This document shows, piece after piece, positions 1-64,000 of a stretch of 64,000 nucleotides of DNA (within the stretch, counting starts at the first letter, position 1; each line of letters starts with the position of its first letter). A program made the position numbers and the translations under genes. Under the pieces are notes generated by a model. That model saw nothing but the letters and a program-made list of their open reading frames with translations, made no database searches and was not told the origin of the DNA. The stretch comes from Psychrobacillus glaciei (GTDB lineage Bacteria; Bacillota; Bacilli; Bacillales_A; Planococcaceae), in NCBI RefSeq assembly GCF_008973485.1, contig NZ_CP031223.1, positions 3,744,001 to 3,808,000 on the forward strand, in the 5' to 3' direction.

Positions 1-10
1 TCTAAGAAAA

Positions 11-85
11 TGGCTGGGGTACCTGGATTCGAACCAGGGCATGACGGAATCAAAATCCGTTGCCTTACCGCTTGGCTATACCCCA
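11..85 (-). tRNA. tRNA-Gln (TTG)
   Basis: Reverse-strand cloverleaf beginning TGGGGTATAGCC with the anticodon loop TTTTGAT (anticodon TTG), a T-loop GGTTCGAATCC and an encoded 3' CCA. It is the last of four tRNA genes read in the minus direction. Confidence 0.97.
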
Positions 86-88
86 ATA

Positions 89-164
89 TGGCGGTCCCGA
101 CCGGGATCGAACCGGCGATCTCCTGCGTGACAGGCAGGCATGTTAACCGCTACACCACGGGACC
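89..164 (-). tRNA. tRNA-Asp (GTC)
   Basis: Reverse-strand cloverleaf starting GGTCCCGTGGTGTAG, with anticodon loop CTGTCAC (GTC) on a CCTGC/GCAGG stem, T-loop GGTTCGATCCC and encoded CCA. Only three bases separate it from tRNA-Gln, so the two are probably processed from one transcript. Confidence 0.97.
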
Positions 165-185
165 TTTAAAATTATATTATGTAAA

Positions 186-257
186 TGACCCCTACGGGAT
201 TCGAACCCGTGTTACCGCCGTGAAAGGGCGGTGTCTTAACCGCTTGACCAAGGGGCC
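186..257 (-). tRNA. tRNA-Glu (TTC)
   Basis: Reverse-strand cloverleaf starting GGCCCCTTGGTCAAG; anticodon loop CTTTCAC (TTC) on a CCGCC/GGCGG stem. The acceptor ends in the discriminator A and no CCA is encoded, unlike its three neighbours, so CCA must be added after transcription. Confidence 0.97.
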
Positions 258-261
258 ATGA

Positions 262-336
262 TGGCTCCGAAGGTAGGACTCGAACCTACGACCAATCGAT
301 TAACAGTCGATTGCTCTACCACTGAGCTACTTCGGA
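262..336 (-). tRNA. tRNA-Asn (GTT)
   Basis: Reverse-strand cloverleaf starting TCCGAAGTAGCTC; anticodon loop CTGTTAA (GTT) on an AATCGA/TCGATT stem, with encoded CCA. It is the first of the four-tRNA cluster in the direction of transcription. Confidence 0.97.
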
Positions 337-416
337 ATAATTTTTGTCGTTTTGTTTTACTCGACTTTTATTATTATAAAGAGCCTTTTAAGAAACGTCA
401 ACTACTTTTTCGAATT

Positions 417-887
417 TTATTTAATATTTCTTAATGAAACTAATAATAGATCTCCCAAACACTTGCCACATCTGTATTTGTTCGTATTTAATCGAATTTT
501 CCGATTATATTCAAGTGAACATTTTATACATTGGTATGTGTAGGTTTTATTTATTTGACCCTTTTTCTTATCTACAAGTGTAGAACAAAATCTCGGAGAT
601 TTCGTTCTTTTCAATAATTCTCGAAAGTCAGCATCTCTATGTTTATACCCTTTTCCTTCTATATGTAAATGATAATGACAAAGCTCATGTTTTATAACAC
701 CAATCAATTCATCCATCCCATGCTTTTCAAACACAAGAGGATTTACTTCTATATGATGAGTTCTTAACATGTACCTTCCTCCAGTAGTACGAAGGCGACT
801 ATTAAAATAAGCTTCATGTTGAAAGTCTTTCCCAAAAATCTTTATTGATACATCACATACTAATTCACGAAGTTTTTCATCTGTCAC
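417..887 (-). CDS. sprT: SprT-family zinc metalloprotease-like protein
   Basis: A 156-residue cytoplasmic protein of the SprT-like family (B. subtilis YdcK). The gluzincin motif HELCH is at residues 67-71, and a C-terminal zinc ribbon is formed by C120, C123, C140 and C143. Bacterial members have no settled substrate; eukaryotic relatives act on DNA-protein crosslinks. The GTG start has an AGGAGA Shine-Dalgarno 7 nt upstream. It lies downstream of tex, as in B. subtilis, and upstream of the tRNA cluster. Family assignment is sure; protease activity is inferred from the intact motif. Confidence 0.93.
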   Translation of the reverse strand: MTDEKLRELVCDVSIKIFGKDFQHEAYFNSRLRTTGGRYMLRTHHIEVNPLVFEKHGMDELIGVIKHELCHYHLHIEGKGYKHRDADFRELLKRTKSPRFCSTLVDKKKGQINKTYTYQCIKCSLEYNRKIRLNTNKYRCGKCLGDLLLVSLRNIK

Positions 888-985
888 TTAAATCTCTCCT
901 AATCAATTACGCCTCGGCAAAAACTACCGAATTAACTTTAAAAGATGTTGTCCAATGAATAATCAATTGGACAACTCTTGTTTGC

Positions 986-3163
986 TTATACTTGTTGTTC
1001 TGGAGGAAGCATAGTTAAAGAAACCTTTCCTTTATTTGCATCGTATTGTTCGACCCATACAGTAACGATATCTCCTAGCGATACAACATCTAATGGATGT
1101 TTTACAAAACCTTTTTTCAACTTCGAAATATGAACTAAGCCATCTTGTTTTACACCGATATCAACAAACGCACCAAAGTCTACTACGTTTCGAACAGTAC
1201 CTTGAAGCTCCATTCCCTTTTGAAGATCTTCCATTTTAAGAACATCTTTCTTCAAAATAGGTTGCGGGAAAGCTTCTCGTGGATCTCGAGTTGGTTTGAT
1301 CAATGTTTCTACTATATCTTTTAATGTAATTTCACCAATTTCTAGTTCCTTGCTTACTTCCGCAATATTAATGTTTATCAAAGCTGCTTCTGCTTCTTTG
1401 GATCCGATTTGAGACTTTTCCAAACCTACGATTTCTAAAACTTGTTCTGCTGCTTTATAACTTTCTGGATGAATTCCTGTAGCATCGAATGGGTTTTTAG
1501 CGTCTGGAACACGTAAGAATCCTATTGCTTGCTCGTATGTTTTAGCTCCTAGACGAGGAATTTTCTTTAGTTGCGCTCTAGAAGTAAACCTTCCTTGCTC
1601 ATTTCTCAAATTCACTACGTTTTCCGCAACTGTTTTCGATAGACCAGAAACGTATTGCAATAGGGATGCAGATGCTGTATTTACGTTCACTCCAACTTGG
1701 TTAACTGCAGTTTCTACTATAAAAGAAAGAGACTCTGAAAGTTTCTTTTGAGATACATCATGTTGGTATTGCCCTACCCCAACTGCTTTTGGTTCAATCT
1801 TCACAAGTTCAGCAAGCGGATCTTGTAACCTTCTTGCAATTGAAACGGCACTTCGCTGCTCCACTTGTAAGTCAGGGAACTCATTCCTTGCAGTTTCAGA
1901 TGCTGAATAAACACTTGCTCCTGCTTCGTTCACAATAACGTAAGCAACATCGCCTTCTACTTCTTTCAAACAATCTACTATAAATTGTTCGGTTTCACGA
2001 GAAGCTGTACCGTTCCCAATTGCAATTAATGAAATTGGGTACTTCTTCAAATAAGAAAGAACTTTCTTTTTAGATCCTTCCACATCCATTTTAGGTGCAT
2101 GTGGATAAATCGCTGAAACTTCTAGCAGCTTTCCTGTATCATCTACAACTGCAAGCTTGCATCCTGTTCGGTATGCTGGATCCACACCAAGAATAACTTT
2201 CCCTTTTAATGGAGGTTGCAATAATAAGTTACGTAAATTTTCCGAGAAAATGTGGATTGCTTGAGTTTCTGCCTTTTCCGTAAGTTCTGTTCGAATTTCT
2301 CTTTCTACAGAAGGTTGGATTAAGCGTTTATACGAGTCTTCAATTGCCATTTCCACATGTTCAACTGCATCACTGGACGTTTGATAAGGAATCCACTGTG
2401 TTTTCATAAGATTCGTCACTTTATCTATTGGAACTTGAAAACTCACCTTAAGTACATCTTCTTTTTCTCCACGGTTAATCGCTAAAGTTCTGTGAGGAAC
2501 AATTTTTTTCACAGGTTCCTCGTACTCATAATACATTTCAAATACATTCTTTTCGTCCAACTCTTCCTTTTTGACTGTGGAAATAACCTTTCCATCAGCG
2601 CGAGTGATATTGCGTATTTGTTCGCGAATTTTCGCATCATCAGAAAATTGTTCTGCTAAAATATCTCTTGCACCTTGAAGTGCCTCTTCTATAGAAAGAA
2701 CTTCTAAATTTTCATTGATATAATCGACTGCTAGCTTTTGCACCGACTCTTTAGGAAAAGTAAGCAGCAAACTCGCTAGTGGTTCTAATCCTTTTTCCTT
2801 ACCAATCGTCGCTTTTGTTCTGCGCTTTTGCTTATATGGTCGGTACAAATCTTCTAATCGTTGAAGAACCATAGCATTTTGAATAGAAGTAGTCAATTCT
2901 TCCGTTAACTTACCTTGCTCATCAATTAATCGGATAACCTCTTCTTTTCGTTGTTCTAACTGCTGTATGTAATTATATCGATCTTCTACAGCCTTAATCT
3001 GCACCTCATCTAAAGATCCCGTTTGCTCTTTCCTATACCGTGCTATAAAAGGAACTGTATTTCCTTCTTCTAATAGTTTAATCACTTGTTCAGCTTGCGT
3101 AGTTTTGACTCCTGTTTCTTTAGAAACAAGCTGTAGCATTTTCTTTATTTCCAAAACAAACAC
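986..3163 (-). CDS. tex: Tex family RNA-binding transcription accessory protein
   Basis: A 725-residue protein matching Tex (B. subtilis YdcI) over its whole length. In order it has an N-terminal helical domain, a YqgF/RNase H-like fold (around residues 325-420, containing GVDPAYRTG), helix-hairpin-helix segments (around 490-560, containing IPRLGAKTYEQAIGFLRV) and a C-terminal S1 RNA-binding domain (about 645-715, GTVRNVVDFGAFVDIG). The family binds nucleic acid and influences transcription and toxin expression in some pathogens. The GTG start at 3163 has AAGGA six bases upstream; ATG at 3139 (residue 9) is an alternative. It follows the sigB operon terminator. Confidence 0.95.
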   Translation of the reverse strand: MFVLEIKKMLQLVSKETGVKTTQAEQVIKLLEEGNTVPFIARYRKEQTGSLDEVQIKAVEDRYNYIQQLEQRKEEVIRLIDEQGKLTEELTTSIQNAMVLQRLEDLYRPYKQKRRTKATIGKEKGLEPLASLLLTFPKESVQKLAVDYINENLEVLSIEEALQGARDILAEQFSDDAKIREQIRNITRADGKVISTVKKEELDEKNVFEMYYEYEEPVKKIVPHRTLAINRGEKEDVLKVSFQVPIDKVTNLMKTQWIPYQTSSDAVEHVEMAIEDSYKRLIQPSVEREIRTELTEKAETQAIHIFSENLRNLLLQPPLKGKVILGVDPAYRTGCKLAVVDDTGKLLEVSAIYPHAPKMDVEGSKKKVLSYLKKYPISLIAIGNGTASRETEQFIVDCLKEVEGDVAYVIVNEAGASVYSASETARNEFPDLQVEQRSAVSIARRLQDPLAELVKIEPKAVGVGQYQHDVSQKKLSESLSFIVETAVNQVGVNVNTASASLLQYVSGLSKTVAENVVNLRNEQGRFTSRAQLKKIPRLGAKTYEQAIGFLRVPDAKNPFDATGIHPESYKAAEQVLEIVGLEKSQIGSKEAEAALININIAEVSKELEIGEITLKDIVETLIKPTRDPREAFPQPILKKDVLKMEDLQKGMELQGTVRNVVDFGAFVDIGVKQDGLVHISKLKKGFVKHPLDVVSLGDIVTVWVEQYDANKGKVSLTMLPPEQQV

Positions 3164-3192
3164 ACCCTTTCCTTATAAGATTATTTTAACAC

Positions 3193-3226
3193 AAAAAAGC
3201 TTACCCTATTTAACTAGAGTAAGCTT
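3193..3226 (-). terminator. Intrinsic terminator of the sigB operon
   Basis: On the minus strand AAGCTTAC pairs with GTAAGCTT and is followed by a run of six T. The left arm overlaps the last codons of rsbX, so the stop codon lies inside the hairpin. It separates rsbX from tex. Confidence 0.85.
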
Positions 3227-3810
3227 CCTGTGATAAATGTAGCGTCATCTCCATGTTCGATATCGTCGAGCACAGCTTTGTATAAACATTGGGCATTGAC
3301 AGCTTTTTTAATAATCGCTTTTGGACTTTTCAAGTTTACACCATCAGAATGCAATAAGAATAAATCATTTTTATTATAAGAATAAGTTTGTGTGTGTGGT
3401 TTTTGCTTTCTTCCGGATAAGTAGCCCATAACAGGTAGTGGGTATATCATTTTGTCTGTCTCACTTTGATACATATAAAACTTAATATTTCCTACACAGC
3501 TATAAGATATTGTATGAAGTTTGAAATCTACCTTTACAATAGCAACAGCGGCCCCTCTTTTTTGGACCATTAATTCATTACAACGTAAAAGTAAACTATC
3601 AATCGATTCCTCTGGATATTTTGCTAAAATTTCAGGCATGATATCCGCAGACTCTTTTGCAATAGGTCCATTACCCAATCCATCTGCAATGGAACAAATT
3701 AAATAATCTTCCTTTTGATCAATATAATAAGTGTCACCAGATTCTAAATTTCCGGACTTCGCCTCTTGGTACACACACATCTCTACCTTTTCATCTGAAA
3801 GTATTTTCAC
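3214..3810 (-). CDS. rsbX: Phosphoserine phosphatase RsbX, sigma-B feedback regulator
   Basis: A 198-residue PP2C-type phosphatase. Metal-binding acidic motifs are visible as SIADGLGNG near residue 40, LLHSDGV near 155 and GDDATFITG near the C terminus. RsbX dephosphorylates RsbS and RsbR and so resets the stressosome after stress. It overlaps the end of sigB by 4 nt and is the last gene of the operon, ending in a terminator hairpin. This position and length match the B. subtilis gene. Confidence 0.95.
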   Translation of the reverse strand: MKILSDEKVEMCVYQEAKSGNLESGDTYYIDQKEDYLICSIADGLGNGPIAKESADIMPEILAKYPEESIDSLLLRCNELMVQKRGAAVAIVKVDFKLHTISYSCVGNIKFYMYQSETDKMIYPLPVMGYLSGRKQKPHTQTYSYNKNDLFLLHSDGVNLKSPKAIIKKAVNAQCLYKAVLDDIEHGDDATFITGSLL

Positions 3811-4592
3811 TGTTTCAATCCACCTGACACTAAAATTACTTCTTGCAATCTTTTTATTGCTTTTCTTTGAATTCTTGAAACATGCATTTGAGAAATTCCT
3901 AAACGCTCGCCCGTTTCTTTTTGACTTAACTGCTCCATATATGTAAGCTGTATTATTTCTTTCTCACGATCTGATAATTTACTTATAGCATTAGCAACTA
4001 GTAAACGCTGATCTGTTTTTTCAAATTCTCCATCCGCTTTTCCAATAACGTCAAACAAGGTAATTGTACCTCCATCTGAATCTGAATCTAACGAATGATC
4101 CATTGATAGCGCCTGATAGCTCTTACTCATTTCCATAGCTTCTAAGACATTTTCCACTTCTTCACCCAAAAAGTCAGCAATTTCCTGCACTAATGGAGAA
4201 CGCTGAAATTCTACGGTTAAAGCTTCTACAGCCGCTCTTATACGTGGACCTAGTTCTTTAATTCTTCTGGGAACATGTACTGCCCATGTTTTATCCCGCA
4301 AAAAACGTTTAATTTCTCCAATAATCGTTGGAATAGCAAACGCTTCGAAGCTTTTCCCAAAAGTTGGATCATATCTTCTGATTGCACCTAAAAGTCCTAG
4401 CATTCCTACTTGTACTATATCTTCATGATGCGATTTGCCATTTGAATATTTTCGAGCGATGGATTCAACCAACCTTTTATAATTTAACACTAACTTGGTT
4501 TGAGCATCATCGCTCTCTGTCTGTTGGTATTCTTTAATCCATTCTAATATTTGTTCTTTGGATTGTTTGTTAGGATGTGATGTGTTGGACAT
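3807..4592 (-). CDS. sigB: RNA polymerase sigma factor SigB (general stress)
   Basis: A 261-residue sigma-70 group 3 factor directing the general stress regulon. Region 2 contains QVGMLGLLGAIRRYDP and EAFAIPTIIGEIKRFLRDK; the region 4 helix-turn-helix contains LSQKETGERLGISQMHVSR. The start chosen is the second in-frame ATG (MSNTSHP), six bases after AGGTGG; an ATG two codons earlier would fall next to that site. It overlaps rsbW by 23 nt and rsbX by 4 nt, indicating translational coupling. A sigma-B-type promoter lies upstream of rsbV, so the gene is probably autoregulated. Confidence 0.97.
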   Translation of the reverse strand: MSNTSHPNKQSKEQILEWIKEYQQTESDDAQTKLVLNYKRLVESIARKYSNGKSHHEDIVQVGMLGLLGAIRRYDPTFGKSFEAFAIPTIIGEIKRFLRDKTWAVHVPRRIKELGPRIRAAVEALTVEFQRSPLVQEIADFLGEEVENVLEAMEMSKSYQALSMDHSLDSDSDGGTITLFDVIGKADGEFEKTDQRLLVANAISKLSDREKEIIQLTYMEQLSQKETGERLGISQMHVSRIQRKAIKRLQEVILVSGGLKQ

Positions 4593-5040
4593 TTTCATCC
4601 ACCTGCTCTACTTCGACATACTTCGTCATAAATACAGTTACACCTTCTTGGTGATGGACTTTTACTTCATCCATTAACGTCTCGATTAAATATAAACCTA
4701 GACCACCTTCCCTTAGAAGTGATCCTTCTTTCAAGTCATGGTATGGACCAACTTTTGCTTTCGTCTCTTCAAAATTGAAGCTTTTCCCATGATCTGCCAC
4801 CATGATTTCCATTTTTTCTTTATATATTGCACACCCAATAACTACTTCGCCTTCTTCATCCTCAGCGTACGCATGTTGAACTGCATTTGTAATAGCCTCA
4901 CTTGTGGCAATTTTCAAATCTTCGATATCTTCATACGTAAATCCAATGCGATTTGCCAACCCAGAAATTGTAAGGCGAGCAACACTCACATATTGTGGTT
5001 TTGCAGGCAATCTAATTTCCACATAATCAAACGGTTTCAT
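4570..5040 (-). CDS. rsbW: Anti-sigma-B factor and serine kinase RsbW
   Basis: A 156-residue GHKL-fold kinase that holds SigB inactive and phosphorylates RsbV. The N box EAITNAVQHAY, the G1 box VADHGKSF and the G2 box REGGLGLYLIETL are intact. The start follows GAGGTG and overlaps the end of rsbV by 14 nt; the 3' end overlaps sigB by 23 nt. Such overlaps fit the need for fixed ratios between antagonist, kinase and sigma factor. Confidence 0.97.
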   Translation of the reverse strand: MKPFDYVEIRLPAKPQYVSVARLTISGLANRIGFTYEDIEDLKIATSEAITNAVQHAYAEDEEGEVVIGCAIYKEKMEIMVADHGKSFNFEETKAKVGPYHDLKEGSLLREGGLGLYLIETLMDEVKVHHQEGVTVFMTKYVEVEQVDENVQHITS

Positions 5041-5371
5041 CTATTTTCACCTCTTCACTCGCTGTTCGAATATCCATAATCTCACCTAAACCAGTAATAT
5101 CAAACAATCGTTTCAAACGTGATGAAAGACCGGTTAATTCCAAATGACCATTGGAAGCATTTACACTTTTATAAAACCCGACAAATACACCAAGTCCTGT
5201 ACTGTCCATATAGGACACATCTTTTAAATTCAATTCAATATAAAGGTTTTCTGTTACATTTATTTCTGCTAACTTCTCTCTCAGAATCGGCGCTGTAAAT
5301 GCATCGATTTCTCCTGTAATATCACCTTTAACACGCGTACTCTCTTGTAACAGTTTAACTGAAATATTCAT
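5027..5371 (-). CDS. rsbV: Anti-anti-sigma factor RsbV
   Basis: A 114-residue STAS-domain protein. Ser57 in DVSYMDSTGLG is the site phosphorylated by RsbW; unphosphorylated RsbV binds RsbW and frees SigB. It is the first gene of the inner rsbV-rsbW-sigB-rsbX unit, separated from rsbU by 186 bp that hold a sigma-B promoter match. The Shine-Dalgarno is GGGGGA before AAAATA and ATG. Confidence 0.96.
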   Translation of the reverse strand: MNISVKLLQESTRVKGDITGEIDAFTAPILREKLAEINVTENLYIELNLKDVSYMDSTGLGVFVGFYKSVNASNGHLELTGLSSRLKRLFDITGLGEIMDIRTASEEVKIDETV

Positions 5372-5407
5372 TATTTTATCCCCCGTCTTCGCTATATATA
5401 GTATTCA

Positions 5408-5433
5408 ATACCCAATCATAGCTAGTGATAAAC
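5408..5433 (-). promoter_or_regulatory. Sigma-B promoter upstream of rsbV
   Basis: On the minus strand GTTTAT, a 14-bp spacer, then GGGTAT, close to the known sigma-B consensus GTTTAA-N12-15-GGGTAT. It lies about 37 bp before the rsbV start, the same place as the autoregulatory promoter in B. subtilis. Identified by motif and position only. Confidence 0.8.
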
Positions 5434-5557
5434 ATTTGTAACAAGTAATAGAAAAGCGATTCACCTAAGTAGCTTGATGAACTACTTAGTAAAGTAAATG
5501 GATCTACGAAGGCCTTAATCATATTCGATAAACGGTTGGACTCGCGTCTGTATTAGG

Positions 5558-6556
5558 TTAAATTTTTTTGAATATGACAAGAGTAAAATCATCGCGTTGC
5601 TCGAAATCTTGTAATTCTTCTAATTTTTTATATACATATTCCACCATTGCTTGTGCACTTTCGTCTCGTACACTTTCAATAATGTCCATCACAGTTTGTT
5701 GTTCTATAAAACCTTCTTTTGAACGACATTCCGTTACCCCATCGGTCATCATAACAACGAAGTCTTCTTTATCAAATACAACTGAATGCTGTTCGTATTT
5801 TACATTCGGAACTACTCCAAGCAACAAACCTTTTGCTTGCAACTCCGTGAAACGCTCACTCTTTGCACAATAAAAAAGTGGTGGTTCATGTCCAGCCGAA
5901 GCATAAGTAAACTCGCTCCTCGTTGTATTATATGTCCCATAGAACATCGATATAAACATGGAATCACTTACACTTTTCTCAACAATTCTATTAATAACGT
6001 CTAATACAACGATCGGATCTGTTTTAGCTCCAGTTAAACTGTCCATTCCATACTTAATCATCGACATGCATAAAGCTGCTGGAATTCCTTTTCCGATAAC
6101 ATCTGCCACAGCAACTCCGACGCTAGTCTCATCATTTAGAAAATAGGCATAATCTCCGTTCATCTCTTGTGCCGGAACTGAAATCATACCAATATCTAAA
6201 CCAAACATGTTGGGTATTTTCGTTTTAAGCAAAGTTTGTTGCACATTTGAAGCAAGTTCCATTTCCATTTTGAAATTTTCTTGTTTTTTTATTAATGTTT
6301 GATGTTCTTTTAACGCCAACCCATACCGAATCATTACTTCTATTAATAAATCAAAAGAATGCGATACATCCGCTGACAGATTAGGAATTATTTCTTCCAG
6401 AGATGCCTTATGTATACTAATTACCTCTTCTGGCGAAATGTTCTTCTGAATTAGTTGTCTACTAAAGTTTTGACCTTCATACAAGTTATGTTCTGTTTGT
6501 CTTAATGTGTATTGTTCTAAAATTTCTTTATATTGCCTTTTAAATTCTTGAGGCAT
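5558..6556 (-). CDS. rsbU: PP2C phosphatase RsbU, RsbV-P activator
   Basis: A 332-residue protein with an N-terminal four-helix RsbT-binding domain (about residues 1-85) and a PP2C/SpoIIE phosphatase domain (about 120-330). Metal-site motifs are NGDYAYF, VGVAVADVIGKGIPAA, VVMMTDGVTE and QRDDFTLVIF. When RsbT is released from the stressosome it binds RsbU, which dephosphorylates RsbV-P and activates SigB. It follows rsbT by 15 nt. Confidence 0.96.
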   Translation of the reverse strand: MPQEFKRQYKEILEQYTLRQTEHNLYEGQNFSRQLIQKNISPEEVISIHKASLEEIIPNLSADVSHSFDLLIEVMIRYGLALKEHQTLIKKQENFKMEMELASNVQQTLLKTKIPNMFGLDIGMISVPAQEMNGDYAYFLNDETSVGVAVADVIGKGIPAALCMSMIKYGMDSLTGAKTDPIVVLDVINRIVEKSVSDSMFISMFYGTYNTTRSEFTYASAGHEPPLFYCAKSERFTELQAKGLLLGVVPNVKYEQHSVVFDKEDFVVMMTDGVTECRSKEGFIEQQTVMDIIESVRDESAQAMVEYVYKKLEELQDFEQRDDFTLVIFKKI

Positions 6557-6571
6557 TACACATTACACCTC

Positions 6572-6973
6572 CTATCTAAGCCATTTTGTAGCACTAATTG
6601 TAGTGCCCTCCCCGAAAATTGTTTCAATTTTGAAGTCATCCATTAATCGTTTTACACCTGGTAAACCTGCACCAAGTCCACCAGATGTCGTATAGCCATC
6701 TTCCATTACTTTTCGTACATCTGAAATGCCTGGTCCCTGATCAGATGCAATTACCAACAACCCTTGCATATTACCTTGTGTAATTTGTTTAATTTCTATA
6801 TTACCTTTTCCAGCATATAAATAAATATTTCGGGCAAGTTCACTAATAGCTGTTGTAATTCTAGCTTGATCCACCGTTCCGAAGCCAACTTCTTTTGCTT
6901 CATTTCTTCCAAGCTGCCTTGCAGCAACAATATCCCATTCCGATAAAATATCAACAGAAGACTTTAATTTCAT
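6572..6973 (-). CDS. rsbT: Switch kinase RsbT
   Basis: A 133-residue GHKL-type serine/threonine kinase. The N box AISELARNIYLYA, the ASDQGPGI box and GGLGAGLPGVKRL are present. RsbT phosphorylates RsbS and RsbR in the stressosome, then leaves to activate RsbU. It is packed between rsbS (6-nt gap) and rsbU (15-nt gap). Confidence 0.96.
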   Translation of the reverse strand: MKLKSSVDILSEWDIVAARQLGRNEAKEVGFGTVDQARITTAISELARNIYLYAGKGNIEIKQITQGNMQGLLVIASDQGPGISDVRKVMEDGYTTSGGLGAGLPGVKRLMDDFKIETIFGEGTTISATKWLR

Positions 6974-6979
6974 AATGAA

Positions 6980-7342
6980 TTAGTCCTCCAATTCTCGTTC
7001 TAATTTTTCCAATCCATTTTCTAAGTCTAAAGCGGTTACCACATTTTCTAATCGAATACCTAATTCGATTAGCGTGATTGCAACAGCTGGTTGTATTCCT
7101 GTTATAACCACCTTTGCTCCCATTAGACCTGACATACTAATCACATCGCCAAGTACTTTTGCAATGAAGGAATCAATAAAATCAATTGGGGTTAAATCTA
7201 AAACTACACCTCTAGCAGCGGTAGTATGTAACTTAGCTAATAGGTCCTCTTGAAAAGCTATTGCTGTCTGGTCATCTAATTCCCACTGAATAGAAACAAT
7301 TAGACAATCTCTTAATTTTAAAATCGGAATTCTTGTCATCAT
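6980..7342 (-). CDS. rsbS: Stressosome scaffold RsbS
   Basis: A 120-residue single-STAS-domain protein. Ser58 in the motif [16 protein letters not shown] corresponds to the RsbT phosphorylation site. It assembles with RsbR into the stressosome and sequesters RsbT. The reading frame overlaps rsbR by 4 nt; the double ATG (MM) is preceded by GAGGTG. Confidence 0.96.
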
Positions 7343-8169
7343 TTTGAATTCACCTCTACTATAGTTCTATTCGTCAAAGCCAAAGCTTGTTCCATTCCTC
7401 TTTGCATTGTACTCGTGGTAGTAAAATCATTTAAGTTTATACCTAACGTTACAATTGTCTGTGCGATTTCTGGTCTTATTCCAACTAACATACATTTTGC
7501 ACCAACTAGACGAACAGCATCTGCTGCTTGAATGATATGATGGGCTACCATTGTATCTACTACAGGAACTCCAGTTATATCAAGCAACACTACTTCGGCT
7601 CTGTGCTTCACTACCCCGTGCAATAAGTTTTCCATGATTAACTTTGCACGTTCCGTATCGATTGTACCAACTAATGGCATAACGGATATCTTATCAAATA
7701 CAGGAATTAATGATGCCGAAAGTTCTTGCAAAGCTATTCTTTGCAAATGCACTGTTTTTTCCCAAACCTTAGAGTATGCATCGACAATGCTATGATTAAG
7801 CGGTGTAATCCATTTTGTTAATATTTCTCGATGCGATTTAATACTCTGGTCATTTAAAAAACCAACTTCATCCATTTTTTCATATATTACTTCTGAAAAG
7901 TTAGTTAGTGCTTTTAAAACAAATGAAATAGACCACCCGTAGCGAACTATTTGTAAAGAGAAATCATTTAACTTTTCCATGTAGGTTTCTTTTTCCTCGG
8001 TTAAACTTAAAATCATTAACTCTCCAAATTCGCGGACGGTGTTATCAATAACTTTATCGGACATAATTTGAAAGAAGCGGTCATCTTCCTCATCTTCCAT
8101 TTTAGTTCTCCATTTTTCTAATATTTCATCTAAATTATCATGAATATATGATGCGATTTGTTTGTTCAT
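7339..8169 (-). CDS. rsbRA: Stressosome sensor RsbR (RsbRA type)
   Basis: A 276-residue protein with a non-heme globin-like N-terminal domain (about 1-135), a linker helix and a C-terminal STAS domain (about 155-265). Thr172 and Thr206 align with the two RsbT phosphorylation sites of B. subtilis RsbRA (171 and 205). It begins the upstream half of the sigB operon. The nearest good Shine-Dalgarno (GAGGAG) is 13 nt from ATG, longer than usual. A hairpin terminator separates it from ndoA, so a separate promoter is likely in 8170-8250. Confidence 0.95.
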
Positions 8170-8251
8170 AGGTGCGATACATCTCCTCAGTTAATATTAG
8201 TAACTATATTGTAGCGAAAATCAACTAATTTTACATCTATTTGGGGTAAAC

Positions 8252-8293
8252 AAAAAACACAGTGTGTATTTGTCGGTTACACACTGTGTTTTT
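8252..8293 (-). terminator. Terminator between ndoA and rsbR
   Basis: Perfect inverted repeat: AAAAACACAGTGTGTA and its complement around a 9-nt loop, with A and T runs on both sides so it can act in either direction. It isolates the rsb operon from the ndoAI-ndoA transcript. Confidence 0.9.
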
Positions 8294-8302
8294 ATCTATG
8301 TA

Positions 8303-8653
8303 TTAAAATTTGACAATTCCTAAACTAATTCCTAATGCATGATCTACTTCTTGCATTACATCCTCATCAAGGTGTGTAATTTTATCGGTTAGTCGCGATT
8401 TATCTATCGTTCGCAATTGTTCTAATAAGATAACAGAATCGCGTTCGAAGTCATACTGTTTAGCGTTTATTTCAACATGTGTTGGCAACTTTGCTTTTTG
8501 TATTTGAGCAGTAATAGCTGCAATAATAACAGTAGGACTAAATCGATTACCAATATCATTCTGAATCACCAAAACGGGCCTGGTTCCCCCTTGCTCAGAC
8601 CCGATTACAGGTGATAAATCTGCGAAAAAAACGTCCCCACGTTTTACGATCAA
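8303..8653 (-). CDS. ndoA: Endoribonuclease toxin EndoA (MazF family)
   Basis: A 116-residue MazF/PemK-fold endoribonuclease, almost identical in length and sequence to B. subtilis NdoA, which cleaves RNA at UACAU-type sites. The start is set at TTG 8653 ([14 protein letters not shown]), which has GGAGG eight bases upstream; an upstream in-frame GTG overlaps that site. The antitoxin gene ends 4 nt before. Conserved residues in [16 protein letters not shown] and the [13 protein letters not shown] segment are present. Confidence 0.96.
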
Positions 8654-8657
8654 GTTT

Positions 8658-8939
8658 TCATCCTCCACTTACGAGTCGCTCAGTCGTATGTTGCGCTTCA
8701 TACTCTGCATGTAAACATTCCGTACAAATGGATAAGTTTATATGAGACATTTCAACATAGCCTTTCATCATCGCTTCTCTTATAAGATTTGACTGTTCTT
8801 TCTTAAAATATTCATTTGCTTGGACACGGACGATACTTTCACTACCAGTTAATGACTGTTTTACGGTCTTTACTCCTTCATTAACCATTTGCTTTGGAAG
8901 CCTTATAATAGCTTCCTTTTTCTTCTTATCACTTACCAC
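8658..8939 (-). CDS. ndoAI: Antitoxin EndoAI (MazE family)
   Basis: A 93-residue antitoxin with an N-terminal ribbon-helix-helix DNA-binding part ([10 protein letters not shown]) and a C-terminal toxin-binding part ending TTERLVSGG, the same ending as the B. subtilis protein. The start is GTG 8939, six bases after GGAGGTG; this gives exactly the family's usual 93 residues, whereas a TTG six codons earlier would include the Shine-Dalgarno. The pair probably represses its own promoter in the 130-bp gap to alr. Confidence 0.93.
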
Positions 8940-9069
8940 AGCAAACACCTCCGACAAAACATTTCCCTATTTGACAATATACTTCATCTTACCATTACTA
9001 GAGTCTAAATAAAAGACATAATGAGAAATGATTTGACAAATTATGCATGTAGGATTATTTTGTCGAGTT

Positions 9070-10176
9070 TCATTCACTGTATATTCTAGGGATTCTATTA
9101 GAGAGGATGCAGCAAATCTCATATGGTATTGTTTCCAAATTTTCTGCCCACTCTTCTATTTTAATTTCTTCTGCTGCTTGTCTTCCTATTAGTACCACTT
9201 TTTCTCCAAGCGGTACTGGTTCATTAAGACGAATCATGCATTGATCCATACATATTTTCCCTACTATCGATACTCTCTTTCCTTTTACTAAAACAGATTG
9301 GTTATGCAGTTTGCGTAATAGTCCATCTGCATAACCAATCGGAAGCGTCGCGATCCATTCTTCGTCAATAGCCTTGTACTTTGCCCCATAACCAATCGGA
9401 GTACCTTTCTCCACCTTTTTAACTTGCACTACTTCAGTTTCTAAAGAAAGTGCTTCTTTTAAGGGAAAAGGAAGATTTTTACTTAAAAAAGGAGAGGGTG
9501 CAATTCCATACATGGAAATACCAAAACGCACGGCGTCCCAATGCTGAGTGGGGTACCTTAGAACAGCAGCACTATTCGAAGTATGTACAATTGGTGGTTT
9601 TACTTCGAATAATGCAAGTAATCGTTCAAATCTCTCTGCTTGTTCATCAAAGTGTTCTCGTTCCTCTTCATCGGCTGTCGAAAAATGTGTAAATACGCCT
9701 GTTACTTGAATCCAGCTGTTCTGTTGAATAAAGATAAGTGCTTCTTTTAGTTCATTCTCTTTTACAAAACCGATTCTACCCATTCCACTATCTATTTTTA
9801 TATGAACCTTAAGTGACCTTTTAAAATGTTGAATAGCTTTAAGCCATTCAAGGGAATAGGCTGTTAATGTTATATTTAGTTCAGAAGCTTTTTGTAAAAA
9901 GGAAGCTGGTGCCGCTCCAATAATGAGAATTTCAGCTGTAATTCCTGCATCCCTTATACGAAGGGCTTCTTCCGGGGTTGCAACAGCTAATTGTGTGGCA
10001 CCTGCGCTTAATGCGGCCTTTGCCACCTCTATATCACCATGACCGTAAGCATTTGCTTTTACTATTGCAATTATTTGTGTATGTGTTGGAAGCATTTGTT
10101 TTAAATTTTGAATGTTTGTTTTTATAGCTGTTAAGTTTATACGTACGAATGTTGGGCGGTAATATGTTTGTTGCAT
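9070..10176 (-). CDS. alr: Alanine racemase
   Basis: A 368-residue PLP-dependent racemase converting L- to D-alanine for peptidoglycan. The PLP lysine is K40 in AIVKANAYGHGD and the second catalytic base is the tyrosine of MYGIAPSP. D-alanine feeds Ddl and MurF, encoded 9 kb upstream in this window. It has a GAGGGA Shine-Dalgarno and follows the LolA-like lipoprotein gene by 69 nt. Confidence 0.97.
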   Translation of the reverse strand: MQQTYYRPTFVRINLTAIKTNIQNLKQMLPTHTQIIAIVKANAYGHGDIEVAKAALSAGATQLAVATPEEALRIRDAGITAEILIIGAAPASFLQKASELNITLTAYSLEWLKAIQHFKRSLKVHIKIDSGMGRIGFVKENELKEALIFIQQNSWIQVTGVFTHFSTADEEEREHFDEQAERFERLLALFEVKPPIVHTSNSAAVLRYPTQHWDAVRFGISMYGIAPSPFLSKNLPFPLKEALSLETEVVQVKKVEKGTPIGYGAKYKAIDEEWIATLPIGYADGLLRKLHNQSVLVKGKRVSIVGKICMDQCMIRLNEPVPLGEKVVLIGRQAAEEIKIEEWAENLETIPYEICCILSNRIPRIYSE

Positions 10177-10245
10177 GGCGCTTCCCTCTTTTTCAGCATT
10201 TTGTACTTATTATCCTCCTCATAGGAAGGAGTCGTCAATGCAAAA

Positions 10246-11265
10246 TCATTTCAACTCAGATCCGGACATGGATGAAGCTACTTCTATCATTTCTTCTTTT
10301 GTTAAAGAGGAGGAAGCAAGGAAAAAGGACATGCCATCTTGTTCCCATGAGATAGATTGATCTGTAACTGCACCAATAGCTACACCTAAATCTACAGGAT
10401 CTCCTGGCGCAAATACTGGAATCGTTGTCGAAGTATTTTTCTCACTAAGTTGCTGAATAATTGTAAACTGTTTGTCACCACTATAGGTTAGTATAACTCG
10501 TTTATCCCCTTCTACATTGAGCACTTTTTCATCTAATAGATGCAATTGATCCCACTGTACCATTGGATAGTGCGTCTCAAATGCCGGATTATCTATTTCT
10601 GCAGATGCTTCAACTGTACCTTTATCCGTTTGTCCAGTAGGAGTTTGTTCAATTTGGAATTCTCCAGGAGCATGGACTTTCCCAATAGTTACTTGATTAA
10701 ATGTAACACGGATTTGCTCTTCTTTATTTTCGTTTAAAATAGAAACTTGTGTTGGTAATAAAGTCTTTTTGTCGATATAAATTCTTTGAACCGGCAGCAT
10801 GTTTTTGTGATTGTTACTTGTTTTCGTCTCAAACATGTATTTGCCGCCTTCTTCTTTAAATGTAGACGTTTTATCTTTTTTAATGTCTTGTGCAAGCGAA
10901 CCGATTAAATAGGCTTGGCTATTTTCAGATGGCCATTTGCTTTGAAATTTATACGTTTTGTTTAGTGCAGGTGTTACTACAAAAACTCCTTCTTTGTTAC
11001 GCACAATCATTTGTGTATTTTCGTCGTTCGTATCCGAAACTTTCACACGGTAAAAATCTGGTTTTGTGTGCCATACTTCCACTTGATAAACTTTCGGTTC
11101 TTGCCCCGTCATTATACTCATTTCCGCAGTCAACTCATACCCTTTCGTATCTACCCATTTGCTGCTCAACTTCTTTAAAACGTCTTCTTTGGATTGGGCT
11201 CCACATGCAGAAAGTAACAGGATCATCGTTAATGCAAATAACCACTTAGCCAATCGGCTTTTCAA
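10246..11265 (-). CDS. LolA-like outer-membrane-carrier-fold lipoprotein (YdcC/GerS-like)
   Basis: A 339-residue exported lipoprotein: signal peptide ending LLLSACGAQ, with the lipobox cysteine near residue 21, followed by a LolA/LolB-like beta-barrel half (about 40-220) with VYQVEVWHTKPDFYRVKV. B. subtilis YdcC in the same position is a sporulation-associated protein and related GerS proteins act in spore cortex processing; the exact role is not known. The TTG start has AAAGGA eight bases upstream. It sits between acpS and alr. Confidence 0.88.
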   Translation of the reverse strand: MKSRLAKWLFALTMILLLSACGAQSKEDVLKKLSSKWVDTKGYELTAEMSIMTGQEPKVYQVEVWHTKPDFYRVKVSDTNDENTQMIVRNKEGVFVVTPALNKTYKFQSKWPSENSQAYLIGSLAQDIKKDKTSTFKEEGGKYMFETKTSNNHKNMLPVQRIYIDKKTLLPTQVSILNENKEEQIRVTFNQVTIGKVHAPGEFQIEQTPTGQTDKGTVEASAEIDNPAFETHYPMVQWDQLHLLDEKVLNVEGDKRVILTYSGDKQFTIIQQLSEKNTSTTIPVFAPGDPVDLGVAIGAVTDQSISWEQDGMSFFLASSSLTKEEMIEVASSMSGSELK

Positions 11266-11323
11266 TCAGTCCATCCTTTCTATTATCACTGCGTTCATTC
11301 ATTGTATGTAGTTGGACTACCGT

Positions 11324-11677
11324 TTATGATTGCAGAATTACTTGAGCTGCAGCATATTCTTTTGTATGTGTAATGGATAGGAAACCATTTACTTGTTCTC
11401 CTTTAAAGTATAGACTCGGCTTACCACTAGACTCTCGTATTATTTCAATATCTTGAAAGCTGCATTCTCTCCCAATTCCCGTACCTTTTGCTTTTGCAAA
11501 TGCTTCTTTCGCTGCAAAACGTCCTGCTAAAAATTCAATTTGTCTATACTCAGATAGTTCTTTCATCTGCTCTATTTCTTTCATTGTTAAAATCCGTTCT
11601 TCAAATTTCTTCGTTTTAGTTTTTATGGATATTATTCTATTCAATTCGGTAATATCTAATCCTATTCCAGTAATCAT
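11324..11677 (-). CDS. acpS: Holo-[acyl-carrier-protein] synthase
   Basis: A 117-residue 4'-phosphopantetheinyl transferase of the AcpS type that activates acyl carrier protein from CoA. Mg-binding Asp is in GIGLDITEL and the second acidic site in LAGRFAAKEAFAKA. The start is ATG 11677, seven bases after AAAGGAG; an ATG six codons upstream lacks a ribosome-binding site. It starts the acpS-ydcC-alr-ndoAI-ndoA run and is divergent from the rhomboid gene. Confidence 0.96.
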   Translation of the reverse strand: MITGIGLDITELNRIISIKTKTKKFEERILTMKEIEQMKELSEYRQIEFLAGRFAAKEAFAKAKGTGIGRECSFQDIEIIRESSGKPSLYFKGEQVNGFLSITHTKEYAAAQVILQS

Positions 11678-11744
11678 GAAGATTCTCCTTTCCAAATGCC
11701 TCTAAAACAGGCTATACTATGAGTATAAAATTTGAGGTGACGCA

Positions 11745-12365
11745 ATGTTTGTTAGAAGAGAAAACTTGAAACAATATATTAAGCTTTATCCTATAGTATC
11801 TACATTACTTGCATTAAATATTTTAATCTTTCTATTAACATGCATTCCAGTTGTAGGAGTACATCTACGTAACTTAGGAATCGGCTTTAATCTTCTCATT
11901 AGTGAAGGCGAGTATTGGCGTTTAATCACACCAATGTTTTTACATGCAGATTTCACGCACCTACTATTTAATATGTTTTCTTTGTATTTATTTGGTCCAG
12001 AGCTAGAACAACTAGCAGGAAAAGCCCGCTTTTTAACCATTTATCTTTTAGCTGGCTTAGTTGGAAATGTTGCGACTTACTTACTTTTAGATTGGCGATA
12101 TCAAAGCCTCGGAGCTAGTGGTGCAATTTATGGTATATTAGGAGCTTTTGGTGCTTTAGTTTATTATACGAGAAATTTCATGCCTCAATTGAAACAAATT
12201 ATTTTGCCAATGATCGTTATTGGTGTGGTAATGACATTCCTTCAGCCGAATATAAATGTTACTGCACATCTTTCAGGTCTAATTACAGGTTTTATTATTG
12301 GAATGATTTATTTCCACCCTAAACGAATCGCAGCATGGAAAAAGAAAAAATTTAAAATAGTATGA
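11745..12365 (+). CDS. Rhomboid-family intramembrane serine protease
   Basis: A 206-residue polytopic membrane protein with about six transmembrane segments (B. subtilis YdcA position). The catalytic pair is Ser125 in GASGAIYG and His174 in NVTAHLSGL; HADFTHLLFNMFSLYLFG (68-85) is the conserved helix 2 signature. It cleaves membrane-spanning substrates, which are unknown here. GAGGTG lies five bases before ATG. It is the only plus-strand gene in the core block, convergent with ydbT. Confidence 0.93.
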   Translation: MFVRRENLKQYIKLYPIVSTLLALNILIFLLTCIPVVGVHLRNLGIGFNLLISEGEYWRLITPMFLHADFTHLLFNMFSLYLFGPELEQLAGKARFLTIYLLAGLVGNVATYLLLDWRYQSLGASGAIYGILGAFGALVYYTRNFMPQLKQIILPMIVIGVVMTFLQPNINVTAHLSGLITGFIIGMIYFHPKRIAAWKKKKFKIV

Positions 12366-12368
12366 AGG

Positions 12369-12402
12369 AAAGAACAGCTATTAAACAATTGGCTGTTCTT
12401 TC
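12369..12402. terminator. Shared terminator of rhomboid gene and ydbT
   Basis: AAAGAACAGC and GCTGTTCTTT form the stem, followed by CTCCTTTT on the plus strand. The ydbT stop codon lies in the loop, so the two convergent genes end in one hairpin. Confidence 0.75.
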
Positions 12403-13892
12403 TCCTTTTGTATCGTGTTTGACTTTGTAGGTTGATACCAATTTATTAGCCTTTCTGCATCTGCTTTATCTAAATGAGGGACTATCGCAGTAGAACCACT
12501 TACTCCAGATTTTATTGTAGTGATAATCGAAGAAACGTTCTTTCTTTTTTGAAAAAAAGTCATCCTTTCCGTCATTGATTGAATTCGCTTTTTTTCCATC
12601 CAAATAGTTACTTTACTTAAATTTCGATATCTCATCACTAAGTGCGGACCATTTACCGCATATCCCGCGGTTCTTTGTTGCCACATCCCAAATATATAGC
12701 TTAGAGGCAGCAAGATTAATGATAGAAGACCAAATGGATAAAAGAAGTAAATAATAGTAGTTGATACTGGAATAATCCAAAGAAAATCTAATCGATAGAA
12801 AAACTTTCTCGACCTTTTCGGAACAGTTATGAAGTTAGGTTCCAAATCAAGATCTAGAAAAATCTGTTCCAATACACTATGGATCTTCGTTTTTTTTACT
12901 AAAGGAAGCAAACGAATTTTTTCGTCTTTTTCTTCAAGGGAGCCACCAGCACTATCGACTATAATTGACGCATAGCCAATTAGCTGACGAAAAGGGTTCT
13001 CTACGACTCTCACTCCTTGAATACGCGAAAGGGGAAGTGTTATTTTCTTCTTCTCTAAAAGTCCTCTCGTAATAACAATCTCATTGTCCTCTATACTAAT
13101 AGTAAAGTTATAGTAATTAATTAGCGTGAGAAAAACAGACACTACCCAAGCAACCAATAATACAAAGAAAACCCCAAGTACTATTATCAGTGCTCCAAAT
13201 CGAATGAACACAACGATTTCATCATATATCATTTCATATGGAATAATATTAGAAAACTGCGCTGCAAAAACGGCCAGACCTGAGAAAAACACACCCACTC
13301 CACCGGATGTACTTGCTAACACAATTAAATCTTTTATTGACATCGTAAAGATTGGTCGAGCTTCTTCCGTTAGAACTACTTCGTGCTGTATTGCTTCATT
13401 TAATTCACCTGGTTGCTTGCTTTTCGTTTGTATCATTTCTCTTTTTATTTGCTCTGCTGCGTCTTTCGTAATTGCCGTTAATACCGCATCCGCTTCTTCT
13501 GTTGGCCCACCTCCAGCTGTTTCTACTTTTACTTTAACGAGTCCGAACGGTCTATGAAAGATGCCCTCTGTGTAGTTTAAACTTTGGATCCGTTCAAAAG
13601 GAATATACCTCATTTTCTTTACAAACAAGCCGTACTCAATACGCAGCTCTCCATCTTCAAACCAGTATCTGAATCTTTTCCATTTAACGATTCCACTCAC
13701 AAGTAGAAAGATAAGGACGACAGCATAAATACTATAGGTAATAAACGAAGGCCAACCATCGGAGTCCCTGCTTCCTCCAAAACCATTCACTGTAACTACG
13801 ACTATAAAAGGCAAGATCATATCTTTTAAAACTTTTATAAAGTTTATAATTGCTGAAATAGGATGTAACTTGTACTTTTCGTTAAACATCAT
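12381..13892 (-). CDS. PH-domain (bPH2/YdbT-like) membrane protein
   Basis: A 503-residue membrane protein with three bacterial PH-like (bPH2/DUF304) segments, visible as repeated patterns of IPFERIQSLNYTEG, LPLSRIQGVRVVENPFRQ and KKRIQSMTER, separated by pairs of hydrophobic helices. B. subtilis YdbT with YdbS has been linked to resistance to an antimicrobial peptide from the same species; biochemical role is unknown. Start ATG 13892 has AAGGGTGG six bases upstream and overlaps ydbS by 11 nt, so the two are translationally coupled. Confidence 0.9.
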   Translation of the reverse strand: MMFNEKYKLHPISAIINFIKVLKDMILPFIVVVTVNGFGGSRDSDGWPSFITYSIYAVVLIFLLVSGIVKWKRFRYWFEDGELRIEYGLFVKKMRYIPFERIQSLNYTEGIFHRPFGLVKVKVETAGGGPTEEADAVLTAITKDAAEQIKREMIQTKSKQPGELNEAIQHEVVLTEEARPIFTMSIKDLIVLASTSGGVGVFFSGLAVFAAQFSNIIPYEMIYDEIVVFIRFGALIIVLGVFFVLLVAWVVSVFLTLINYYNFTISIEDNEIVITRGLLEKKKITLPLSRIQGVRVVENPFRQLIGYASIIVDSAGGSLEEKDEKIRLLPLVKKTKIHSVLEQIFLDLDLEPNFITVPKRSRKFFYRLDFLWIIPVSTTIIYFFYPFGLLSLILLPLSYIFGMWQQRTAGYAVNGPHLVMRYRNLSKVTIWMEKKRIQSMTERMTFFQKRKNVSSIITTIKSGVSGSTAIVPHLDKADAERLINWYQPTKSNTIQKEKEQPIV

Positions 13893-14361
13893 CTTCGGCC
13901 ACCCTTGCAAGCACAGATATTCTCCCTCTCAGTTCATCTGCTTCAGCCGTCAAAAGTGCTGGAATAATATGATTCGTAGCTGCTGTAGAAATGGTAATCG
14001 ATGCTAAATCGTATTTTCGCAATATTGGTCCTTGCTCTGTATCGACATGTTGAACTCGAACCATGGGTACTAAAGTTCTTTTTACAACAAATAAACCGTG
14101 TTGTAATTCAATCTCTTGTTCTCGAACTTCGTATCTCCATCGCATCCATCTAACTTTTGGAAACAAATAAATTAAAAAGTAGGCCATTAATAGGATAACT
14201 ACCCCAACAACTATGTATAGCCATATAAAATTTCCAATGAAATAATTAATAACACTAGCCCCTATCCCAATTACAACTGCAATGAGTGTTTGAAAGACCC
14301 CATAAATTCTCCACACTAGTAATCCTTTTTCAGATATTCGATTAATTGGTTCCATTCTCAT
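13882..14361 (-). CDS. PH-domain (bPH2/YdbS-like) membrane protein
   Basis: A 159-residue protein with two N-terminal transmembrane helices (about 18-65) and one bPH2 domain (VRQHGLFV-type core, LVPMVRVQHVDTEQGP). The start is ATG 14361 six bases after AAGGGGTG; it gives the same 159-residue length as B. subtilis YdbS, while an ATG eight codons upstream has no ribosome-binding site. It probably forms a complex with the overlapping YdbT-like protein. Confidence 0.9.
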   Translation of the reverse strand: MRMEPINRISEKGLLVWRIYGVFQTLIAVVIGIGASVINYFIGNFIWLYIVVGVVILLMAYFLIYLFPKVRWMRWRYEVREQEIELQHGLFVVKRTLVPMVRVQHVDTEQGPILRKYDLASITISTAATNHIIPALLTAEADELRGRISVLARVAEDDV

Positions 14362-14505
14362 TTTAAACACCCCTTCCCTAGTCATTGTATACGATTTTCA
14401 ACGGGAAATGTTTCAAACTATGCAGGATTCTTAGACGCTATCCAATTTTTCCGATACCTTATCCAATTAAGTTTACTTATCCTCCGATTACCACAATTCT
14501 ATAAC

Positions 14506-14545
14506 AAAAAGGATGAATCCATACAAAATGTAGGATTCATCCTTT
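14506..14545 (-). terminator. Terminator of cshA
   Basis: On the minus strand GGATGAATCC and GGATTCATCC form a 10-bp stem followed by TTTTTG. It lies 13 nt past the cshA stop. Confidence 0.9.
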
Positions 14546-14557
14546 GGAATTGTGCTA

Positions 14558-16129
14558 TTAGTTTTCGCTACGTGTTGAGCGAGTTCTTGTACTACGTTGT
14601 GTAGAACCGTCACGTGGACCACTGCTGCGACGTGCGCCACCGCTACTACTTGGACGAGAACCACCACCGCCACTTGAGCGTGGAGCTCCTCCACGATCGC
14701 TACCTCCGCGACCTGCTGATGAACTACGTCCGCCACCGCTGCTACGGTTACCTTTGTAACCACCGCCGCCGCTGCGTCCGCCGCCACCACCACTACGTTC
14801 TCTACGAGCTGGTAATGGGCGTTCTTCAGAAAGAGAGATTGGTGTATCATCTGGCTCTTTTGTCATTGATTTTAAAGCTGCAGCAATTACATCTACTGCT
14901 TCAAATTTTCCAAGCATTTCCGCAGCTAATGTGCGATAATCACCTAAATCATTTTTGTTTACAATTTCAGAAAGAGTGTCAATTGCTACACGTTGCTGAC
15001 CAACTAACGCTTCATCTGAACTAGGTGGAAGAAGTACAGTCATACGTTTTTTCGTCGTATCTTCTACAATACGTAAGTAACCCATTTCTCTTGGTGTTAC
15101 AAAAGTTACAGCGATACCACTTTTACCTGCGCGTCCTGTACGACCTATACGGTGAACATAGCTTTCAGGGTCTTGTGGAATATCAAAGTTGTACACATGC
15201 GTTACGCCAGAAATATCTAATCCACGTGCTGCTACATCTGTTGCAACAAGGATATCAATTTTATTTGATTTGAATTGTTTTAATACTGACATACGTTTCG
15301 CTTGACTTAAATCACCGTGAATTCCTTCTGCTAAGTAACCACGAATGCTTAAAGCATGTGCCAATTCGTCTACACGACGTTTTGTACGACCAAAAATAAT
15401 TGCAAGTTCTGGTTGATGCACATTTAATATTCTAGAGAGAACATCAAACTTTTCACGATCAGTAGCTTTTACATAGAATTGTTCAATATTTTCAACAGTC
15501 ATTTCTTTTGATTTGATTTTTACTTCAACTGGATCTTTCATGAATCTTTCAGCAATTTTACGAATAGGTCCTGGCATAGTAGCAGAGAACAATAATGTTT
15601 GACGTTCAGCAGGAACACTTTCTAAAATTGTGTTGATATCTTCAATGAATCCCATGTTAAGCATTTCATCAGCTTCGTCTAAGATAAGTGTTTGCACTTG
15701 ATCAAGCTTCAATGTACGACGGTTGATATGATCTAGAATACGACCAGGTGTACCAACAATTACTTGAGGTTTGTTTTTTAGTGCACGGATTTGACGACCA
15801 ATTTCTTGTCCACCGTAAACAGATAATAGACGAACCTTTTTGTCATATCCTAATTTATATAGCTCTTCCGAAACTTGGATTGCAAGTTCACGAGTTGGAG
15901 CGATGATTAATGCTTGAATGTTCGGGTTTTTTGTATCAATTTTTTCAATCATAGGGATACCAAAAGCTGCAGTTTTACCTGTACCTGTTTGTGCTTGACC
16001 AATAACGTCACGGCCACCCATAGCATGTGTAATAGTACCTTCTTGGATTGGTGTAGCTTCTTCAAAACCCATACGTTGAACGGATTTTAGTGTAGAAGCG
16101 CTAATATTTAATTCTGAAAAATTTGTCAA
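14558..16129 (-). CDS. cshA: DEAD-box RNA helicase CshA
   Basis: A 523-residue ATP-dependent RNA helicase: Q motif (GFEEATPIQ), [27 protein letters not shown], and [11 protein letters not shown] in the second RecA domain. The C-terminal about 90 residues are a Gly/Ser/Arg-rich RNA-binding tail (repeats of [10 protein letters not shown] type). It works in RNA degradosome and ribosome assembly, most needed in the cold. The start is TTG 16129 because AAGGAG lies inside the codons just upstream; the ATG 11 codons earlier would swallow it. A long leader with a terminator precedes it. Confidence 0.95.
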
Positions 16130-16412
16130 ATTTTTAATCTCCTTTTTGTTCTGTTTTGACAAATGGTTACATTTTCAGATGAAATTGCGGCAAATTCGAG
16201 CCTATACGAGGAACGTTTCCGTTACTTAAAATTCTCTGTGGTTTACAGTTCAGAGGGGTCTTATATAAAGGGAAAGCCCGGTCTTTTGCCGAGCGGTTCG
16301 TTTAAAAGGGACATCATCCCTAACGATCAACAAACCGTTATGTTCAAAAAAAAGTACTCTTCAATAATTGCTGAAGAGTCTTCACACAAAATGTATCCAT
16401 TGCTCTAAACGT
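16130..16412 (-). promoter_or_regulatory. Long structured 5' leader of cshA
   Basis: About 275 nt between the predicted transcription start and the TTG codon. In order on the minus strand it holds the terminator hairpin (16379-16346), then AGGGA/TCCCT, GCTCGG/CCGGGC with a 7-nt loop, CTCTG/CAGAG, and the AAGGAG site. No open frame of useful length is inside. Helicase or temperature-dependent attenuation is an inference; the structure itself is directly readable. Confidence 0.6.
16346..16379 (-). terminator. Intrinsic terminator inside the cshA leader
   Basis: On the minus strand ACTCTTCA, an 8-nt loop, TGAAGAGT, then AC and eight T. It lies about 27 nt downstream of the predicted cshA promoter and 217 nt before the coding region. 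It may also end transcripts coming from ddl-murF-esterase. The bases just upstream (TGAAG ACT CTTCA) can form a competing small hairpin. Confidence 0.8.
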
Positions 16413-16441
16413 AGTATAGCATGCCCTATAATCAGTTGCAA
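16413..16441 (-). promoter_or_regulatory. Sigma-A promoter for cshA leader
   Basis: On the minus strand -35 TTGCAA, a 17-bp spacer and -10 TATACT with an extended TGC just before it. It is located between the esterase stop and the leader terminator. Confidence 0.75.
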
Positions 16442-16479
16442 TCAATTAGTAACTGTTGTAATTGTTAGTTAATTACTCA

Positions 16480-17184
16480 CTATCCTTTCTCTTCTTTTTC
16501 TTTTAAAAATTGAAGTGCTTTATTAAACCAATCTTTACAATCCTCGCTATAACAAATATGGTGCTTGCCAGTCTCAGAATAGATCAACTCTTTTTTCTCT
16601 GTGGCCATTTGGTTAAATAGAAACTGAGCTGTCGTATAGGGAACAATACCATCTTTTTTCCCTTGAACTAAACAGACTGGTATTGTAATTTGACCATAAT
16701 AAGGTTCAACTATACGTACTAATCGCATAAATTCAAAAGCGGCTTGTACGGGAGTAGATTTCCACTTTTTTCTATATAACTGGTACAACTGGTTATCTTC
16801 TAACTTTCCAGCCATTACTTCTTTTGCTATTTCACGAATATCTTGCAGTAGTTGCGTCGGATAAATGTATTTCGCAGCCGCGCTTAATAAAACCAGTTTA
16901 CAAATCGGATAACGATTAGCTAAATATAGTGCAATTACACCACCCATTGAAAATCCAATTACATATACTTGCTCTACTTCTTTTTGAAGCTGTCTCAGTG
17001 TTTGTTCTGCTGCCATCATCCAATTTTCGGCAGACAATTTGTTAAGGGAAAGTATTTCCCCATGTCCAGGTAGTGTAGGGACAACTATTTTCCAGTCTGT
17101 ATTTACTTTTAAGAAATCTACAAAAGGTTGCAATTCATAGGGTCCACCGGTAAATCCGTGAATGCAAAGTACCCCTGTTTTCAC
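16480..17184 (-). CDS. Alpha/beta-hydrolase, carboxylesterase-like
   Basis: A 234-residue cytosolic alpha/beta hydrolase. HGFTGGPYEL near the N terminus forms the oxyanion region; the nucleophile serine is in GFSMGG; the acid is in GKKDGIVPY and the histidine in GKHHICYSED. This arrangement resembles the monoacylglycerol lipase/Est30 family of Bacillales. Physiological substrate is unknown. GTG start with GGGAGG six bases upstream. It is inserted between murF and cshA, 23 nt after murF, so probably cotranscribed with ddl-murF. Confidence 0.85.
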   Translation of the reverse strand: MKTGVLCIHGFTGGPYELQPFVDFLKVNTDWKIVVPTLPGHGEILSLNKLSAENWMMAAEQTLRQLQKEVEQVYVIGFSMGGVIALYLANRYPICKLVLLSAAAKYIYPTQLLQDIREIAKEVMAGKLEDNQLYQLYRKKWKSTPVQAAFEFMRLVRIVEPYYGQITIPVCLVQGKKDGIVPYTTAQFLFNQMATEKKELIYSETGKHHICYSEDCKDWFNKALQFLKEKEEKG

Positions 17185-17207
17185 GTTGTCCCTCCCATTA
17201 CCTCCAC

Positions 17208-18587
17208 TTATTTTCGGAAAGGTTCAATTACTTTTTCTAACTTCATACCTCTAGAGCCTTTTACTAAAACAATCGATTGTTTATCAATATGCTTTTCTAA
17301 AAATAAAATTAGTTTTTCATAATTATCTTCAACCCATATAATTCTATTTTGATTAAACTTCCCTGCTAATTGATCGTGTAACCATTTCATTCTTGGCCCA
17401 AATAAACATATCCCCGCAAATGCCGCATTTGAAATAGATGAACTTATCTCTTCATGGTATTGCTTTTCATTTTCACCAAGCTCTAACATATCCCCAAGTA
17501 CGAGCCATTTATCAGGTTTAATCGTTGATTTTTCCACAAAAGAGATAGCTGCCCGCATCGAGGTGGGGGCGGCATTGTATGCATCATTGATAAAAATTGC
17601 TCCATTTTCTGCTTCTACAACTTGCATACGCATTTCTGTTAACACAATATGCTTCAATGATTCACGTATTTGTTCTGCAGTTAACCCAACTGCTTTCCCA
17701 ATTAATAGAGCTGCAAGCGTGTTTTTCACCTGGTGCTCTCCTAGAATTGGAATAGACATTTCTTCCTTTAATTCACCTTCTACACAAAAAGAACTACCTT
17801 GTTGCGTAAAGGTCACTTCGGCAATACGCAAATCATTTTGTCCCCCCAAACCAAATGATTTTGTATTAATGGAAGGAACTCTTTCCACGAATGATCGTAG
17901 CAACGGTTCATCACCATCATAGAATAATTGTCCATTTTCATTTAAACCAGATATTATTTCAAATTTTGCTTTTGCAATCCCTTCTCGAGAACCAAGATCT
18001 TGCATATGCGCTTCCCCGATATTTGTAATAACTGCAAAAGAAGGCTTTGCAAGATTGGATAGAAACTCTATTTCTCCAAAGGAGCTCATACCCATTTCCA
18101 ACACAGCAAACTCTGTATCTTCTTCGAGCGAAAGTATCGTCAAGGGCATTCCTAATTCATTGTTAAAATTTCCTTCTGTTTTTTTTACATTGAAATAAGG
18201 AGAAAGCATGCCTGCTACTAAATCTTTTGTTGAAGTTTTCCCATTTGAACCTGTGATTCCTATGAAAACGGTCCTCAACTCTGCGCGATATGCAGCAGCC
18301 ATTTGTTGAAGTGCTTTTTCCCCATTTTCTACGAATAAAAGAGGAACTTCTTTTGGTGGATTTGGTTCATCCTTTAACCAAAATGACGCTGCAGCTCCTT
18401 TTTCAAAAGCATTTTGAACAAAATGATGACCATTGACATTTTCTCCACGGAAAGGGATAAATATATCTCCCGGTTGCAATGTTCTTGTGTTTATTGAAAC
18501 ACCTGTTATAAATGGATTTAAATCCGATGAAGCTTCTATATTTAACCATTCTGCAAGTTCATTTAATCTTTTTTTCAACTTGGTCAC
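17208..18587 (-). CDS. murF: UDP-MurNAc-tripeptide:D-Ala-D-Ala ligase MurF
   Basis: A 459-residue Mur ligase that adds D-Ala-D-Ala to the UDP-MurNAc tripeptide. N-terminal substrate domain, the ATP site GITGSNGKTSTKD near residue 112, NNELGMPLT, and a C-terminal domain with the NDAYNAAPTSM motif. It overlaps ddl by 4 nt, coupling synthesis of the dipeptide ligase and the enzyme that uses its product. GTG start six bases after AAGGA. Confidence 0.97.
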   Translation of the reverse strand: MTKLKKRLNELAEWLNIEASSDLNPFITGVSINTRTLQPGDIFIPFRGENVNGHHFVQNAFEKGAAASFWLKDEPNPPKEVPLLFVENGEKALQQMAAAYRAELRTVFIGITGSNGKTSTKDLVAGMLSPYFNVKKTEGNFNNELGMPLTILSLEEDTEFAVLEMGMSSFGEIEFLSNLAKPSFAVITNIGEAHMQDLGSREGIAKAKFEIISGLNENGQLFYDGDEPLLRSFVERVPSINTKSFGLGGQNDLRIAEVTFTQQGSSFCVEGELKEEMSIPILGEHQVKNTLAALLIGKAVGLTAEQIRESLKHIVLTEMRMQVVEAENGAIFINDAYNAAPTSMRAAISFVEKSTIKPDKWLVLGDMLELGENEKQYHEEISSSISNAAFAGICLFGPRMKWLHDQLAGKFNQNRIIWVEDNYEKLILFLEKHIDKQSIVLVKGSRGMKLEKVIEPFRK

Positions 18588-19690
18588 TCTCCGTCCTTCG
18601 AATGCTCAAGTTGTTGTTTTTCCTCATATCTCTCTATTGCAAGCTCGATCAATTCTTCTATTAACCCTGAATAAGATAATCCCGATTCCATCCAAAGCTT
18701 TGGATACATACTAATTGGCGTGAATCCAGGCATTGTATTTACTTCATTGATAATAACCTCTTCGTTTTCTGATACAAAAAAATCAGCACGGACAAGTCCA
18801 GAACAATCAAGTACTTTAAATGCCCGAATCGCAGCATCTTCCAACTTTTTCAATAATTCAGGAGAAACTACAGCTGGAATCGCATAATTCGTCGTTCCAT
18901 CCTCGTATTTCGCTTCGTAATCATAAAAGTCTTTCGTTGGTAAAACTTCTCCCGCTACAGAACATCTTGGTGTATCATTTCCAAGAACACTCATTTCTAT
19001 TTCACGAGCGACAATCCCCTGTTCGACAATAATTTTACGGTCATACTTAAATGCAATTTCTACCGCTTTTATTAGTTCTTGTCGGTTTGAAACTTTGCTA
19101 ATCCCTACACTAGACCCCAAGTTAGCTGGTTTCACAAATAAAGGCCATTTCAAGCTCTCTTCCATTTTTCGAATTAGCTCCGTTTGATCGTCTTTCCACT
19201 CTTTACGAATGAAATGCACGTAAGGAACTTGAGACAAGCCTGCTTGTGCAAATAGTTGCTTCATAACAACCTTATCCATACCGGCAGCAGATGCAAGAAC
19301 ACCATTTCCAACATACGGCAAGTTCAATACTTCTAATAAGCCTTGAACAGTGCCATCTTCACCGTTTGGTCCATGAAGTAACGGAAAAATAACATCCAAA
19401 TTAGCGTTATCTTCTTTCTCCTCAATATTTGTATTAGTTGTTTCTACCGGTAAAAATTTAGTTATATTATTTGGCCTGTTGGATCCTCCACCAAATTGAA
19501 GCTCTTCTATTGTCTCTGCCGGGCCGATTAGAGCGTTCCCTTTTCTCCATTCGCCTGTTTGTGTGATAAATATAGGATAGACTTCAAATTTTCCGAAATT
19601 TATTGCTTGCGTTACTGCTCTTGCAGTCAATAACGACACTTCATGCTCAGCAGATTTTCCACCATATAATAAACCTAATTTTATTTTCAT
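18584..19690 (-). CDS. ddl: D-alanine--D-alanine ligase
   Basis: A 368-residue ATP-grasp ligase. GGKSAEHEVSLLTA at the N terminus, HGPNGEDGTVQGLLE, VKPANLGSSVGISK in the ATP-grasp, and the Mg-binding segment EVIINEVNTMPGFTPISMYPKL are intact. It makes D-Ala-D-Ala for MurF. The Tyr/Phe at the D-lactate-discriminating position cannot be judged by eye. First gene of the ddl-murF-esterase unit; upstream lies 940 bp without genes. Confidence 0.97.
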   Translation of the reverse strand: MKIKLGLLYGGKSAEHEVSLLTARAVTQAINFGKFEVYPIFITQTGEWRKGNALIGPAETIEELQFGGGSNRPNNITKFLPVETTNTNIEEKEDNANLDVIFPLLHGPNGEDGTVQGLLEVLNLPYVGNGVLASAAGMDKVVMKQLFAQAGLSQVPYVHFIRKEWKDDQTELIRKMEESLKWPLFVKPANLGSSVGISKVSNRQELIKAVEIAFKYDRKIIVEQGIVAREIEMSVLGNDTPRCSVAGEVLPTKDFYDYEAKYEDGTTNYAIPAVVSPELLKKLEDAAIRAFKVLDCSGLVRADFFVSENEEVIINEVNTMPGFTPISMYPKLWMESGLSYSGLIEELIELAIERYEEKQQLEHSKDGE

Positions 19691-20230
19691 TAGTTAAATA
19701 ACCTCCACGTTTTGGATAGTACTAGTTTATCACGTACAGTATAATTAGATGAACAATTAACCAAATAAATTGCGCCTAATTACAACGAAAATATGACAAT
19801 ATCGAAGCTAATACCGATTTACGGCATTCACATTTTATCAAGTTTGTTGAATATCCATCTTCTCCATTTAATGAAAAAAACAATGAATTACAGTTTTATG
19901 TTTCAATTCACTTTTAGAAATAGCATGTCGTAACACAAGAACCGCTAAGCCTTCGCGCTTGCCGCACCTTGCATGAGCATCTGACTATCTTATATTGTGA
20001 AAGGCTATTCCAAATAATAAAAAGTATTTCCCTTATTACAAGCGGCACCCTAGTACAGTTGCTTAATGTTGCTATTTTCCATTCAAACATTGATCGCTTC
20101 TAACTAATTCAATACCAATCACTAGATATTCAGTTACATTAAACGAATCATGGATTTTAACCTATAGAAAATTCAACTTAAGACTAGATTGAATGCATCA
20201 TTTTTGATTAAGTAGCAAGCTCTGTTAGAT

Positions 20231-20394
20231 TGTAGCGAAAGGGCAGCCTAAGTGCGCCGCGTCCCACGGCAAAATCGACTCCAGCGGGATGAGTGAAACA
20301 GATGAGCCATTACAAACGACGCAAATGCAGCGGTAATGACTCATCGCTCAACCCGCGGAAAGCGTTCGCCCTGCAGCGGAAATCCCAGGGGTAA
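20231..20394 (+). repeat. GC-rich dispersed repeat, copy 1
   Basis: Shares CGACTCCAGCG, CCCGCGGAAAG and GCCCTGCAGCGGAAATC with copy 3 at 50824 and the 3' half with copy 2 at 39229. It is much richer in G+C than the surroundings. An internal inverted repeat GATGAGCCATTAC / GTAATGACTCATC can form a stem. This belongs to a type of repeat seen in intergenic spaces of many Bacillales (recalled, not searched). Confidence 0.75.
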
Positions 20395-20593
20395 CTTTCT
20401 TACGATGCACTATTTCTAAGGTATGACGGAAAACTGATCGTACATTAACTTAAATGTATTAGTTGGAAAAAAATATGATAATCAACAGTCATGACATTTT
20501 ATAATGCTCATTTAGCTAGCATATGCGGTTCCAATCAGAATCGATTTCATTTCACTGCAAATGACAAAGCTAATTAATCTCCTCATACATAAT

Positions 20594-20630
20594 AAACGCT
20601 TTTGCATCTTTACGAAGCAAAAGCGTTTTG
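20594..20630 (-). terminator. Terminator of the 246-residue hypothetical gene
   Basis: AAACGCTTTTGC and GCAAAAGCGTTTTG form a stem with T/A runs on both sides, directly after the stop codon at 20632. Confidence 0.85.
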
Positions 20631-20631
20631 T

Positions 20632-21372
20632 TTATATCTGTATGAACAAATCAGCTGGCTTGTTTAAATGATGTTTCAAGTCCCCTAAGACCTCATCTGG
20701 AAATATGTTCTCAGGTAAATTTCGAATTTCAATTCCATAATTCGTTTTATCTAGTTTAAATAAGGACATTAGCACACCATCTTCATAGTAATCGGCATAT
20801 GCCTCCACCTTTTCTGAATGTAACTCTGGTAAGACGACATTATTCTTTTTTCTCCAAAAGGCAGTCGATTTTGTTTTTTCACTTATTTGTTGGTTAAATA
20901 CATTAGCTATTAATTTATATAAATCATCTATATCCCGAAAATATATCTTCGTAATCTGCTCTCCCTCATCCGTCAAATAGACAAATCTATTTTGCAAATG
21001 ATGGTAAAAAGGCAAACGAAATGCTTCTTTTTTATGGGCAATATATAAGAGCTCTGCTTGTTCTTGAGGAGACAGCATATTTAACTTCCGCTCATCAGAA
21101 AAATCGAGTATACATAATTCTGTTGGTCTTTCCGAATAATCTTTTAAGAACCGAGTATATTGATTTTGCACAACAAACTCTAACTGCGTATGAATATTAA
21201 ATGATGTATCTTCATATCGGTGTTTCAATAACAAAAGAGCTGACAAATCCGAGAAGTATCTTATAAATTGGTGGACGGATAGCCCACTAAATAATGCAAA
21301 ATGCTCTACTTCATTCACATGTACATATAAATGAGCCAAATATTCTTCTATTTCTTTCTCTTTTTTTGCCAC
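20632..21372 (-). CDS. Hypothetical protein, 246 residues
   Basis: Not recognised. A soluble, acidic-and-aromatic-rich protein without signal peptide or membrane helix. It begins with a charged lysine-rich helix (AKKEKEIEEYLAHLYVHV), has FVYLTDEGEQITKIYFRDIDDLY in the middle and ends LNKPADLFIQI. Start GTG 21372 lies eight bases after AAAGGAG; a GTG three codons earlier touches that site. It is monocistronic, with its own terminator, divergent from rodA. The strong ribosome-binding site and terminator show it is a real gene; function cannot be assigned. Confidence 0.75.
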   Translation of the reverse strand: MAKKEKEIEEYLAHLYVHVNEVEHFALFSGLSVHQFIRYFSDLSALLLLKHRYEDTSFNIHTQLEFVVQNQYTRFLKDYSERPTELCILDFSDERKLNMLSPQEQAELLYIAHKKEAFRLPFYHHLQNRFVYLTDEGEQITKIYFRDIDDLYKLIANVFNQQISEKTKSTAFWRKKNNVVLPELHSEKVEAYADYYEDGVLMSLFKLDKTNYGIEIRNLPENIFPDEVLGDLKHHLNKPADLFIQI

Positions 21373-21571
21373 TGAATTCACTCCTTTATCATCTGTTACA
21401 TATTAACATAACTTTAGTAGATGAAACATCTGTTTTTGTTCTAACGTCTCTAATAACCGACAAGCAAAAAACATTCATTTAGGCTATAATAGGAAAAGCA
21501 TCAAAAGTCGTTTTTATGAAACGAATAAGATGGCGATTGAAGTAGGAAAGTGAAATTTGAAGGAAATTTAG

Positions 21572-22765
21572 GTGACTTGTATGGAAAACAAAAAAGGCTT
21601 TGCCGATCGTTTTGATTGGACACTAGCTTTTATAATATTATTATTTTTAATTATAAGCTTATTAGCGATTTCATCTGCAGTTACAACTGGTCAATATGCC
21701 GCATATAATTTTGTAGGTAAACAAATTTTTTGGTATGTGGTGGGAACGGTCATTATCGGTTGTGTTATGTTTTTTGAACCGGAGCAATATAAAAAAATGT
21801 CCTGGTATATTTACGGTCTCGGGGTGCTCCTTCTATTAATTCTTTTTATCTTACCTGATAGCATGGCTCTTGTGGCGCGTAAACATGAAGCGAAAAGTTG
21901 GTTCCACTTACCTTTCGGGGATATTCAGCCAGCAGAGTTTATGAAGACATTTTACATTTTGGGACTTGCTCGTTTAATTACAAATCATCATGAAAAATAT
22001 TTGATGAAGAACTTAAAAACGGATGTCATATTACTCGGAAAAATCGTTTTAACCATGCTTCTACCGTTAGCATTTATCCTGAAGCAGCCCGACCTCGGTA
22101 CGGCTCTTGTATTTTTCGCCATTACAGCTGCTTTAGTTATAGTTGCAGGAATTACTTGGAGAATTATCTTGCCGCTACTTTTAGGCGGAGCGGGTATTGG
22201 TGCCCTACTTTTATGGATGGCTATCTATATGCAAGATTTTTTAGAAGCTAAGTTTGGTCTACAATTATATCAATTTGCCCGAATTTATTCATGGTTAGAT
22301 CCATATGCCTACGCATCGAATGAAGGGATGCACTTAATAACTTCTTTAAACGCCATTGGTTCTGGAGAGATTTTCGGGAAGGGATATGGTGGCCGAGTAG
22401 TGTATGTCCCTGAAAATCATACTGACTTTATTTTTGCCGTTATAGGCGAAGAATACGGGTTTGTAGGTGCAAGTATAGTCATCAGTCTTTTCTTTTTTCT
22501 TATTTTTCATTTAACGAAAATTACACTTCAATTAAAAGATTCATATAGTACGTACGTATGTGCCGGAATTATTGCGATGATTACCTTTCATGTATTTGAG
22601 AATATTGGCATGACAATTCAATTACTACCAATTACAGGGATTCCGTTACCATTTATCAGTTATGGCGGGAGTTCTCTAATGGGGAATCTGCTTGCGATTG
22701 GTTTAGTGTTTAGTATGAAGTATCATCATAAAACGTATATGTTCGCAAAAAATGAAGACGACTGA
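21572..22765 (+). CDS. rodA: RodA/FtsW-type SEDS peptidoglycan polymerase
   Basis: A SEDS-family membrane protein of 397 residues with about ten transmembrane helices. The signature AKSWFHLPFGDIQPAEFMK, the catalytic-loop region EGMHLITSLNAIGSGEIFGKGYGG, NHTDFIFAVIGEEYGF and the closing PFISYGGSSLMGN are present. The AKSW..L and ten-helix layout favour RodA (elongasome) over FtsW or SpoVE. GTG 21572 (AAGGA, 7 nt) and ATG 21581 (AGGTG, 6 nt) are both possible starts; the latter gives 394 residues, near B. subtilis RodA. A dispersed hairpin element follows at once. Confidence 0.9.
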   Translation: MTCMENKKGFADRFDWTLAFIILLFLIISLLAISSAVTTGQYAAYNFVGKQIFWYVVGTVIIGCVMFFEPEQYKKMSWYIYGLGVLLLLILFILPDSMALVARKHEAKSWFHLPFGDIQPAEFMKTFYILGLARLITNHHEKYLMKNLKTDVILLGKIVLTMLLPLAFILKQPDLGTALVFFAITAALVIVAGITWRIILPLLLGGAGIGALLLWMAIYMQDFLEAKFGLQLYQFARIYSWLDPYAYASNEGMHLITSLNAIGSGEIFGKGYGGRVVYVPENHTDFIFAVIGEEYGFVGASIVISLFFFLIFHLTKITLQLKDSYSTYVCAGIIAMITFHVFENIGMTIQLLPITGIPLPFISYGGSSLMGNLLAIGLVFSMKYHHKTYMFAKNEDD

Positions 22766-22773
22766 GAGAACTG

Positions 22774-23120
22774 CAAGCGTCCATAAGCGCATCTGGTCTT
22801 TACTAATTTCAGAGTGCTTTAGACTAAACATTGTCTACACCATTAACGAAGAATTTTATAGAGGATCTGGAAGTGACTGAGTCACTTCCAGATCCTCTTT
22901 TTTCGGTAATCTTGTGGCGGATGTTTGTACGTCGCCCTCTTGAAATAGGCAGAGACATGGTGCATTAGGTTTGGTTAATGAATGATTAGATGCTTTCCTA
23001 TTCTTTTAAAAGCGGACGAAGAGTCAATTTCGTCCGCTCAGCACTTCTTTATCAATGAATTCTATTTATTCTTTTCAGGTTCCACCAACTATAATCATCT
23101 ACCCGCTGATTCATGTACAC
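22774..23120 (+). repeat. Dispersed hairpin element, copy A
   Basis: About 300-350 bp shared with 45663-46007 and 50440-50738. Segments common to all: GTCTTTACTA, AGAGTGCTT, GAAGTGACTG-GTCACTTC, TTTTTTCGGTAATCTTGTGGC, GCCCTCTTG, and AAAAGCGGACGAAG with its complement TTTCGTCCGCT. Left and right arms pair along most of about 200 bp. In this copy the centre is a 17-bp perfect stem (GAGGATCTGGAAGTGAC) plus six T, placed 96 bp past rodA, so it can end rodA transcription. Confidence 0.9.
22861..22902 (+). terminator. Central hairpin of element A, probable rodA terminator
   Basis: GAGGATCTGGAAGTGAC, loop TGA, and the perfect complement followed by TTTTTT. By form it is a strong intrinsic terminator; it is also the apex of the repeat element. 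Confidence 0.8.
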
Positions 23121-23249
23121 TGTGGGCAGTTTGAGTAAAAAACAATCAAGTATCAAATTCTTGCAAAATTAGAGGTACAACTTAACTATCCAGAGTTCAT
23201 CTACAGCTTACTTAGCAGCCAATTTCGTGTAAATTTTTTTAGAAAAGCT

Positions 23250-23366
23250 CAAGCATTCTTTAAACGTATACTGTCTTTACTATTTCTCGAGCACGTTGGA
23301 CGAAACATAATCTACACTATTACCGTTAGAATTATAAATCGCGAAGTGATTTGGTCAATTCACGAT
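23250..23366 (+). repeat. Dispersed hairpin element, partial copy D
   Basis: Left half of the same element: CAAGC..TCTTTAAA, CTGTCTTTACTATTT, GTTGGACGAAACAT, CTACACTATTACCGTT and a decayed centre (CGCGAAGTGATT...AATTCACGATGC). The right arm and the second hairpin are missing. It lies 130 bp downstream of copy A in the same orientation. Confidence 0.75.
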
Positions 23367-23394
23367 GCTTCTTTCCATTAATATGTAGCAGGTG

Positions 23395-23452
23395 TAAAAA
23401 AGGGTGACTCTAAAGTTCTTTTGTTACGAACTTTTCGAATCACCCTTTTTTC
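23395..23452 (-). terminator. Terminator after the 45-residue small gene
   Basis: AAAAAAGGGTGACTCTAAAGTTC pairs imperfectly with GAACTTTTCGAATCACCCTTTTTT. T runs occur on both strands; the stop codon of the small gene overlaps its edge. Confidence 0.85.
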
Positions 23453-23588
23453 AACTTTGTACGTGAGGACTATTTGCTGGTGGCACTAGTGCTTTAAGCA
23501 TGTCAAGTCTCGATTTTGTCATTGTAACAGTCACACCAAGTTTTGCAAGATTACTTACAATTTTCTTCAAATCAACTTCCTTAGCCAT
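23451..23588 (-). CDS. Small basic protein, 45 residues, unknown
   Basis: Short frame translated MAKEVDLKKIVSNLAKLG... ending NSPHVQS. It has a full set of gene signals: GAGGTGG five bases before ATG and a strong terminator touching the stop codon. The predicted protein is an amphipathic helix pair rich in Lys, Leu and Val, with VTVTMTKSRLDMLKALVPP in the middle and no membrane segment. Function is not recognised. It is divergent from the CBS-domain gene, sharing a 177-bp spacer. Confidence 0.7.
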   Translation of the reverse strand: MAKEVDLKKIVSNLAKLGVTVTMTKSRLDMLKALVPPANSPHVQS

Positions 23589-23765
23589 TCTTTCCACCTC
23601 GTCCTTTCATTAATTATTACGATTTATTTTAAAAAAAGTTTCTTATATTTATATTTTTTCTCTACCTTATCATACCACTTTTTGTATCGTTTAAATCTTT
23701 CATTTTTGTTACATATTTTAATCTTTTGTAAACCAAGCTAGATAATAACAAAAGGAGTGATTTTA

Positions 23766-24179
23766 GTGAATGTGAAAGATGTGATGAGTAAAGAAGTCGT
23801 TACATGCAATCCACAGGATTATGTGAATGAGGTTGCCGATCAAATGCGCACATTAGATATTGGTTGTCTGCCGGTCCTAAGTAATAAAAAACTTGTAGGC
23901 ATGATTACAGATCGTGATATTGTGACACGGTCTGTTGCCAAAGATGCTAAAAGTAAGGTGGAAGATGTTATGACAAAATCCATCATTTCGGTATCTCCTG
24001 ATGACTCAACGGCAGAAGCTTCCATCATAATGGCAAGAAACCAAGTACGCAGGCTTCCGGTAGTGGAGAATAGTGAGCTAGTAGGTTTTATTTCTTTAGC
24101 TGACTTAGCGTTCCCCTTTCCACATGTGCAGGAAGTTTCTAATGCTATGGAAAGTATATCCGAACCGCGCCATTATTAA
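23766..24179 (+). CDS. CBS-domain pair protein (YhcV-like)
   Basis: A 137-residue protein made of two CBS domains in tandem (VKDVMSKEVVTC..., VEDVMTKSIISV...), each ending in the GMITDRDIV- and GFISLADLA-type adenosine-binding segment. Such stand-alone modules sense adenine nucleotides. It resembles B. subtilis YhcV, whose gene lies near tcyP as here. Start GTG 23766 is eight bases after AAAAGGAG; an in-frame GTG three codons earlier abuts the site. Followed by its own terminator. Confidence 0.88.
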   Translation: MNVKDVMSKEVVTCNPQDYVNEVADQMRTLDIGCLPVLSNKKLVGMITDRDIVTRSVAKDAKSKVEDVMTKSIISVSPDDSTAEASIIMARNQVRRLPVVENSELVGFISLADLAFPFPHVQEVSNAMESISEPRHY

Positions 24180-24184
24180 ACATC

Positions 24185-24223
24185 GAAGTTGCCCTTTTTT
24201 TGAAGGGGGACTTCTTTTTTTTT
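24185..24223 (+). terminator. Terminator of CBS-domain gene
   Basis: GAAGTTGCCC and GGGGGACTTC form the stem (with one G-T and one bulged position) followed by nine T, 6 bp past the stop codon. Confidence 0.9.
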
Positions 24224-24516
24224 CAAGTTGACAGGGAAGTTTGTCGCATTCAGCCCTTTCTTGGAATAGAATACGCATTATCATCCTGACGATATTTATA
24301 TATTAAAGATAAGCAAATTCATTTCGTTATCCATTGGTTCGTTCATTCGCCCATTAAAAGGAAGGTGACTACTATCATCTAGGTTCTAAAAGATTTGTCT
24401 TCGCTGGTAACTTATTCATTTATCCCCCCTTTTGTGTTCTATCTATATAGATGTCATACTTATTGAAAACGTGTAATATAGAGGGTAGAAGATCTTCAGA
24501 AAGTGGGTTTCTTTGT
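24224..24516 (+). promoter_or_regulatory. Spacer upstream of MFS gene with weak promoter
   Basis: About 290 bp with no gene. A possible promoter is TTGTGT, 17-bp spacer, CATACT (24431-24459). Between it and the ATG the transcript can pair AGAAA with TTTCT around GTGGG next to the start, which could limit translation; this is speculative. Confidence 0.35.
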
Positions 24517-25680
24517 ATGAAAAAAACTATTTTTATTTTAATGTCGATACAGTTTTTAGTTTATCTTGGATTTGGGATTATTATTCCTGTATTACCAGAA
24601 GTAATTTTACAGCAACACTACAATGAAGTTCATGTAGGGGGCTTATTAACGGTCTATGCATTAGCATCCTTTTTCACTGCCCCACTTTGGGGAATGCTGT
24701 CCGATCGAATTGGCCGAAAAACACTTATATTAATTGGACTTGTTGGATTTAGTTTAAGCTTTTGGTTATTTTCTTTATTTTTTGATTCACTGTTCCTACT
24801 GTACTTATCTCGCGTAGTTGGGGGATTATTCTCTGGTGCACTTTATGCGGCTGTAACAGGGTTTGCAGCGGATCTATCAGACGAAGAAAACCGGAATAAG
24901 TATATGGGCTTTCTCGGAATGTCGATTGGTTTAGGATTTATTTTCGGGCCCGCAATTGGTGGTGTACTCGGTCATGTCAGTTTGTCTCTGCCGTTTACGG
25001 TTTCCGCTTTATTATTACTTGTGATTTTCGTTTATGCACTCATCATTCTGAGAGAACCGGAACGTTCAGGAGAAGCGAATAAACGTGCTCTTCTTCCTAA
25101 AAGCGCCGCAAGTCTTTGGACGTACCGAATTAAATACTTATTCCTTTTTTCTTTCATGGTAACGTTTTTACTTGCTGGTTTAGAAGCAACATTTCAATTG
25201 TTCCAAATTAAGAAAGTGGAAATTACCCCTCTACAAATAGGTTATCTATTCATGTTCAGTGGTTTTGTAGATGCAGCTATTCAAGGTGGCATTGTACGAC
25301 GTATTAAAAATGGGACCGAATCGACTTGGTTATTATATGCACAAATTATTACTGCTATTGGTTTGTTTATGACTGTATTTACGTCCAGTATTTTTTGGGC
25401 TGGTTTATCTCTATGTGTATTCACTGCTGGTAATGCACTTGCAAGAACGACGATTGTTTCCCTAAGTTCTAAAGAGTCAGGTGGAAGTTACGGAACAGCT
25501 GCAGGGATGGCTTATTCGATGGATAGTTTAGGTCGAATTATTGGTCCATTATTATTCGCATGGCTGTTTACGGTTCAACCAAATAATATTTATGTTGTAT
25601 CAGGCGTTCTTGCAGTTCTTTCGATTGGGTTAATCTTTCTATTCCGAAGATCTACTAAAACACTGAGAAATGCAGAGTGA
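24517..25680 (+). CDS. MFS multidrug efflux transporter (Bmr/Blt/NorA-like)
   Basis: A 387-residue drug:H+ antiporter with twelve transmembrane helices. Motif A LSDRIGRKTLILIG follows helix 2, motif B-like SRVVGGLFSGALYA is in helix 4 and motif C MSIGLGFIFGPAIGG in helix 5; LREPER at the end of the first half is typical of Bmr relatives. The start ATG 24517 gives the family length (B. subtilis Bmr 389); the frame is open 22 codons further upstream without a ribosome-binding site. Its own site is weak (GTGGG). Convergent with the next MFS gene. Confidence 0.88.
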   Translation: MKKTIFILMSIQFLVYLGFGIIIPVLPEVILQQHYNEVHVGGLLTVYALASFFTAPLWGMLSDRIGRKTLILIGLVGFSLSFWLFSLFFDSLFLLYLSRVVGGLFSGALYAAVTGFAADLSDEENRNKYMGFLGMSIGLGFIFGPAIGGVLGHVSLSLPFTVSALLLLVIFVYALIILREPERSGEANKRALLPKSAASLWTYRIKYLFLFSFMVTFLLAGLEATFQLFQIKKVEITPLQIGYLFMFSGFVDAAIQGGIVRRIKNGTESTWLLYAQIITAIGLFMTVFTSSIFWAGLSLCVFTAGNALARTTIVSLSSKESGGSYGTAAGMAYSMDSLGRIIGPLLFAWLFTVQPNNIYVVSGVLAVLSIGLIFLFRRSTKTLRNAE

Positions 25681-25715
25681 GATTGATCGATTCTCCTATT
25701 TCATCGTAATAAAGC

Positions 25716-25754
25716 AAAAGGCCCCGGACACAAAATGTGTCTCCGGGGCCTTTT
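25716..25754. terminator. Bidirectional terminator between two MFS genes
   Basis: AAAAGGCCCCGG and its complement CCGGGGCCTTTT close a stem whose upper part is ACACAAAATGTGT. Flanked by A and T runs, it serves both convergent genes. Confidence 0.92.
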
Positions 25755-25757
25755 ACT

Positions 25758-27062
25758 TTATTCACTTGCTGTAACTGATATAGATGTATCCTTATTTATT
25801 CTTTTTAATTCAGGATGTGCTTTCCTAACAACAGAGGGTCTAGCAAGGATTAACACAACAATGATTAACACAAGACTTGATACGATAAGAATAGCCTCAG
25901 CTGGTAATACATCATATAAAAATCCGTACAGAATCATACCTAATGGCATTAATGCAGTGGACATCGTTTCTAAAATGGAGAATACGCGCCCTTTATAATC
26001 ATCATCAACCATTTTTTGCATCATTACTAACATTGGCGTATTTGTAATAATCATCGCTGCACCTAAACAGAACATAATTGAAATATAATAACTAAGTGTC
26101 AACACTGATGACATGTCAACCATTAAAGGTAAAGCCACCGCTCCCATGATTATCCCCATGATAATAATACTTCTTTTCGAAAGTAACAAAGGATACTTCA
26201 CTTCTTTTCGTGTAGAGAAATAAATGGACATAAGTAACATCCCTACCGCAAAAGCTCCTTCCGTTAAACCAAAATGCTCTGAACTCATTTTCAGTTTTTC
26301 GATCAAAATAAAGGAATAACCTACCAGGTATGCACCAAACAAAAAATTAACAAAGAGCGAAATCCAGACAATCGCTTTTAGGATTGGTTGATTGTTCAAA
26401 TAACGCAACCCTTCCTTCATATTTTGAAGCATCGATTCTTTCTGTTCACCCTCTATGACTTCTTTTCGTTTCGCAAATAACTTAAAATTCATCGTTGATT
26501 CCAAAATTACCGCAATTATGGATGCCACTATATACATAATAAGAAATACAGGCATGGATACTGTTCCATATAATAATCCACCAAGTGCTGGACTTCCTAT
26601 TGCCGCAAAGGAAATTGACATTTGGTTTAAGGACATTGCTTTTTGAATTCTATCTTCATCAACAAGTCCTGTAATGGATGAACTAAATGTAACACCAGAA
26701 AACGAGGATGTTAACGATAAAATAACAGTAGTAGCATAAATAGCCACTAATGATAAACCTGCAGTATAACTAACGATTAGTAAACCACCTATAGCTAAGA
26801 CAGTAGCGATTTGTGCAACAATGACAATCATTTTCCTTGAATACTTATCTGCGGCATATCCAGCAAATGGCGCAACTAAAGTCCTTGGCAATATACTACA
26901 AATAAGATTTAGAGCAAAATTTGAAGCAGACCCTGTCAGCTGCAAAATATAAAAACTAATTGCAAAAGCGTATACTTGCGCCCCAAAACTCGAAATCATC
27001 TTACTAATTGTAAATGTCCACAAATGATATGTGGCTTTTTTAAGCTTCAACACTTCTTCCAT
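25758..27062 (-). CDS. MFS transporter, macrolide-efflux-like
   Basis: A 434-residue twelve-helix MFS protein. Motif A variant FAGYAADKYSRKMIVI follows helix 2; the overall layout (N-terminal TFTISKMISSFGAQVYAFAI, long central loop with KRKEVIEGEQKESML) is that of the MefA/bacillibactin-exporter-like group. Substrate unknown. It has AAAGGGG eight bases before ATG. It is divergent from an XRE-TPR regulator, with two matching palindromes in the 114-bp spacer, so that regulator very probably controls it. Confidence 0.85.
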   Translation of the reverse strand: MEEVLKLKKATYHLWTFTISKMISSFGAQVYAFAISFYILQLTGSASNFALNLICSILPRTLVAPFAGYAADKYSRKMIVIVAQIATVLAIGGLLIVSYTAGLSLVAIYATTVILSLTSSFSGVTFSSSITGLVDEDRIQKAMSLNQMSISFAAIGSPALGGLLYGTVSMPVFLIMYIVASIIAVILESTMNFKLFAKRKEVIEGEQKESMLQNMKEGLRYLNNQPILKAIVWISLFVNFLFGAYLVGYSFILIEKLKMSSEHFGLTEGAFAVGMLLMSIYFSTRKEVKYPLLLSKRSIIIMGIIMGAVALPLMVDMSSVLTLSYYISIMFCLGAAMIITNTPMLVMMQKMVDDDYKGRVFSILETMSTALMPLGMILYGFLYDVLPAEAILIVSSLVLIIVVLILARPSVVRKAHPELKRINKDTSISVTASE

Positions 27063-27082
27063 TTTAATTTCCCCTTTGTTTT

Positions 27083-27105
27083 TTTGTTTAATTTAATTAA
27101 ACAAA
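27083..27105. promoter_or_regulatory. Operator 1, XRE regulator/MFS spacer
   Basis: Perfect palindrome with core GTTTAATTTAATTAAAC (27086-27102), extended by TTT/AAA. It lies directly downstream of the -10 of the MFS promoter on the minus strand, where a repressor would block transcription. Confidence 0.8.
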
Positions 27106-27133
27106 GAATACCATAATATTACTTCCATTTCAA
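27105..27133 (-). promoter_or_regulatory. Promoter of MFS transporter gene
   Basis: On the minus strand -35 TTGAAA, 17-bp spacer, -10 TATTCT. The -10 touches operator 1. Confidence 0.6.
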
Positions 27134-27138
27134 CTAAA

Positions 27139-27157
27139 AGTTTAATATAATTAAACT
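27139..27157. promoter_or_regulatory. Operator 2 over the regulator promoter
   Basis: GTTTAATATAATTAAAC (27140-27156), one mismatch from operator 1, flanked by A/T. It contains TATAAT (27146-27151), the likely -10 of the regulator gene, so binding would give autorepression. Confidence 0.75.
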
Positions 27158-27176
27158 AATAATATGAGGTGAAAAT

Positions 27177-28403
27177 ATGTCTACAATTGGAGAACGAATT
27201 CGCAAACTTAGAAAACAACAAAAAGTGACATTAGAAGCACTAGCTGGTACAGGTCTCACAAAAGGAATGCTCAGTTTAATCGAAAATAATAAAGCAAATC
27301 CATCAATTGAAAGCCTTAATTATATAGCTGACAGACTACATGTAGATGTGACAGAACTTTTGGAAGAAATCAGTGGAAATGAATTAAGAGAGGTATTAGA
27401 AAAAGCAGAATTACTTTTCAATACAAAGTATGATGAGCTAACAACTGAGTATGAGCAATTAATCGACCTAGTAAAACCTTATGTCCCAAAGCTAACGCAA
27501 GGGTATGAAGCTGCTCGCTTGCTCGAAATGTATAGCAGATGTTTATCATTTACGAAACAAATGGGCTCCGAGACTTTATTAAATCGCGCTGCAACTATAT
27601 ATGAACAAATGAACTTAACAGCAAAACGTGGAGACATCGGAACGTTTCTTGCAGGAATTAAATTCAATAATCATGAATATCAAGAGGCTCTAAACATATT
27701 ACTTGCTGAACGCGCAGAGCTAGAAGTAAATCCATTATGGATTGACCCACTATCCCGCTTAGACTATGACTATCTAGAGTCTGTTTTGTATTTTGCGGTT
27801 GGCAAATACGAAGACGCTATTCGTGTCATGGAAAATGCAATTGAGTACTCAAACAAGAACAAAACCTTCTATCGAATTGACAACTTATATCGACTGGCTG
27901 CTGCTCATGCGATGATGACAGAAGACGAGAAAAAAAAGGATTACTATTTACAGAAGCTTCATTCATACAGTGAATTTGCGGAGGATAAAGATGCGAAGGT
28001 TTTCATTTATTTCGCTGAAATTCATTATTTAAGCTCTTATAAAAAGATGTATCAAGAAGCAAATCACTTATACAATACCGTTTTTACTAAAGACATGGTG
28101 AACAAACTATTTACCCCATTCTTTCTACTCGAAAAAGGAAAAATATTATATGGGCTGAACCAATTTACTGCAGCAATTGAAAAATTGAAGGTGGTTGTGA
28201 TTCCTGAAATCCTTCATCATCCAATTGATCTATCCATATTTTACGAAAAAGATGCGTATATTGCGTTATGTTACTTGGCTCTGAACCAAAAAGAAAAAGC
28301 ACTAGACTATGCAAAAATTGCTTTAGATAATATTAATGAAATGCCAGATACTCCTTATAAAAAGTTTATCGAAGAAACATATGAAAAAGTAAAAAGAGAC
28401 TGA
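27177..28403 (+). CDS. XRE-family regulator with TPR domain
   Basis: A 408-residue regulator: N-terminal HTH_3 domain (residues 4-60, GERIRKLRKQQKVTLEALA...GLTKGMLSLIE) and about 300 residues of helical TPR-like repeats (ALNILLAERAEL, AIRVMENAIEYSN, AIEKLKVVV, ALDYAKIALDNI). This is the architecture of peptide- or ligand-responsive regulators (PlcR/Rgg/RapA-like), but no cognate peptide gene is seen nearby. GAGGTG precedes ATG by six bases. Divergent from the MFS gene with two shared operators. Confidence 0.85.
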   Translation: MSTIGERIRKLRKQQKVTLEALAGTGLTKGMLSLIENNKANPSIESLNYIADRLHVDVTELLEEISGNELREVLEKAELLFNTKYDELTTEYEQLIDLVKPYVPKLTQGYEAARLLEMYSRCLSFTKQMGSETLLNRAATIYEQMNLTAKRGDIGTFLAGIKFNNHEYQEALNILLAERAELEVNPLWIDPLSRLDYDYLESVLYFAVGKYEDAIRVMENAIEYSNKNKTFYRIDNLYRLAAAHAMMTEDEKKKDYYLQKLHSYSEFAEDKDAKVFIYFAEIHYLSSYKKMYQEANHLYNTVFTKDMVNKLFTPFFLLEKGKILYGLNQFTAAIEKLKVVVIPEILHHPIDLSIFYEKDAYIALCYLALNQKEKALDYAKIALDNINEMPDTPYKKFIEETYEKVKRD

Positions 28404-28421
28404 AACCTCAGTCTCTTTTTT
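28395..28421 (+). terminator. Terminator of the XRE-TPR gene
   Basis: AGAGACTGA, loop AACC, TCAGTCTCT, then TTTTT. The stop codon is in the left arm. Confidence 0.92.
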
Positions 28422-28473
28422 ACGTATAATATATAGAAATACTGGAAATTTTATGCGGAGGTGGTGTTCTTTA

Positions 28474-29376
28474 TTGAAAAACAAATGGTTTTGGGGTGTT
28501 ATTATTGTCGTTCTTGCCAGCTGGGTTGGTAACATTATTTATTTTCAAACAAAGCAATTAAGTGAACCAATTATATTTAACGCTTATATTGATAGACCTG
28601 CTCTTGGACTCACGAGTTTTTCCCTTCCATATTTGACTAATAAAATAGAAATAGTGGAATTGGAAAGTCTTTTAGTTGATGGATACACTTATTCAAATGA
28701 ACAAAGATTCTCTCCTTGGTTTAACGAGCCTTCCAACCAATCATATATACAGGAGTTTACGCATCATTTTTTAAAGGAAGCAACCTTCACTTTAGATGAA
28801 CAAGATTTAAAACGTTTGCAAGAAAGTATTCAAACCAATAAAGTGTTTGCTCGTTTCACAAACGGTCAAGTTATCCCTGTTAAAGTAGATAAACTAAATT
28901 TCACCCCAAATGTAACGGATGAAACGCTATTTACCAATACCGGCTTTTTTACAAGTAACCAAGGAATACAAGGTAATTTCCTGGAAGTAGCAGAATCCGC
29001 TACTATGAATTCTATTGAGCTTCCAGATGTAATTCAAAAACAATTCGATTTAAAAATAAAACTCCTAAAAAACACTCCTACGAATAGTACAAAAATTAAA
29101 GACATCTTCAATTCTGATTGGTTAGAGATGGATGCTCCTCTTTATAGTGATATAGAGTGGCCACTGCTAATAGAAGCGGGAGAATCAGTTGCGCTAGTTT
29201 TTCATACCAAAGATGAAATAGAAAATGTGGAATACATATCTGCTTTACAGGAATGGACTGGAAAAACTCTAAATGGAAAAGACGTTAGTTATCATATTCT
29301 CATTGAAAATGATCTATATCTTACACAAGATCAATTAGACACAGCTATAAAGAAAGCAAGAGGTGAAGCGAAATGA
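28474..29376 (+). CDS. Membrane-anchored extracytoplasmic protein, unknown
   Basis: A 300-residue protein not assigned to a family. One N-terminal transmembrane anchor (NKWFWGVIIVVLASWVGNII) is followed by about 275 residues outside the membrane with many Asn, Thr and Phe and no cysteine. Start TTG 28474 is chosen because GGAGGTGG sits within the first codons of the longer frame from ATG 28453. It overlaps the next gene by 4 nt (ATGA), so the two proteins are translationally coupled and probably work together at the cell surface. Confidence 0.7.
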   Translation: MKNKWFWGVIIVVLASWVGNIIYFQTKQLSEPIIFNAYIDRPALGLTSFSLPYLTNKIEIVELESLLVDGYTYSNEQRFSPWFNEPSNQSYIQEFTHHFLKEATFTLDEQDLKRLQESIQTNKVFARFTNGQVIPVKVDKLNFTPNVTDETLFTNTGFFTSNQGIQGNFLEVAESATMNSIELPDVIQKQFDLKIKLLKNTPTNSTKIKDIFNSDWLEMDAPLYSDIEWPLLIEAGESVALVFHTKDEIENVEYISALQEWTGKTLNGKDVSYHILIENDLYLTQDQLDTAIKKARGEAK

Positions 29377-29936
29377 GAGATGGTTTCAAGCAGCTAATCA
29401 TTGGATTTCTTTTCGTACTAATCAAAATTCATGTTGTCGTCGATCTTTTACCAGACTTTCTAGGTTATATTTTCATTTATAATGGTATAAAGCAGATTGC
29501 TACTTTATCCTCGCAATCTTATGAGAAGTTAAAAATCCTTTCAATTATTTTAGTAATTGCTTCTATACCTAACTTTTTCTTGAATGATCAAGTAATTCAA
29601 CAAAGTGGATGGTTTAGTTACTATCCTATATTTCTTAGTTTACTAAAAGTGATTCTCGTCTATTTCTTATTTGACTTACTTCGAGGCGTCGCAAAGTTGC
29701 TACCTTCTAATGATGCACTGCAGGCAACGAATCGAATGTATACATGGTATTTAACCATAGTTCTTGGTTCACTGTTTTTTCAATCTCTTTTGATGAATTT
29801 TCCGATTAATATTGCATTTTCTGCAATGATTTTCATCGTTATATCAGTTCTGGTTATTGAGATTTCTTTTCTTTTCTATCTTCGAAATATGCAGAAGAGA
29901 TTTCCAAGTGGTGGACTTTTCAATGTATATTCTTAA
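29373..29936 (+). CDS. Polytopic membrane protein, unknown
   Basis: A 187-residue integral membrane protein with about five hydrophobic helices (starting FKQLIIGFLFVLIKIHVVVD). Charged residues cluster between helices; the C terminus RNMQKRFPSGG is likely cytoplasmic. No family recognised. Starts inside the stop codon of the preceding anchored protein. Likely a two-protein membrane complex. Confidence 0.7.
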   Translation: MRDGFKQLIIGFLFVLIKIHVVVDLLPDFLGYIFIYNGIKQIATLSSQSYEKLKILSIILVIASIPNFFLNDQVIQQSGWFSYYPIFLSLLKVILVYFLFDLLRGVAKLLPSNDALQATNRMYTWYLTIVLGSLFFQSLLMNFPINIAFSAMIFIVISVLVIEISFLFYLRNMQKRFPSGGLFNVYS

Positions 29937-29981
29937 AAATGGCGGTCTCCATCATAATTGACTTGGAACTGGCCGTTTTAG
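29935..29981 (+). terminator. Probable terminator of the unknown membrane operon
   Basis: AAAAATGGCGGTCTCC pairs imperfectly with GGAACTGGCCGTTTTA beyond a 14-nt loop, right after the stop codon. Confidence 0.45.
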
Positions 29982-30042
29982 CATGAGGTCACATTATTTT
30001 CTATTCGGCCAGAAATTGTCCTTTGCAATTGAGATCTAAAAG

Positions 30043-30071
30043 AAAAGCTGTCCTAAATAGGACAGCTTTTA
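30043..30071. terminator. Terminator of tcyP
   Basis: AAAGCTGTCC, loop TAAATA-type, GGACAGCTTTT. A and T runs on both sides make it potentially bidirectional; it lies just past the tcyP stop. Confidence 0.88.
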
Positions 30072-30074
30072 TTA

Positions 30075-31466
30075 TTACGCTTCAACTGTTTGTGTTTCTA
30101 TCGGAGCATTAAACATTTCTTTGTCTAATTCACCAGTGAGTTTCGCCGTCGCTACGCCAGCTGTCATTGATCCACTTACATTTACAGCTGTACGGCCCAT
30201 ATCAATTAGTGGTTCTACAGAAACAAGTAGACCCGCTAAAGCAACCGGTAAATTTAATGCGGAAAGTACAAGAATTGCAGCAAACGTTGCTCCCCCGCCT
30301 ACTCCAGCTACTCCAAACGAGCTAATTGCCACGATAGCAACTACAGTAAGGATGAACATTGGATCTAATGGATTAATGCCTTGAGATGGTGCAATCATAA
30401 ATGCAAGCATTGCAGGATAAACCCCTGCACAACCATTTTGCCCAATGGACAAACCAAAAGATCCGGAGAAATTAGCAATTCCTTCTGGAACGCCAAGTTT
30501 ATTTGTTTGCGTATTTATATTAATGGGTAAAGTACCTGCACTGGAACGTGAAGTAAATGCAAACAATAAAGGCTCTGCTGCTTTTTTCATATAGGTTATT
30601 GGATTTAATCCAGATAGTGTAATGATCAATAAATGGATTGCGAACATGATTGCTAGTGCGACATATGAGGCAATCACGAATTTCCCTAAGTTAAATATAG
30701 ATGCAAAATCTGAGGTTGCAACTGTTCTTGCCATAATGGCTAAAATTCCGTATGGCGTTAAGCGAAGTACAATTTTCACAACACTCATTACAAGCGAGTA
30801 TATTGCATCTATTCCTTTTTTTATTGTTGCAGCAGTTTCAACTTCTTTACGAGCTACGCCCAAGTATGCAAAGCCTAAAAATGCCGCAAATATTACAACG
30901 CCAATAGTTGATGTTGAACGAGCTCCCGTGAAATCTAAAAACGGATTAGCTGGTAGTAAATCAATCATTTGCTGAGGAAGGGTTTTATCTGCTATTTCTG
31001 CAGATCGACCTTCTATATACTCAGCTCGAGCAGATTCTGCGTCTCCGTGCACAATTTGATCTGCGTTTAAATCAAATATTGCAGCCGAACTTATTCCAAC
31101 AACTGCTGCTATTGCCGTTGTTCCTATTAATATACTAAGAATAATAGCTGCCATCTTTCCAAAGTTTTTACCAATAGTAAGCTTAGTAAAGGCTCCTAGA
31201 ATTGAAATAAATACTAAAGGCATCACAATCATTTGAAGTAATTTAACATAGCCCGTTCCGATTAGGTTATACCATTCAATTGAACTTGCTAACGTTTCCG
31301 ATGTGACACCATATATAAAGTTTAATGCTAAACCTAATGCTACACCTAACCCTAAGGCTGTAAACACTCTTTTAGAGAATGAAATACGTTTCTTTTGCAT
31401 AACAATCAATACTCCAACGAACACTAATAATGCTATTACGTTAAGTATAATAAATAATAAGTTCAT
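30075..31466 (-). CDS. tcyP: L-cystine:cation symporter TcyP
   Basis: A 463-residue sodium:dicarboxylate symporter family protein, the same length as B. subtilis TcyP (YhcL). Eight helices and two re-entrant hairpins are expected; the serine-rich hairpin tip SRSSAGTLPIN and NGCAGVYPAMLAF are diagnostic. It imports cystine for sulfur supply. The neighbouring CBS-domain gene repeats the B. subtilis yhc neighbourhood. ATG preceded by GGAGG. No S-box riboswitch is visible in its short upstream spacer. Confidence 0.9.
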   Translation of the reverse strand: MNLLFIILNVIALLVFVGVLIVMQKKRISFSKRVFTALGLGVALGLALNFIYGVTSETLASSIEWYNLIGTGYVKLLQMIVMPLVFISILGAFTKLTIGKNFGKMAAIILSILIGTTAIAAVVGISSAAIFDLNADQIVHGDAESARAEYIEGRSAEIADKTLPQQMIDLLPANPFLDFTGARSTSTIGVVIFAAFLGFAYLGVARKEVETAATIKKGIDAIYSLVMSVVKIVLRLTPYGILAIMARTVATSDFASIFNLGKFVIASYVALAIMFAIHLLIITLSGLNPITYMKKAAEPLLFAFTSRSSAGTLPININTQTNKLGVPEGIANFSGSFGLSIGQNGCAGVYPAMLAFMIAPSQGINPLDPMFILTVVAIVAISSFGVAGVGGGATFAAILVLSALNLPVALAGLLVSVEPLIDMGRTAVNVSGSMTAGVATAKLTGELDKEMFNAPIETQTVEA

Positions 31467-31613
31467 ATGTATTCCTCCATTTTTTGCTGATTTACAAATA
31501 TTAATTCATTTATTCCTATCGGTCAAGTAGGTTTTATGATTTTATTACTTTTCAGGTGTACCTTCATAGTTCTTAACAAATCAGCTATACTTAAAATAAG
31601 TGGAGGTGTAAAC

Positions 31614-33068
31614 TTGGCAGCAAGCATTTTAAGTTTCAGTGTTTCAGGTATTATCCTTTTAAATATTTTCCTTGCCATCGCATTAATATTTTTGGAAAGA
31701 AGAGATGCTTCTACTACCTGGGCTTGGATTATGATTTTATTCTTTATACCTATCTTGGGGTTTGGAATTTATTTATTATTTGGTAGAAAACTACGCAAAA
31801 AACATCTATTTCGATGGGAAGGTAAAAACAAAATTGGTATTGATAAACTAATTGATTTTCAATTGGAAGCAATTGAAAATGATTCGTTTGACTTCCGCTT
31901 AGACGATACAAGTCATTATAAAGAGCTAATTATCATGCATTTGCATAATAACCATGCTGTGTTAACGCAAGATAATAATGTAGAAATCTTCACTGATGGT
32001 CGTAAAAAGTTTGATTCCCTTTTACATGATTTGGAAAATGCCAAAGATCATATTCATATCCAATATTATATTTTCCGCCTTGATCATCTTGGACAACAGA
32101 TATATGAAGTGCTGTTAGCAAAAGCACAACAAGGTGTAAAAGTGCGAATTTTATACGACGATACAGGCTCGCGTTCTTTAAGGAAAAGACATTTTAAAGA
32201 GTTAATCGAATTGGGTGGACGAGTGGAAGCATTCTTCCCTGCAATTTTCCCATTAATTAATCCACGTATGAATTATCGAAATCACCGGAAAATCGTCGTA
32301 ATTGACGGTCGTATTGGCTATATTGGTGGATTCAATGTAGGGGATGAGTACTTAGGCTTAAATAAACGATTTGGGTATTGGCGGGACACTCATTTACGTA
32401 TCGAAGGAAGTGCCGTTCATCCACTCCAAACTCGCTTTTTACTTGATTGGAACCAAGCTTCAGCTGAACATGATATTGAATACTCGGACATATTTTTCCC
32501 TGCTATTCCGATGAAAGGATCTGTTGGTTTGCAGATTGTTTCTAGTGGACCAGATTCGGAGTGGGAACAAATTAAAAATGGCTATCTGAAGTTAATTATG
32601 ATGGCAAAAAAATATATCTACATTCAAACACCTTATTTCATCCCAGATGCGAGCTTTATGGATACACTCCGCATTGCGTGTTTGTCTGGTATTGATGTGC
32701 GAATTATGATCCCTAACAAGCCAGACCATATTTTCGTCTATTGGGCTACGTATTCTTATGTAGGAGAATTAATCAAAGCGGGAGCAAAAGTGTATATTTA
32801 TCAAAATGGTTTTCTGCATACAAAAATGATTGTGATTGACGATGAAGCTTCCACAGTCGGAACTGCAAATCTGGATGTTCGTAGTTTTAAGTTAAATTTC
32901 GAAGTTAATGCATTTATCTATGACCGCGAAACATCACATGAACTTGCCGAGTTGTTCGAGGAAGATATGAAATTATCTACCGTGTTAACTTGGGAATTAT
33001 ATCAGAATAGATCACGTAAAATTCAATTTAAAGAGTCAATTGCGAGGCTACTTTCACCAATATTATAA
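31614..33068 (+). CDS. cls: Cardiolipin synthase
   Basis: A 484-residue membrane phospholipase-D-family enzyme joining two phosphatidylglycerol molecules into cardiolipin. Two N-terminal transmembrane helices, then the two HKD motifs NHRKIVVIDGRIGYIGG and LHTKMIVIDDEASTVGT. The start is TTG 31614, five bases after GGAGGTG; a frame from 31536 is longer but lacks a site, and 484 residues is the family length. A possible promoter -10 TATACT lies at 31586. Confidence 0.94.
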   Translation: MAASILSFSVSGIILLNIFLAIALIFLERRDASTTWAWIMILFFIPILGFGIYLLFGRKLRKKHLFRWEGKNKIGIDKLIDFQLEAIENDSFDFRLDDTSHYKELIIMHLHNNHAVLTQDNNVEIFTDGRKKFDSLLHDLENAKDHIHIQYYIFRLDHLGQQIYEVLLAKAQQGVKVRILYDDTGSRSLRKRHFKELIELGGRVEAFFPAIFPLINPRMNYRNHRKIVVIDGRIGYIGGFNVGDEYLGLNKRFGYWRDTHLRIEGSAVHPLQTRFLLDWNQASAEHDIEYSDIFFPAIPMKGSVGLQIVSSGPDSEWEQIKNGYLKLIMMAKKYIYIQTPYFIPDASFMDTLRIACLSGIDVRIMIPNKPDHIFVYWATYSYVGELIKAGAKVYIYQNGFLHTKMIVIDDEASTVGTANLDVRSFKLNFEVNAFIYDRETSHELAELFEEDMKLSTVLTWELYQNRSRKIQFKESIARLLSPIL

Positions 33069-33103
33069 AAGAGGTTTCCGCTTATGCGAAAACCTCTTTT
33101 CTT
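33067..33103 (+). terminator. Terminator of cls
   Basis: AAAAGAGGTTTCCGC and GCGAAAACCTCTTTT form a stem, followed by CTTTTT. It starts at the stop codon. Confidence 0.9.
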
Positions 33104-33126
33104 TTTATGGAAATTAACGTATTTTC

Positions 33127-33978
33127 TTATATACCTAAATATTCTTCTAATGTAGTTCCAGCATCAAACACTTCTTTCGCCAGTTGTTTCCCGACATAGC
33201 GGAAATGCCATGGCTCGTACATATAGCCCGTTATTTTTTCTTTGTCTTTTGGATATCTCATAATAAAACCATATTTAAAAGCATTTTCTGCAATCCATTT
33301 CCCTGCTTCCGTTTCCCCAAAGCTTTCACGTGCAAAATGCTGCTCGAAATGTTTCTCTCCTATATCAAATGCAAGACCAGATTGATGTTCAGAAAATCCT
33401 GGACGTGCACTATATCGATCCGCTGCTTCTTGACCGTCATGGCTTACATATCTTTCATAAAGCGTAGTTTGGTATTCAAAGGAACGGTATGTACTGAATG
33501 CAACAAGTTCATATCCTGAAAGCTTAGCTTCTGCTGCCATTTCTTCAAATGCTTCTCTTCCCTCTTTACTTTCTCCAGGAGCAAATGTAGAGGGGAGAGG
33601 ATATTTTTTACTGGCAATTAGTACCCCGTCCACATACTTAGGTTCCGTTGGTAACGTTTCGTGGCCTTCATATCCTTTAGGTCCGGACATGTCGATTTCA
33701 GGCTCTTCCACTACCGGTTTTTCCACTTTAGGGGTTTCTTCTACTGTTTTTTCTCCTGCCAGTTCATCTACAGTTGAATTTTCACCCTTTTGCTCCAACT
33801 CAGGCTCTTCCACTTGATTAGATAAACCTAATGCAGTCATCCCCTTATCTATATTCCAATCATTTATTCCTATCCAAACAACGATTGCTCCTATTAATAA
33901 CACTGCAATTGATCCGCCAACAATGTATGGCCACTTCTTTTGTTTTTTCTGTTTTAATAAACTCTGTCTAGATTTCAT
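33127..33978 (-). CDS. D-alanyl-D-alanine carboxypeptidase, VanY/LdcB family
   Basis: A 283-residue peptidase trimming peptidoglycan stem peptides. An N-terminal transmembrane anchor (about 15-38) is followed by a Glu/Pro/Val-rich linker (about 55-100) and the M15B catalytic domain with zinc motifs SEHQSGLAFD and EPWHFRYV. The linker would span the wall-membrane space. Start ATG 33978 has AAGGA five bases upstream; an ATG six codons earlier has none. Substrate (DD or LD) cannot be told from sequence alone. Confidence 0.9.
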   Translation of the reverse strand: MKSRQSLLKQKKQKKWPYIVGGSIAVLLIGAIVVWIGINDWNIDKGMTALGLSNQVEEPELEQKGENSTVDELAGEKTVEETPKVEKPVVEEPEIDMSGPKGYEGHETLPTEPKYVDGVLIASKKYPLPSTFAPGESKEGREAFEEMAAEAKLSGYELVAFSTYRSFEYQTTLYERYVSHDGQEAADRYSARPGFSEHQSGLAFDIGEKHFEQHFARESFGETEAGKWIAENAFKYGFIMRYPKDKEKITGYMYEPWHFRYVGKQLAKEVFDAGTTLEEYLGI

Positions 33979-34045
33979 TGTCTTCCTTCTTTCCAATAAC
34001 GGTACTACCAGTTTAACACTTTTCCCATAAAACTACATGGAAAAA

Positions 34046-34080
34046 CAAAAAAACGCGCTACCTTTTTATGGGTAACACGC
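34046..34080 (-). terminator. Terminator after 81-residue membrane protein gene
   Basis: On the minus strand GCGTGTTACC, loop, GGTAGCGCGT followed by seven T. Confidence 0.85.
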
Positions 34081-34097
34081 AAATATAGTATGGAACT

Positions 34098-34343
34098 TTA
34101 AAATAGAATAATGCCTAAAATGACGAAGAATAATACAGCAAATACAATGGCTATAACCTTCATCCATTTCGCCTCACGGACGTATCCTTTTTCTTTAAAA
34201 CTCACTGCCCGGTATCCGTTACTTAAAGTAAATATAGCAGTCATGAAAAGAACAGCCATATTAAGATTCCCCAAAATAATGAAAACCAACGAGGCAATAG
34301 CTGCTACAACAATAACTATTCCGATAACCCAATTTTTCTTCAT
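34098..34343 (-). CDS. Small membrane protein, 81 residues, unknown
   Basis: Three hydrophobic helices (about 5-25, 28-42 and 62-81) separated by a basic loop YRAVSFKEKGYVREAKW. GGAGAGG precedes ATG. Not assigned to a family. The gene is 46 bp past yidC with a terminator hairpin in between, so it may be expressed by read-through. Confidence 0.65.
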   Translation of the reverse strand: MKKNWVIGIVIVVAAIASLVFIILGNLNMAVLFMTAIFTLSNGYRAVSFKEKGYVREAKWMKVIAIVFAVLFFVILGIILF

Positions 34344-34360
34344 TCGCTACACCTCTCCAT

Positions 34361-34388
34361 AAAAAAACGAAGCTATAAAAAGCTTCGC
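34361..34388 (-). terminator. Terminator of yidC
   Basis: On the minus strand CGAAGCT, TTTTAT loop, AGCTTCG, then seven T. The left arm covers the last bases before the yidC stop. Confidence 0.88.
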
Positions 34389-34389
34389 T

Positions 34390-35157
34390 TTAGACAGATT
34401 CCTCTGCTTTTTCTGGATGATTCGAATAAAATTTACGCCCTAAATATGTTTGGAATATTAAAATAACCCCACCAACTGTCCAATATAACGGCAATGCTGC
34501 CATCGAACTGAAGGAAATGAACATAATCATAATAGGTGAAATATAAACCATCAATTTCATTTGTTGCTTTTGTTGCTCAGGTACCGTCCATAATGATACT
34601 CTCGCTTGAAGGAAATAAACCGCTCCTGCAATTAGAGTCATCGCGATATCTGGTGAGCCTAGATTAAACCACAAGAAAGGATGTGTTTTGACATCCGCTG
34701 AGTGCGAAATAGCAAAGTATAATCCCATAATAATTGGCATTTGAATAAGCATTGGTAAACAACCCATGTTAATCGGATTCACTCCGTGCTTACGATATAA
34801 TCCCATCATTTCTTGTTGTAACGCAGCTTGTTCTTCTTTTGACTTCGTTGCTTTCAATTTCTTTTGGATGTCGTCCATTTCTGGCTTCAATTTATCCATT
34901 TTCACTTTCATGCCCTGCTGATTCTTATAGTTTCTAAGCATTAGAGGCATCAAAGCAAAGCGAATAAGTAATGTAATCGCAATGATTGCTAGTCCATAAC
35001 TTCCATTGAATATTTCCCCAAAGAAATTAAGTAAAAAGTTAAAAGGTCGAACAAAGATATGATAAAAAGTACCATCTTTATTTTCTATTCCGGAACACCC
35101 GCTAAGTGCTACTGTTGCGAATACAAGAATAGAAAGCAAACTTATTTTCTTTTTCAA
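34390..35157 (-). CDS. yidC: Membrane protein insertase YidC/OxaA
   Basis: A 255-residue lipoprotein-type insertase of the SpoIIIJ/YqjG group. A signal peptide KKKISLLSILVFATVALSGC ends at the lipobox cysteine, followed by five transmembrane helices; the hydrophilic-groove arginine lies in TLLIRFALMPLM, and the coiled cytoplasmic loop is KMDKLKPEMDDIQKKLKATK. It inserts proteins with or without SecYEG. Start TTG 35157, six bases after GAAGGTG, begins the signal peptide exactly; upstream in-frame GTG and TTG codons fall within or before the site. Probably the second (YqjG-like) paralogue since no rnpA neighbour is present. Confidence 0.92.
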   Translation of the reverse strand: MKKKISLLSILVFATVALSGCSGIENKDGTFYHIFVRPFNFLLNFFGEIFNGSYGLAIIAITLLIRFALMPLMLRNYKNQQGMKVKMDKLKPEMDDIQKKLKATKSKEEQAALQQEMMGLYRKHGVNPINMGCLPMLIQMPIIMGLYFAISHSADVKTHPFLWFNLGSPDIAMTLIAGAVYFLQARVSLWTVPEQQKQQMKLMVYISPIMIMFISFSSMAALPLYWTVGGVILIFQTYLGRKFYSNHPEKAEESV

Positions 35158-35237
35158 TTCATTCACCTTCAATTATTAAGCTATAACGAGTATACCTTAC
35201 TATGAAGCTATTTATCAAATATTACATGCAGCAAAAG

Positions 35238-36038
35238 TTAAATTGCTTTATTTTCATTAGGAAAATTATAATTAAAATTCGGATATTCTTGGTGATCACG
35301 AAATTGTTTTGGTGTTAAACCAGTATATTTTTTAAAAATACGCGTGAAATAACTTTGATTGCAAAAGTGAAAAGAATCGGAAATATCAGAGATACCCTTA
35401 TTGGTGTGTCTTAAAAAGTATTGACACTCCTCGACCTTTCGGATATTCAAATATTCTACAAGGGTAACTCCAGTATGCTCGCGGAAAATGCGGGATAAAT
35501 GGCTTGCGCTAATATTAAATTGGTTAGCAATATTTTCAACAGTTAAGTTATTCTCAATTTCGTCATTAATAAAAATGATAACTTTATTGACTGTTTGATG
35601 GCCAAAAGCAGGTTTTTTTCGTTCTGTTATTACCATTACAAAAAACTCTACTAGCTCATCCGCACATTGAAGAAACTGAGCATCACTCATTTTAGTTTCA
35701 ATCACCTTCACACTCGCGATATTAAAAGCCATTACTTTATCTGCCGGTACTTGATTTTCATAAAGCTTTCTGCCCATTACAGCAGTTAATTGTATGTAAT
35801 AATATTTCACACCTAAAATCATTTGCTTCTCAGCTTTTTTAATAATTAATTCAATCATTTCTCTTAAAACTATTTTGGCAGCTTCTAGTTCAAGTGAGTA
35901 CATATGTAGGAATAGCTTTTTTTCTAATTCTAAAAATGAATCTAACCCTTTAACACTATTTATTACTGCTATTTCTTTAATATACATTTTCGAAAAATTG
36001 TCTAAAAATATCTTATCTACGTGTTGTATAAGGACCAC
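35238..36038 (-). CDS. AraC-family transcriptional regulator
   Basis: A 266-residue regulator with a helical N-terminal sensing domain of unknown ligand (about 1-150) and a C-terminal pair of helix-turn-helix motifs (NLTVENIANQFNISASHLSR and GISDISDSFHFCNQSYFTRIFKKYTGLTP). It is divergent from the MFS gene at 36448 and may control it. GTG start closely after AAAGGGAG. No repeat pair typical of an AraC site was picked out in the spacer. Confidence 0.85.
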   Translation of the reverse strand: MVLIQHVDKIFLDNFSKMYIKEIAVINSVKGLDSFLELEKKLFLHMYSLELEAAKIVLREMIELIIKKAEKQMILGVKYYYIQLTAVMGRKLYENQVPADKVMAFNIASVKVIETKMSDAQFLQCADELVEFFVMVITERKKPAFGHQTVNKVIIFINDEIENNLTVENIANQFNISASHLSRIFREHTGVTLVEYLNIRKVEECQYFLRHTNKGISDISDSFHFCNQSYFTRIFKKYTGLTPKQFRDHQEYPNFNYNFPNENKAI

Positions 36039-36447
36039 TTCTCCCTTTGTAGTTCTTTCGATTTATTTTTTTATAGGCTTCTAGAATCATTTTATAACAT
36101 AATTTTGAAAAAGCAAAATTATTTTGATTCTTTTTTCACCTATTTTTTTGACATACCTACCTTTATAGGATGAATTTACTATATTAACTAAAGTGAAACC
36201 TCTTCCCAAACTTGCATAATCTAGAGTATGAGTAAGTTAAACTGTTTCACTAGTTATAACTACCTTTGCATCTCCAAGGATACGTTTAAATCAAAGGCTT
36301 GCCCTCTTTTTCCAACCTTATCTCACACTATCCCTATTATTAAGTAAATACTAATATCCTATTCCTCCTTGTACCTAATTTAAAACTGAAAAAGTAATAA
36401 AAAAGTGCTACACTAAGAAAAGCTGAATATAGAAATGAGGAACATAA
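36039..36447. promoter_or_regulatory. Divergent spacer, AraC regulator and MFS gene
   Basis: A 409-bp AT-rich spacer without genes. Toward the MFS gene, CTGAAA, 17-bp spacer and an extended -10 GTGCTACACT (36386-36414) form a reasonable sigma-A promoter. Toward the regulator, TTGCTT, 16 bp, TAAAAT is possible. Nothing else recognised. Confidence 0.45.
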
Positions 36448-37584
36448 TTGCGCTTGTTTGTCTACACTATTATCTTTTTCTCTTTTTTTGACCTATTTAC
36501 CCAGTTGCCTATTATGAGTCCTTTCGCTATATCACTAGGAGCTACACCATTTTTAACGGGGTTAGTTGTTGGTATGTATTCACTTTCCAATACTTTCGGA
36601 AATATCATTTCAGGCTTTTTAACCGATAAAAAAGGTCCTTTTTATATATTAATATTTGGTCTATTTGCAACAAGTATTTCCTTGTTTTTATACCAATTCG
36701 TAATGGAACCAATGGGTCTTTTGTTAGTGCGCTTTATCCATGGATTAGTTGCTGGTTTTATTGTTCCCGCAGCATTTACTTATTCCGCTAATCAGACAGC
36801 ATCTGAAAAAAGAGGAAAAGGTGTTGCTTTGTCAGGAGCGTTCGTTGGACTAGCTGCAATCGTGGGTCCTGCAATGAGCGGAATATTAGCTAGTAAACAA
36901 AGCGAAGTATTTGTATTAGGTATTACTGGCTCTATTATGCTAATTTTAAGTGTTTTATCTATTTTTTTCTTAAGATCTGTTTCTATTGTAAAACATATAG
37001 AGGGGAATAAAGGTACTACTTCTGTAACAATTATAGACCTTTTCAGAAAAAATGGATTGGTTAAAGCATTTTCAGGTGCATTCTTTTTAATGTTTTCCCA
37101 AGGTGTTTTAGCTTATATGCTTCCATTAAAAGTGCTTGATCTTGGTTTCGATTCTAAAACGAGTGGTTTATTACTTAGTACTTTTGGTTTTGTAGCAATA
37201 TTGATATTCGTGCTACCTATAAATCGTATTTTTGATCGTGTTAAGCCTATTAAAACACTAGCTTTCGGAATGGGACTTATGGGAGTAAGTATGTTGTTAC
37301 TTGGACAAATGGAGAATTTACAATGGATGTACATTTGTATGGGTTCTTATGGAATAGGATTCGCTTTTATATTCCCATCTATTAACTCATTACTAATTGA
37401 TACCACTGAGCCAACATACCGCGGGAAAGCATACGGCTATTTTTATGCATTTTTTTCAATAGGTGTCGTAGTGGGTTCAAGTATCACCGGGCTACTTGCA
37501 CTCACTGCAAAGGGTGGTTTTTTCTTTACTGGAGTAATATTAATCCTCATATCAGTCAGTTCGTTAGCAAATAGCAATAAGTAA
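36448..37584 (+). CDS. MFS transporter
   Basis: A 378-residue twelve-helix MFS protein. Motif A is SGFLTDKKGPFYILI; RFIHGLVAGFIVPAAFTYSA in helix 4 is of the arabinose/drug efflux (AraJ/YfmO-like) type. Substrate unknown. Start TTG with GAGGA six bases upstream. Divergent from the AraC regulator. The weak hairpin GCGAGG/CCTCGC just after the stop lacks a T run. Confidence 0.82.
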   Translation: MRLFVYTIIFFSFFDLFTQLPIMSPFAISLGATPFLTGLVVGMYSLSNTFGNIISGFLTDKKGPFYILIFGLFATSISLFLYQFVMEPMGLLLVRFIHGLVAGFIVPAAFTYSANQTASEKRGKGVALSGAFVGLAAIVGPAMSGILASKQSEVFVLGITGSIMLILSVLSIFFLRSVSIVKHIEGNKGTTSVTIIDLFRKNGLVKAFSGAFFLMFSQGVLAYMLPLKVLDLGFDSKTSGLLLSTFGFVAILIFVLPINRIFDRVKPIKTLAFGMGLMGVSMLLLGQMENLQWMYICMGSYGIGFAFIFPSINSLLIDTTEPTYRGKAYGYFYAFFSIGVVVGSSITGLLALTAKGGFFFTGVILILISVSSLANSNK

Positions 37585-37631
37585 GCGAGGCTTCCATTGA
37601 AGGAGTACCTCGCCGTTTCCATCCTCTTCTT

Positions 37632-37919
37632 CTACTGAATTTTACTTTTTTCTTGTACTTCTTCGTTGTAATATTGAATACTTGTCATGGCACCTTCGTC
37701 ATCCATTATATTGCCAGAGATATCATTTGGATCTGGATGGTCTGCAGTCGTTAGATCCGAGTGATTATACTTTTATGCTTCCATATACGTGTTTATTTTT
37801 GCTTTAGTATTATTAAATGCTTTCATCGCTTTATCACGATTTTCTTTTTTGCTAAAATATGCATAAGCACCTGCAGCCAGTCCTGCAAGTAATAATTTTT
37901 TATTGCTACTTTTAGCCAT
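37632..37919 (-). pseudogene. YtxH-like small stress protein gene with in-frame stop
   Basis: Starting at ATG 37919 (GGAGGG, seven bases upstream) the frame reads MAKSSNKKLLLAGLAAGAYAYF..., then stops at TAA (37773-37775) after 48 codons. The same frame continues open for another 46 codons (KYNHSDLTTADHPDPNDISG... to EKSKIQ) and ends at TAG 37632. Glycine-rich hydrophobic start plus charged helix is typical of YtxH-type general stress proteins. One base change would restore a 95-residue protein. A 48-residue product could still be functional. Confidence 0.65.
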
Positions 37920-37964
37920 TTCGATACCCTCCAATTAGTAGAGATTTTATTCCAATTCTATTAC

Positions 37965-37990
37965 TTACCCTAAATTTCTCTTTACTAAGC
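37965..37990 (-). promoter_or_regulatory. Possible sigma-B promoter upstream of YtxH-like gene
   Basis: On the minus strand GCTTAG, 14-bp spacer, GGGTAA, 46 bp before the ATG. The -10 differs from consensus at one base, the -35 at two. Confidence 0.4.
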
Positions 37991-38087
37991 CCTTTTTTAT
38001 TCCGATCCATATATAATTATTACACAATGGTAGAAGATTAATCGTATATTTGATATGATAACAAAAAGAATTTAGAGGTGATTTCAA

Positions 38088-38570
38088 ATGATTAGGGCGA
38101 TCACATTAAAGGATATAGCAGCAGTTCAACAAATCGCAAAGATCAGTTGGAACGACACGTATAAAGATATTATTCCAGATGATATACAACAACTTTTTTT
38201 AGATAAAGCATACTCCAACACAATGCTTGCTAAACGAATTGAAAAAACTATTTTTTTATTAGTTGAATATGAGGATGAACCAGTAGGATTTGCTAACTTT
38301 ACTTACGTAGATGAAGATGGAGATGCTGAATTGACCGCTATTTATGTGTTACCAGATTTCCAACAAATAGGTCTTGGAAAAAAAATGCTACTTGCCGGCT
38401 TGAATGAGATGCCTAAAGGCAGGCAGTTATTTGTTTATGTTGAAAGTGAAAATAATGGGGCTCGCATTTTCTATGAACGCTTTGGATTTGAGTGTTTAGA
38501 AGAATTTGATGAGTACTTTGAAGGTCATCCTTTATCCACAGCTAAATACGTATACTTACTCAATAACTAA
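38088..38570 (+). CDS. GNAT-family N-acetyltransferase
   Basis: A 160-residue acetyl-CoA-dependent transferase. The acetyl-CoA loop is VLPDFQQIGLGKKMLLAGL (about 95-113), followed by the NNGARIFYERFGFE strand-helix typical of the family. Substrate unknown. GAGGTG precedes ATG. Convergent with the DUF4064 gene through a shared hairpin. Confidence 0.88.
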   Translation: MIRAITLKDIAAVQQIAKISWNDTYKDIIPDDIQQLFLDKAYSNTMLAKRIEKTIFLLVEYEDEPVGFANFTYVDEDGDAELTAIYVLPDFQQIGLGKKMLLAGLNEMPKGRQLFVYVESENNGARIFYERFGFECLEEFDEYFEGHPLSTAKYVYLLNN

Positions 38571-38574
38571 AGTT

Positions 38575-38610
38575 AAAAACACCGAGCTACCCAGTAGGTC
38601 GGTGTTTTTA
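38575..38610. terminator. Bidirectional terminator, GNAT and DUF4064 genes
   Basis: AAAAACACCGA and TCGGTGTTTTT form the stem around a 14-nt loop; it directly follows both converging stop codons. Confidence 0.92.
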
Positions 38611-38611
38611 C

Positions 38612-39085
38612 TTATAGTGGTTCGTTAACTGAGTAATATCCATCTTGTTCTGTATATTCTACTGGTGGCTTTCGAACGAAACACAAAATTGCAGCTACAT
38701 ATAGTAAAATCGAGGTTAAAGAAATAACTCCCGCTAATACACCTGCTAATATAAACATTATTCCGGCAAGCCTCGGTTTTTTATTTTTTGCAATGGACAC
38801 AATTCCTATAATATTCAACACTAAACTAATAATTATAGCCGTTACCAAAACCCAACCTATAGTGTTTAACATATTCAGAACTACATCCGGGTTCTGAGTA
38901 AAATATTCAATATCCTGAGGTTCTATCGCCGGATTTGTTAGTATTTGACTTTCAAATGCAGCATTAAACCCTTCGTCTTTTAATGTAGTACTAGCTCCTA
39001 TGACAAGCAGCGAAATTAGTATTATTGAAATCAAACTAAAAATTGCACTTATAACACCGAGAACAATTTCTCCTGTACGCTTCAT
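38612..39085 (-). CDS. DUF4064-type membrane protein
   Basis: A 157-residue membrane protein with an N-terminal helix (about 7-30), an extracellular acidic loop (about 32-68) and three further helices, the last ending in an acidic tail (PPVEYTEQDGYYS). The pattern matches DUF4064. Function unknown. GGAGG precedes ATG by seven bases. Confidence 0.75.
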   Translation of the reverse strand: MKRTGEIVLGVISAIFSLISIILISLLVIGASTTLKDEGFNAAFESQILTNPAIEPQDIEYFTQNPDVVLNMLNTIGWVLVTAIIISLVLNIIGIVSIAKNKKPRLAGIMFILAGVLAGVISLTSILLYVAAILCFVRKPPVEYTEQDGYYSVNEPL

Positions 39086-39228
39086 ATATATACCTCCATT
39101 AGTTAATAGTTATTCTACGATTAAACGCTAAAAAAGTTTCATCTAATGCCAGGCCTGTTGATTAGTTAATTATTCCCTTTAACATATGCAAATTAACTAG
39201 GTCAACCAACAAATTTTATTTTAGAAAT

Positions 39229-39312
39229 AGTGCGCAGTATGCCTCCGCGCTTGCGATGGTGCTGGCTCATCGCTCCCCCCGCGGAAAGAGTACGCCTAGA
39301 GCGGAAATCCTA
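39229..39312 (+). repeat. GC-rich dispersed repeat, copy 2 (short)
   Basis: Contains GGCTCATCGCTC, CCCCGCGGAAAG, and AGCGGAAATCC in the same order as copies 1 and 3; the left half is shortened. Preceded by TTTAGAAATAG as at 19912. Confidence 0.65.
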
Positions 39313-39474
39313 GTGGTTACTAAGTGGATCCGTTTCTAAAGTGGCTTCAAATTAAACACCGTAAACGTGTAAATGCAAATGGATTCTATGGACCTTTTTA
39401 TAAATGTAAGAAAATGGGTAATGAAAAGGCATAGTCTAATGCTTAACTTCCTTCATATGATATATGTCAAACCT

Positions 39475-39500
39475 GTTTAATAGCACGCCAAAAAGGGTAC
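39475..39500 (+). promoter_or_regulatory. Sigma-B promoter upstream of 32-residue membrane protein
   Basis: GTTTAA, exactly 14 bp, GGGTAC: full -35 and five of six -10 bases of the sigma-B consensus. The predicted start of transcription leaves a leader of about 30 nt with its own ribosome-binding site. Confidence 0.7.
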
Positions 39501-39537
39501 AAATATACTATCACTTATCATAGAAAGGAAGATTCAC

Positions 39538-39636
39538 GTGGAGAAAAAGTTAATTTTTAATCAGGCGGATTTCTTTTATACACTGGCAGGTGCATCTATA
39601 TTAACTGGCATTTTGGTTTTTTTTACACATATTTAA
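39538..39636 (+). CDS. 32-residue single-span membrane protein
   Basis: Short frame starting GTG (MEKKLIFNQADFFYTLAGAS) with AAAGGAAG six bases upstream, a predicted sigma-B promoter 38 bp before and a terminator hairpin after the stop. The protein has a basic start, then one transmembrane helix (FFYTLAGASILTGILVFFTH region). The three coordinated signals support a real gene. Role unknown; a stress-induced membrane micropeptide is inferred. Confidence 0.65.
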   Translation: MEKKLIFNQADFFYTLAGASILTGILVFFTHI

Positions 39637-39688
39637 AAATATAAAAGGCAATCCACTCTGAAAAGAAACGGATTGCCTTTTATATTTA
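39637..39688. terminator. Bidirectional terminator, micropeptide and GNAT genes
   Basis: AAATATAAAAGGCAATCC and its perfect 18-nt complement around a 15-nt loop; it serves both the 32-residue gene and the converging GNAT gene. Confidence 0.9.
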
Positions 39689-39970
39689 TTAAGCTTTTAC
39701 GTCATCGTATTCGTTAGATTTGTTGAAAGCAGCAACAACGTAAGAACATACCGCTTCCATTTTCAACTCTTTTTCACGAGCATGTACTGCAGCTTTATCC
39801 AATAGTTTTTTAGCCACTCCTTGCCCTCTCAGTTCACCCGAGACGAAAGTGTGGTCCATGACCATCACGTCTCCAAGCAATGTCCATGTAATTTCACCAA
39901 GTTTTACACCATCTTGTATATATTGAAACGCAAATACATCATCGCCAAGCTCTTTGTATTGAAAATCCAT
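39689..39970 (-). CDS. YjdJ-type small GNAT-like acetyltransferase
   Basis: A 93-residue single-domain protein of the GCN5-related YjdJ/NATD1 group: MVMDHTFVSGELRGQGVAKKLL is the acetyl-CoA binding segment, and VCSYVVAAFNKS the conserved end. Substrate unknown. AAAAGGAG precedes ATG by eight bases. It lies 33 nt after the dioxygenase gene on the same strand, so probably in one transcript. Confidence 0.85.
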   Translation of the reverse strand: MDFQYKELGDDVFAFQYIQDGVKLGEITWTLLGDVMVMDHTFVSGELRGQGVAKKLLDKAAVHAREKELKMEAVCSYVVAAFNKSNEYDDVKA

Positions 39971-40003
39971 TGTTTACCACTCCTTTTCTGAATTTTAACA
40001 CAC

Positions 40004-40972
40004 TCATTTATTAATTGACAACGGACGCAGAGACCTTTCGATTTGCGCTCTTTTTGGTTCTAAAAATGGAGGCAATGCCAGTGTCTCTCCCAATGTTTCC
40101 ATAGGCTCATCGGTACTAAATCCTGGTTCATCTGTAGCTAATTCAAATAATATTCCATTCGGTTCTCTAAAATAAATAGATTTAAAGTAGTAGCGATCCA
40201 CTAATCCTGACGTAGTGTAGCCCTGCGTACGCAATAGTTCTTCCCATCTTGGATAGTCTTCCATTGAAGGGACTCGGAATGCAACGTGATGAACGCTCCC
40301 ACGGCCCGGTCTTTCCATTGGTAAATCTGTACGTTTTTCTAGATGGACTTCTCCTGCTGGGCCACCTGCGCCTGTAGTGTACACTAAAATATCCGGCATA
40401 CCAATAATATCGGATGGATACGAACCAGCTAGCGCAAACCCTAATATTTCAATAAGCACTTTTTCAGTTGGGGCAGTATTGCGAACGGTAAGTTTTACTG
40501 GACCCAGACCGATTATTGCATTATCTACAGTAATTTCTTCTTTTTCCCAAGCCTCTCCATAAGGAATTCCCATTCCATCATCAACAATGAGCATCAGTCT
40601 AGATCCTTCAAAGTCTTCAAAGTAAAGTGTTTTACGACCAAATCTCTCTTTTATTTCATCCGTGGATACTTCCAATTTCGTCAATCTTTCTTTCCAAAAT
40701 AATAATGCTTCTTCGCTTTTGACGCGGAATCCTGTATTGCTAATACTAGATACTCCAGGATATGTTCGACCCGCGTTAGGAATGTCAAAGTATGTCATAT
40801 CCGTTCCAGGTGTACCTACTGCGTCTGCATAAAATAAATGATAAGAAGATGTATTGTCTTGATTGACACTTTTTTTAACTAAGCGCATCCCTAAAATTCG
40901 TGTGAAAAAGTCATGATTTTTATCTGCGTCTGCTGTTATGGCAGATACATGGTGTAATCCAGCTAATTTCAT
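40004..40972 (-). CDS. Ring-cleaving dioxygenase, VOC superfamily (MhqA/MhqO-like)
   Basis: A 322-residue protein of two glyoxalase/extradiol dioxygenase halves. Metal ligands are likely H in LAGLHHVSAITADA, H in GRGSVHHVAFRV and E in GILFELATDEPGF. B. subtilis relatives (MhqA, MhqE, MhqO) detoxify catechols and hydroquinones under MhqR control; no MarR regulator is adjacent here. ATG preceded by GGGAGG. Confidence 0.88.
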   Translation of the reverse strand: MKLAGLHHVSAITADADKNHDFFTRILGMRLVKKSVNQDNTSSYHLFYADAVGTPGTDMTYFDIPNAGRTYPGVSSISNTGFRVKSEEALLFWKERLTKLEVSTDEIKERFGRKTLYFEDFEGSRLMLIVDDGMGIPYGEAWEKEEITVDNAIIGLGPVKLTVRNTAPTEKVLIEILGFALAGSYPSDIIGMPDILVYTTGAGGPAGEVHLEKRTDLPMERPGRGSVHHVAFRVPSMEDYPRWEELLRTQGYTTSGLVDRYYFKSIYFREPNGILFELATDEPGFSTDEPMETLGETLALPPFLEPKRAQIERSLRPLSINK

Positions 40973-41093
40973 TGTCTAATCCTCCCACCTAATTTACCTC
41001 GAATTCAAGGTTGTTTTAATAACTTTATAAAAACTAATAAATAGAGTTTAAATAAATACATAGTATCTTCCTAAGATTCGCCTTTTTCATATT

Positions 41094-41136
41094 AAAATGC
41101 ACCCTAATTGCCTCTTTAGACAAGCAGGGTGCAAAA
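41094..41136 (-). terminator. Terminator of DUF1002 gene
   Basis: On the minus strand TGCACCCT ... AGGGTGCA followed by TTTTAAT, with an 18-nt loop. Confidence 0.75.
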
Positions 41137-41137
41137 A

Positions 41138-42049
41138 TTATTTAAAAATAGAACGAATGGAATCTATTAGTTTATTAAAAAACTCTTTGACACTTTGCCA
41201 AAAGCCTTCATTATCTACTATCTTACCAATCTTGTCTTCAATTGTTTTACTAAGGTCGTTCAGTTGATCGCCCCACTTGCTAAAGTCAATGTCTAGTTTA
41301 CGGATTCGATCCATCAAGTCTATCAAAAGCTGACGGTCTTTATCGGAAAGATCAATTTTCAACTTCGAGAGTTGCTCAGAAACAATTTTTTCTACATCTT
41401 CTCGTGAGGTAGGATTTTTTTCTGCAATTTGTTTTTTTATTTCTGTCAGTAATTCACTTACTTTTGCATCATCAATTCCCGCTTCTTTCGCAAGATTTGT
41501 TGCAACGGATAACTCATCGTTCGCTACGTCTGTTCGCTCTGGATCTAGTTTTCCACCAGTCACTTCGTATGCTTTATAAATACCTACCAATGCAGAGTGC
41601 CCTGTAACTGGTTTTGGAGCAGCAATTTCTACTACAGCATCATGGATTCCAGCTGTGAGCATCGCGTTTGCATACATTTCTGCCGTCACTTCTGTGATAT
41701 TATCTGGAGTAACAATATTGATAACGAGACCCTTTCCAGCATCTTTCCTCGTAATTTTTGCAGATGAAAACATTCTAGCAGATGCATCGCCATCTTTTAA
41801 ATACTTTGCTAAGTCCTGACCTGTTACTTCAATTTCTTGAATATCCGAGTTCTCTGTAATTTTTAGGCTTTCTTTTACACTTTTTTTCTGGTCTTCTGTT
41901 AAATTTCCACCAAACACTACAATAGGAGCACCGAACTTTTCGTTTACTGCCTCTGTAGACCCATCTGAGTCTGCAAATGTAATGGATGGCGCAATTACAA
42001 CACCAACCATAATAATAGCAACTAGAAATGGTTGTAATAACTTTTTCAT
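41138..42049 (-). CDS. Exported DUF1002 protein (YpuA-like)
   Basis: A 303-residue secreted protein with a signal peptide cleaved after ITFADS (about residue 27). DUF1002 core covers about 40-250 (GGNLTEDQKKSVKESL, ITRKDAGKGLVINIVTPDNIT, ANAMLTAGIHDAVVEIAAP). The C-terminal 80 residues are amphipathic helices. Function unknown in the family. AAAGGGG-type site before ATG. Confidence 0.85.
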   Translation of the reverse strand: MKKLLQPFLVAIIMVGVVIAPSITFADSDGSTEAVNEKFGAPIVVFGGNLTEDQKKSVKESLKITENSDIQEIEVTGQDLAKYLKDGDASARMFSSAKITRKDAGKGLVINIVTPDNITEVTAEMYANAMLTAGIHDAVVEIAAPKPVTGHSALVGIYKAYEVTGGKLDPERTDVANDELSVATNLAKEAGIDDAKVSELLTEIKKQIAEKNPTSREDVEKIVSEQLSKLKIDLSDKDRQLLIDLMDRIRKLDIDFSKWGDQLNDLSKTIEDKIGKIVDNEGFWQSVKEFFNKLIDSIRSIFK

Positions 42050-42188
42050 TCAAATAACCCCTTTCCTATCCATTCTCCCTTTAATACGAAAACAGGAGTA
42101 AAAAGTTCCGACTAATCGATTCTTTTCACTCCATTACCCAAATAAGAGACTATTAACTCTATGTTTGGTACTTATCTAAACTATTTTG

Positions 42189-43049
42189 TTACATTTTTAA
42201 TTCTGTCCAACCATCGTTTTGAACAATTTTTCTTTCTTTCATCAGTTTACCGAGTGCTCGTTTAAATGCAGCCTTGCTCATCGTGAACATTTCTTGTATT
42301 TCTTCTGGGTTAGATTTATCTGTAAACGGCATTCTTCCACCTACATCGTTTAAATAACGGAAAATGGATTCCGCGTCATCGCCTAAACGTTCATGTTTTC
42401 GAGGTAATAGCGAGCCGTTAAGAGAACCATCTTCTTTTGTATCAATTATACGAACCTTTAATTCTTCTCCAAGTCTCGGCTCTTCCACACGTTCAGACTG
42501 ATGAACAAAAATACGATAATTTTCCGGAACACTTAGTAAGAACGTTCCAACTGGAAGCAATCGATATGGTCTAGCTTGAAGATTTTGGTTTAATAAAGTA
42601 GTTGGTGCGTCTAAATATACTTCTTCTACACGATCTTCGGTTGCTAAACGTCCAAATAATTCTCCATCTTTGTCCGTACGAAGCGTCATGTATAAATGGT
42701 CACCATTTGCTGGCCAAAGTTCTTTTATTTTCGGTAAATCATCTGATTTTACTTGTACTTCTTTCGACGTGCCGATATCGACAAAAACTCCTTCTTTATC
42801 GGAAACTTTAATGACACGTGCCCATCCATATGTACCCTTTTGTATAGTTGGAAGTTGGGTTGTAGCGGATAAATTCCCTCTACGGTCAACGAACAAAAAT
42901 ACTTCTATCGTGCCCCCAACTTGCAAATCTTCTGGTGCTTCTGAAGCGTTCAATGGAATATCTAATTCATGATGCTCCAGTATCCATTTCGATCCTTCTT
43001 GTTCTTTTACTTGTAATTTTAATATTTCTCCAGATGCTGATCCTATCAA
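42189..43049 (-). CDS. cvfB: S1-domain RNA-binding protein CvfB
   Basis: A 286-residue protein of the CvfB family (B. subtilis YitL; Staphylococcus CvfB affects virulence RNA). Three S1-like segments (about 5-65, 70-130 with KGTYGWARVIKVSDKEGVFVDIG, 145-215) and a C-terminal winged helix (PEEIQEMFTMSKAAFKRALGKL). TTG start nine bases after AAGGAGA. Just upstream on the same strand lies mntR. Confidence 0.9.
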   Translation of the reverse strand: MIGSASGEILKLQVKEQEGSKWILEHHELDIPLNASEAPEDLQVGGTIEVFLFVDRRGNLSATTQLPTIQKGTYGWARVIKVSDKEGVFVDIGTSKEVQVKSDDLPKIKELWPANGDHLYMTLRTDKDGELFGRLATEDRVEEVYLDAPTTLLNQNLQARPYRLLPVGTFLLSVPENYRIFVHQSERVEEPRLGEELKVRIIDTKEDGSLNGSLLPRKHERLGDDAESIFRYLNDVGGRMPFTDKSNPEEIQEMFTMSKAAFKRALGKLMKERKIVQNDGWTELKM

Positions 43050-43106
43050 TTTTACCGCTCTCCTTCTGAATTGCTTTATACGTCCTTTTGTTGGTTTTAA
43101 AAATAG

Positions 43107-43526
43107 TTATTCGATTTCACTGTCTTGCAATTCCAACAGTCTCGATTGAATAGAAGGATTTTCTTCTAGAAACAATACTAGATCCGCTATACGGTCTATG
43201 GAGTTCCAACTAAGATGATGTTCAATACCTTCTACATCCTTGTATATATTCTCTTCTTTTACACCGATAATTCGTAAGAAGTCTTCTAATAGATCATGTC
43301 TCTTAACTAGCTTTTTCCCCATTTTCAAGCCTTTTGTTGTCAGTGTAAGTCCACGGTATTTTTCATATATTAAAAAACCATCTTTATCTAACTTTTGCAC
43401 CATTTTTGTAACGGATGATGGCAAGACAGATAATGCTTCCGCAATGTCAGACACACGAGCATATCCTTTCTGCTCGATTAACATATATATTTGTTCAATA
43501 TGGTCTTCCATGCTTGGTGTTGGCAT
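43107..43526 (-). CDS. mntR: Manganese transport regulator MntR
   Basis: A 139-residue DtxR-family repressor with winged helix ([23 protein letters not shown]) and a metal-binding dimerisation domain. All six Mn ligands of B. subtilis MntR are in place: D8, E11, H77, E99, E102 and H103. It represses Mn uptake genes and activates Mn efflux when Mn is high. No Mn transporter gene is in the window. Confidence 0.96.
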
Positions 43527-43958
43527 ACGTATCTTCCTTTCATAACTACTTCATTTATTTTACTACATCCGCCTTACCATAACAAATACATACATACTAG
43601 CTTACTTAATTTTAGAAGAAGAAGATATTTTTAATAAACATTAAGTAAACAAATAGTTTTTTTTTATTATTTTCTGAAAATACTTGTTAGATTTGTAAAG
43701 TATCTTTATACTTGATTAGGTACAAATGCACAATTTCTTCATTATTAATACTAAACACTAATAACCATTTAAAGTTTTAGATATTAATTTGGACAAATTA
43801 GATTAGATGATTTACTCCATTCAACTTAGACCTTACATAATAGAATATATTCAGAAGAACATCCTTAATAATCGAAATGAGATGATATAACATCACAAAA
43901 AAGAGCGTGGGATTTAATAATAGATAAGAAAAATAATGAGAGTATAGAGGTGTTTTTA
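43527..43958. other. Gene-free spacer between mntR and chemoreceptor
   Basis: About 430 bp, very AT-rich. A small inverted repeat AAGTAT-CTTT-ATACTT occurs at about 43697. No sigma-D motif (TAAA-N15-GCCGATAA) was found in front of the chemoreceptor gene, and no coding frame with a ribosome-binding site. Confidence 0.5.
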
Positions 43959-45650
43959 GTGAAATGGACAATCAGTAAGAAACTATTAAGTGGATTTATT
44001 GCTGTGTTATTAATTTTAACAATAATAGTTGGCATTAATTTTATCCAACTTACAAACGTAGATAATTCGTATCGAGATTTATTAGAAGACAAAGCAATGA
44101 AAGCTGTAAAAATAAAAGAACTACAAATAGCTGCGAAACAAGAAATGATAGCCATGCGGGGATATTTAGTAGTAGGGGATGAAAAAGCCTTTCAAGATTA
44201 TTCTGACGCAGTTTCTGATTATAAGAAAAGTTATGAGTCACTACTACCAAAGTTTAAAAAACCGGAAGCAATTAAAATGTTAGAGGATATAAACCAGGTA
44301 GAGAATGATTATACGAAATTCTCCGAAAAGGTATTTCAACTAAAAAAACAAAATAAGACTAGTGAATACGTAAACCTTATCTCCACAGAGGGAAGAGATA
44401 TAGTGAAAAGGCTTGATGAAAAAGTGACTATACTTTCCGATTTTCAAAGTAATTTATTAGCAGACGGAAGTTCAGAGAATACGTCATTCGTTCAAAAAAC
44501 GAAAACATTGGCTTTAATCTTAGGTGTCATTGCAGTATTAGCAGGAGTACTCATCGCTCTTTTCATGGGACGTGTTATTTCCAAACCAATTATAGCATTA
44601 GCAAATTCAGCAAAGAAATTAGCCGAAGGAGACCTTTCTGTTAATGAAGTAATAGTAAAAAACAAAGACGAAATTGGCGAGTTAGTTCATTCCTTTAATG
44701 ATATGGCGAAAAACCTTCGAATGGTAATTGAACAAGTTAGCCTAAACTCTGTTCATGTGGCATCCTCTGCGGAAGAATTAACTGCGAGTGCCGAACAAAC
44801 AACACAGGCGACTAATCAGATCGCAACATCTATTCAAGATATTGCAAGTGGTGCTGAGACACAAGTACTAGGTGCAAATGAATGCTCCACTGCCATGCAA
44901 GAAATGACAATCGGAATTCAGCAAGTAGCAGAAACGTCTTCTAGCGTTTCAGAATCAGCAATTGAAACTAGCAAAGAAGCTCACCTTGGCAATGAATTGC
45001 TACAAAAAGTAATACGACAAATGAACACCATCAATCTATCTGTTGAAGACTCCGCTTCTGTTATTAGAAAGTTAGGGGGATTATCACAGGAAATCGGAAA
45101 TATTATTGGAGTAATTACTGGAATAGCAGATCAAACAAACTTATTGGCATTAAATGCAGCAATTGAGGCTGCCCGTGCCGGCGAACATGGTAAAGGGTTT
45201 GCTGTTGTAGCAGATGAAGTGCGAAAGCTTGCAGAACAGTCGAAGGAATCTGCTGATCAAATAGCTGACTTGATCAATCAAATACAAGTTGACACTGGTC
45301 GAGCAGTAAATGTAATGGAAGTTGGAACTAAAGAAGTGGCATCTGGTATGACGGTCGTTCAGGAGGCTGGAGCCGGTTTTGAAAAAATATTAACATCGAT
45401 AGAACAAGTAACTTCCCAAATTCAAGAAGTATCCGCTATTTCTGAGGAGATGTCAGCAAGTGCGGAAGAAGTAAATGCTTCTCTTGAAGAAATGGCTAGT
45501 ATTGCTCAACTTTCTGCGTCCAACACGCAAAATGTGGCTTCCGCTTCTGAAGAACAGCTTGCTTCCATGGAGGAAATCTCCACATCCGCCTCTTCTTTAT
45601 CTACCATGGCGGAAGACTTGCAAACATTAGTGAAACAATTTAAATTATAA
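43959..45650 (+). CDS. Methyl-accepting chemotaxis protein
   Basis: A 563-residue chemoreceptor: transmembrane helix 1 (about 8-28), a four-helix-bundle ligand domain (about 30-180), transmembrane helix 2 (about 183-203), HAMP (about 205-258) and a signalling domain whose hairpin tip is [20 protein letters not shown]. It reports to CheA/CheW. The start is GTG 43959 ([11 protein letters not shown]) six bases after GAGGTG; an upstream GTG overlaps the site. Ligand unknown. A dispersed hairpin element follows 12 bp past the stop. Confidence 0.93.
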
Positions 45651-45662
45651 CTAAGAAAAATC

Positions 45663-46007
45663 CAAGCGTCCTTTAAGTGCATCTTGTCTTTACTATTTCC
45701 AGAGTGCTTTGGACGAAACATTGGCTACGCTATTACCGTTGGAATTTTTGTGGATCGTGAAGTGACTGCGTCACTTCTCGATCCATTTTTTCGGTAATCT
45801 TGTGGCAAATGTTTGTCTGTTGCCCTCTTGGAATTTGAAAGGACATAGTGCATTTGGTTTTGATAATGAGAGATAAGATGCTGTCCTATTCTTTTAAAAG
45901 CGGACGAAGATGCAATTTCGTCCGCTCAGCACTTCATTATCAATGGATACTATCTATTTTTTCTAGTACTACCTACTCTAATCATGCACCCACCGATTCA
46001 TGTATAC
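45663..46007 (+). repeat. Dispersed hairpin element, copy B
   Basis: Second full copy, with the same order of conserved blocks as copy A. Central stem GGATCGTGAAGTGAC / GTCACTTCTCGATCC with loop TGC, then ATTTTTT. Outer pairs readable by eye: ATTACCG/CGGTAAT, AAACAT/ATGTTT, CCAGAGTGC/GCCCTCTTGG, AAGTGCATC/AGTGCATTT. The second hairpin is AGCGGACGAA/TTCGTCCGCT at 45899-45926. Confidence 0.9.
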
Positions 46008-46215
46008 CGCGGACTATAGAAGTAAAAATAATCCATTTAAAGAATATACTAAGCTTTATCGCGGCGACTTCTATAAAAAAAACAAAAGTGTACTCAGCAA
46101 TATTAAAGCTGGTACCCTTGACTTAAGGAGAATATTAATTGCGGGCTTAGTTACGATGGGGATACTTTCCTATAACATGTATAGATTGTATGATTCTCTT
46201 ATTAATCCACTCTAA
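46000..46215 (+). CDS. Possible 71-residue membrane protein (uncertain)
   Basis: Open frame starting MYTADYRSKNNPFKEY and containing one hydrophobic helix (ILIAGLVTMGILSY). It begins at the 3' edge of element B and its last 23 codons overlap comFB in antisense. No ribosome-binding site precedes the ATG. Composition is protein-like (Lys-rich, then a membrane span), so it is kept at low confidence. Confidence 0.25.
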   Translation: MYTADYRSKNNPFKEYTKLYRGDFYKKNKSVLSNIKAGTLDLRRILIAGLVTMGILSYNMYRLYDSLINPL

Positions 46216-46416
46216 ATTTTCCCGTGAATTCATTCGCTCAAAAACCGAATTTCTTCCTTGTTCTGTAGTTACATAATGTGCAGGTAATGTATTTAGACTC
46301 AAAGCAATAATATCCATTTCACACTGTGCACATTTACAAAAAGTTTGATATTCGGTACCTCTCATAAGAATTGTCACAATACTTCGCACAATTTCTTCCA
46401 TAACATTTGTAAGCAA
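46147..46416 (-). CDS. ComFB-family protein (late competence/c-di-nucleotide type)
   Basis: An 89-residue protein aligning with B. subtilis ComFB: MLTNVMEEIVRSI at the start, the cysteine motif CKCAQCEMDIIALSLN and PAHYVTTEQG. The three cysteines probably bind zinc. Members of the family elsewhere have been reported to bind cyclic dinucleotides. It stands alone instead of between comFA and comFC. TTG start with AAGAGA a few bases upstream. It lies close to a chemoreceptor gene, which would suit a motility role, but this is inference. Confidence 0.8.
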   Translation of the reverse strand: MLTNVMEEIVRSIVTILMRGTEYQTFCKCAQCEMDIIALSLNTLPAHYVTTEQGRNSVFERMNSRENLEWINKRIIQSIHVIGKYPHRN

Positions 46417-46450
46417 TTTTATCTCTTCTTTCGTAAAAAAGTAACTGTAT

Positions 46451-46476
46451 GTTTAATACTTTATCCTAAAGGGTAA
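46451..46476 (+). promoter_or_regulatory. Sigma-B promoter upstream of DUF5670 gene
   Basis: GTTTAA, exactly 14 bp, GGGTAA: perfect -35, five of six -10 bases. It lies 43 bp before the start codon of a Lmo0937-like gene, a family known to be sigma-B-dependent in Listeria (recalled). Confidence 0.75.
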
Positions 46477-46518
46477 AACTTTAATAACCACATGCTCTTT
46501 AAGAAAGGATGAAATTAT

Positions 46519-46674
46519 ATGGGTAAAATTTTATGGGCTATTATCGTTATATTAATCGTATTTTGGTTACTTGGTTTAGTATTAAAGATTGGCGGAGGCC
46601 TTATTCACGCATTATTAGTTATTGCCGTGATTGTTTTTATCATCCAACTTGTTACAGGAAGAAGATCGGTCTAA
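46519..46674 (+). CDS. Lmo0937/DUF5670-family small membrane protein
   Basis: A 51-residue protein: KILWAIIVILIVFWLLGLV forms helix 1, the turn KIGGGLIHALL is the family signature, and a second helix ends in TGRRSV. GAAAGGAT precedes ATG by eight bases. Short hydrophobic stress proteins of this type are widespread in Firmicutes; the sigma-B promoter upstream and terminator downstream make it a one-gene stress unit. Molecular role unknown. Confidence 0.88.
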   Translation: MGKILWAIIVILIVFWLLGLVLKIGGGLIHALLVIAVIVFIIQLVTGRRSV

Positions 46675-46715
46675 AATGAGGGATTGCCTAATAAGCAATC
46701 CCTCATTTTATTTTT
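46673..46715. terminator. Bidirectional terminator, DUF5670 and tandem GNAT genes
   Basis: AAAATGAGGGATTGC and GCAATCCCTCATTTTATTTTT around loop CTAATAA. Confidence 0.92.
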
Positions 46716-47809
46716 GCATAAATACATGTATCTCTTAATCTTTTTCCATCAGCTGAGAGAGAATCTTTATGAAGTGTACCCTCCAATAAATAGCCAAGTC
46801 TTACCGCTACGGAGCGACTTCTTACATTTTCGCTATCACAACGAATTTCCACACGATTCGCATGTAACTCCTCAAAAGCAAATTGTGTAATACGTTCGCA
46901 GGCTTCCGTCATCAACCCTTTTCCTTCAAACTTGTTATCAATCCAATAGCCAATTTCAAATTTTCGAACATCCCAATCTATATGATGTAATTCGGAAGCC
47001 CCGACGAATTCACCTGTTTCTCTTAAAAATAAATAAAGTCGTAGATTCTTTCGTGTAATAAAATCAGCCATACCTTGACGTATATTAGTTGTCGTCTGTT
47101 CCAATGTTTGCATTTTTTGAGCCCATGGCATCCACTCTTTTAATGATTCATGCGATCCAATAACCGTTTCCCAAACTTTTGGTGCATCTTCTAACCTCGG
47201 TGCTCGAATAAGAAGCCGTTCCGTATAAAACTCCTCCGAAAAAGAGTTTAACTCATCTTTTTTCGTATTATTATTGAAACCATCGTCCCAAATAACAGGT
47301 GTAGCAGTTCCCTTTAAAAAATCATCCCTTGTCATGCCGTACGTTACTGCATCATAGTACGATTCTTCTTTTGGAGAAAACCATGCTTGACGTAACTGAG
47401 CCTCTTTCACAAATCCAGCCCTTTCAAACGTCTTTCGCATCGCAAAATTATCCTGTCTTGTATGGCCTTCTAAGCGAATTTTCACTTCAGGTAATTGAAA
47501 AATGTATTCTGCAACCATTTTCAAAGCACGTGGACCAAATCCTCTTCCACGCGCTTCATCTGCAATTCGTAAATCAAATAAAGGAATCTCATCTTGTAAA
47601 TCATAAATTTTAACAATTCCTACTTGTTCATTCTCTTCATTTTCAACCCAAAATGTCTTCACTTCGTCGGATTGATATCCGCCTTCTTCTATAGTTTTTT
47701 CAATTAGTTCTCTGGCTGGATGTGAATTTCCATGATACGGCCATGTATTAGTTGTCATGAAATGGATGAGCTGTTCTTGCTCCTCCATCGTCCACTCTGT
47801 AAGCCTCAT
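46703..47809 (-). CDS. Tandem GNAT acetyltransferase (two domains)
   Basis: A 368-residue protein made of two acetyltransferase domains. The first (about 1-165) has the acetyl-CoA loop DEARGRGFGPRALKMVAEYI; the second (about 192-368) is of the RimJ/RimL ribosomal-protein type with ERLLIRAPRLEDAP, EIGYWIDNKFEGKGLMTEA and ENVRSRSVAVRLGY. A linker rich in Asn/Lys/Glu joins them. Each half is a complete domain, so this looks like a gene fusion. GGGGGAAG precedes ATG. It lies 19 bp after the metal ATPase gene on the same strand. Confidence 0.88.
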   Translation of the reverse strand: MRLTEWTMEEQEQLIHFMTTNTWPYHGNSHPARELIEKTIEEGGYQSDEVKTFWVENEENEQVGIVKIYDLQDEIPLFDLRIADEARGRGFGPRALKMVAEYIFQLPEVKIRLEGHTRQDNFAMRKTFERAGFVKEAQLRQAWFSPKEESYYDAVTYGMTRDDFLKGTATPVIWDDGFNNNTKKDELNSFSEEFYTERLLIRAPRLEDAPKVWETVIGSHESLKEWMPWAQKMQTLEQTTTNIRQGMADFITRKNLRLYLFLRETGEFVGASELHHIDWDVRKFEIGYWIDNKFEGKGLMTEACERITQFAFEELHANRVEIRCDSENVRSRSVAVRLGYLLEGTLHKDSLSADGKRLRDTCIYAKIK

Positions 47810-47828
47810 TTTCTTCCCCCCAAACGTA

Positions 47829-49934
47829 CTACTTATGCATTTTTAATAGTCGCAAAGAATTCAACACTACTAGTAATGTCGCTCCCATATCTGCAAAGAT
47901 GGCAATCCATAACGTTAACCATCCCGGAATGATGAGTAAAAGCGCGATGATTTTTAACCCTAATGCAAACATAATATTTTCTTTGATTATATGCAATGCT
48001 TTTCGACTTAATCGAATCGTATATGGAAGTTTCTCTAAGTCATCTGCCATTAATGCAACATCTGCAGTTTCAAGTGCAGCGTCCGTTCCTGCTCCACCCA
48101 TTGCGATTCCCACAGTGGATGCAGCAAGTGCCGGTGCATCATTCACTCCATCCCCTACCATTGCAACAGCACCATATTTTTCTTTCAACACTTTAATGGC
48201 CAAAAGTTTTTGTTCGGGCATTAACCCTGCTTCTACATCGGTCATTCCTAGTTTAGCCGCAATGGCATGTGCAGTTCGTGCGTCGTCTCCGGTAAGCATG
48301 ACGGTGTGTTTAATACCTGCATTTTTAAGATCTTGTAATACTTTACCGCTCGTTGAACGAATTGAATCTGCCACTGTTATAAACCCTTTATAAACGCCTT
48401 CTTCTGCAGCAAGCATCACTGTATTTCCTTCTGATTGTAGTAGTTCAATTTTTTCAATCAGTTCATTCGAAACGACGCTTAAAGAAGTAATCCAAGAAAC
48501 ACTACCCACTGACCACTTTTTACCATCTATAATCCCTTCTGCACCTTTACCAGTGACAGATTGAAATCCTTCTATTTCAACAGTGTGAATATGTTCTCTC
48601 GATCCATATTTCACAATCGCTCGTGCAAGTGGATGTTGTGAATACGTTTCAATAGACATGACTTTTTGAATAAAATCATTGGTGGATTCAGACTCTACAA
48701 GCGTAACTTCCGGATATCCTTTTGTTAAAGTGCCCGTTTTATCAAAAGCAATTGCTTGAAGTCTACCAATTTCTTCTAAGTGAATGCCACCTTTAATGAG
48801 TACCCCTTGCTTTGCAGCGTTTCCGATTGCTGTTACGATTGCTACTGGTGTTGATACAACTAAAGCACAAGGACAACCTACAACTAGTACTGCAAGCCCT
48901 TGGTAAATCCATGTTTTCCAATCAGCTCCGAATAATGGAGGAACAATTGCTACTAGAAAAGCTATTGCAATTATTGCAGGCGTATAATATTTCGCAAATT
49001 TATCGACAAACTTTTGCGAAGGTGCTTTTTCAGCTTGCGCTTCTTCAACTAAATGAATAATCTTTGCAATTGTTGTGTCTTCTACTCTTTTCGTTACTTG
49101 TACTTCCAAAGATCCTTCTTCATTTAACGTACCAGCAAACACTTCGTCGCCAATTGTTTTCATTGCTGGGACCGCTTCTCCTGTAATAGAAGCTTGGTTA
49201 ACAGCAGATGTCCCTTTTAACACAATACCATCCATCGCAATTTTTTGCCCCGGTTTCACAATAAGCGTGTCATTTATTTGAATAAATTCAGTGTCTACTT
49301 CTACTAATTGGTTTCCTCGTCGAATCGTTGCAATTGGAGGAGCTATATCCATTAACTGACTGATCGATTGTCGTGCTTTATTCATGGAGTACGCTTCTAA
49401 AACCTCACTTACAGCGAACAAAAAGACAACAACTGCTCCTTCTCGCCATTCACCGATTATTGCGGCTCCAATAATTGCAATCGTCATAAGTGTCTTCATA
49501 TCAAAATAAAAGCGAGATAGATTAATCAGACCTCCTTTAAATAAATTGAAGCCACCAATAATGATGGAAATAACGAATAATCCAACCGCAACTGGATGCA
49601 TTTCTTCATATAAATAGGATGCGATAATTCCGATTGCTAAAAATATAAAAGAAATAGCTGTTAACACATTTTCTTTTCTCTTGAAAAAAGGAATCTTCTC
49701 TTGTGGACGTTGCTTGACCGGTACAACTTTAATGCCATCAAATGCTCCCGCTTTTTCGATTTCCTCTATTGTGGCAGTTCCAATGACTGAAACTTTGGAT
49801 GCCCCGAAGTTCACATTTGCATTCATTACATCAGGTAAATTTTTTATATTGTTTTCAAATTTCATTGCACAGTTGGCACAGGTTAGATTTTCAAGTCTAT
49901 ATTCTTTCATGGCTGCTTTGTCCAATCTTCTCAC
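47829..49934 (-). CDS. cadA: Cd/Zn/Co-exporting P1B-type ATPase
   Basis: A 701-residue heavy-metal P-type ATPase. N-terminal metal-binding domain with LTCANC (C19, C22), eight membrane helices, actuator loop TGEAVPAMK, the ion-binding CPC in VVGCPCALVVSTPV, phosphorylation site DKTGTLT and hinge GDGVNDAPALA. CPC plus a CadC-type regulator points to Cd/Zn/Pb export rather than copper. The GTG start at 49934 overlaps cadC by 38 nt; ATG 49910 (KEYRLENL) is equally possible and neither has a strong site, so coupling to cadC is likely. Confidence 0.93.
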   Translation of the reverse strand: MRRLDKAAMKEYRLENLTCANCAMKFENNIKNLPDVMNANVNFGASKVSVIGTATIEEIEKAGAFDGIKVVPVKQRPQEKIPFFKRKENVLTAISFIFLAIGIIASYLYEEMHPVAVGLFVISIIIGGFNLFKGGLINLSRFYFDMKTLMTIAIIGAAIIGEWREGAVVVFLFAVSEVLEAYSMNKARQSISQLMDIAPPIATIRRGNQLVEVDTEFIQINDTLIVKPGQKIAMDGIVLKGTSAVNQASITGEAVPAMKTIGDEVFAGTLNEEGSLEVQVTKRVEDTTIAKIIHLVEEAQAEKAPSQKFVDKFAKYYTPAIIAIAFLVAIVPPLFGADWKTWIYQGLAVLVVGCPCALVVSTPVAIVTAIGNAAKQGVLIKGGIHLEEIGRLQAIAFDKTGTLTKGYPEVTLVESESTNDFIQKVMSIETYSQHPLARAIVKYGSREHIHTVEIEGFQSVTGKGAEGIIDGKKWSVGSVSWITSLSVVSNELIEKIELLQSEGNTVMLAAEEGVYKGFITVADSIRSTSGKVLQDLKNAGIKHTVMLTGDDARTAHAIAAKLGMTDVEAGLMPEQKLLAIKVLKEKYGAVAMVGDGVNDAPALAASTVGIAMGGAGTDAALETADVALMADDLEKLPYTIRLSRKALHIIKENIMFALGLKIIALLLIIPGWLTLWIAIFADMGATLLVVLNSLRLLKMHK

Positions 49935-50283
49935 CCTCTTCTACTGCATGTTCATACGCAATTTTAACTAACTCGTTTACATGATGATCAGCTAATGAAT
50001 AGTAAACTAATTTTCCTTTGCGACGTGATTTTGCAAGAGATAAATCGCGTAAAAATCGTAAATGATGCGATGCGGTTGCTGTAGAAGATTCAATAATTTC
50101 ACTTACATCACACACACAAAGCTCTTCTTCAATTGTGAGCGCATACGCAATTTTTAATCTTGTTTCATCTGCTAATGCTTTAAAAATCAGTGCTACCTTT
50201 GTCACATCTGGCAGTTTCTTTTTTACGGAAAATACAACGTCTTCATGTACTTTCGTTACTTCACATATATCCTTCGTTTGCAC
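49897..50283 (-). CDS. cadC: ArsR/SmtB-family metal repressor CadC
   Basis: A 128-residue winged-helix repressor. The metal site motif ELCVCD (C56, C58) with the N-terminal C7 matches the Cd/Pb-sensing alpha-3N site of CadC; C11 of the plasmid pI258 protein is replaced by Val. A second Zn site is suggested by DHHVNELVKIAYEHAVEE. Recognition helix TATASHHLRFL. GTG start after GAGGTG. It precedes cadA and is flanked by two operators on its own promoter. Confidence 0.93.
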   Translation of the reverse strand: MQTKDICEVTKVHEDVVFSVKKKLPDVTKVALIFKALADETRLKIAYALTIEEELCVCDVSEIIESSTATASHHLRFLRDLSLAKSRRKGKLVYYSLADHHVNELVKIAYEHAVEEGEKIGQSSHERI

Positions 50284-50294
50284 GTTTTCACCTC

Positions 50295-50314
50295 ATTCAA
50301 ATGATCGTTTGATT
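50295..50314. promoter_or_regulatory. CadC operator 2 (downstream of promoter)
   Basis: ATTCAAATGATCGTTTGATT, the CadC-type ATTCAAA-N6-TTTGAAT pattern with one mismatch, between the -10 and the cadC start. Confidence 0.75.
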
Positions 50315-50323
50315 GTTATTCCT

Positions 50324-50352
50324 ATTATATGTTCAAACTATTCAAAACGCAA
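50324..50352 (-). promoter_or_regulatory. cadC-cadA promoter
   Basis: On the minus strand -35 TTGCGT, 17-bp spacer, -10 TATAAT. It lies exactly between the two operators. Confidence 0.8.
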
Positions 50353-50356
50353 GGAC

Positions 50357-50376
50357 ATTCAAACGGATATTTGAAT
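50357..50376. promoter_or_regulatory. CadC operator 1 (upstream of -35)
   Basis: ATTCAAACGGATATTTGAAT, perfect ATTCAAA-N6-TTTGAAT inverted repeat, almost the known CadC operator half-site sequence, next to the -35. Confidence 0.85.
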
Positions 50377-50384
50377 GTGATTAT

Positions 50385-50422
50385 TTATGCATCATTTCTG
50401 ACAGGATAGAAATGATGCATAA
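50385..50422. repeat. 15-bp perfect inverted repeat upstream of cadC
   Basis: TTATGCATCATTTCT, 8-nt loop, and its exact complement. There is no T run, so it is not a standard terminator. It sits between the cad operator and element C. Confidence 0.7.
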
Positions 50423-50439
50423 TGAACATAGGAAAAACG

Positions 50440-50738
50440 CAAAAGTCCTTTCAGTGCATTTTGTCTTTACTATTTTCAGAGTGCTTTAGACAAAGCATCA
50501 GCTACATTATTACCGTTGGAATTTTTGTGGTTCGTGAAGTGACTGCGTCACTTCACGATACATTTTTTCGGTAATCTTGTGGCGTATGTTTGTCCGTTGC
50601 CCTCTTGAAATAGGTAGTGACATGTTGCATTAGGTTTGGTTAATGAGAGATTAGATACTTTCCTATTATTTTAAAAGCGGACGAAGATACAATTTCGTCC
50701 GCTCAGCGTTTCTTTATCAATAAATGATATCTATTTTT
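50440..50738 (+). repeat. Dispersed hairpin element, copy C
   Basis: Third full copy. Central stem TCGTGAAGTGAC / GTCACTTCACGA, loop TGC; then CATTTTTTCGGTAATCTTG. Second hairpin AGCGGACGAA / TTCGTCCGCT at 50676-50704. Unlike A and B it does not follow a plus-strand gene, lying between two minus-strand genes. Confidence 0.9.
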
Positions 50739-50823
50739 TTCTCTGTTTCCGCTTACCTTGATAAGTAAAAGAAAGTACACCAATTTATTAATTGGACGAA
50801 GTATATTCTTCCCTGATTTAGGC

Positions 50824-50946
50824 TATTGATCGGAGCGGAAGGCGGCGACTCCAGCGAGAAAAGCGCGTCCAGGTGAGACCCCACAGCGAAGCGAGGAGGC
50901 TCACGGACTGCCCGCGGAAAGGGTCTGCCTGCAGCGGAAATCAACT
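50824..50946 (+). repeat. GC-rich dispersed repeat, copy 3
   Basis: GGCGGCGACTCCAGCG, GTGAGACCCCACAGCGAAGC, GAGGAGGCTCACGGAC, CCCGCGGAAAG, GCCTGCAGCGGAAATC. This is the best-preserved copy in the window; GTGAGACC / GGCTCAC can pair. Closely similar repeats occur between genes in many Bacillales (recalled). It adjoins element C. Confidence 0.8.
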
Positions 50947-51034
50947 TGTTCATAGCATAAAAGTTATATATATACTTTCTTATTCTTGCACAAAAGCGAC
51001 CATTTCTATATTAAGCAGTCGCTCATTTTGAAAT

Positions 51035-53398
51035 TTATATCGCTTTTAATATTAATTCATAACCATTTTCTATTGCACCATCAATCACCGTTGTATGATA
51101 ATTACCTTCTACCCAGTCCTTCACTTGATTGTAATACCACACTGATTTCACATGTCCACTTTGACCTGGTCCGACTATATGGTAGGTCTGAGATAAATCA
51201 GTCAAATCAGCTACGAATCGCCAAGAAGCTCCGTGATCTACTCTACCATCGTCTCCAAAAGCAGCTGCTTGAACGGTAATATTTGACCCACCAATCGGTA
51301 CTGGTTTTGGATTTAGAAGATAAGCTAAAATTGGTGATGCACCAGATAATGGATGATCAAACGTAAGTTGGTGATAATCTCCCCATTTCCACTTTTTTTC
51401 ATTCGCTCCAAACTCATTTTCTATATCTGCGACCGCTATCACGAACGAGTCGTACACCCATTTGTCCACTCCACCATATTCATCTAGCCAAGCGCTCGCT
51501 TCATCTTTGTACCCATTCCGAAGAAACTGATCGGAGATATTCCCTTTCCCTGGCAACATCTCATAAACATCTTCCGGCATTTCATCTTCCAATAAGACAT
51601 TTGGTAGCTCTTTTATCCATTTGTGAAATATGAGTGGGGCTGCTTGGTCCTTACTATCTACTTGATTCCAGTCTGTTAATAAAGCGATGATATTTTTATA
51701 CTCACCGTTTCTATCTAACTGTTCCACAGAACCGAGCATTTGTTTTAAAAACTCTCTTGCATATAAATTTGTTTGATCCATTTGCAGGTTCATCATATCT
51801 TCTTTTGTTAAATTAGATTTACTTTCTAACACTTCCGCAATTCGTTCATATCGGTAAGATTGCGCCCAAAAGTCGGTAATATGATACGGGTATGATTCAT
51901 CTATCACTTGATTATTTGCAGTAGCAATAAACCCTTCCTTAGGATTCACAACTGTGGGAAGCTCATTATACGGAACATACCCTTTCCAACCATATTGAGC
52001 CAAATCGCCTGGTACAGGCAATTGTCCATCACCCGATTTACGAATCGGTATTCGGCCGTTCGCTTTATATGCAATTGTTCCATCTTTTGCGGCAAACACA
52101 AAGTTTTGTGCTGGTGCATGGAAATCTTCTAAAGCAGTTTCGAATTCATCCCAGTTAGATGATTTATTCATTTCCAAAATGGCTTGTAACTCAAGCGTTG
52201 GCTCAAGTGCAGTCCACTGCATGGAAAACAAGGCTGAGGCTTTTTCTTGCTTGAATAAAACATCTGAAATAATAGGACCATGACGGGTGACCACTACTTT
52301 GAAGGGAACATCCTCTTGCCCTTTCACTTTAATCGGTTCATTCCGTACTTTGGCTTGCTCCCATTTCCCTTCATACAAAAACTGTGTACGGTCATCCGGA
52401 TTCGGAGTTTCGATATATAAATCCTGAACGTCTGGTCCAACATTCGTTACACCCCATGCAACCTCTTCGTTATGTCCTAAAATAATGCCTGGAATACCAG
52501 CAAAAATAACGCCACTTACATTTTGTTTTGGTGATTCTAAATGCATTTGATACCAAATAGATGGTGTACTTAATCCTAAATGCGGATCATCCGCCAGGAG
52601 AGGTAGTCCACTTTCCGTCTTCTCACCACTTACGACCCAGTTATTACTTCCATTAAATTCATTTGGCAAAATGGAAGGATCAAAATAGCCGCTTACATTT
52701 ACAGGTTTACTTAAATTAGCTTCCATTATGGCTGGTGCACCTTCAGGATAATTGATGAATAATTCCTTCGCTTTATCTTCCCCAAATTCACTTAAAGCCC
52801 AGTGCCTTAGTGCTAATAAAGACCAATTACCACCTAAATCATACGTCATGTATTTACCTATCGTTAATGAATCAATAGGTGTCCACTCTTCGGGTTCATA
52901 TCCAAGCAGTTTAAATTCATAGCTTAGCTTGTTATCCGTTTTGGCAAACGAAATAAATTCATTTACTCCTTCTGCATACCACTTCAATACATCTTTTGCC
53001 TCTGCATCATAACCATCATAGGACTTTTCAGCAGCATCTCTCAAGCTAAATGTCCGGAAAAACTTATCCGTATTTACTGCCGCTTCACCTACAACTTCCG
53101 ATAATCTTCCACTCGCTTGTCTTCTAGCTAAATCCATTTGAAAAAGCCTGTCTTGCGCTTGTACAAACCCTTGTGCACGATATAAATCTGCATCTGATGT
53201 AGCTTTAATATGAGGCACCCCAAACCCATCCCGGACAACTTTCACATCCGCATCTAGTGCACTTAAAGTAAGACTCCCCTTGATGATTGGCTTTGAGCTA
53301 GATAAATACATATTCAAACCAACAACCGCAACAACACATATCGAAAGGATAATCCCCAATACCCAAGCGACTATTTTCCACCTTTTTTTCACAATCAT
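51035..53398 (-). CDS. Penicillin acylase-family Ntn-hydrolase
   Basis: A 787-residue membrane-anchored Ntn-hydrolase. Transmembrane anchor at about 8-30, alpha chain to about residue 250, then the nucleophile Ser251 in FNGSNNWVVSGEKT, which becomes N-terminal after self-cleavage; beta-chain features include DDPHLGLSTPSIWYQMHLES and VAWGVTNVGPDVQDLYIE. The family hydrolyses amides such as penicillin G or acyl-homoserine lactones; the natural substrate is unknown. AGGAGG precedes the ATG. It has no cotranscribed partner. Confidence 0.92.
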   Translation of the reverse strand: MIVKKRWKIVAWVLGIILSICVVAVVGLNMYLSSSKPIIKGSLTLSALDADVKVVRDGFGVPHIKATSDADLYRAQGFVQAQDRLFQMDLARRQASGRLSEVVGEAAVNTDKFFRTFSLRDAAEKSYDGYDAEAKDVLKWYAEGVNEFISFAKTDNKLSYEFKLLGYEPEEWTPIDSLTIGKYMTYDLGGNWSLLALRHWALSEFGEDKAKELFINYPEGAPAIMEANLSKPVNVSGYFDPSILPNEFNGSNNWVVSGEKTESGLPLLADDPHLGLSTPSIWYQMHLESPKQNVSGVIFAGIPGIILGHNEEVAWGVTNVGPDVQDLYIETPNPDDRTQFLYEGKWEQAKVRNEPIKVKGQEDVPFKVVVTRHGPIISDVLFKQEKASALFSMQWTALEPTLELQAILEMNKSSNWDEFETALEDFHAPAQNFVFAAKDGTIAYKANGRIPIRKSGDGQLPVPGDLAQYGWKGYVPYNELPTVVNPKEGFIATANNQVIDESYPYHITDFWAQSYRYERIAEVLESKSNLTKEDMMNLQMDQTNLYAREFLKQMLGSVEQLDRNGEYKNIIALLTDWNQVDSKDQAAPLIFHKWIKELPNVLLEDEMPEDVYEMLPGKGNISDQFLRNGYKDEASAWLDEYGGVDKWVYDSFVIAVADIENEFGANEKKWKWGDYHQLTFDHPLSGASPILAYLLNPKPVPIGGSNITVQAAAFGDDGRVDHGASWRFVADLTDLSQTYHIVGPGQSGHVKSVWYYNQVKDWVEGNYHTTVIDGAIENGYELILKAI

Positions 53399-53458
53399 AT
53401 CCCCTCCTAGTTCTTAACACTAACTGACAATATACGTTTTAGTGGAAAGACCAGCATA

Positions 53459-53498
53459 AAAAAGACCTCTGAATACTAATATATTCAGAGGTCTTTTA
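53459..53498. terminator. Terminator of murB
   Basis: AAAAGACCTCTGAATA and TATTCAGAGGTCTTTT form a 16-bp stem; it lies right after the murB stop and could act in both directions. Confidence 0.92.
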
Positions 53499-53503
53499 AT
53501 ATA

Positions 53504-54421
53504 TTATGATTGATTCTCACCAACGATTTTCACTTCTAATTCTAACTCAACATCAAAGTTTTCTTTCACTGCTTTTTTCACCATTTCAATCGTACTTATA
53601 TAATCAGTAGCAGTTGCATTGTTTTTATTGACAATAAATCCCGCATGCTTCGTCGAAACTTCCGCCCCTCCAAAACCTTTTCCTTGCAATCCGCTATCTT
53701 GGATTAATTTCCCTGCAAAATAACCAGGCGGGCGTTTGAATACACTGCCTGCAGAAGGGTATTCTAATGGTTGCTTGGATTCGCGTTGAAATGTTAAATC
53801 CGCAATTTTCGTATCTATCTCTTCTTGAGTGCCAGGCCGCAATTCAAATTCTGCAGAAAGAACATAATAACCTTTTTTGGTAATAACACTCTTTCGGTAA
53901 CCAAGTTCTAATGCTTCCTTGGAAAGAACGAGCTTTTCACCCCTCGGCGTAAGCACAGTACATTGAACGATTACATCCTGCACTTCTCCACCATATGCAC
54001 CAGCGTTCATGGCCATTGCACCACCGATAGATCCAGGGATTCCACAAGCAAACTCTAAGCCTGTTAAGGATTCCTTTGCTACAGTTCTTGAAACATCGAT
54101 AATATCTGCTCCACTTTCCGCAATTACTTTGTTGCCAACTATCGTGATTTTATTTAGGTTTTCTAAGCGAAGTACGATACCGCGAACGCCACCATCTCGA
54201 ACGACCATATTAGAGCCATTTCCTAATAGCAATAACGGAATGTCATTTTCATACGAATATTGCACGACGAAAGCCGCTTGGTCTTCCGTTTCAGGCGTAA
54301 CAAATAAGTCTGCAATTCCACCCATGCGTGTCATTGTATGCAAGTTTAGTGCTTCATCTATTTTTACATTGCTAGGATCTAACTGAGTAATTAAATCTTG
54401 AAACCATTGTTGTTTAGTCAA
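53504..54421 (-). CDS. murB: UDP-N-acetylenolpyruvoylglucosamine reductase MurB
   Basis: A 305-residue FAD enzyme reducing UDP-GlcNAc-enolpyruvate in peptidoglycan synthesis. FAD-binding motifs LLLGNGSNMVVRDGG and GIPGSIGGAMAMNAGAYGGE, the catalytic serine segment PSAGSVFKRP and the closing glutamate region are present. The start is TTG with GAAAGGA about 10 bases upstream, longer spacing than usual. Monocistronic. Confidence 0.95.
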   Translation of the reverse strand: MTKQQWFQDLITQLDPSNVKIDEALNLHTMTRMGGIADLFVTPETEDQAAFVVQYSYENDIPLLLLGNGSNMVVRDGGVRGIVLRLENLNKITIVGNKVIAESGADIIDVSRTVAKESLTGLEFACGIPGSIGGAMAMNAGAYGGEVQDVIVQCTVLTPRGEKLVLSKEALELGYRKSVITKKGYYVLSAEFELRPGTQEEIDTKIADLTFQRESKQPLEYPSAGSVFKRPPGYFAGKLIQDSGLQGKGFGGAEVSTKHAGFIVNKNNATATDYISTIEMVKKAVKENFDVELELEVKIVGENQS

Positions 54422-54500
54422 AAAGTGACAATCCTTTCTCCATTAACCTTGTATCCTTACATAGTATGCGTTCTCGCACCTAATTTATCAAGTTAAATTG

Positions 54501-54815
54501 TTACAACCATTCTTTAGACCAAGATTCAATTCCACCAACTACATCTTTTAGCGCATGACCCTTGTCTGTCAAGTTGTATTCCACTCTCACTGGGACTTCT
54601 GAAAAAACATTTCTATCTACTATACCTTCTTTTTCTAGCTCTTTTAAACGTTCTGAAAGTAATCGACCACTAATAGGTAGAGACGACTCAATTTCATTAA
54701 ATCGTTTCGCTCCGTCCATTAATTGATAAATAATTAATGCGGTCCACCTTTTTCCGATCAATTCCATTGCCTTTGCTAAACGTGGGCATAATAACATTTC
54801 TTTCATTTGATTCAC
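54501..54815 (-). CDS. HxlR-family transcriptional regulator
   Basis: A 104-residue winged-helix regulator. CPRLAKAMELIGKRWTALII starts the domain; RFNEIESSLPISGRLLSERLKELE is the recognition helix. HxlR proteins sense reactive electrophiles, often through a single N-terminal cysteine, here the Cys of LLCPR. Divergent from yceI with a palindrome between the two -35 boxes, so it probably controls both. Confidence 0.9.
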   Translation of the reverse strand: MNQMKEMLLCPRLAKAMELIGKRWTALIIYQLMDGAKRFNEIESSLPISGRLLSERLKELEKEGIVDRNVFSEVPVRVEYNLTDKGHALKDVVGGIESWSKEWL

Positions 54816-54829
54816 CTCTATTTCGTTCT

Positions 54830-54858
54830 ATTATATTCCCTTAAAATTGTTTTGTAAA
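54830..54858 (-). promoter_or_regulatory. hxlR-type regulator promoter
   Basis: On the minus strand -35 TTTACA, 17 bp, -10 TATAAT. Confidence 0.65.
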
Positions 54859-54862
54859 ACCA

Positions 54863-54879
54863 AAGTAATTTAATTACTT
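54863..54879. promoter_or_regulatory. Palindromic operator between hxlR and yceI
   Basis: AAGTAATTTAATTACTT, a perfect palindrome around one central base, placed between the -35 elements of the two divergent promoters and touching that of yceI. Related half-sites (TTAC-N5-GTAA) recur at about 54910. Confidence 0.75.
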
Positions 54880-54906
54880 GACGTAAGTATGGTATAAATA
54901 TATAGT
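54878..54906 (+). promoter_or_regulatory. yceI promoter
   Basis: -35 TTGACG, 17 bp, -10 TATAGT. A weaker sigma-B-like pair (GTTAGT, 13 bp, GGGTAA) follows at 54928-54952. Confidence 0.7.
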
Positions 54907-55059
54907 TAGTTACATAAAGTAATTGATGTTAGTACTTTTTAGAAAAGGGTAATAACTAAAGAAGAAGTTTTAATTTGTTTCGAATTGAAATATCTTGATT
55001 TCAAGATTAATATGTTTTATACTTTTAATAACAAAACTTATTTTAGGAGGAAATTAAAA

Positions 55060-55584
55060 ATGACAAAATTTAACCTTGACGTTGCTCACTCTAGCATCGA
55101 TTTTTCTGTAAAACACATGATGGTTTCAAAGGTAAAAGGTTCTTTCACAAACTTCACTGCTGATTTAGAAGGTAATTCCGAAGATTTAAGTGGTGCTTCT
55201 ATCAGCTTTGATATCGATGTAAAATCAATTACTACAAACAGCGAAGATCGCGATAACCACTTACGCTCTGCTGACTTCTTTGACACAGAAACTTTCCCGA
55301 GCATCAAATTCGTTGCTACTGACATAAAAAAAACAGACAACGGCGAATATGATGTAACTGGTGATATTACAATTAAGGACGTTACAAAACCTGTAACGTT
55401 CGAAGTTGAATACGGCGGTAAAGGTACTAATCCATGGGGCCAAGAAGTTGTAGCCTTCTCTGCTGAAACAAAATTAAACCGTAAAGAATTTGGCTTAGTT
55501 TGGAACCAAGCCCTTGAAACTGGTGGCGTTCTTGTCGGAGAAGACATCAAAATCTCTGTAGAACTTGAATTAAACCCAGCTTAA
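55060..55584 (+). CDS. yceI: YceI-family lipocalin-like protein
   Basis: A 174-residue YceI-domain protein forming a lipid-binding beta barrel, here without a signal peptide, so cytosolic. FNLDVAHSSIDFSVKHMMVSKVKG at the start and FGLVWNQALETGGVLVGE near the end are family signatures. The ligand is probably an isoprenoid or fatty acyl amide. Start ATG 55060 nine bases after AGGAGG; a frame from 54985 is open but lacks a site. Probably regulated by the divergent HxlR gene. Confidence 0.93.
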   Translation: MTKFNLDVAHSSIDFSVKHMMVSKVKGSFTNFTADLEGNSEDLSGASISFDIDVKSITTNSEDRDNHLRSADFFDTETFPSIKFVATDIKKTDNGEYDVTGDITIKDVTKPVTFEVEYGGKGTNPWGQEVVAFSAETKLNRKEFGLVWNQALETGGVLVGEDIKISVELELNPA

Positions 55585-55600
55585 TAATTTGTATTCTCTT

Positions 55601-55633
55601 AAAGCTATCCTGATTTTTCAGGATAGCTTTTTT
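55601..55633 (+). terminator. Terminator of yceI
   Basis: AAAGCTATCCTGA, short loop, TCAGGATAGCTTTTTT. Confidence 0.93.
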
Positions 55634-55782
55634 ATTGTCAAAATAAATTCACTCAAAACGAAAGCACTTACATTTCTATTTATATAAAACTAATTATTCT
55701 GAAATATATTATATACTTTATATTTTATGAAAGTCGTGTTACTATATGGATTATTCGCCATTGTCAGAAAGGAAAGATTATT

Positions 55783-56970
55783 ATGCCACAAATGCTTGCG
55801 TTAGTTATTGTTATTGCGATTCTTTTTATCGGAGATTTTGTTTCTACTCGTACAAAGGCTTGGATACCATCTGTTTTTGTATCTGCTGTCCTTTTCATAA
55901 TAGGTTATTGGACTTTCTTTCCAACAGAGATTGTTTCCACTGCAGGGGTACCACCAGTCGTTGCAGTAATGATGATTTACTTGCTCATTACGAACATGGG
56001 GACGTTACTTTCTATTAAACAATTAAAAGAACAGTGGAAAACTATTTTAATATCTATCTCTGGGATTATAGGAATTATTGCCGCACTTTTAGGAGTTGGA
56101 ACATTCCTTTTTGATTTCCAAACTGTTGTTGTCGCAATTCCTCCTCTTGTTGGTGGATTAGTTTCCGCACTAATCATGTCTGATGGTGCAGCAAATGCAG
56201 GACTTACTACATTGTCTGTATTCGCCATTGTTATTTATGTTATGCAAGGGTTCGCCGGGTATCCTTTAACTTCCATTGCACTAAAAAAAGAAGGGAAAAT
56301 GCTGCTTGAGAAGTTCCGCAAAGGTGAATTAATTCCAACTGGACAAGCTACTACTTCTTCGGAAGAACCTGAAGAAGAACTTAAAATGTTCCGCAAAATG
56401 CCAGCTAAATATAACACAAGTTATTTCAAGTTTTTCCGTCTCGCTCTAGTTGGTTACCTTGCGTATCTCGTTTCTACATTACTATCACCAATCGTAACGA
56501 TTAGCCCATATGTTCTTTGTTTATTGTTCGGTATAATTGCTGCCAGCGTTGGTTTCTTAGAGCGCCAAGTATTACAAAAAGCAAATGGTTTTGGCTTATG
56601 TATTATGGTTTTAATGTTGTTTGTTTTCGATGCGTTGAAAAAAGCGACCCCGTCGATGATTATGGAAATTTTATATCCACTTGTTGGAACGATTATTTTA
56701 GGTGTTATCGGGATGTACATCTTCTCTTTAATCATTGGGAAAGTTCTAAAAGTCAGTAAACATATGGCATTTGCTATTTCTTTAACTGCTCTTTACGGAT
56801 TCCCTGCTGATTACATCATTACAAATGAGGTTATTAATTCCTTAACGCAAGATGAGAAAGAACGAGAAGTATTAACGGATCATATGCTACCATCTATGCT
56901 CGTTGGTGGATTCATCAGTGTAACAATCGTTTCTGTTGTTCTAGCTGGTATATTTGTAGGGTTCTTATAA
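55783..56970 (+). CDS. Polytopic membrane protein, probable transporter
   Basis: A 395-residue membrane protein with ten to twelve predicted helices, split in two halves by a charged cytoplasmic loop (EKFRKGELIPTGQATTSSEE, about 175-205). Helix content and glycine-rich patches (LVGGLVSALIMSDGAANAGL) resemble ion-coupled anion transporters of the GltS/DUF819-like kind, but no firm family was recognised. It is 21 nt upstream of an M20 amidohydrolase gene, so it probably imports that enzyme's substrate. AAAGGAAAG precedes ATG. Confidence 0.72.
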   Translation: MPQMLALVIVIAILFIGDFVSTRTKAWIPSVFVSAVLFIIGYWTFFPTEIVSTAGVPPVVAVMMIYLLITNMGTLLSIKQLKEQWKTILISISGIIGIIAALLGVGTFLFDFQTVVVAIPPLVGGLVSALIMSDGAANAGLTTLSVFAIVIYVMQGFAGYPLTSIALKKEGKMLLEKFRKGELIPTGQATTSSEEPEEELKMFRKMPAKYNTSYFKFFRLALVGYLAYLVSTLLSPIVTISPYVLCLLFGIIAASVGFLERQVLQKANGFGLCIMVLMLFVFDALKKATPSMIMEILYPLVGTIILGVIGMYIFSLIIGKVLKVSKHMAFAISLTALYGFPADYIITNEVINSLTQDEKEREVLTDHMLPSMLVGGFISVTIVSVVLAGIFVGFL

Positions 56971-56991
56971 AAACTAGGAGGAAAATGAACA

Positions 56992-58167
56992 ATGATAAAT
57001 CAAATTATTAAACAATCGGTTACAACTAATAAGGAAGAGTTAACCGCACTACGTCGTAAACTACATAGCGAACCAGAGCTATCTTTTGAAGAATTCAAAA
57101 CGACAGCATTTATTTGCGAATACTTAGATAACCTTGGCATTTCATACCGAAAAACTGAACCTACAGGGGTTATCGCTGAAATCCAAGGAGCGCCTGGAGG
57201 CAAAACGGTTGCACTTCGTGGAGATATGGATGCACTTCCTGTTCAACAACTTAATACGCATGTGCCTTATGCATCTAAAGAAGAAGGAAAAATGCATGCA
57301 TGTGGACATGATGCGCATACTTCCATGTTACTAATTGCAGCAAAAGCATTATCCGAAATAAAAGATCAACTCCCAGGTAATGTGCGTCTCCTATTCCAAC
57401 CAGCTGAAGAAGCTGCTGCAGGTGCAAAAGCAATGGTAGCCCAAGGTGCAATGAATGGTGTGGACAATGTATTCGGCATTCACATTTGGTCTCAGATGCC
57501 AACTCATAAAGTTTCCTGTACGCCGGGACCATCATTTGCTGCTGCGGATATTTTCAAAGTGAAGTTCAAAGGACGCGGTGGACATGGTGCTATTCCAGAG
57601 GCTTGTATCGATGCAGCAATCGTTGCTTCTTCTTTCGTTATGAATGTGCAAACGGTTATTTCTAGAACGATCGATCCGCAAAGCCCCGCTGTTTTAACCG
57701 TCGGTAAAATGGTCGTTGGAACAAGATTTAACGTAATTGCAGAAAATGCAGAAATTGAGGGAACCGTTCGTACGTTCCATGCAGATACGCGTGATCACAT
57801 TGAAAAAAGTATTACGGAATATGCCGATAGCGTTGCTGATATTTACGGTGCTACTGCAGAGGTGGAATACATTCGAGGTACGGATGCAGTTGACAATGAT
57901 GAAGTAAGCGCAAAACTTGTGCAACAAGTGGCTGCAGAAGCATTTGGTCCGGATGTTCTCTTTAACGAAAAACCAACAATGGGTGGAGAAGACTTCTCTG
58001 CATTCCTAACAAAAGCTCCTGGCAGTTTTGCGCTTGTAGGAAGTGGAAATCCTGAAAAAGATACAGAATGGGCTCACCATCACGGAAATTTCGATATCGA
58101 TGAAGATGCACTGGTTACTGGAGCAGAGTTATATGCACAGTACGCTTGGGCTTATTTGAATAAATAA
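56992..58167 (+). CDS. M20-family amidohydrolase (N-acyl-amino-acid type)
   Basis: A 391-residue M20D metallohydrolase. Metal ligands are in HACGHDAHT (about residues 103-111), the Glu pair in LLFQPAEEAAAGA, and in HIWSQMP and ...MGGEDFSAFL; the dimerisation domain is about 185-295. Relatives cleave N-acyl amino acids, hippurate or indole-acetyl conjugates. Coupled with the upstream membrane protein in a two-gene uptake-and-hydrolysis unit (inference). AGGAGG lies ten bases before ATG. Confidence 0.92.
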   Translation: MINQIIKQSVTTNKEELTALRRKLHSEPELSFEEFKTTAFICEYLDNLGISYRKTEPTGVIAEIQGAPGGKTVALRGDMDALPVQQLNTHVPYASKEEGKMHACGHDAHTSMLLIAAKALSEIKDQLPGNVRLLFQPAEEAAAGAKAMVAQGAMNGVDNVFGIHIWSQMPTHKVSCTPGPSFAAADIFKVKFKGRGGHGAIPEACIDAAIVASSFVMNVQTVISRTIDPQSPAVLTVGKMVVGTRFNVIAENAEIEGTVRTFHADTRDHIEKSITEYADSVADIYGATAEVEYIRGTDAVDNDEVSAKLVQQVAAEAFGPDVLFNEKPTMGGEDFSAFLTKAPGSFALVGSGNPEKDTEWAHHHGNFDIDEDALVTGAELYAQYAWAYLNK

Positions 58168-58182
58168 TCTGCTTTTCCAACA

Positions 58183-58216
58183 AAAACTACTCTGAAATTA
58201 TTTAGAGTAGTTTTTT
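58183..58216 (+). terminator. Terminator of the transporter-amidohydrolase operon
   Basis: AAAACTACTCT and AGAGTAGTTTTTT around a 10-nt loop. Confidence 0.9.
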
Positions 58217-58282
58217 CAATTTTGAAACTATCCTCTATCAATTTCGTATATACTTAAGAAAATGTATTAGGAGGGATTTTAG

Positions 58283-58567
58283 ATGGGAGAACTTGTAGGG
58301 TTAGTAGCTGTAGTAATGATTTTTTCTATACCACTTTCTGCAATATGGACTACTCATTTACGAAAATCGTATAAAGCGAGGGCACAAATTGTAAAAGATG
58401 AAATCGAGCTAGAAAAACTGAAATATAATACCTTTTTAATCGAAACAGAAAAGATGCGACTAGACTTGCAGCAAAAACAATCAAGCTTACTGGAAACATC
58501 ATCGGATCCACTTATTTTAGATTTACAAAAAAGGGCTTTAAGTGAGACAAATCCAATATCTTCTTAG
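58283..58567 (+). CDS. Small membrane-anchored coiled-coil protein, unknown
   Basis: A 94-residue protein: one N-terminal transmembrane helix (LVGLVAVVMIFSIPLSAIW) followed by a long charged helix with heptad spacing (YKARAQIVKDEIELEKLKYN) and a Ser-rich tail. AGGAGGGA precedes ATG. The layout resembles small PspC/phage-shock-type or FtsB-like proteins but no family is claimed. It has its own terminator. Confidence 0.72.
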   Translation: MGELVGLVAVVMIFSIPLSAIWTTHLRKSYKARAQIVKDEIELEKLKYNTFLIETEKMRLDLQQKQSSLLETSSDPLILDLQKRALSETNPISS

Positions 58568-58569
58568 GA

Positions 58570-58605
58570 TAATCGTGCAGAGTTCATTCCGCACGATTGT
58601 TTTTT
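58570..58605 (+). terminator. Terminator of the coiled-coil membrane gene
   Basis: AATCGTGC and GCACGATT close a stem with an inner CAGAGTTCATTCC loop, followed by GTTTTTTT. Confidence 0.88.
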
Positions 58606-58665
58606 TACCTTTACAAATAGGTGTTTTATTGATGATTTTCATCCCTACTTTCCTTACATCCAAAT

Positions 58666-58711
58666 AAAAAGCTTGCATGATGCCTCTAGATGGCATCTTG
58701 CAAGCTTTTTC
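58666..58711 (-). terminator. Terminator of the ABC exporter operon
   Basis: AAAAAGCTTGCATGATGCC and GGCATCTTGCAAGCTTTTT form a long, nearly perfect stem. Confidence 0.92.
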
Positions 58712-58713
58712 AT

Positions 58714-60534
58714 TCAAATATTAAACTGACTCTCATACAGTTCATGGTAAAATCCTTTTTGTTTAAGCAGTTCTTCATGTGTTCCCGATTCGATAAGTTC
58801 TCCTTGATGGATGACTAAAATTCGGTCGGCGTTTTCAATTGTTTTTAGTCGATGTGCAATGACAAAACTTGTACGTCCTTCCGATAATCGATTTAGTCCT
58901 TGTTGGATTTCGATTTCGGTTCTCGTATCAATACTTGATGTTGCTTCGTCTAATATTAGTATATCTGAATCCGCTAAAATCGCTCGGGCAATTGCCAGTA
59001 ATTGTCGTTGTCCTTGGCTTAAACTGGACCCACCAGAAGTGATATGTGTCTCATACCGCCCTGGTAAGTGCTTGATAAACCCATGTGCTGATGCCATTTT
59101 GGCAGCTGCAATGACTTCTTCATTAGTTGCTTCTAGACGACCGTAGCGGATATTTTCCATGATCGTTCCGGAAAATAAGAATGTATCTTGTAGAACAATA
59201 CCTATTTTTTCACGGAGTTTGCTAATTTTATAATCTTGAATTCTTCGACCGTCGATTTTAATTTCACCAGAGTTGATGTCGTAAAACCGCATTAATAGGT
59301 TAATGATCGTCGTTTTCCCTGAACCAGTTGGACCTACTAATGCAATTTTCTCCCCAGCTTTTGCTTGGAAACTGATATTTTTCAAGATTTGTTTTCCGTT
59401 TTCATAAGAGAAGTTCACATTCGAAAACTCCACATCACCTTTCAACGCATCAATCTCCATTGCATTCTCGTTATCCGTCATATCTGATGTTTCATCCATA
59501 ATTTCAAAAACCCGCTCTGCTCCAGCTATAGCAGATTGGAATGTATTTAATAGACTAGATAGCTGATTTATTGGCCGAAAGAATTGACGGGAATACGTGA
59601 CGAAGGCGGCAATTATCCCTACAGTGGCCATCCCTTGAACCGTCATAAGTGCACCCACTCCAATGATTAGTGCAAGTCCTAGATTGTTTATGAAGTTATT
59701 AATTGGTCCAAGGAATCCTGAAACGGTATCAGCAGCAGTTGCCGAATGACGCAATCTTTCATTTACCATATCAAATTTCTTAAATGCCTTTTCCTCTTGC
59801 CCGAAAAGTGTTATTACTTCATTTCCGGAAATTGCTTCTTCTATAAACCCATTTAACTCGCCCAAATCACGCTGTCTTTTGATGAAATTACTACTGCTAT
59901 ATTTGATAATTTTCTTCGTTGTAAAGATGATTAATGGAATTACTAATAGTGATATGATAGCAAGCACCCAATTTAGTAAGAACATTGCGATCGTAACTCC
60001 CGACACCATTAAAATAGACGAAAAAATTTGGATGACGCTTTGGCTAAGCGCATTATTCAAACTTTCAATATCGTTCGTTACCCGGCTCATTAAATCACCA
60101 TGTGTGCGTTTGTCAAAAAAGCGTAATGACAATGTTTGAAACTTTCCAAATAAATCCTGGCGTAACACTCGAATCGTCTTAAGCGATACTCGCACCATTA
60201 AGAACGTTTGGAACCAAGTAAACATGGCTGCAGCAATATAAATAACAGCTAATAATACCAAAAACCGGAGTGTCCCATTCATATCCTTTGGGATGATGTA
60301 TTGGTCAATGATGACACCTATCAAATAAGGTACAAGTAAATTCAAAAGCGTAGAAATGACAACAAAAATAATAGATGCTATCATCGCTAGCTTTTGCTTC
60401 TCCATGTACTTCCATATACGCTTAATCGTGCCTTTTCTATCCTTTGCTTTAACAACCGGTCCGCCAAATCCTCTTGGTCCGCGTGCACGCCCAATCGCAT
60501 TTGGTGCAGGTTGTGCGGATGCCTTATTCATAGG
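58714..60534 (-). CDS. ABC exporter half-transporter, canonical NBD subunit
   Basis: A 606-residue type IV ABC exporter: disordered Gly/Arg/Pro N-terminus (about 1-25), six transmembrane helices, then the nucleotide-binding domain with Walker A GPTGSGKTT, signature SLSQGQRQ, Walker B LILDEATSS with the catalytic Glu, and H-loop VIAHRLKT. The signature differs from LSGGQ at one residue. It pairs with the overlapping upstream subunit, like B. subtilis YfiC or BmrD. Start ATG 60534 (NKASAQPAP) is nine bases after AAGGAGG and overlaps the upstream gene by 11 nt. Confidence 0.93.
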   Translation of the reverse strand, partial: PMNKASAQPAPNAIGRARGPRGFGGPVVKAKDRKGTIKRIWKYMEKQKLAMIASIIFVVISTLLNLLVPYLIGVIIDQYIIPKDMNGTLRFLVLLAVIYIAAAMFTWFQTFLMVRVSLKTIRVLRQDLFGKFQTLSLRFFDKRTHGDLMSRVTNDIESLNNALSQSVIQIFSSILMVSGVTIAMFLLNWVLAIISLLVIPLIIFTTKKIIKYSSSNFIKRQRDLGELNGFIEEAISGNEVITLFGQEEKAFKKFDMVNERLRHSATAADTVSGFLGPINNFINNLGLALIIGVGALMTVQGMATVGIIAAFVTYSRQFFRPINQLSSLLNTFQSAIAGAERVFEIMDETSDMTDNENAMEIDALKGDVEFSNVNFSYENGKQILKNISFQAKAGEKIALVGPTGSGKTTIINLLMRFYDINSGEIKIDGRRIQDYKISKLREKIGIVLQDTFLFSGTIMENIRYGRLEATNEEVIAAAKMASAHGFIKHLPGRYETHITSGGSSLSQGQRQLLAIARAILADSDILILDEATSSIDTRTEIEIQQGLNRLSEGRTSFVIAHRLKTIENADRILVIHQGELIESGTHEELLKQKGFYHELYESQFNI

Positions 60535-62266
60535 AAAGAACCTCCTTCCCAGTTTGTGTTTGGTAAATTCCACGATAAACGTTGCTTCTTACTAGTAACT
60601 CTTCATGTGTTCCACTTGCTTCAATCGTTCCATCATCAATCACAAGAATTTGGTCGGCATCAATAATCGAAGAAACCTTCGCTGAAATAATGAACACAGT
60701 CGTATCTGAATGACTATGTTTTAATGCTTGTTGAACCGATGCCTCCGATAAAGCATCAATTGCCGAGGTCGAATCATCTAATATCAAAATTTTCGGCTTA
60801 CGTATAAAAGCCCGAGTCATCGACAGACGCTGTTTTTGACCTCCTGAAAGATTCGTCGCTCCTTGCATTAGTTCATGAGCAAACTGCCCATCCAATTTTT
60901 CAATAAATTCACTTGCTGCAGCAGATTGTGCCGCTTCTTCCATTTCTGTAATGGACGCTTCTTCTTTTCCATAGCGTAAATTATCTTCAATTTCTCCCGA
61001 AAACAGCATAGCTTTTTGTGGGACAAAACCAATGGACCCTCTTAGCATCCCTAGTGGATATTCCTTTAGATTGACACCATCTATTAGAACTTCACCAGAG
61101 TCAGGGTCATAAAGGCGCGGAATTAGTTTGAGTAGCGTAGATTTCCCACTGCCAGTAGAACCTATAATACCAATTGTCTCTCCCGCTTTTGCCTGGAACG
61201 AAATATTTTTTAGTACATACTCCCCGTTTTTACTATAACTAAAATTTACGTCTTTAAATTCTACTTCACCTTTAATTTTTGGAGACGAGATGGATATTTC
61301 CGGTTCTTGAATATCAATTTCCGTTTGAAGTACCTGCTGAATCCGATTGGCCGAAGTAAAGGAACGCGTAATTTGCATCAATACGTGGCTACTCGTCATT
61401 AGCCCATTCATAATAATATTTAAGTAGTTAATAAAAGCAAGAATAACGCCTACTTGCAACGTCCCTTCATTTACTTTTATCGCTCCCATCCACATTCCTA
61501 CAACAACGCCAATGTTCACGACAAAAAGCATAATTGGCATTAACGCCAAAATGACTTGTTCGGCAGACATATTTCGCTTCGTTAACGTGTCGTTCACTGT
61601 TTTAAACGTTTCAATTTCATAATCCTGCCGGTCAAATGCTTTGATTACCCGAATACCTGCGAATGTTTCTTGTAACTTTGTATTCACTTGATCCATTGCT
61701 TTTTGCACTTTCTCGAACAATTTGCCTGATTGTGATGAAAAATAATAAATTAAAACCATTAAAATAGGAATTGCCACTAATAATACAGGAAACAAATCAC
61801 GTGCTGTAAACCAAACGATAAACACTGCTCCTATAAACAACAGTGGACCACGTACAAAAATGCGCAACGTCATCATTAATGCTTGCTGAACAGCTGTTAC
61901 ATCGTTGGTTACGATTGTGATTAGTTTCCCAGCACCAAATGAATCCGTATTTTTACTCGAAAACTGTTCCGTTTTTTTGAAAACATCGCGACGAATATCC
62001 GCCGCAAAATTGACGGCTGCTTTCGTACTGAAAATAGAACTACCAGCCCCGCCAATTAATCCAATAAAAGCAGTCAGAAGCATTAATAGGCCAAGTCTAA
62101 TAACATAAGCATTATCATTATTCGTAATTCCCACATCAATAATATGTTGCATAATCGTTGGTTGCAGCAAATCCATCGCTACTTCAATACACATTAAAAG
62201 CGGTCCTAAAATCGCAAATAATGTATACGGCTTTATGTATGGAAGTAATTTACCTAGGGATTTCAT
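60524..62266 (-). CDS. ABC exporter half-transporter, degenerate NBD subunit
   Basis: A 580-residue type IV ABC exporter with six transmembrane helices. Walker A GSTGSGKST and signature NLSGGQKQR are normal, but Walker B reads LILDDSTSAID, with Asp where catalysis needs Glu, and the H-loop reads FIISAKVSSI, lacking the switch His. Together with the partner's altered LSQGQ this defines one degenerate and one active ATP site, as in heterodimeric exporters such as BmrCD, LmrCD or TM287/288. Substrates probably drugs or lipids. Follows the padR gene by 14 nt. Confidence 0.93.
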   Translation of the reverse strand: MKSLGKLLPYIKPYTLFAILGPLLMCIEVAMDLLQPTIMQHIIDVGITNNDNAYVIRLGLLMLLTAFIGLIGGAGSSIFSTKAAVNFAADIRRDVFKKTEQFSSKNTDSFGAGKLITIVTNDVTAVQQALMMTLRIFVRGPLLFIGAVFIVWFTARDLFPVLLVAIPILMVLIYYFSSQSGKLFEKVQKAMDQVNTKLQETFAGIRVIKAFDRQDYEIETFKTVNDTLTKRNMSAEQVILALMPIMLFVVNIGVVVGMWMGAIKVNEGTLQVGVILAFINYLNIIMNGLMTSSHVLMQITRSFTSANRIQQVLQTEIDIQEPEISISSPKIKGEVEFKDVNFSYSKNGEYVLKNISFQAKAGETIGIIGSTGSGKSTLLKLIPRLYDPDSGEVLIDGVNLKEYPLGMLRGSIGFVPQKAMLFSGEIEDNLRYGKEEASITEMEEAAQSAAASEFIEKLDGQFAHELMQGATNLSGGQKQRLSMTRAFIRKPKILILDDSTSAIDALSEASVQQALKHSHSDTTVFIISAKVSSIIDADQILVIDDGTIEASGTHEELLVRSNVYRGIYQTQTGKEVLSYE

Positions 62267-62280
62267 CTAATTTCCCCTCC

Positions 62281-62742
62281 CTATTGGTTTTCTCTCTGTA
62301 TACGTTCAGTTATTTCTTTTATAAAATTAATTAACTTTGAAGAACTTTCAGAACTTCGACGTGCTTGTTTGATTGCTTTTCTTAGTTCAGCTTCCCATAA
62401 ATCCATCGTTTCCTTAAGTTGGACAGCCTCTTCAGAATTTTGCCAAACCCATCGCGCCTCCCACTCACTCCAGAATTCACCTTCTCTTCGGTCTACAAAT
62501 TCGTTTAAGCGTTCTGTCCCTTTTTCTTTCATAAAGTAGGTCTTCTTATCTGATCCAGGATCGAGATCTATCATATCCCGCTCCATTAATTCTTGAAGCG
62601 CAGGATAAACCGTGCCAGCACTTGCCGAATAAAGTCCTCCCGACCTACTTTCTAATTCCTTCATAATTTGATATCCATGCATCGGTTCTTCCCCAAGTAA
62701 ATGCAGAATCGCCATCTGCACAAACCCTCTCCGCCTTTTCAT
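62281..62742 (-). CDS. PadR-family transcriptional regulator
   Basis: A 153-residue PadR protein: winged helix with VQMAILHLLGEEPMHGYQI and SAGTVYPALQELMERDMI, then a C-terminal dimerisation coiled coil. The start is ATG 62742 (MKRRRGFVQ) eight bases after AAAGGAG; a longer open frame to 62799 would run through the promoter. A 24-bp perfect palindrome fills the spacer of its own promoter, so it very probably represses itself and the ABC genes until a transported compound binds, as LadR does for LmrCD. Confidence 0.92.
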   Translation of the reverse strand: MKRRRGFVQMAILHLLGEEPMHGYQIMKELESRSGGLYSASAGTVYPALQELMERDMIDLDPGSDKKTYFMKEKGTERLNEFVDRREGEFWSEWEARWVWQNSEEAVQLKETMDLWEAELRKAIKQARRSSESSSKLINFIKEITERIQRENQ

Positions 62743-62770
62743 GTAATCCACTCCTTTAACTATATCGACA

Positions 62771-62799
62771 ATTTTAATCGATATATCGATTAAAAACAA
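62771..62799 (-). promoter_or_regulatory. padR-ABC operon promoter
   Basis: On the minus strand -35 TTGTTT, 17 bp, -10 TAAAAT. The spacer is wholly occupied by the operator palindrome. Confidence 0.7.
62772..62795. promoter_or_regulatory. 24-bp palindromic PadR operator
   Basis: TTTTAATCGATA followed by its exact reverse complement. An extra TATCGA half-site occurs ten bases downstream, at about 62762. Confidence 0.85.
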
Positions 62800-62804
62800 T
62801 AGTA

Positions 62805-62841
62805 AAAGAGCTTAGAGATTTTGTTTTTCTCTGAGCTCTTT
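62805..62841. terminator. Hairpin between Rieske gene and padR
   Basis: AAAGAGCTTAGAG and CTCTGAGCTCTTT form the stem; T/A-rich loop and flanks. On the minus strand it lies after the 21-bp repeat array that follows the Rieske gene. Confidence 0.7.
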
Positions 62842-62846
62842 GTAAT

Positions 62847-62951
62847 TTGGTTGCTCTCGCTATTGATTAAGTCGCTTTCATGATTTGATTGGTTGCTCTT
62901 ATAACTTAATTGGTTGCTTTCATGTTCGATTTGATCTCCCTTATCCATTTA
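62847..62951. repeat. 21-bp tandem repeat array, about five units
   Basis: Units start at 62847, 62868, 62889, 62910 and 62931. Units 1, 3 and 4 begin TTGGTTGCT; units 2 and 4 share GCTTTCATG; the fifth is the most diverged. Spacing is exactly 21 bp throughout. The array lies between the stop codon of the Rieske gene and the hairpin at 62805. Confidence 0.75.
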
Positions 62952-62959
62952 CTGGATAG

Positions 62960-64000
62960 TCATTCTGCATATTCTATTTTCTCCAACGGCTCATAAGCCG
63001 GCCCTTCCAACACTTCTCCGGTAAACGTATACCTAGATCCGTGACATGGACAATCCCACGAACATTCGGCGGCGTTGAATACGACATCGCAACCAAGATG
63101 TGTGCACACTGGTTTTACTAAATACACTTTACCTGTTACATCTTTAAATGCACCTACTTTTTTGCCATCAAGATTTACAATATCCCCTTTTCCAAGCTCT
63201 AAATCTTTAAAGAGGACATCAATTTTTTCGGTCTTTCCTTTGACGAGTTCTTTTGCAACGCTTGCGTTAAATTTAGCCAAACTTTTGATATCTTCTTTTT
63301 TCATTTTCGAACGGATCGGATTATAAAGATCTGCAAAACGATTTTCTTTTCCTAAGACATTATCAGCCATTATTCTAGCGGCTACTGTACTATTTGTCAT
63401 TCCCCATTTTGCATAGCCGGTTGCAACTAGTACATCTGGAAGCCCTGATGTCATCACTCCAACGTAAGGCAGCTGATCTAGTGTCACTAAATCCTGTGCT
63501 GACCAACGATAGGAATATTGTTTTATTTTGAATTGTTCTCGACCAAATGCAGCCAACGTCTCATAGTTAGTCGTCATGTCGCCTTGAAATCTTCCAGTAG
63601 TGTGTCCCTCTCCACCTAATAATAAATACCTTTTACTATCTATCCCCATTGTAGTCCGGATGGATCTAGTTGGCTTTTCTACATTAATGTATATTCCTTT
63701 TGGATAATTTGCCTCCGCAAGCGCTGCCACCGCATAAGATCTTTCGGCATACATTCTTGTAAAATAAAGCCCATCTTCATCATTAAAAGGGAAATGACTG
63801 CAAACGAGTATTTTCTTCGCACGTATTTCATGGCCCTCGACCATTTCCACTAGATTCGTTGAATGAATGGATTTTGCACGCGACTGCTCGTAAAACTGCA
63901 CACCATTTTCGATTGCTTTCTTCATCAGACCTGTCGCATATTTTAGTGGGTGAAATTGCCCTTGGTTTTCTAACTTAAGTGATTCCTTCACGATGAATGG
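62960..64000 (-). CDS. FAD-dependent oxidoreductase with C-terminal Rieske domain (partial)
   Basis: At least 346 residues, open to the window edge, so the N-terminal part with the FAD-binding GxGxxG is missing; full-length relatives have about 510 residues. The visible part is the DadA/GlpD-like FAD domain (GGEGHTTGRFQG, GVMTSGLPDVLVATGYAKWGMT) followed by a Rieske [2Fe-2S] domain with CTHLGC and CPCHGSRY near the C terminus. A GTG at 63991 is an internal codon, not taken as the start. Substrate of this family is not known. Confidence 0.9.
   Translation of the reverse strand, partial: PFIVKESLKLENQGQFHPLKYATGLMKKAIENGVQFYEQSRAKSIHSTNLVEMVEGHEIRAKKILVCSHFPFNDEDGLYFTRMYAERSYAVAALAEANYPKGIYINVEKPTRSIRTTMGIDSKRYLLLGGEGHTTGRFQGDMTTNYETLAAFGREQFKIKQYSYRWSAQDLVTLDQLPYVGVMTSGLPDVLVATGYAKWGMTNSTVAARIMADNVLGKENRFADLYNPIRSKMKKEDIKSLAKFNASVAKELVKGKTEKIDVLFKDLELGKGDIVNLDGKKVGAFKDVTGKVYLVKPVCTHLGCDVVFNAAECSWDCPCHGSRYTFTGEVLEGPAYEPLEKIEYAE

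What the first reader, a model, noticed from the sequence alone, without database searches (positions are those of the whole stretch)
22774..23120. Family of about 300-bp intergenic elements that fold as one long hairpin (copies A, B, C)
Three full copies (22774, 45663, 50440) occur in 64 kb, all in the same orientation and none coding. Blocks near the left end pair in nested order with blocks of the right half (AAGTGCATC with AGTGCATTT; CCAGAGTGC with GCCCTCTTGG; AAACAT with ATGTTT; ATTACCG with CGGTAAT) around a perfect central hairpin; a second separate hairpin AGCGGACGAA/TTCGTCCGCT ends each copy. This is more structured than a simple spacer repeat. It may be a MITE-like mobile element or a repeated structured RNA; I know no named family that fits.
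Basis: partly seen in the sequence, partly recalled or inferred. Interest (0 to 1): 0.75.

Follow-up and report, generated by a model that had tools for sequence, protein, structure and literature searches.

The report
Fork-oriented hairpin mobile element in Psychrobacillus
The three repeats are copies of a non-coding mobile DNA element, present in more than eighty places in this bacterium's chromosome, and nearly every copy points the same way relative to DNA replication, which suggests that it inserts at the moving replication fork and makes that idea testable.

Summary
Three ~290-nt copies fold as one long hairpin plus a second hairpin, but the unit is larger: near-identical duplicates share 720-868 nt with fixed ends, TAAGAAAA...TTTCTTAT. 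This genome (genus Psychrobacillus) has 87 left-end matches; 17 of 19 genus genomes, this one included, have matches.

It is mobile: the one site tested, ispH/Nif3, is empty in 11 of 18 sister genomes.

The main result is polarity. All 39 right-end and 83 of 87 left-end matches follow the replichore; a dif-like site lies inside the flip interval. Four other genomes agree in 113 of 118 copies. Flanking genes do not explain it. Control repeats show less: 5:3 and 39 of 71, though the second leans the same way in two genomes.

I read it as a non-autonomous element inserted through single-stranded lagging-strand template beside terminator hairpins. Mobility and polarity are shown; mechanism and enzyme are inferred. 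Covariation is significant, but wobble pairs favour neither strand consistently, which weakens the RNA reading. No Rfam family covers the core.

The parts
22764..23045 (+). Copy A, core module (long hairpin plus second hairpin); its tail is similar to other tails to at least ~23166
23241..23333 (+). Partial fourth copy (left arm) downstream of copy A; by eye the likeness goes on to about 23385
   Evidence: family D3
45652..45951 (+). Copy B, core module; begins 1 nt after the stop codon of the 566-aa ORF 43950-45650; tail similar to other tails for about 80 nt more, no clear right end
50429..50983 (+). Copy C with its complete tail, from TAGGAAAAACGC to TATATACTTTCTTAT (555 nt)
45750..45785 (+). 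Central variable hairpin of copy B (GTGGATCGTGAAGTGAC..GTCACTTCTCGATCCA); 9 of 17 pairs change on both sides among the 41 aligned G000 copies
45899..45926 (+). Second hairpin of copy B, AGCGGACGAA..TTCGTCCGCT; its complement has a short T tract after the stem (terminator-like by eye)
50969..50983 (+). Right-end motif TATATACTTTCTTAT of copy C

Best explanation
The repeats are copies of a non-coding, non-autonomous mobile element (modular; complete units of about 460 to 870 nt, plus shorter pieces) found almost only in Psychrobacillus. Its left end is TAAGAAAA plus a small subterminal hairpin; its right end is TATATACTTTCTTAT, followed in the copies examined by the next copy's left end or by an A tract and, mostly, a terminator-like hairpin. 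SHOWN: it was dispersed recently, its ends are conserved across the genus, and its orientation follows the direction of replication and not the neighbouring genes. That strand lies on the lagging-strand template, where the flanking terminator folds as a hairpin with a T tract; the element is joined directly after that T tract and itself ends in hairpin plus T tract, so it carries a new landing site. This would explain head-to-tail chains, lack of target duplication and polarity. The enzyme is unknown; a single-strand (HUH-type or similar) transposase acting in trans is my first guess.
For: Polarity: 39 of 39 right-end and 83 of 87 left-end matches; 154 of 160 listed copies in five genomes with dnaA located. 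The right ends flip between 2,077,941 (-) and 2,217,180 (+); a dif-like site (2 mismatches) is at 2,078,260 and GC skew is negative over the 140 kb beyond it (not measured before it). The youngest duplicates already obey (L003, L004, L009, L011, L023, L024, L027, L070). Left neighbours are + in 22 and - in 20 of 42 copies, so gene direction does not set orientation (ORFs called by a simple script). Controls: a GGCC-ended MITE 5:3 (8 copies); Bacillaceae-1 away from elements 39 of 71 in G008, G012 and G015 together. Mobility: 720-nt copies at 99.3% and 868-nt copies at 99.0% identity with unrelated flanks; empty ispH site in 11 of 18 other genomes. No TSD in 23 copies. Of 23 right ends, 11 run into another element-like left end; of the other 12, 9 run into a hairpin of -7 kcal/mol or better (no shuffled control). 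Ends conserved between species, with different subterminal hairpin sequences.
Against: No enzyme is linked to the element. Departures exist: 4 of 87 left ends, 6 of 160 copies, and a truncated copy at the ispH locus of G014 that also runs against the rule. Only one site was tested for emptiness. The exact ends are blurred by A/T tracts, so a very short duplication cannot be excluded. In G000 and G014 Bacillaceae-1 copies not near a listed element also lean co-directional (19 of 28 and 19 of 21), so some polarity may come from gene placement or from elements not listed. Transposition itself was not observed.
Confidence: 0.6

Rival explanations
1. The orientation is kept by selection: the element is a host-used polar chromosome site (fork pausing, segregation, or stopping of head-on transcription), and wrong-way copies are lost.
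For: Polarity is near perfect across five genomes and flips in the dif-containing interval.
Against: The ispH site is empty in 11 of 18 sister genomes. Left ends are spread over ori-to-ter fifths as 21, 8, 21, 21, 16, with no enrichment towards the terminus. The youngest copies already obey. G010 had no match, and G011 none and two.
Confidence: 0.15
2. The element is moved by the resident RAYT-like Y1 transposase (PF01797), like REP/REPIN elements.
For: A Y1 match is present in 9 of 9 genomes tested, one to three per genome, with an HUH-like motif by eye. Y1 enzymes use lagging-strand single strands (PMC6006769 and PMC5371812, passages read). In the three element-rich species G001, G012 and G014 the Y1 gene shows no hairpin of that other kind upstream, and its sequence there looks like a branch of its own (by eye).
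Against: The gene is equally present in G010 and G011, which have almost no elements. In 5 of the 8 loci looked at, a different hairpin with GGTGCC/GGCAC core lies upstream, which looks like its own REP. Blast found no element copy beside the G000 gene; only short tail-like matches about 2 kb from one G015 gene.
Confidence: 0.2
3. The complement strand is an RNA inserted at forks by a group II intron reverse transcriptase, as group IIC introns insert behind terminators.
For: The genome holds group II introns; 11 of 12 RT genes counted (17 of all 18 RVT_1 matches, nested ones included) run co-directionally with the fork, the same polarity as the element's complement. A terminator stem-loop upstream of the target is typical of group IIC introns (PMC7923331, passages read).
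Against: No group II domain was reported in ten element-bearing loci by Rfam at E up to 1 or 0.05. Element-rich G012 and G014 have a single RVT_1 match each. Fold and wobble counts do not favour an RNA of the complement strand.
Confidence: 0.12
4. A repeated structured RNA gene or 3'-UTR element, transcribed and used by the cell.
For: Very stable fold and significant covariation. Of the 22 copies with a plus-strand left neighbour, 14 start within -3 to +15 nt of its stop codon. G-T exceeds A-C in G000 itself (178/99).
Against: Orientation ignores the flanking genes. G-T to A-C counts do not favour the same strand in the other two groups (29/38, 29/28). The one site tested is not shared by most species. 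No Rfam match at gathering score for the core; the only weak one is DUF805b at 23.4 of 35.6 bits over the second hairpin of L002. Transcription was not testable here.
Confidence: 0.08

Closest known systems
IS200/IS605 single-strand insertion sequences and their non-autonomous derivatives
   Same: No target duplication found, hairpin near an end, lagging-strand polarity (behaviour of the family: PMC5371812, passages read).
   Different: No transposase is encoded, the core is a ~180-nt imperfect hairpin, polarity is nearly absolute, and the landing site seems to be the A/T side of a terminator, not a fixed tetranucleotide that I could detect.
REP/BIME/REPIN elements with RAYT transposases
   Same: Intergenic, hairpin-rich, high copy number, no own gene, a Y1 gene in the genome.
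   Different: Roughly ten times longer than a REP, modular, directional; in 5 of 8 loci the Y1 gene has another hairpin beside it.
bcr1-bcr18 of the Bacillus cereus group, BOX/RUP of pneumococcus, ERIC (recalled; named in passages and reference lists)
   Same: Dispersed intergenic imperfect palindromes, some with mobile features.
   Different: Different sequence as far as I recall; not compared here. I know of no report of replication polarity for them. For another such repeat, Bordetella BRE, the authors state that it is not co-oriented with the fork (PMC3110155, passage read).
Group IIC introns
   Same: Insertion behind terminator hairpins, fork-dependent polarity.
   Different: No ribozyme domains found in the element and no reverse transcriptase in it.
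Bacillaceae-1 RNA (RF01690)
   Same: Lies inside the tail of some copies, on the complement strand in the four G000 loci shown.
   Different: Absent from the core and from many copies; found alone elsewhere in the genus and family, near random orientation in three genomes.

Membership tests
Classical MITE (DDE transposase derived) | Terminal inverted repeats | tested here: inconclusive
   Only 7-8 bp (ATAAGAAA / TTTCTTAT) match between the ends
Classical MITE (DDE transposase derived) | Constant-length target-site duplication | tested here: not met
   23 copies, k 2-10, offsets -4..+6 and -4..+13: best excess 3.2 matches at k=2
Classical MITE (DDE transposase derived) | Autonomous partner with the same ends | not tested
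   No search for transposase genes between element ends was made; only Y1 and RVT_1 families were searched
IS200/IS605 derivative | No target-site duplication | tested here: met
   A/T tracts blur 1-2 nt
IS200/IS605 derivative | Lagging-strand orientation bias | tested here: met
   39 of 39 right ends, 83 of 87 left ends
IS200/IS605 derivative | Subterminal hairpins at both ends | tested here: inconclusive
   Left-end hairpin seen by eye with different sequence between species; right-end hairpin short and only seen by eye
IS200/IS605 derivative | TnpA of the family in the genome, acting on these ends | not testable with these tools
   Only RAYT-like Y1 genes found; activity needs the bench
REP/RAYT (REPtron) | RAYT gene flanked by the same repeat | tested here: not met
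   Blast of five element sequences against 12 RAYT loci: only short tail-like matches in one locus about 2 kb away; other hairpin upstream in 5 of 8 loci
Group II intron | Domain V / D1-D4 in the element | tested here: not met
   Rfam cmscan on ten element-bearing loci, E up to 1 (five loci) and 0.05 (eight loci): none; true introns elsewhere in the genome are found by the same scan
Known Rfam structured RNA | Core reaches a family's gathering score | tested here: not met
   (window)

The most novel reading that the evidence does not exclude
A new kind of fork-coupled, single-strand mobile DNA that uses the host's own transcription terminators as landing hairpins and rebuilds a landing hairpin at its own end, so that it can chain head to tail, moved by an enzyme not yet recognised as a transposase.
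Probability: 0.25. Interest if true: 0.85.

Novelty: new variant of a known kind. Interest (0 to 1): 0.66.

Why it matters
Long non-coding repeats of Firmicutes are mostly unexplained. Here one family gives a sharp, countable signature: orientation by replication direction, independent of genes, in five species, with less oriented repeats in the same genomes as controls. That makes fork-coupled insertion of a non-autonomous element directly testable. If confirmed, such repeats would also mark origin, terminus and inversions in draft genomes.

Tried and rejected
Structured RNA as the main reading: fold and covariation are strong, but wobble counts show no consistent strand and copies ignore gene direction. 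An alifold run on 49 diverse copies gave only a weak consensus, probably because the alignment of the arms slips; I used per-group alignments instead.

Terminus-directed signal (KOPS-like): rejected, no ori-to-ter gradient. Gene-strand bias as the cause of polarity: rejected at a 75% leading-strand null (the 75% is my assumption; p = 1.3e-5 for right ends, 4.3e-7 for left ends; chained copies are not independent).

RAYT as driver: kept as a rival, not favoured. On checking, the upstream hairpin of another kind is in 5 of 8 loci, not in G001, G012 and G014; I raised this rival from 0.17 to 0.2 for that. Reverse transcriptase as driver: kept as a rival. Plasmid or phage origin: no match in either collection. 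A copy outside the genus: the pattern scan gave 12 stretches, 10 Psychrobacillus, one Cytobacillus citreus and one Cedecea. I had left the last two out of the alignment set before checking; one search then showed that the Cytobacillus one has a real match (E 1.8e-52; 87-89% to G015 copies) and the Cedecea one none. The family-wide search scored only 3 candidates per genome and its listing is cut, so it cannot exclude more copies outside the genus.

Rows dropped before counts: 15 short opposite-strand hits that overlap a listed copy (its other hairpin arm), second halves of split copies, rows on contigs other than C1, genomes in many contigs, and rows not transcribed from the cut listings (for example G012 3941361, which obeys). 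At most 40 first-look candidates per genome were scored. In one search, 12 of 18 RVT_1 matches of G000 were counted; the six left out are nested or split ones on the same strand as their neighbours. In one search one mis-hit (L075b) was dropped. The Bacillaceae-1 control uses only the printed rows. The MITE control has only 8 copies, at least two of them inside element tails.

Papers: search listings only; passages only for PMC2864571, PMC6006769, PMC5371812, PMC4666352, PMC3110155, PMC7923331. I saw no report of this element in those searches; one relevant paper (Gomez 2014, on orientation of transposable elements and the sliding clamp) is not held, only its title was seen in a reference list.

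Full report
Observation. RNA folding gives z of -8.1, -9.1 and -8.5 for A, B and C with 0 of 200 shuffles as stable. Internal repeat search adds a fourth partial copy after copy A. Rfam at gathering scores finds only four tRNAs in the window.

Extent. Searching the window's own genome (G000, 4.35 Mb in 2 contigs) with copy B gives 41 near-full copies at 82-100% identity, with only 40 of 211 first-look candidates scored. Pairs of recent duplicates show the true unit: L004/L009 share 720 nt at 99.3%, L024/L070 868 nt at 99.0%, starting at TAAGAAAA and ending about CATATACTTTCTTATCTTTT, with unrelated flanks. The shortest complete unit seen is about 465 nt (L010); copy C of the window is 555 nt. 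Tails vary: some hold a GC-rich repeat, some Bacillaceae-1, some a GGCC-ended MITE. A left-end pattern (28 nt, up to 3 mismatches) finds 87 places and a right-end pattern (18 nt, up to 1 mismatch) 39; the same patterns read backwards find none.

Distribution. With copy B as query 17 of 19 genus genomes, G000 included, have matches; G010 and G011 have none, but G011 has two with a G014 copy as query. The ends are conserved between species whose cores are only about 70% identical, and the left subterminal hairpin keeps its form with other letters. One copy lies in a Cytobacillus citreus contig, by transfer or contamination. Outside the genus the listed family-wide matches fall in the Bacillaceae-1 part only, with 3 candidates scored per genome. 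No plasmid or phage match.

Polarity. [quoted passage not shown] half-genome split; G014 is in 5 contigs). In G000 all 39 right ends and 83 of 87 left ends obey; chained copies are not independent. The last minus right end is at 2,077,941, a dif-like 28-mer (2 mismatches) at 2,078,260, and the first plus right end at 2,217,180. GC skew is negative over the 140 kb beyond; it was not measured before. Flanking genes do not explain this: the left neighbour is plus in 22 and minus in 20 of 42 copies, the right neighbour minus in 30, plus in 10, not found in 2. A GGCC-ended MITE in the same genome is 5:3. Bacillaceae-1 copies away from elements are 39 of 71 in three genomes, but 19 of 28 in G000 and 19 of 21 in G014; the last two figures weaken the control and may include unlisted elements.

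Mobility and site. At ispH/Nif3 the joined flanks of G000 match as one piece in 11 of 18 other genomes; there the convergent genes share a terminator, and in G000 about 465 nt sit between the ispH stop and that terminator's A tract. Of the other seven, G001 and G014 carry their own element in this spacer in the opposite direction to ispH (the G014 one breaks the fork rule), G008 another repeat, G010, G011 and G016 a different short spacer, and G017 has the two flanks about 50 kb apart. This is the only site tested. No target duplication is seen in 23 copies. Of 23 right ends, a loose script flags 11 as followed by another element-like left end; of the other 12, 9 are followed by a hairpin of -7 kcal/mol or better, mostly behind an A tract; no shuffled control was run. 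On the complement strand this reads terminator hairpin, T tract, element, and the element's own end is again hairpin and T tract.

Structure. On 41 copies, 81 pairs: 92.8% of cells pair, 70 cells change on both sides against 25.5 +/- 4.4 in shuffles, and 9 of 17 pairs of the central hairpin change on both sides. I take this as a constraint on folded DNA, or as hairpin-templated repair, more than on RNA; this is inference.

Enzyme. A Y1 (PF01797) gene is in 9 of 9 genomes, also in G010 and G011 with almost no elements. Another hairpin lies upstream of it in 5 of 8 loci, but not in element-rich G001, G012 and G014. Group II introns are present and 11 of 12 RT genes counted in G000 have the polarity of the element's complement, as expected of fork-dependent elements, but no group II domain was found in the element. 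The driver is unknown.

Judgement. Shown: a dispersed mobile family with fixed ends and near-absolute replication polarity. Inferred: insertion through the lagging-strand template beside terminator hairpins. Known relatives behave so in part (IS200/IS605, group IIC introns), but the element fails their membership tests or cannot be tested. I therefore call it a new variant of a known kind.

Noticed in passing
window 23241-23333: Truncated fourth copy behind copy A; fits the head-to-tail chaining seen elsewhere.
   Followed up: partly
G000:C1:2078260 (locus L171): dif-like 28-mer with 2 mismatches, 319 bp from the last minus-strand right end; GC skew negative beyond it.
   Followed up: partly
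G012:C1 4008608-4009040, 3419537-3419980, 1695564-1695928: Three copies split by 101-102 nt at the hairpin apex (query 171/173); two of the three are among G012's three orientation exceptions.
   Followed up: no
L127 (G000:C1:994500-1002200) and orthologues: RAYT-like Y1 gene with a long hairpin upstream (GGTGCC/GGCAC core) in 5 of 8 loci, absent in G012, G014 and G001; the same hairpin type also lies in the tail region of L071.
   Followed up: partly
L178, L179, L180 (G000): Group II introns apparently nested in one another (two RT genes, two D1-D4 and two domain V matches in each locus), several nearly identical copies.
   Followed up: partly
   Followed up: partly
G015:C1:2317778-2365538: Cluster of about ten element matches within 48 kb.
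   Followed up: no
window 50820-50930: GC-rich repeat (GGAGCGGAAGGCGGCGACTCC...) in the tail of copy C; a similar repeat lies without the element at the ispH site of G008.
   Followed up: no
L118 (Cytobacillus citreus FJAT-49705, NZ_JAGYPM010000009.1): One element copy outside the genus, 87-89% identical to its best G015 matches and truncated in its second hairpin.
   Followed up: partly
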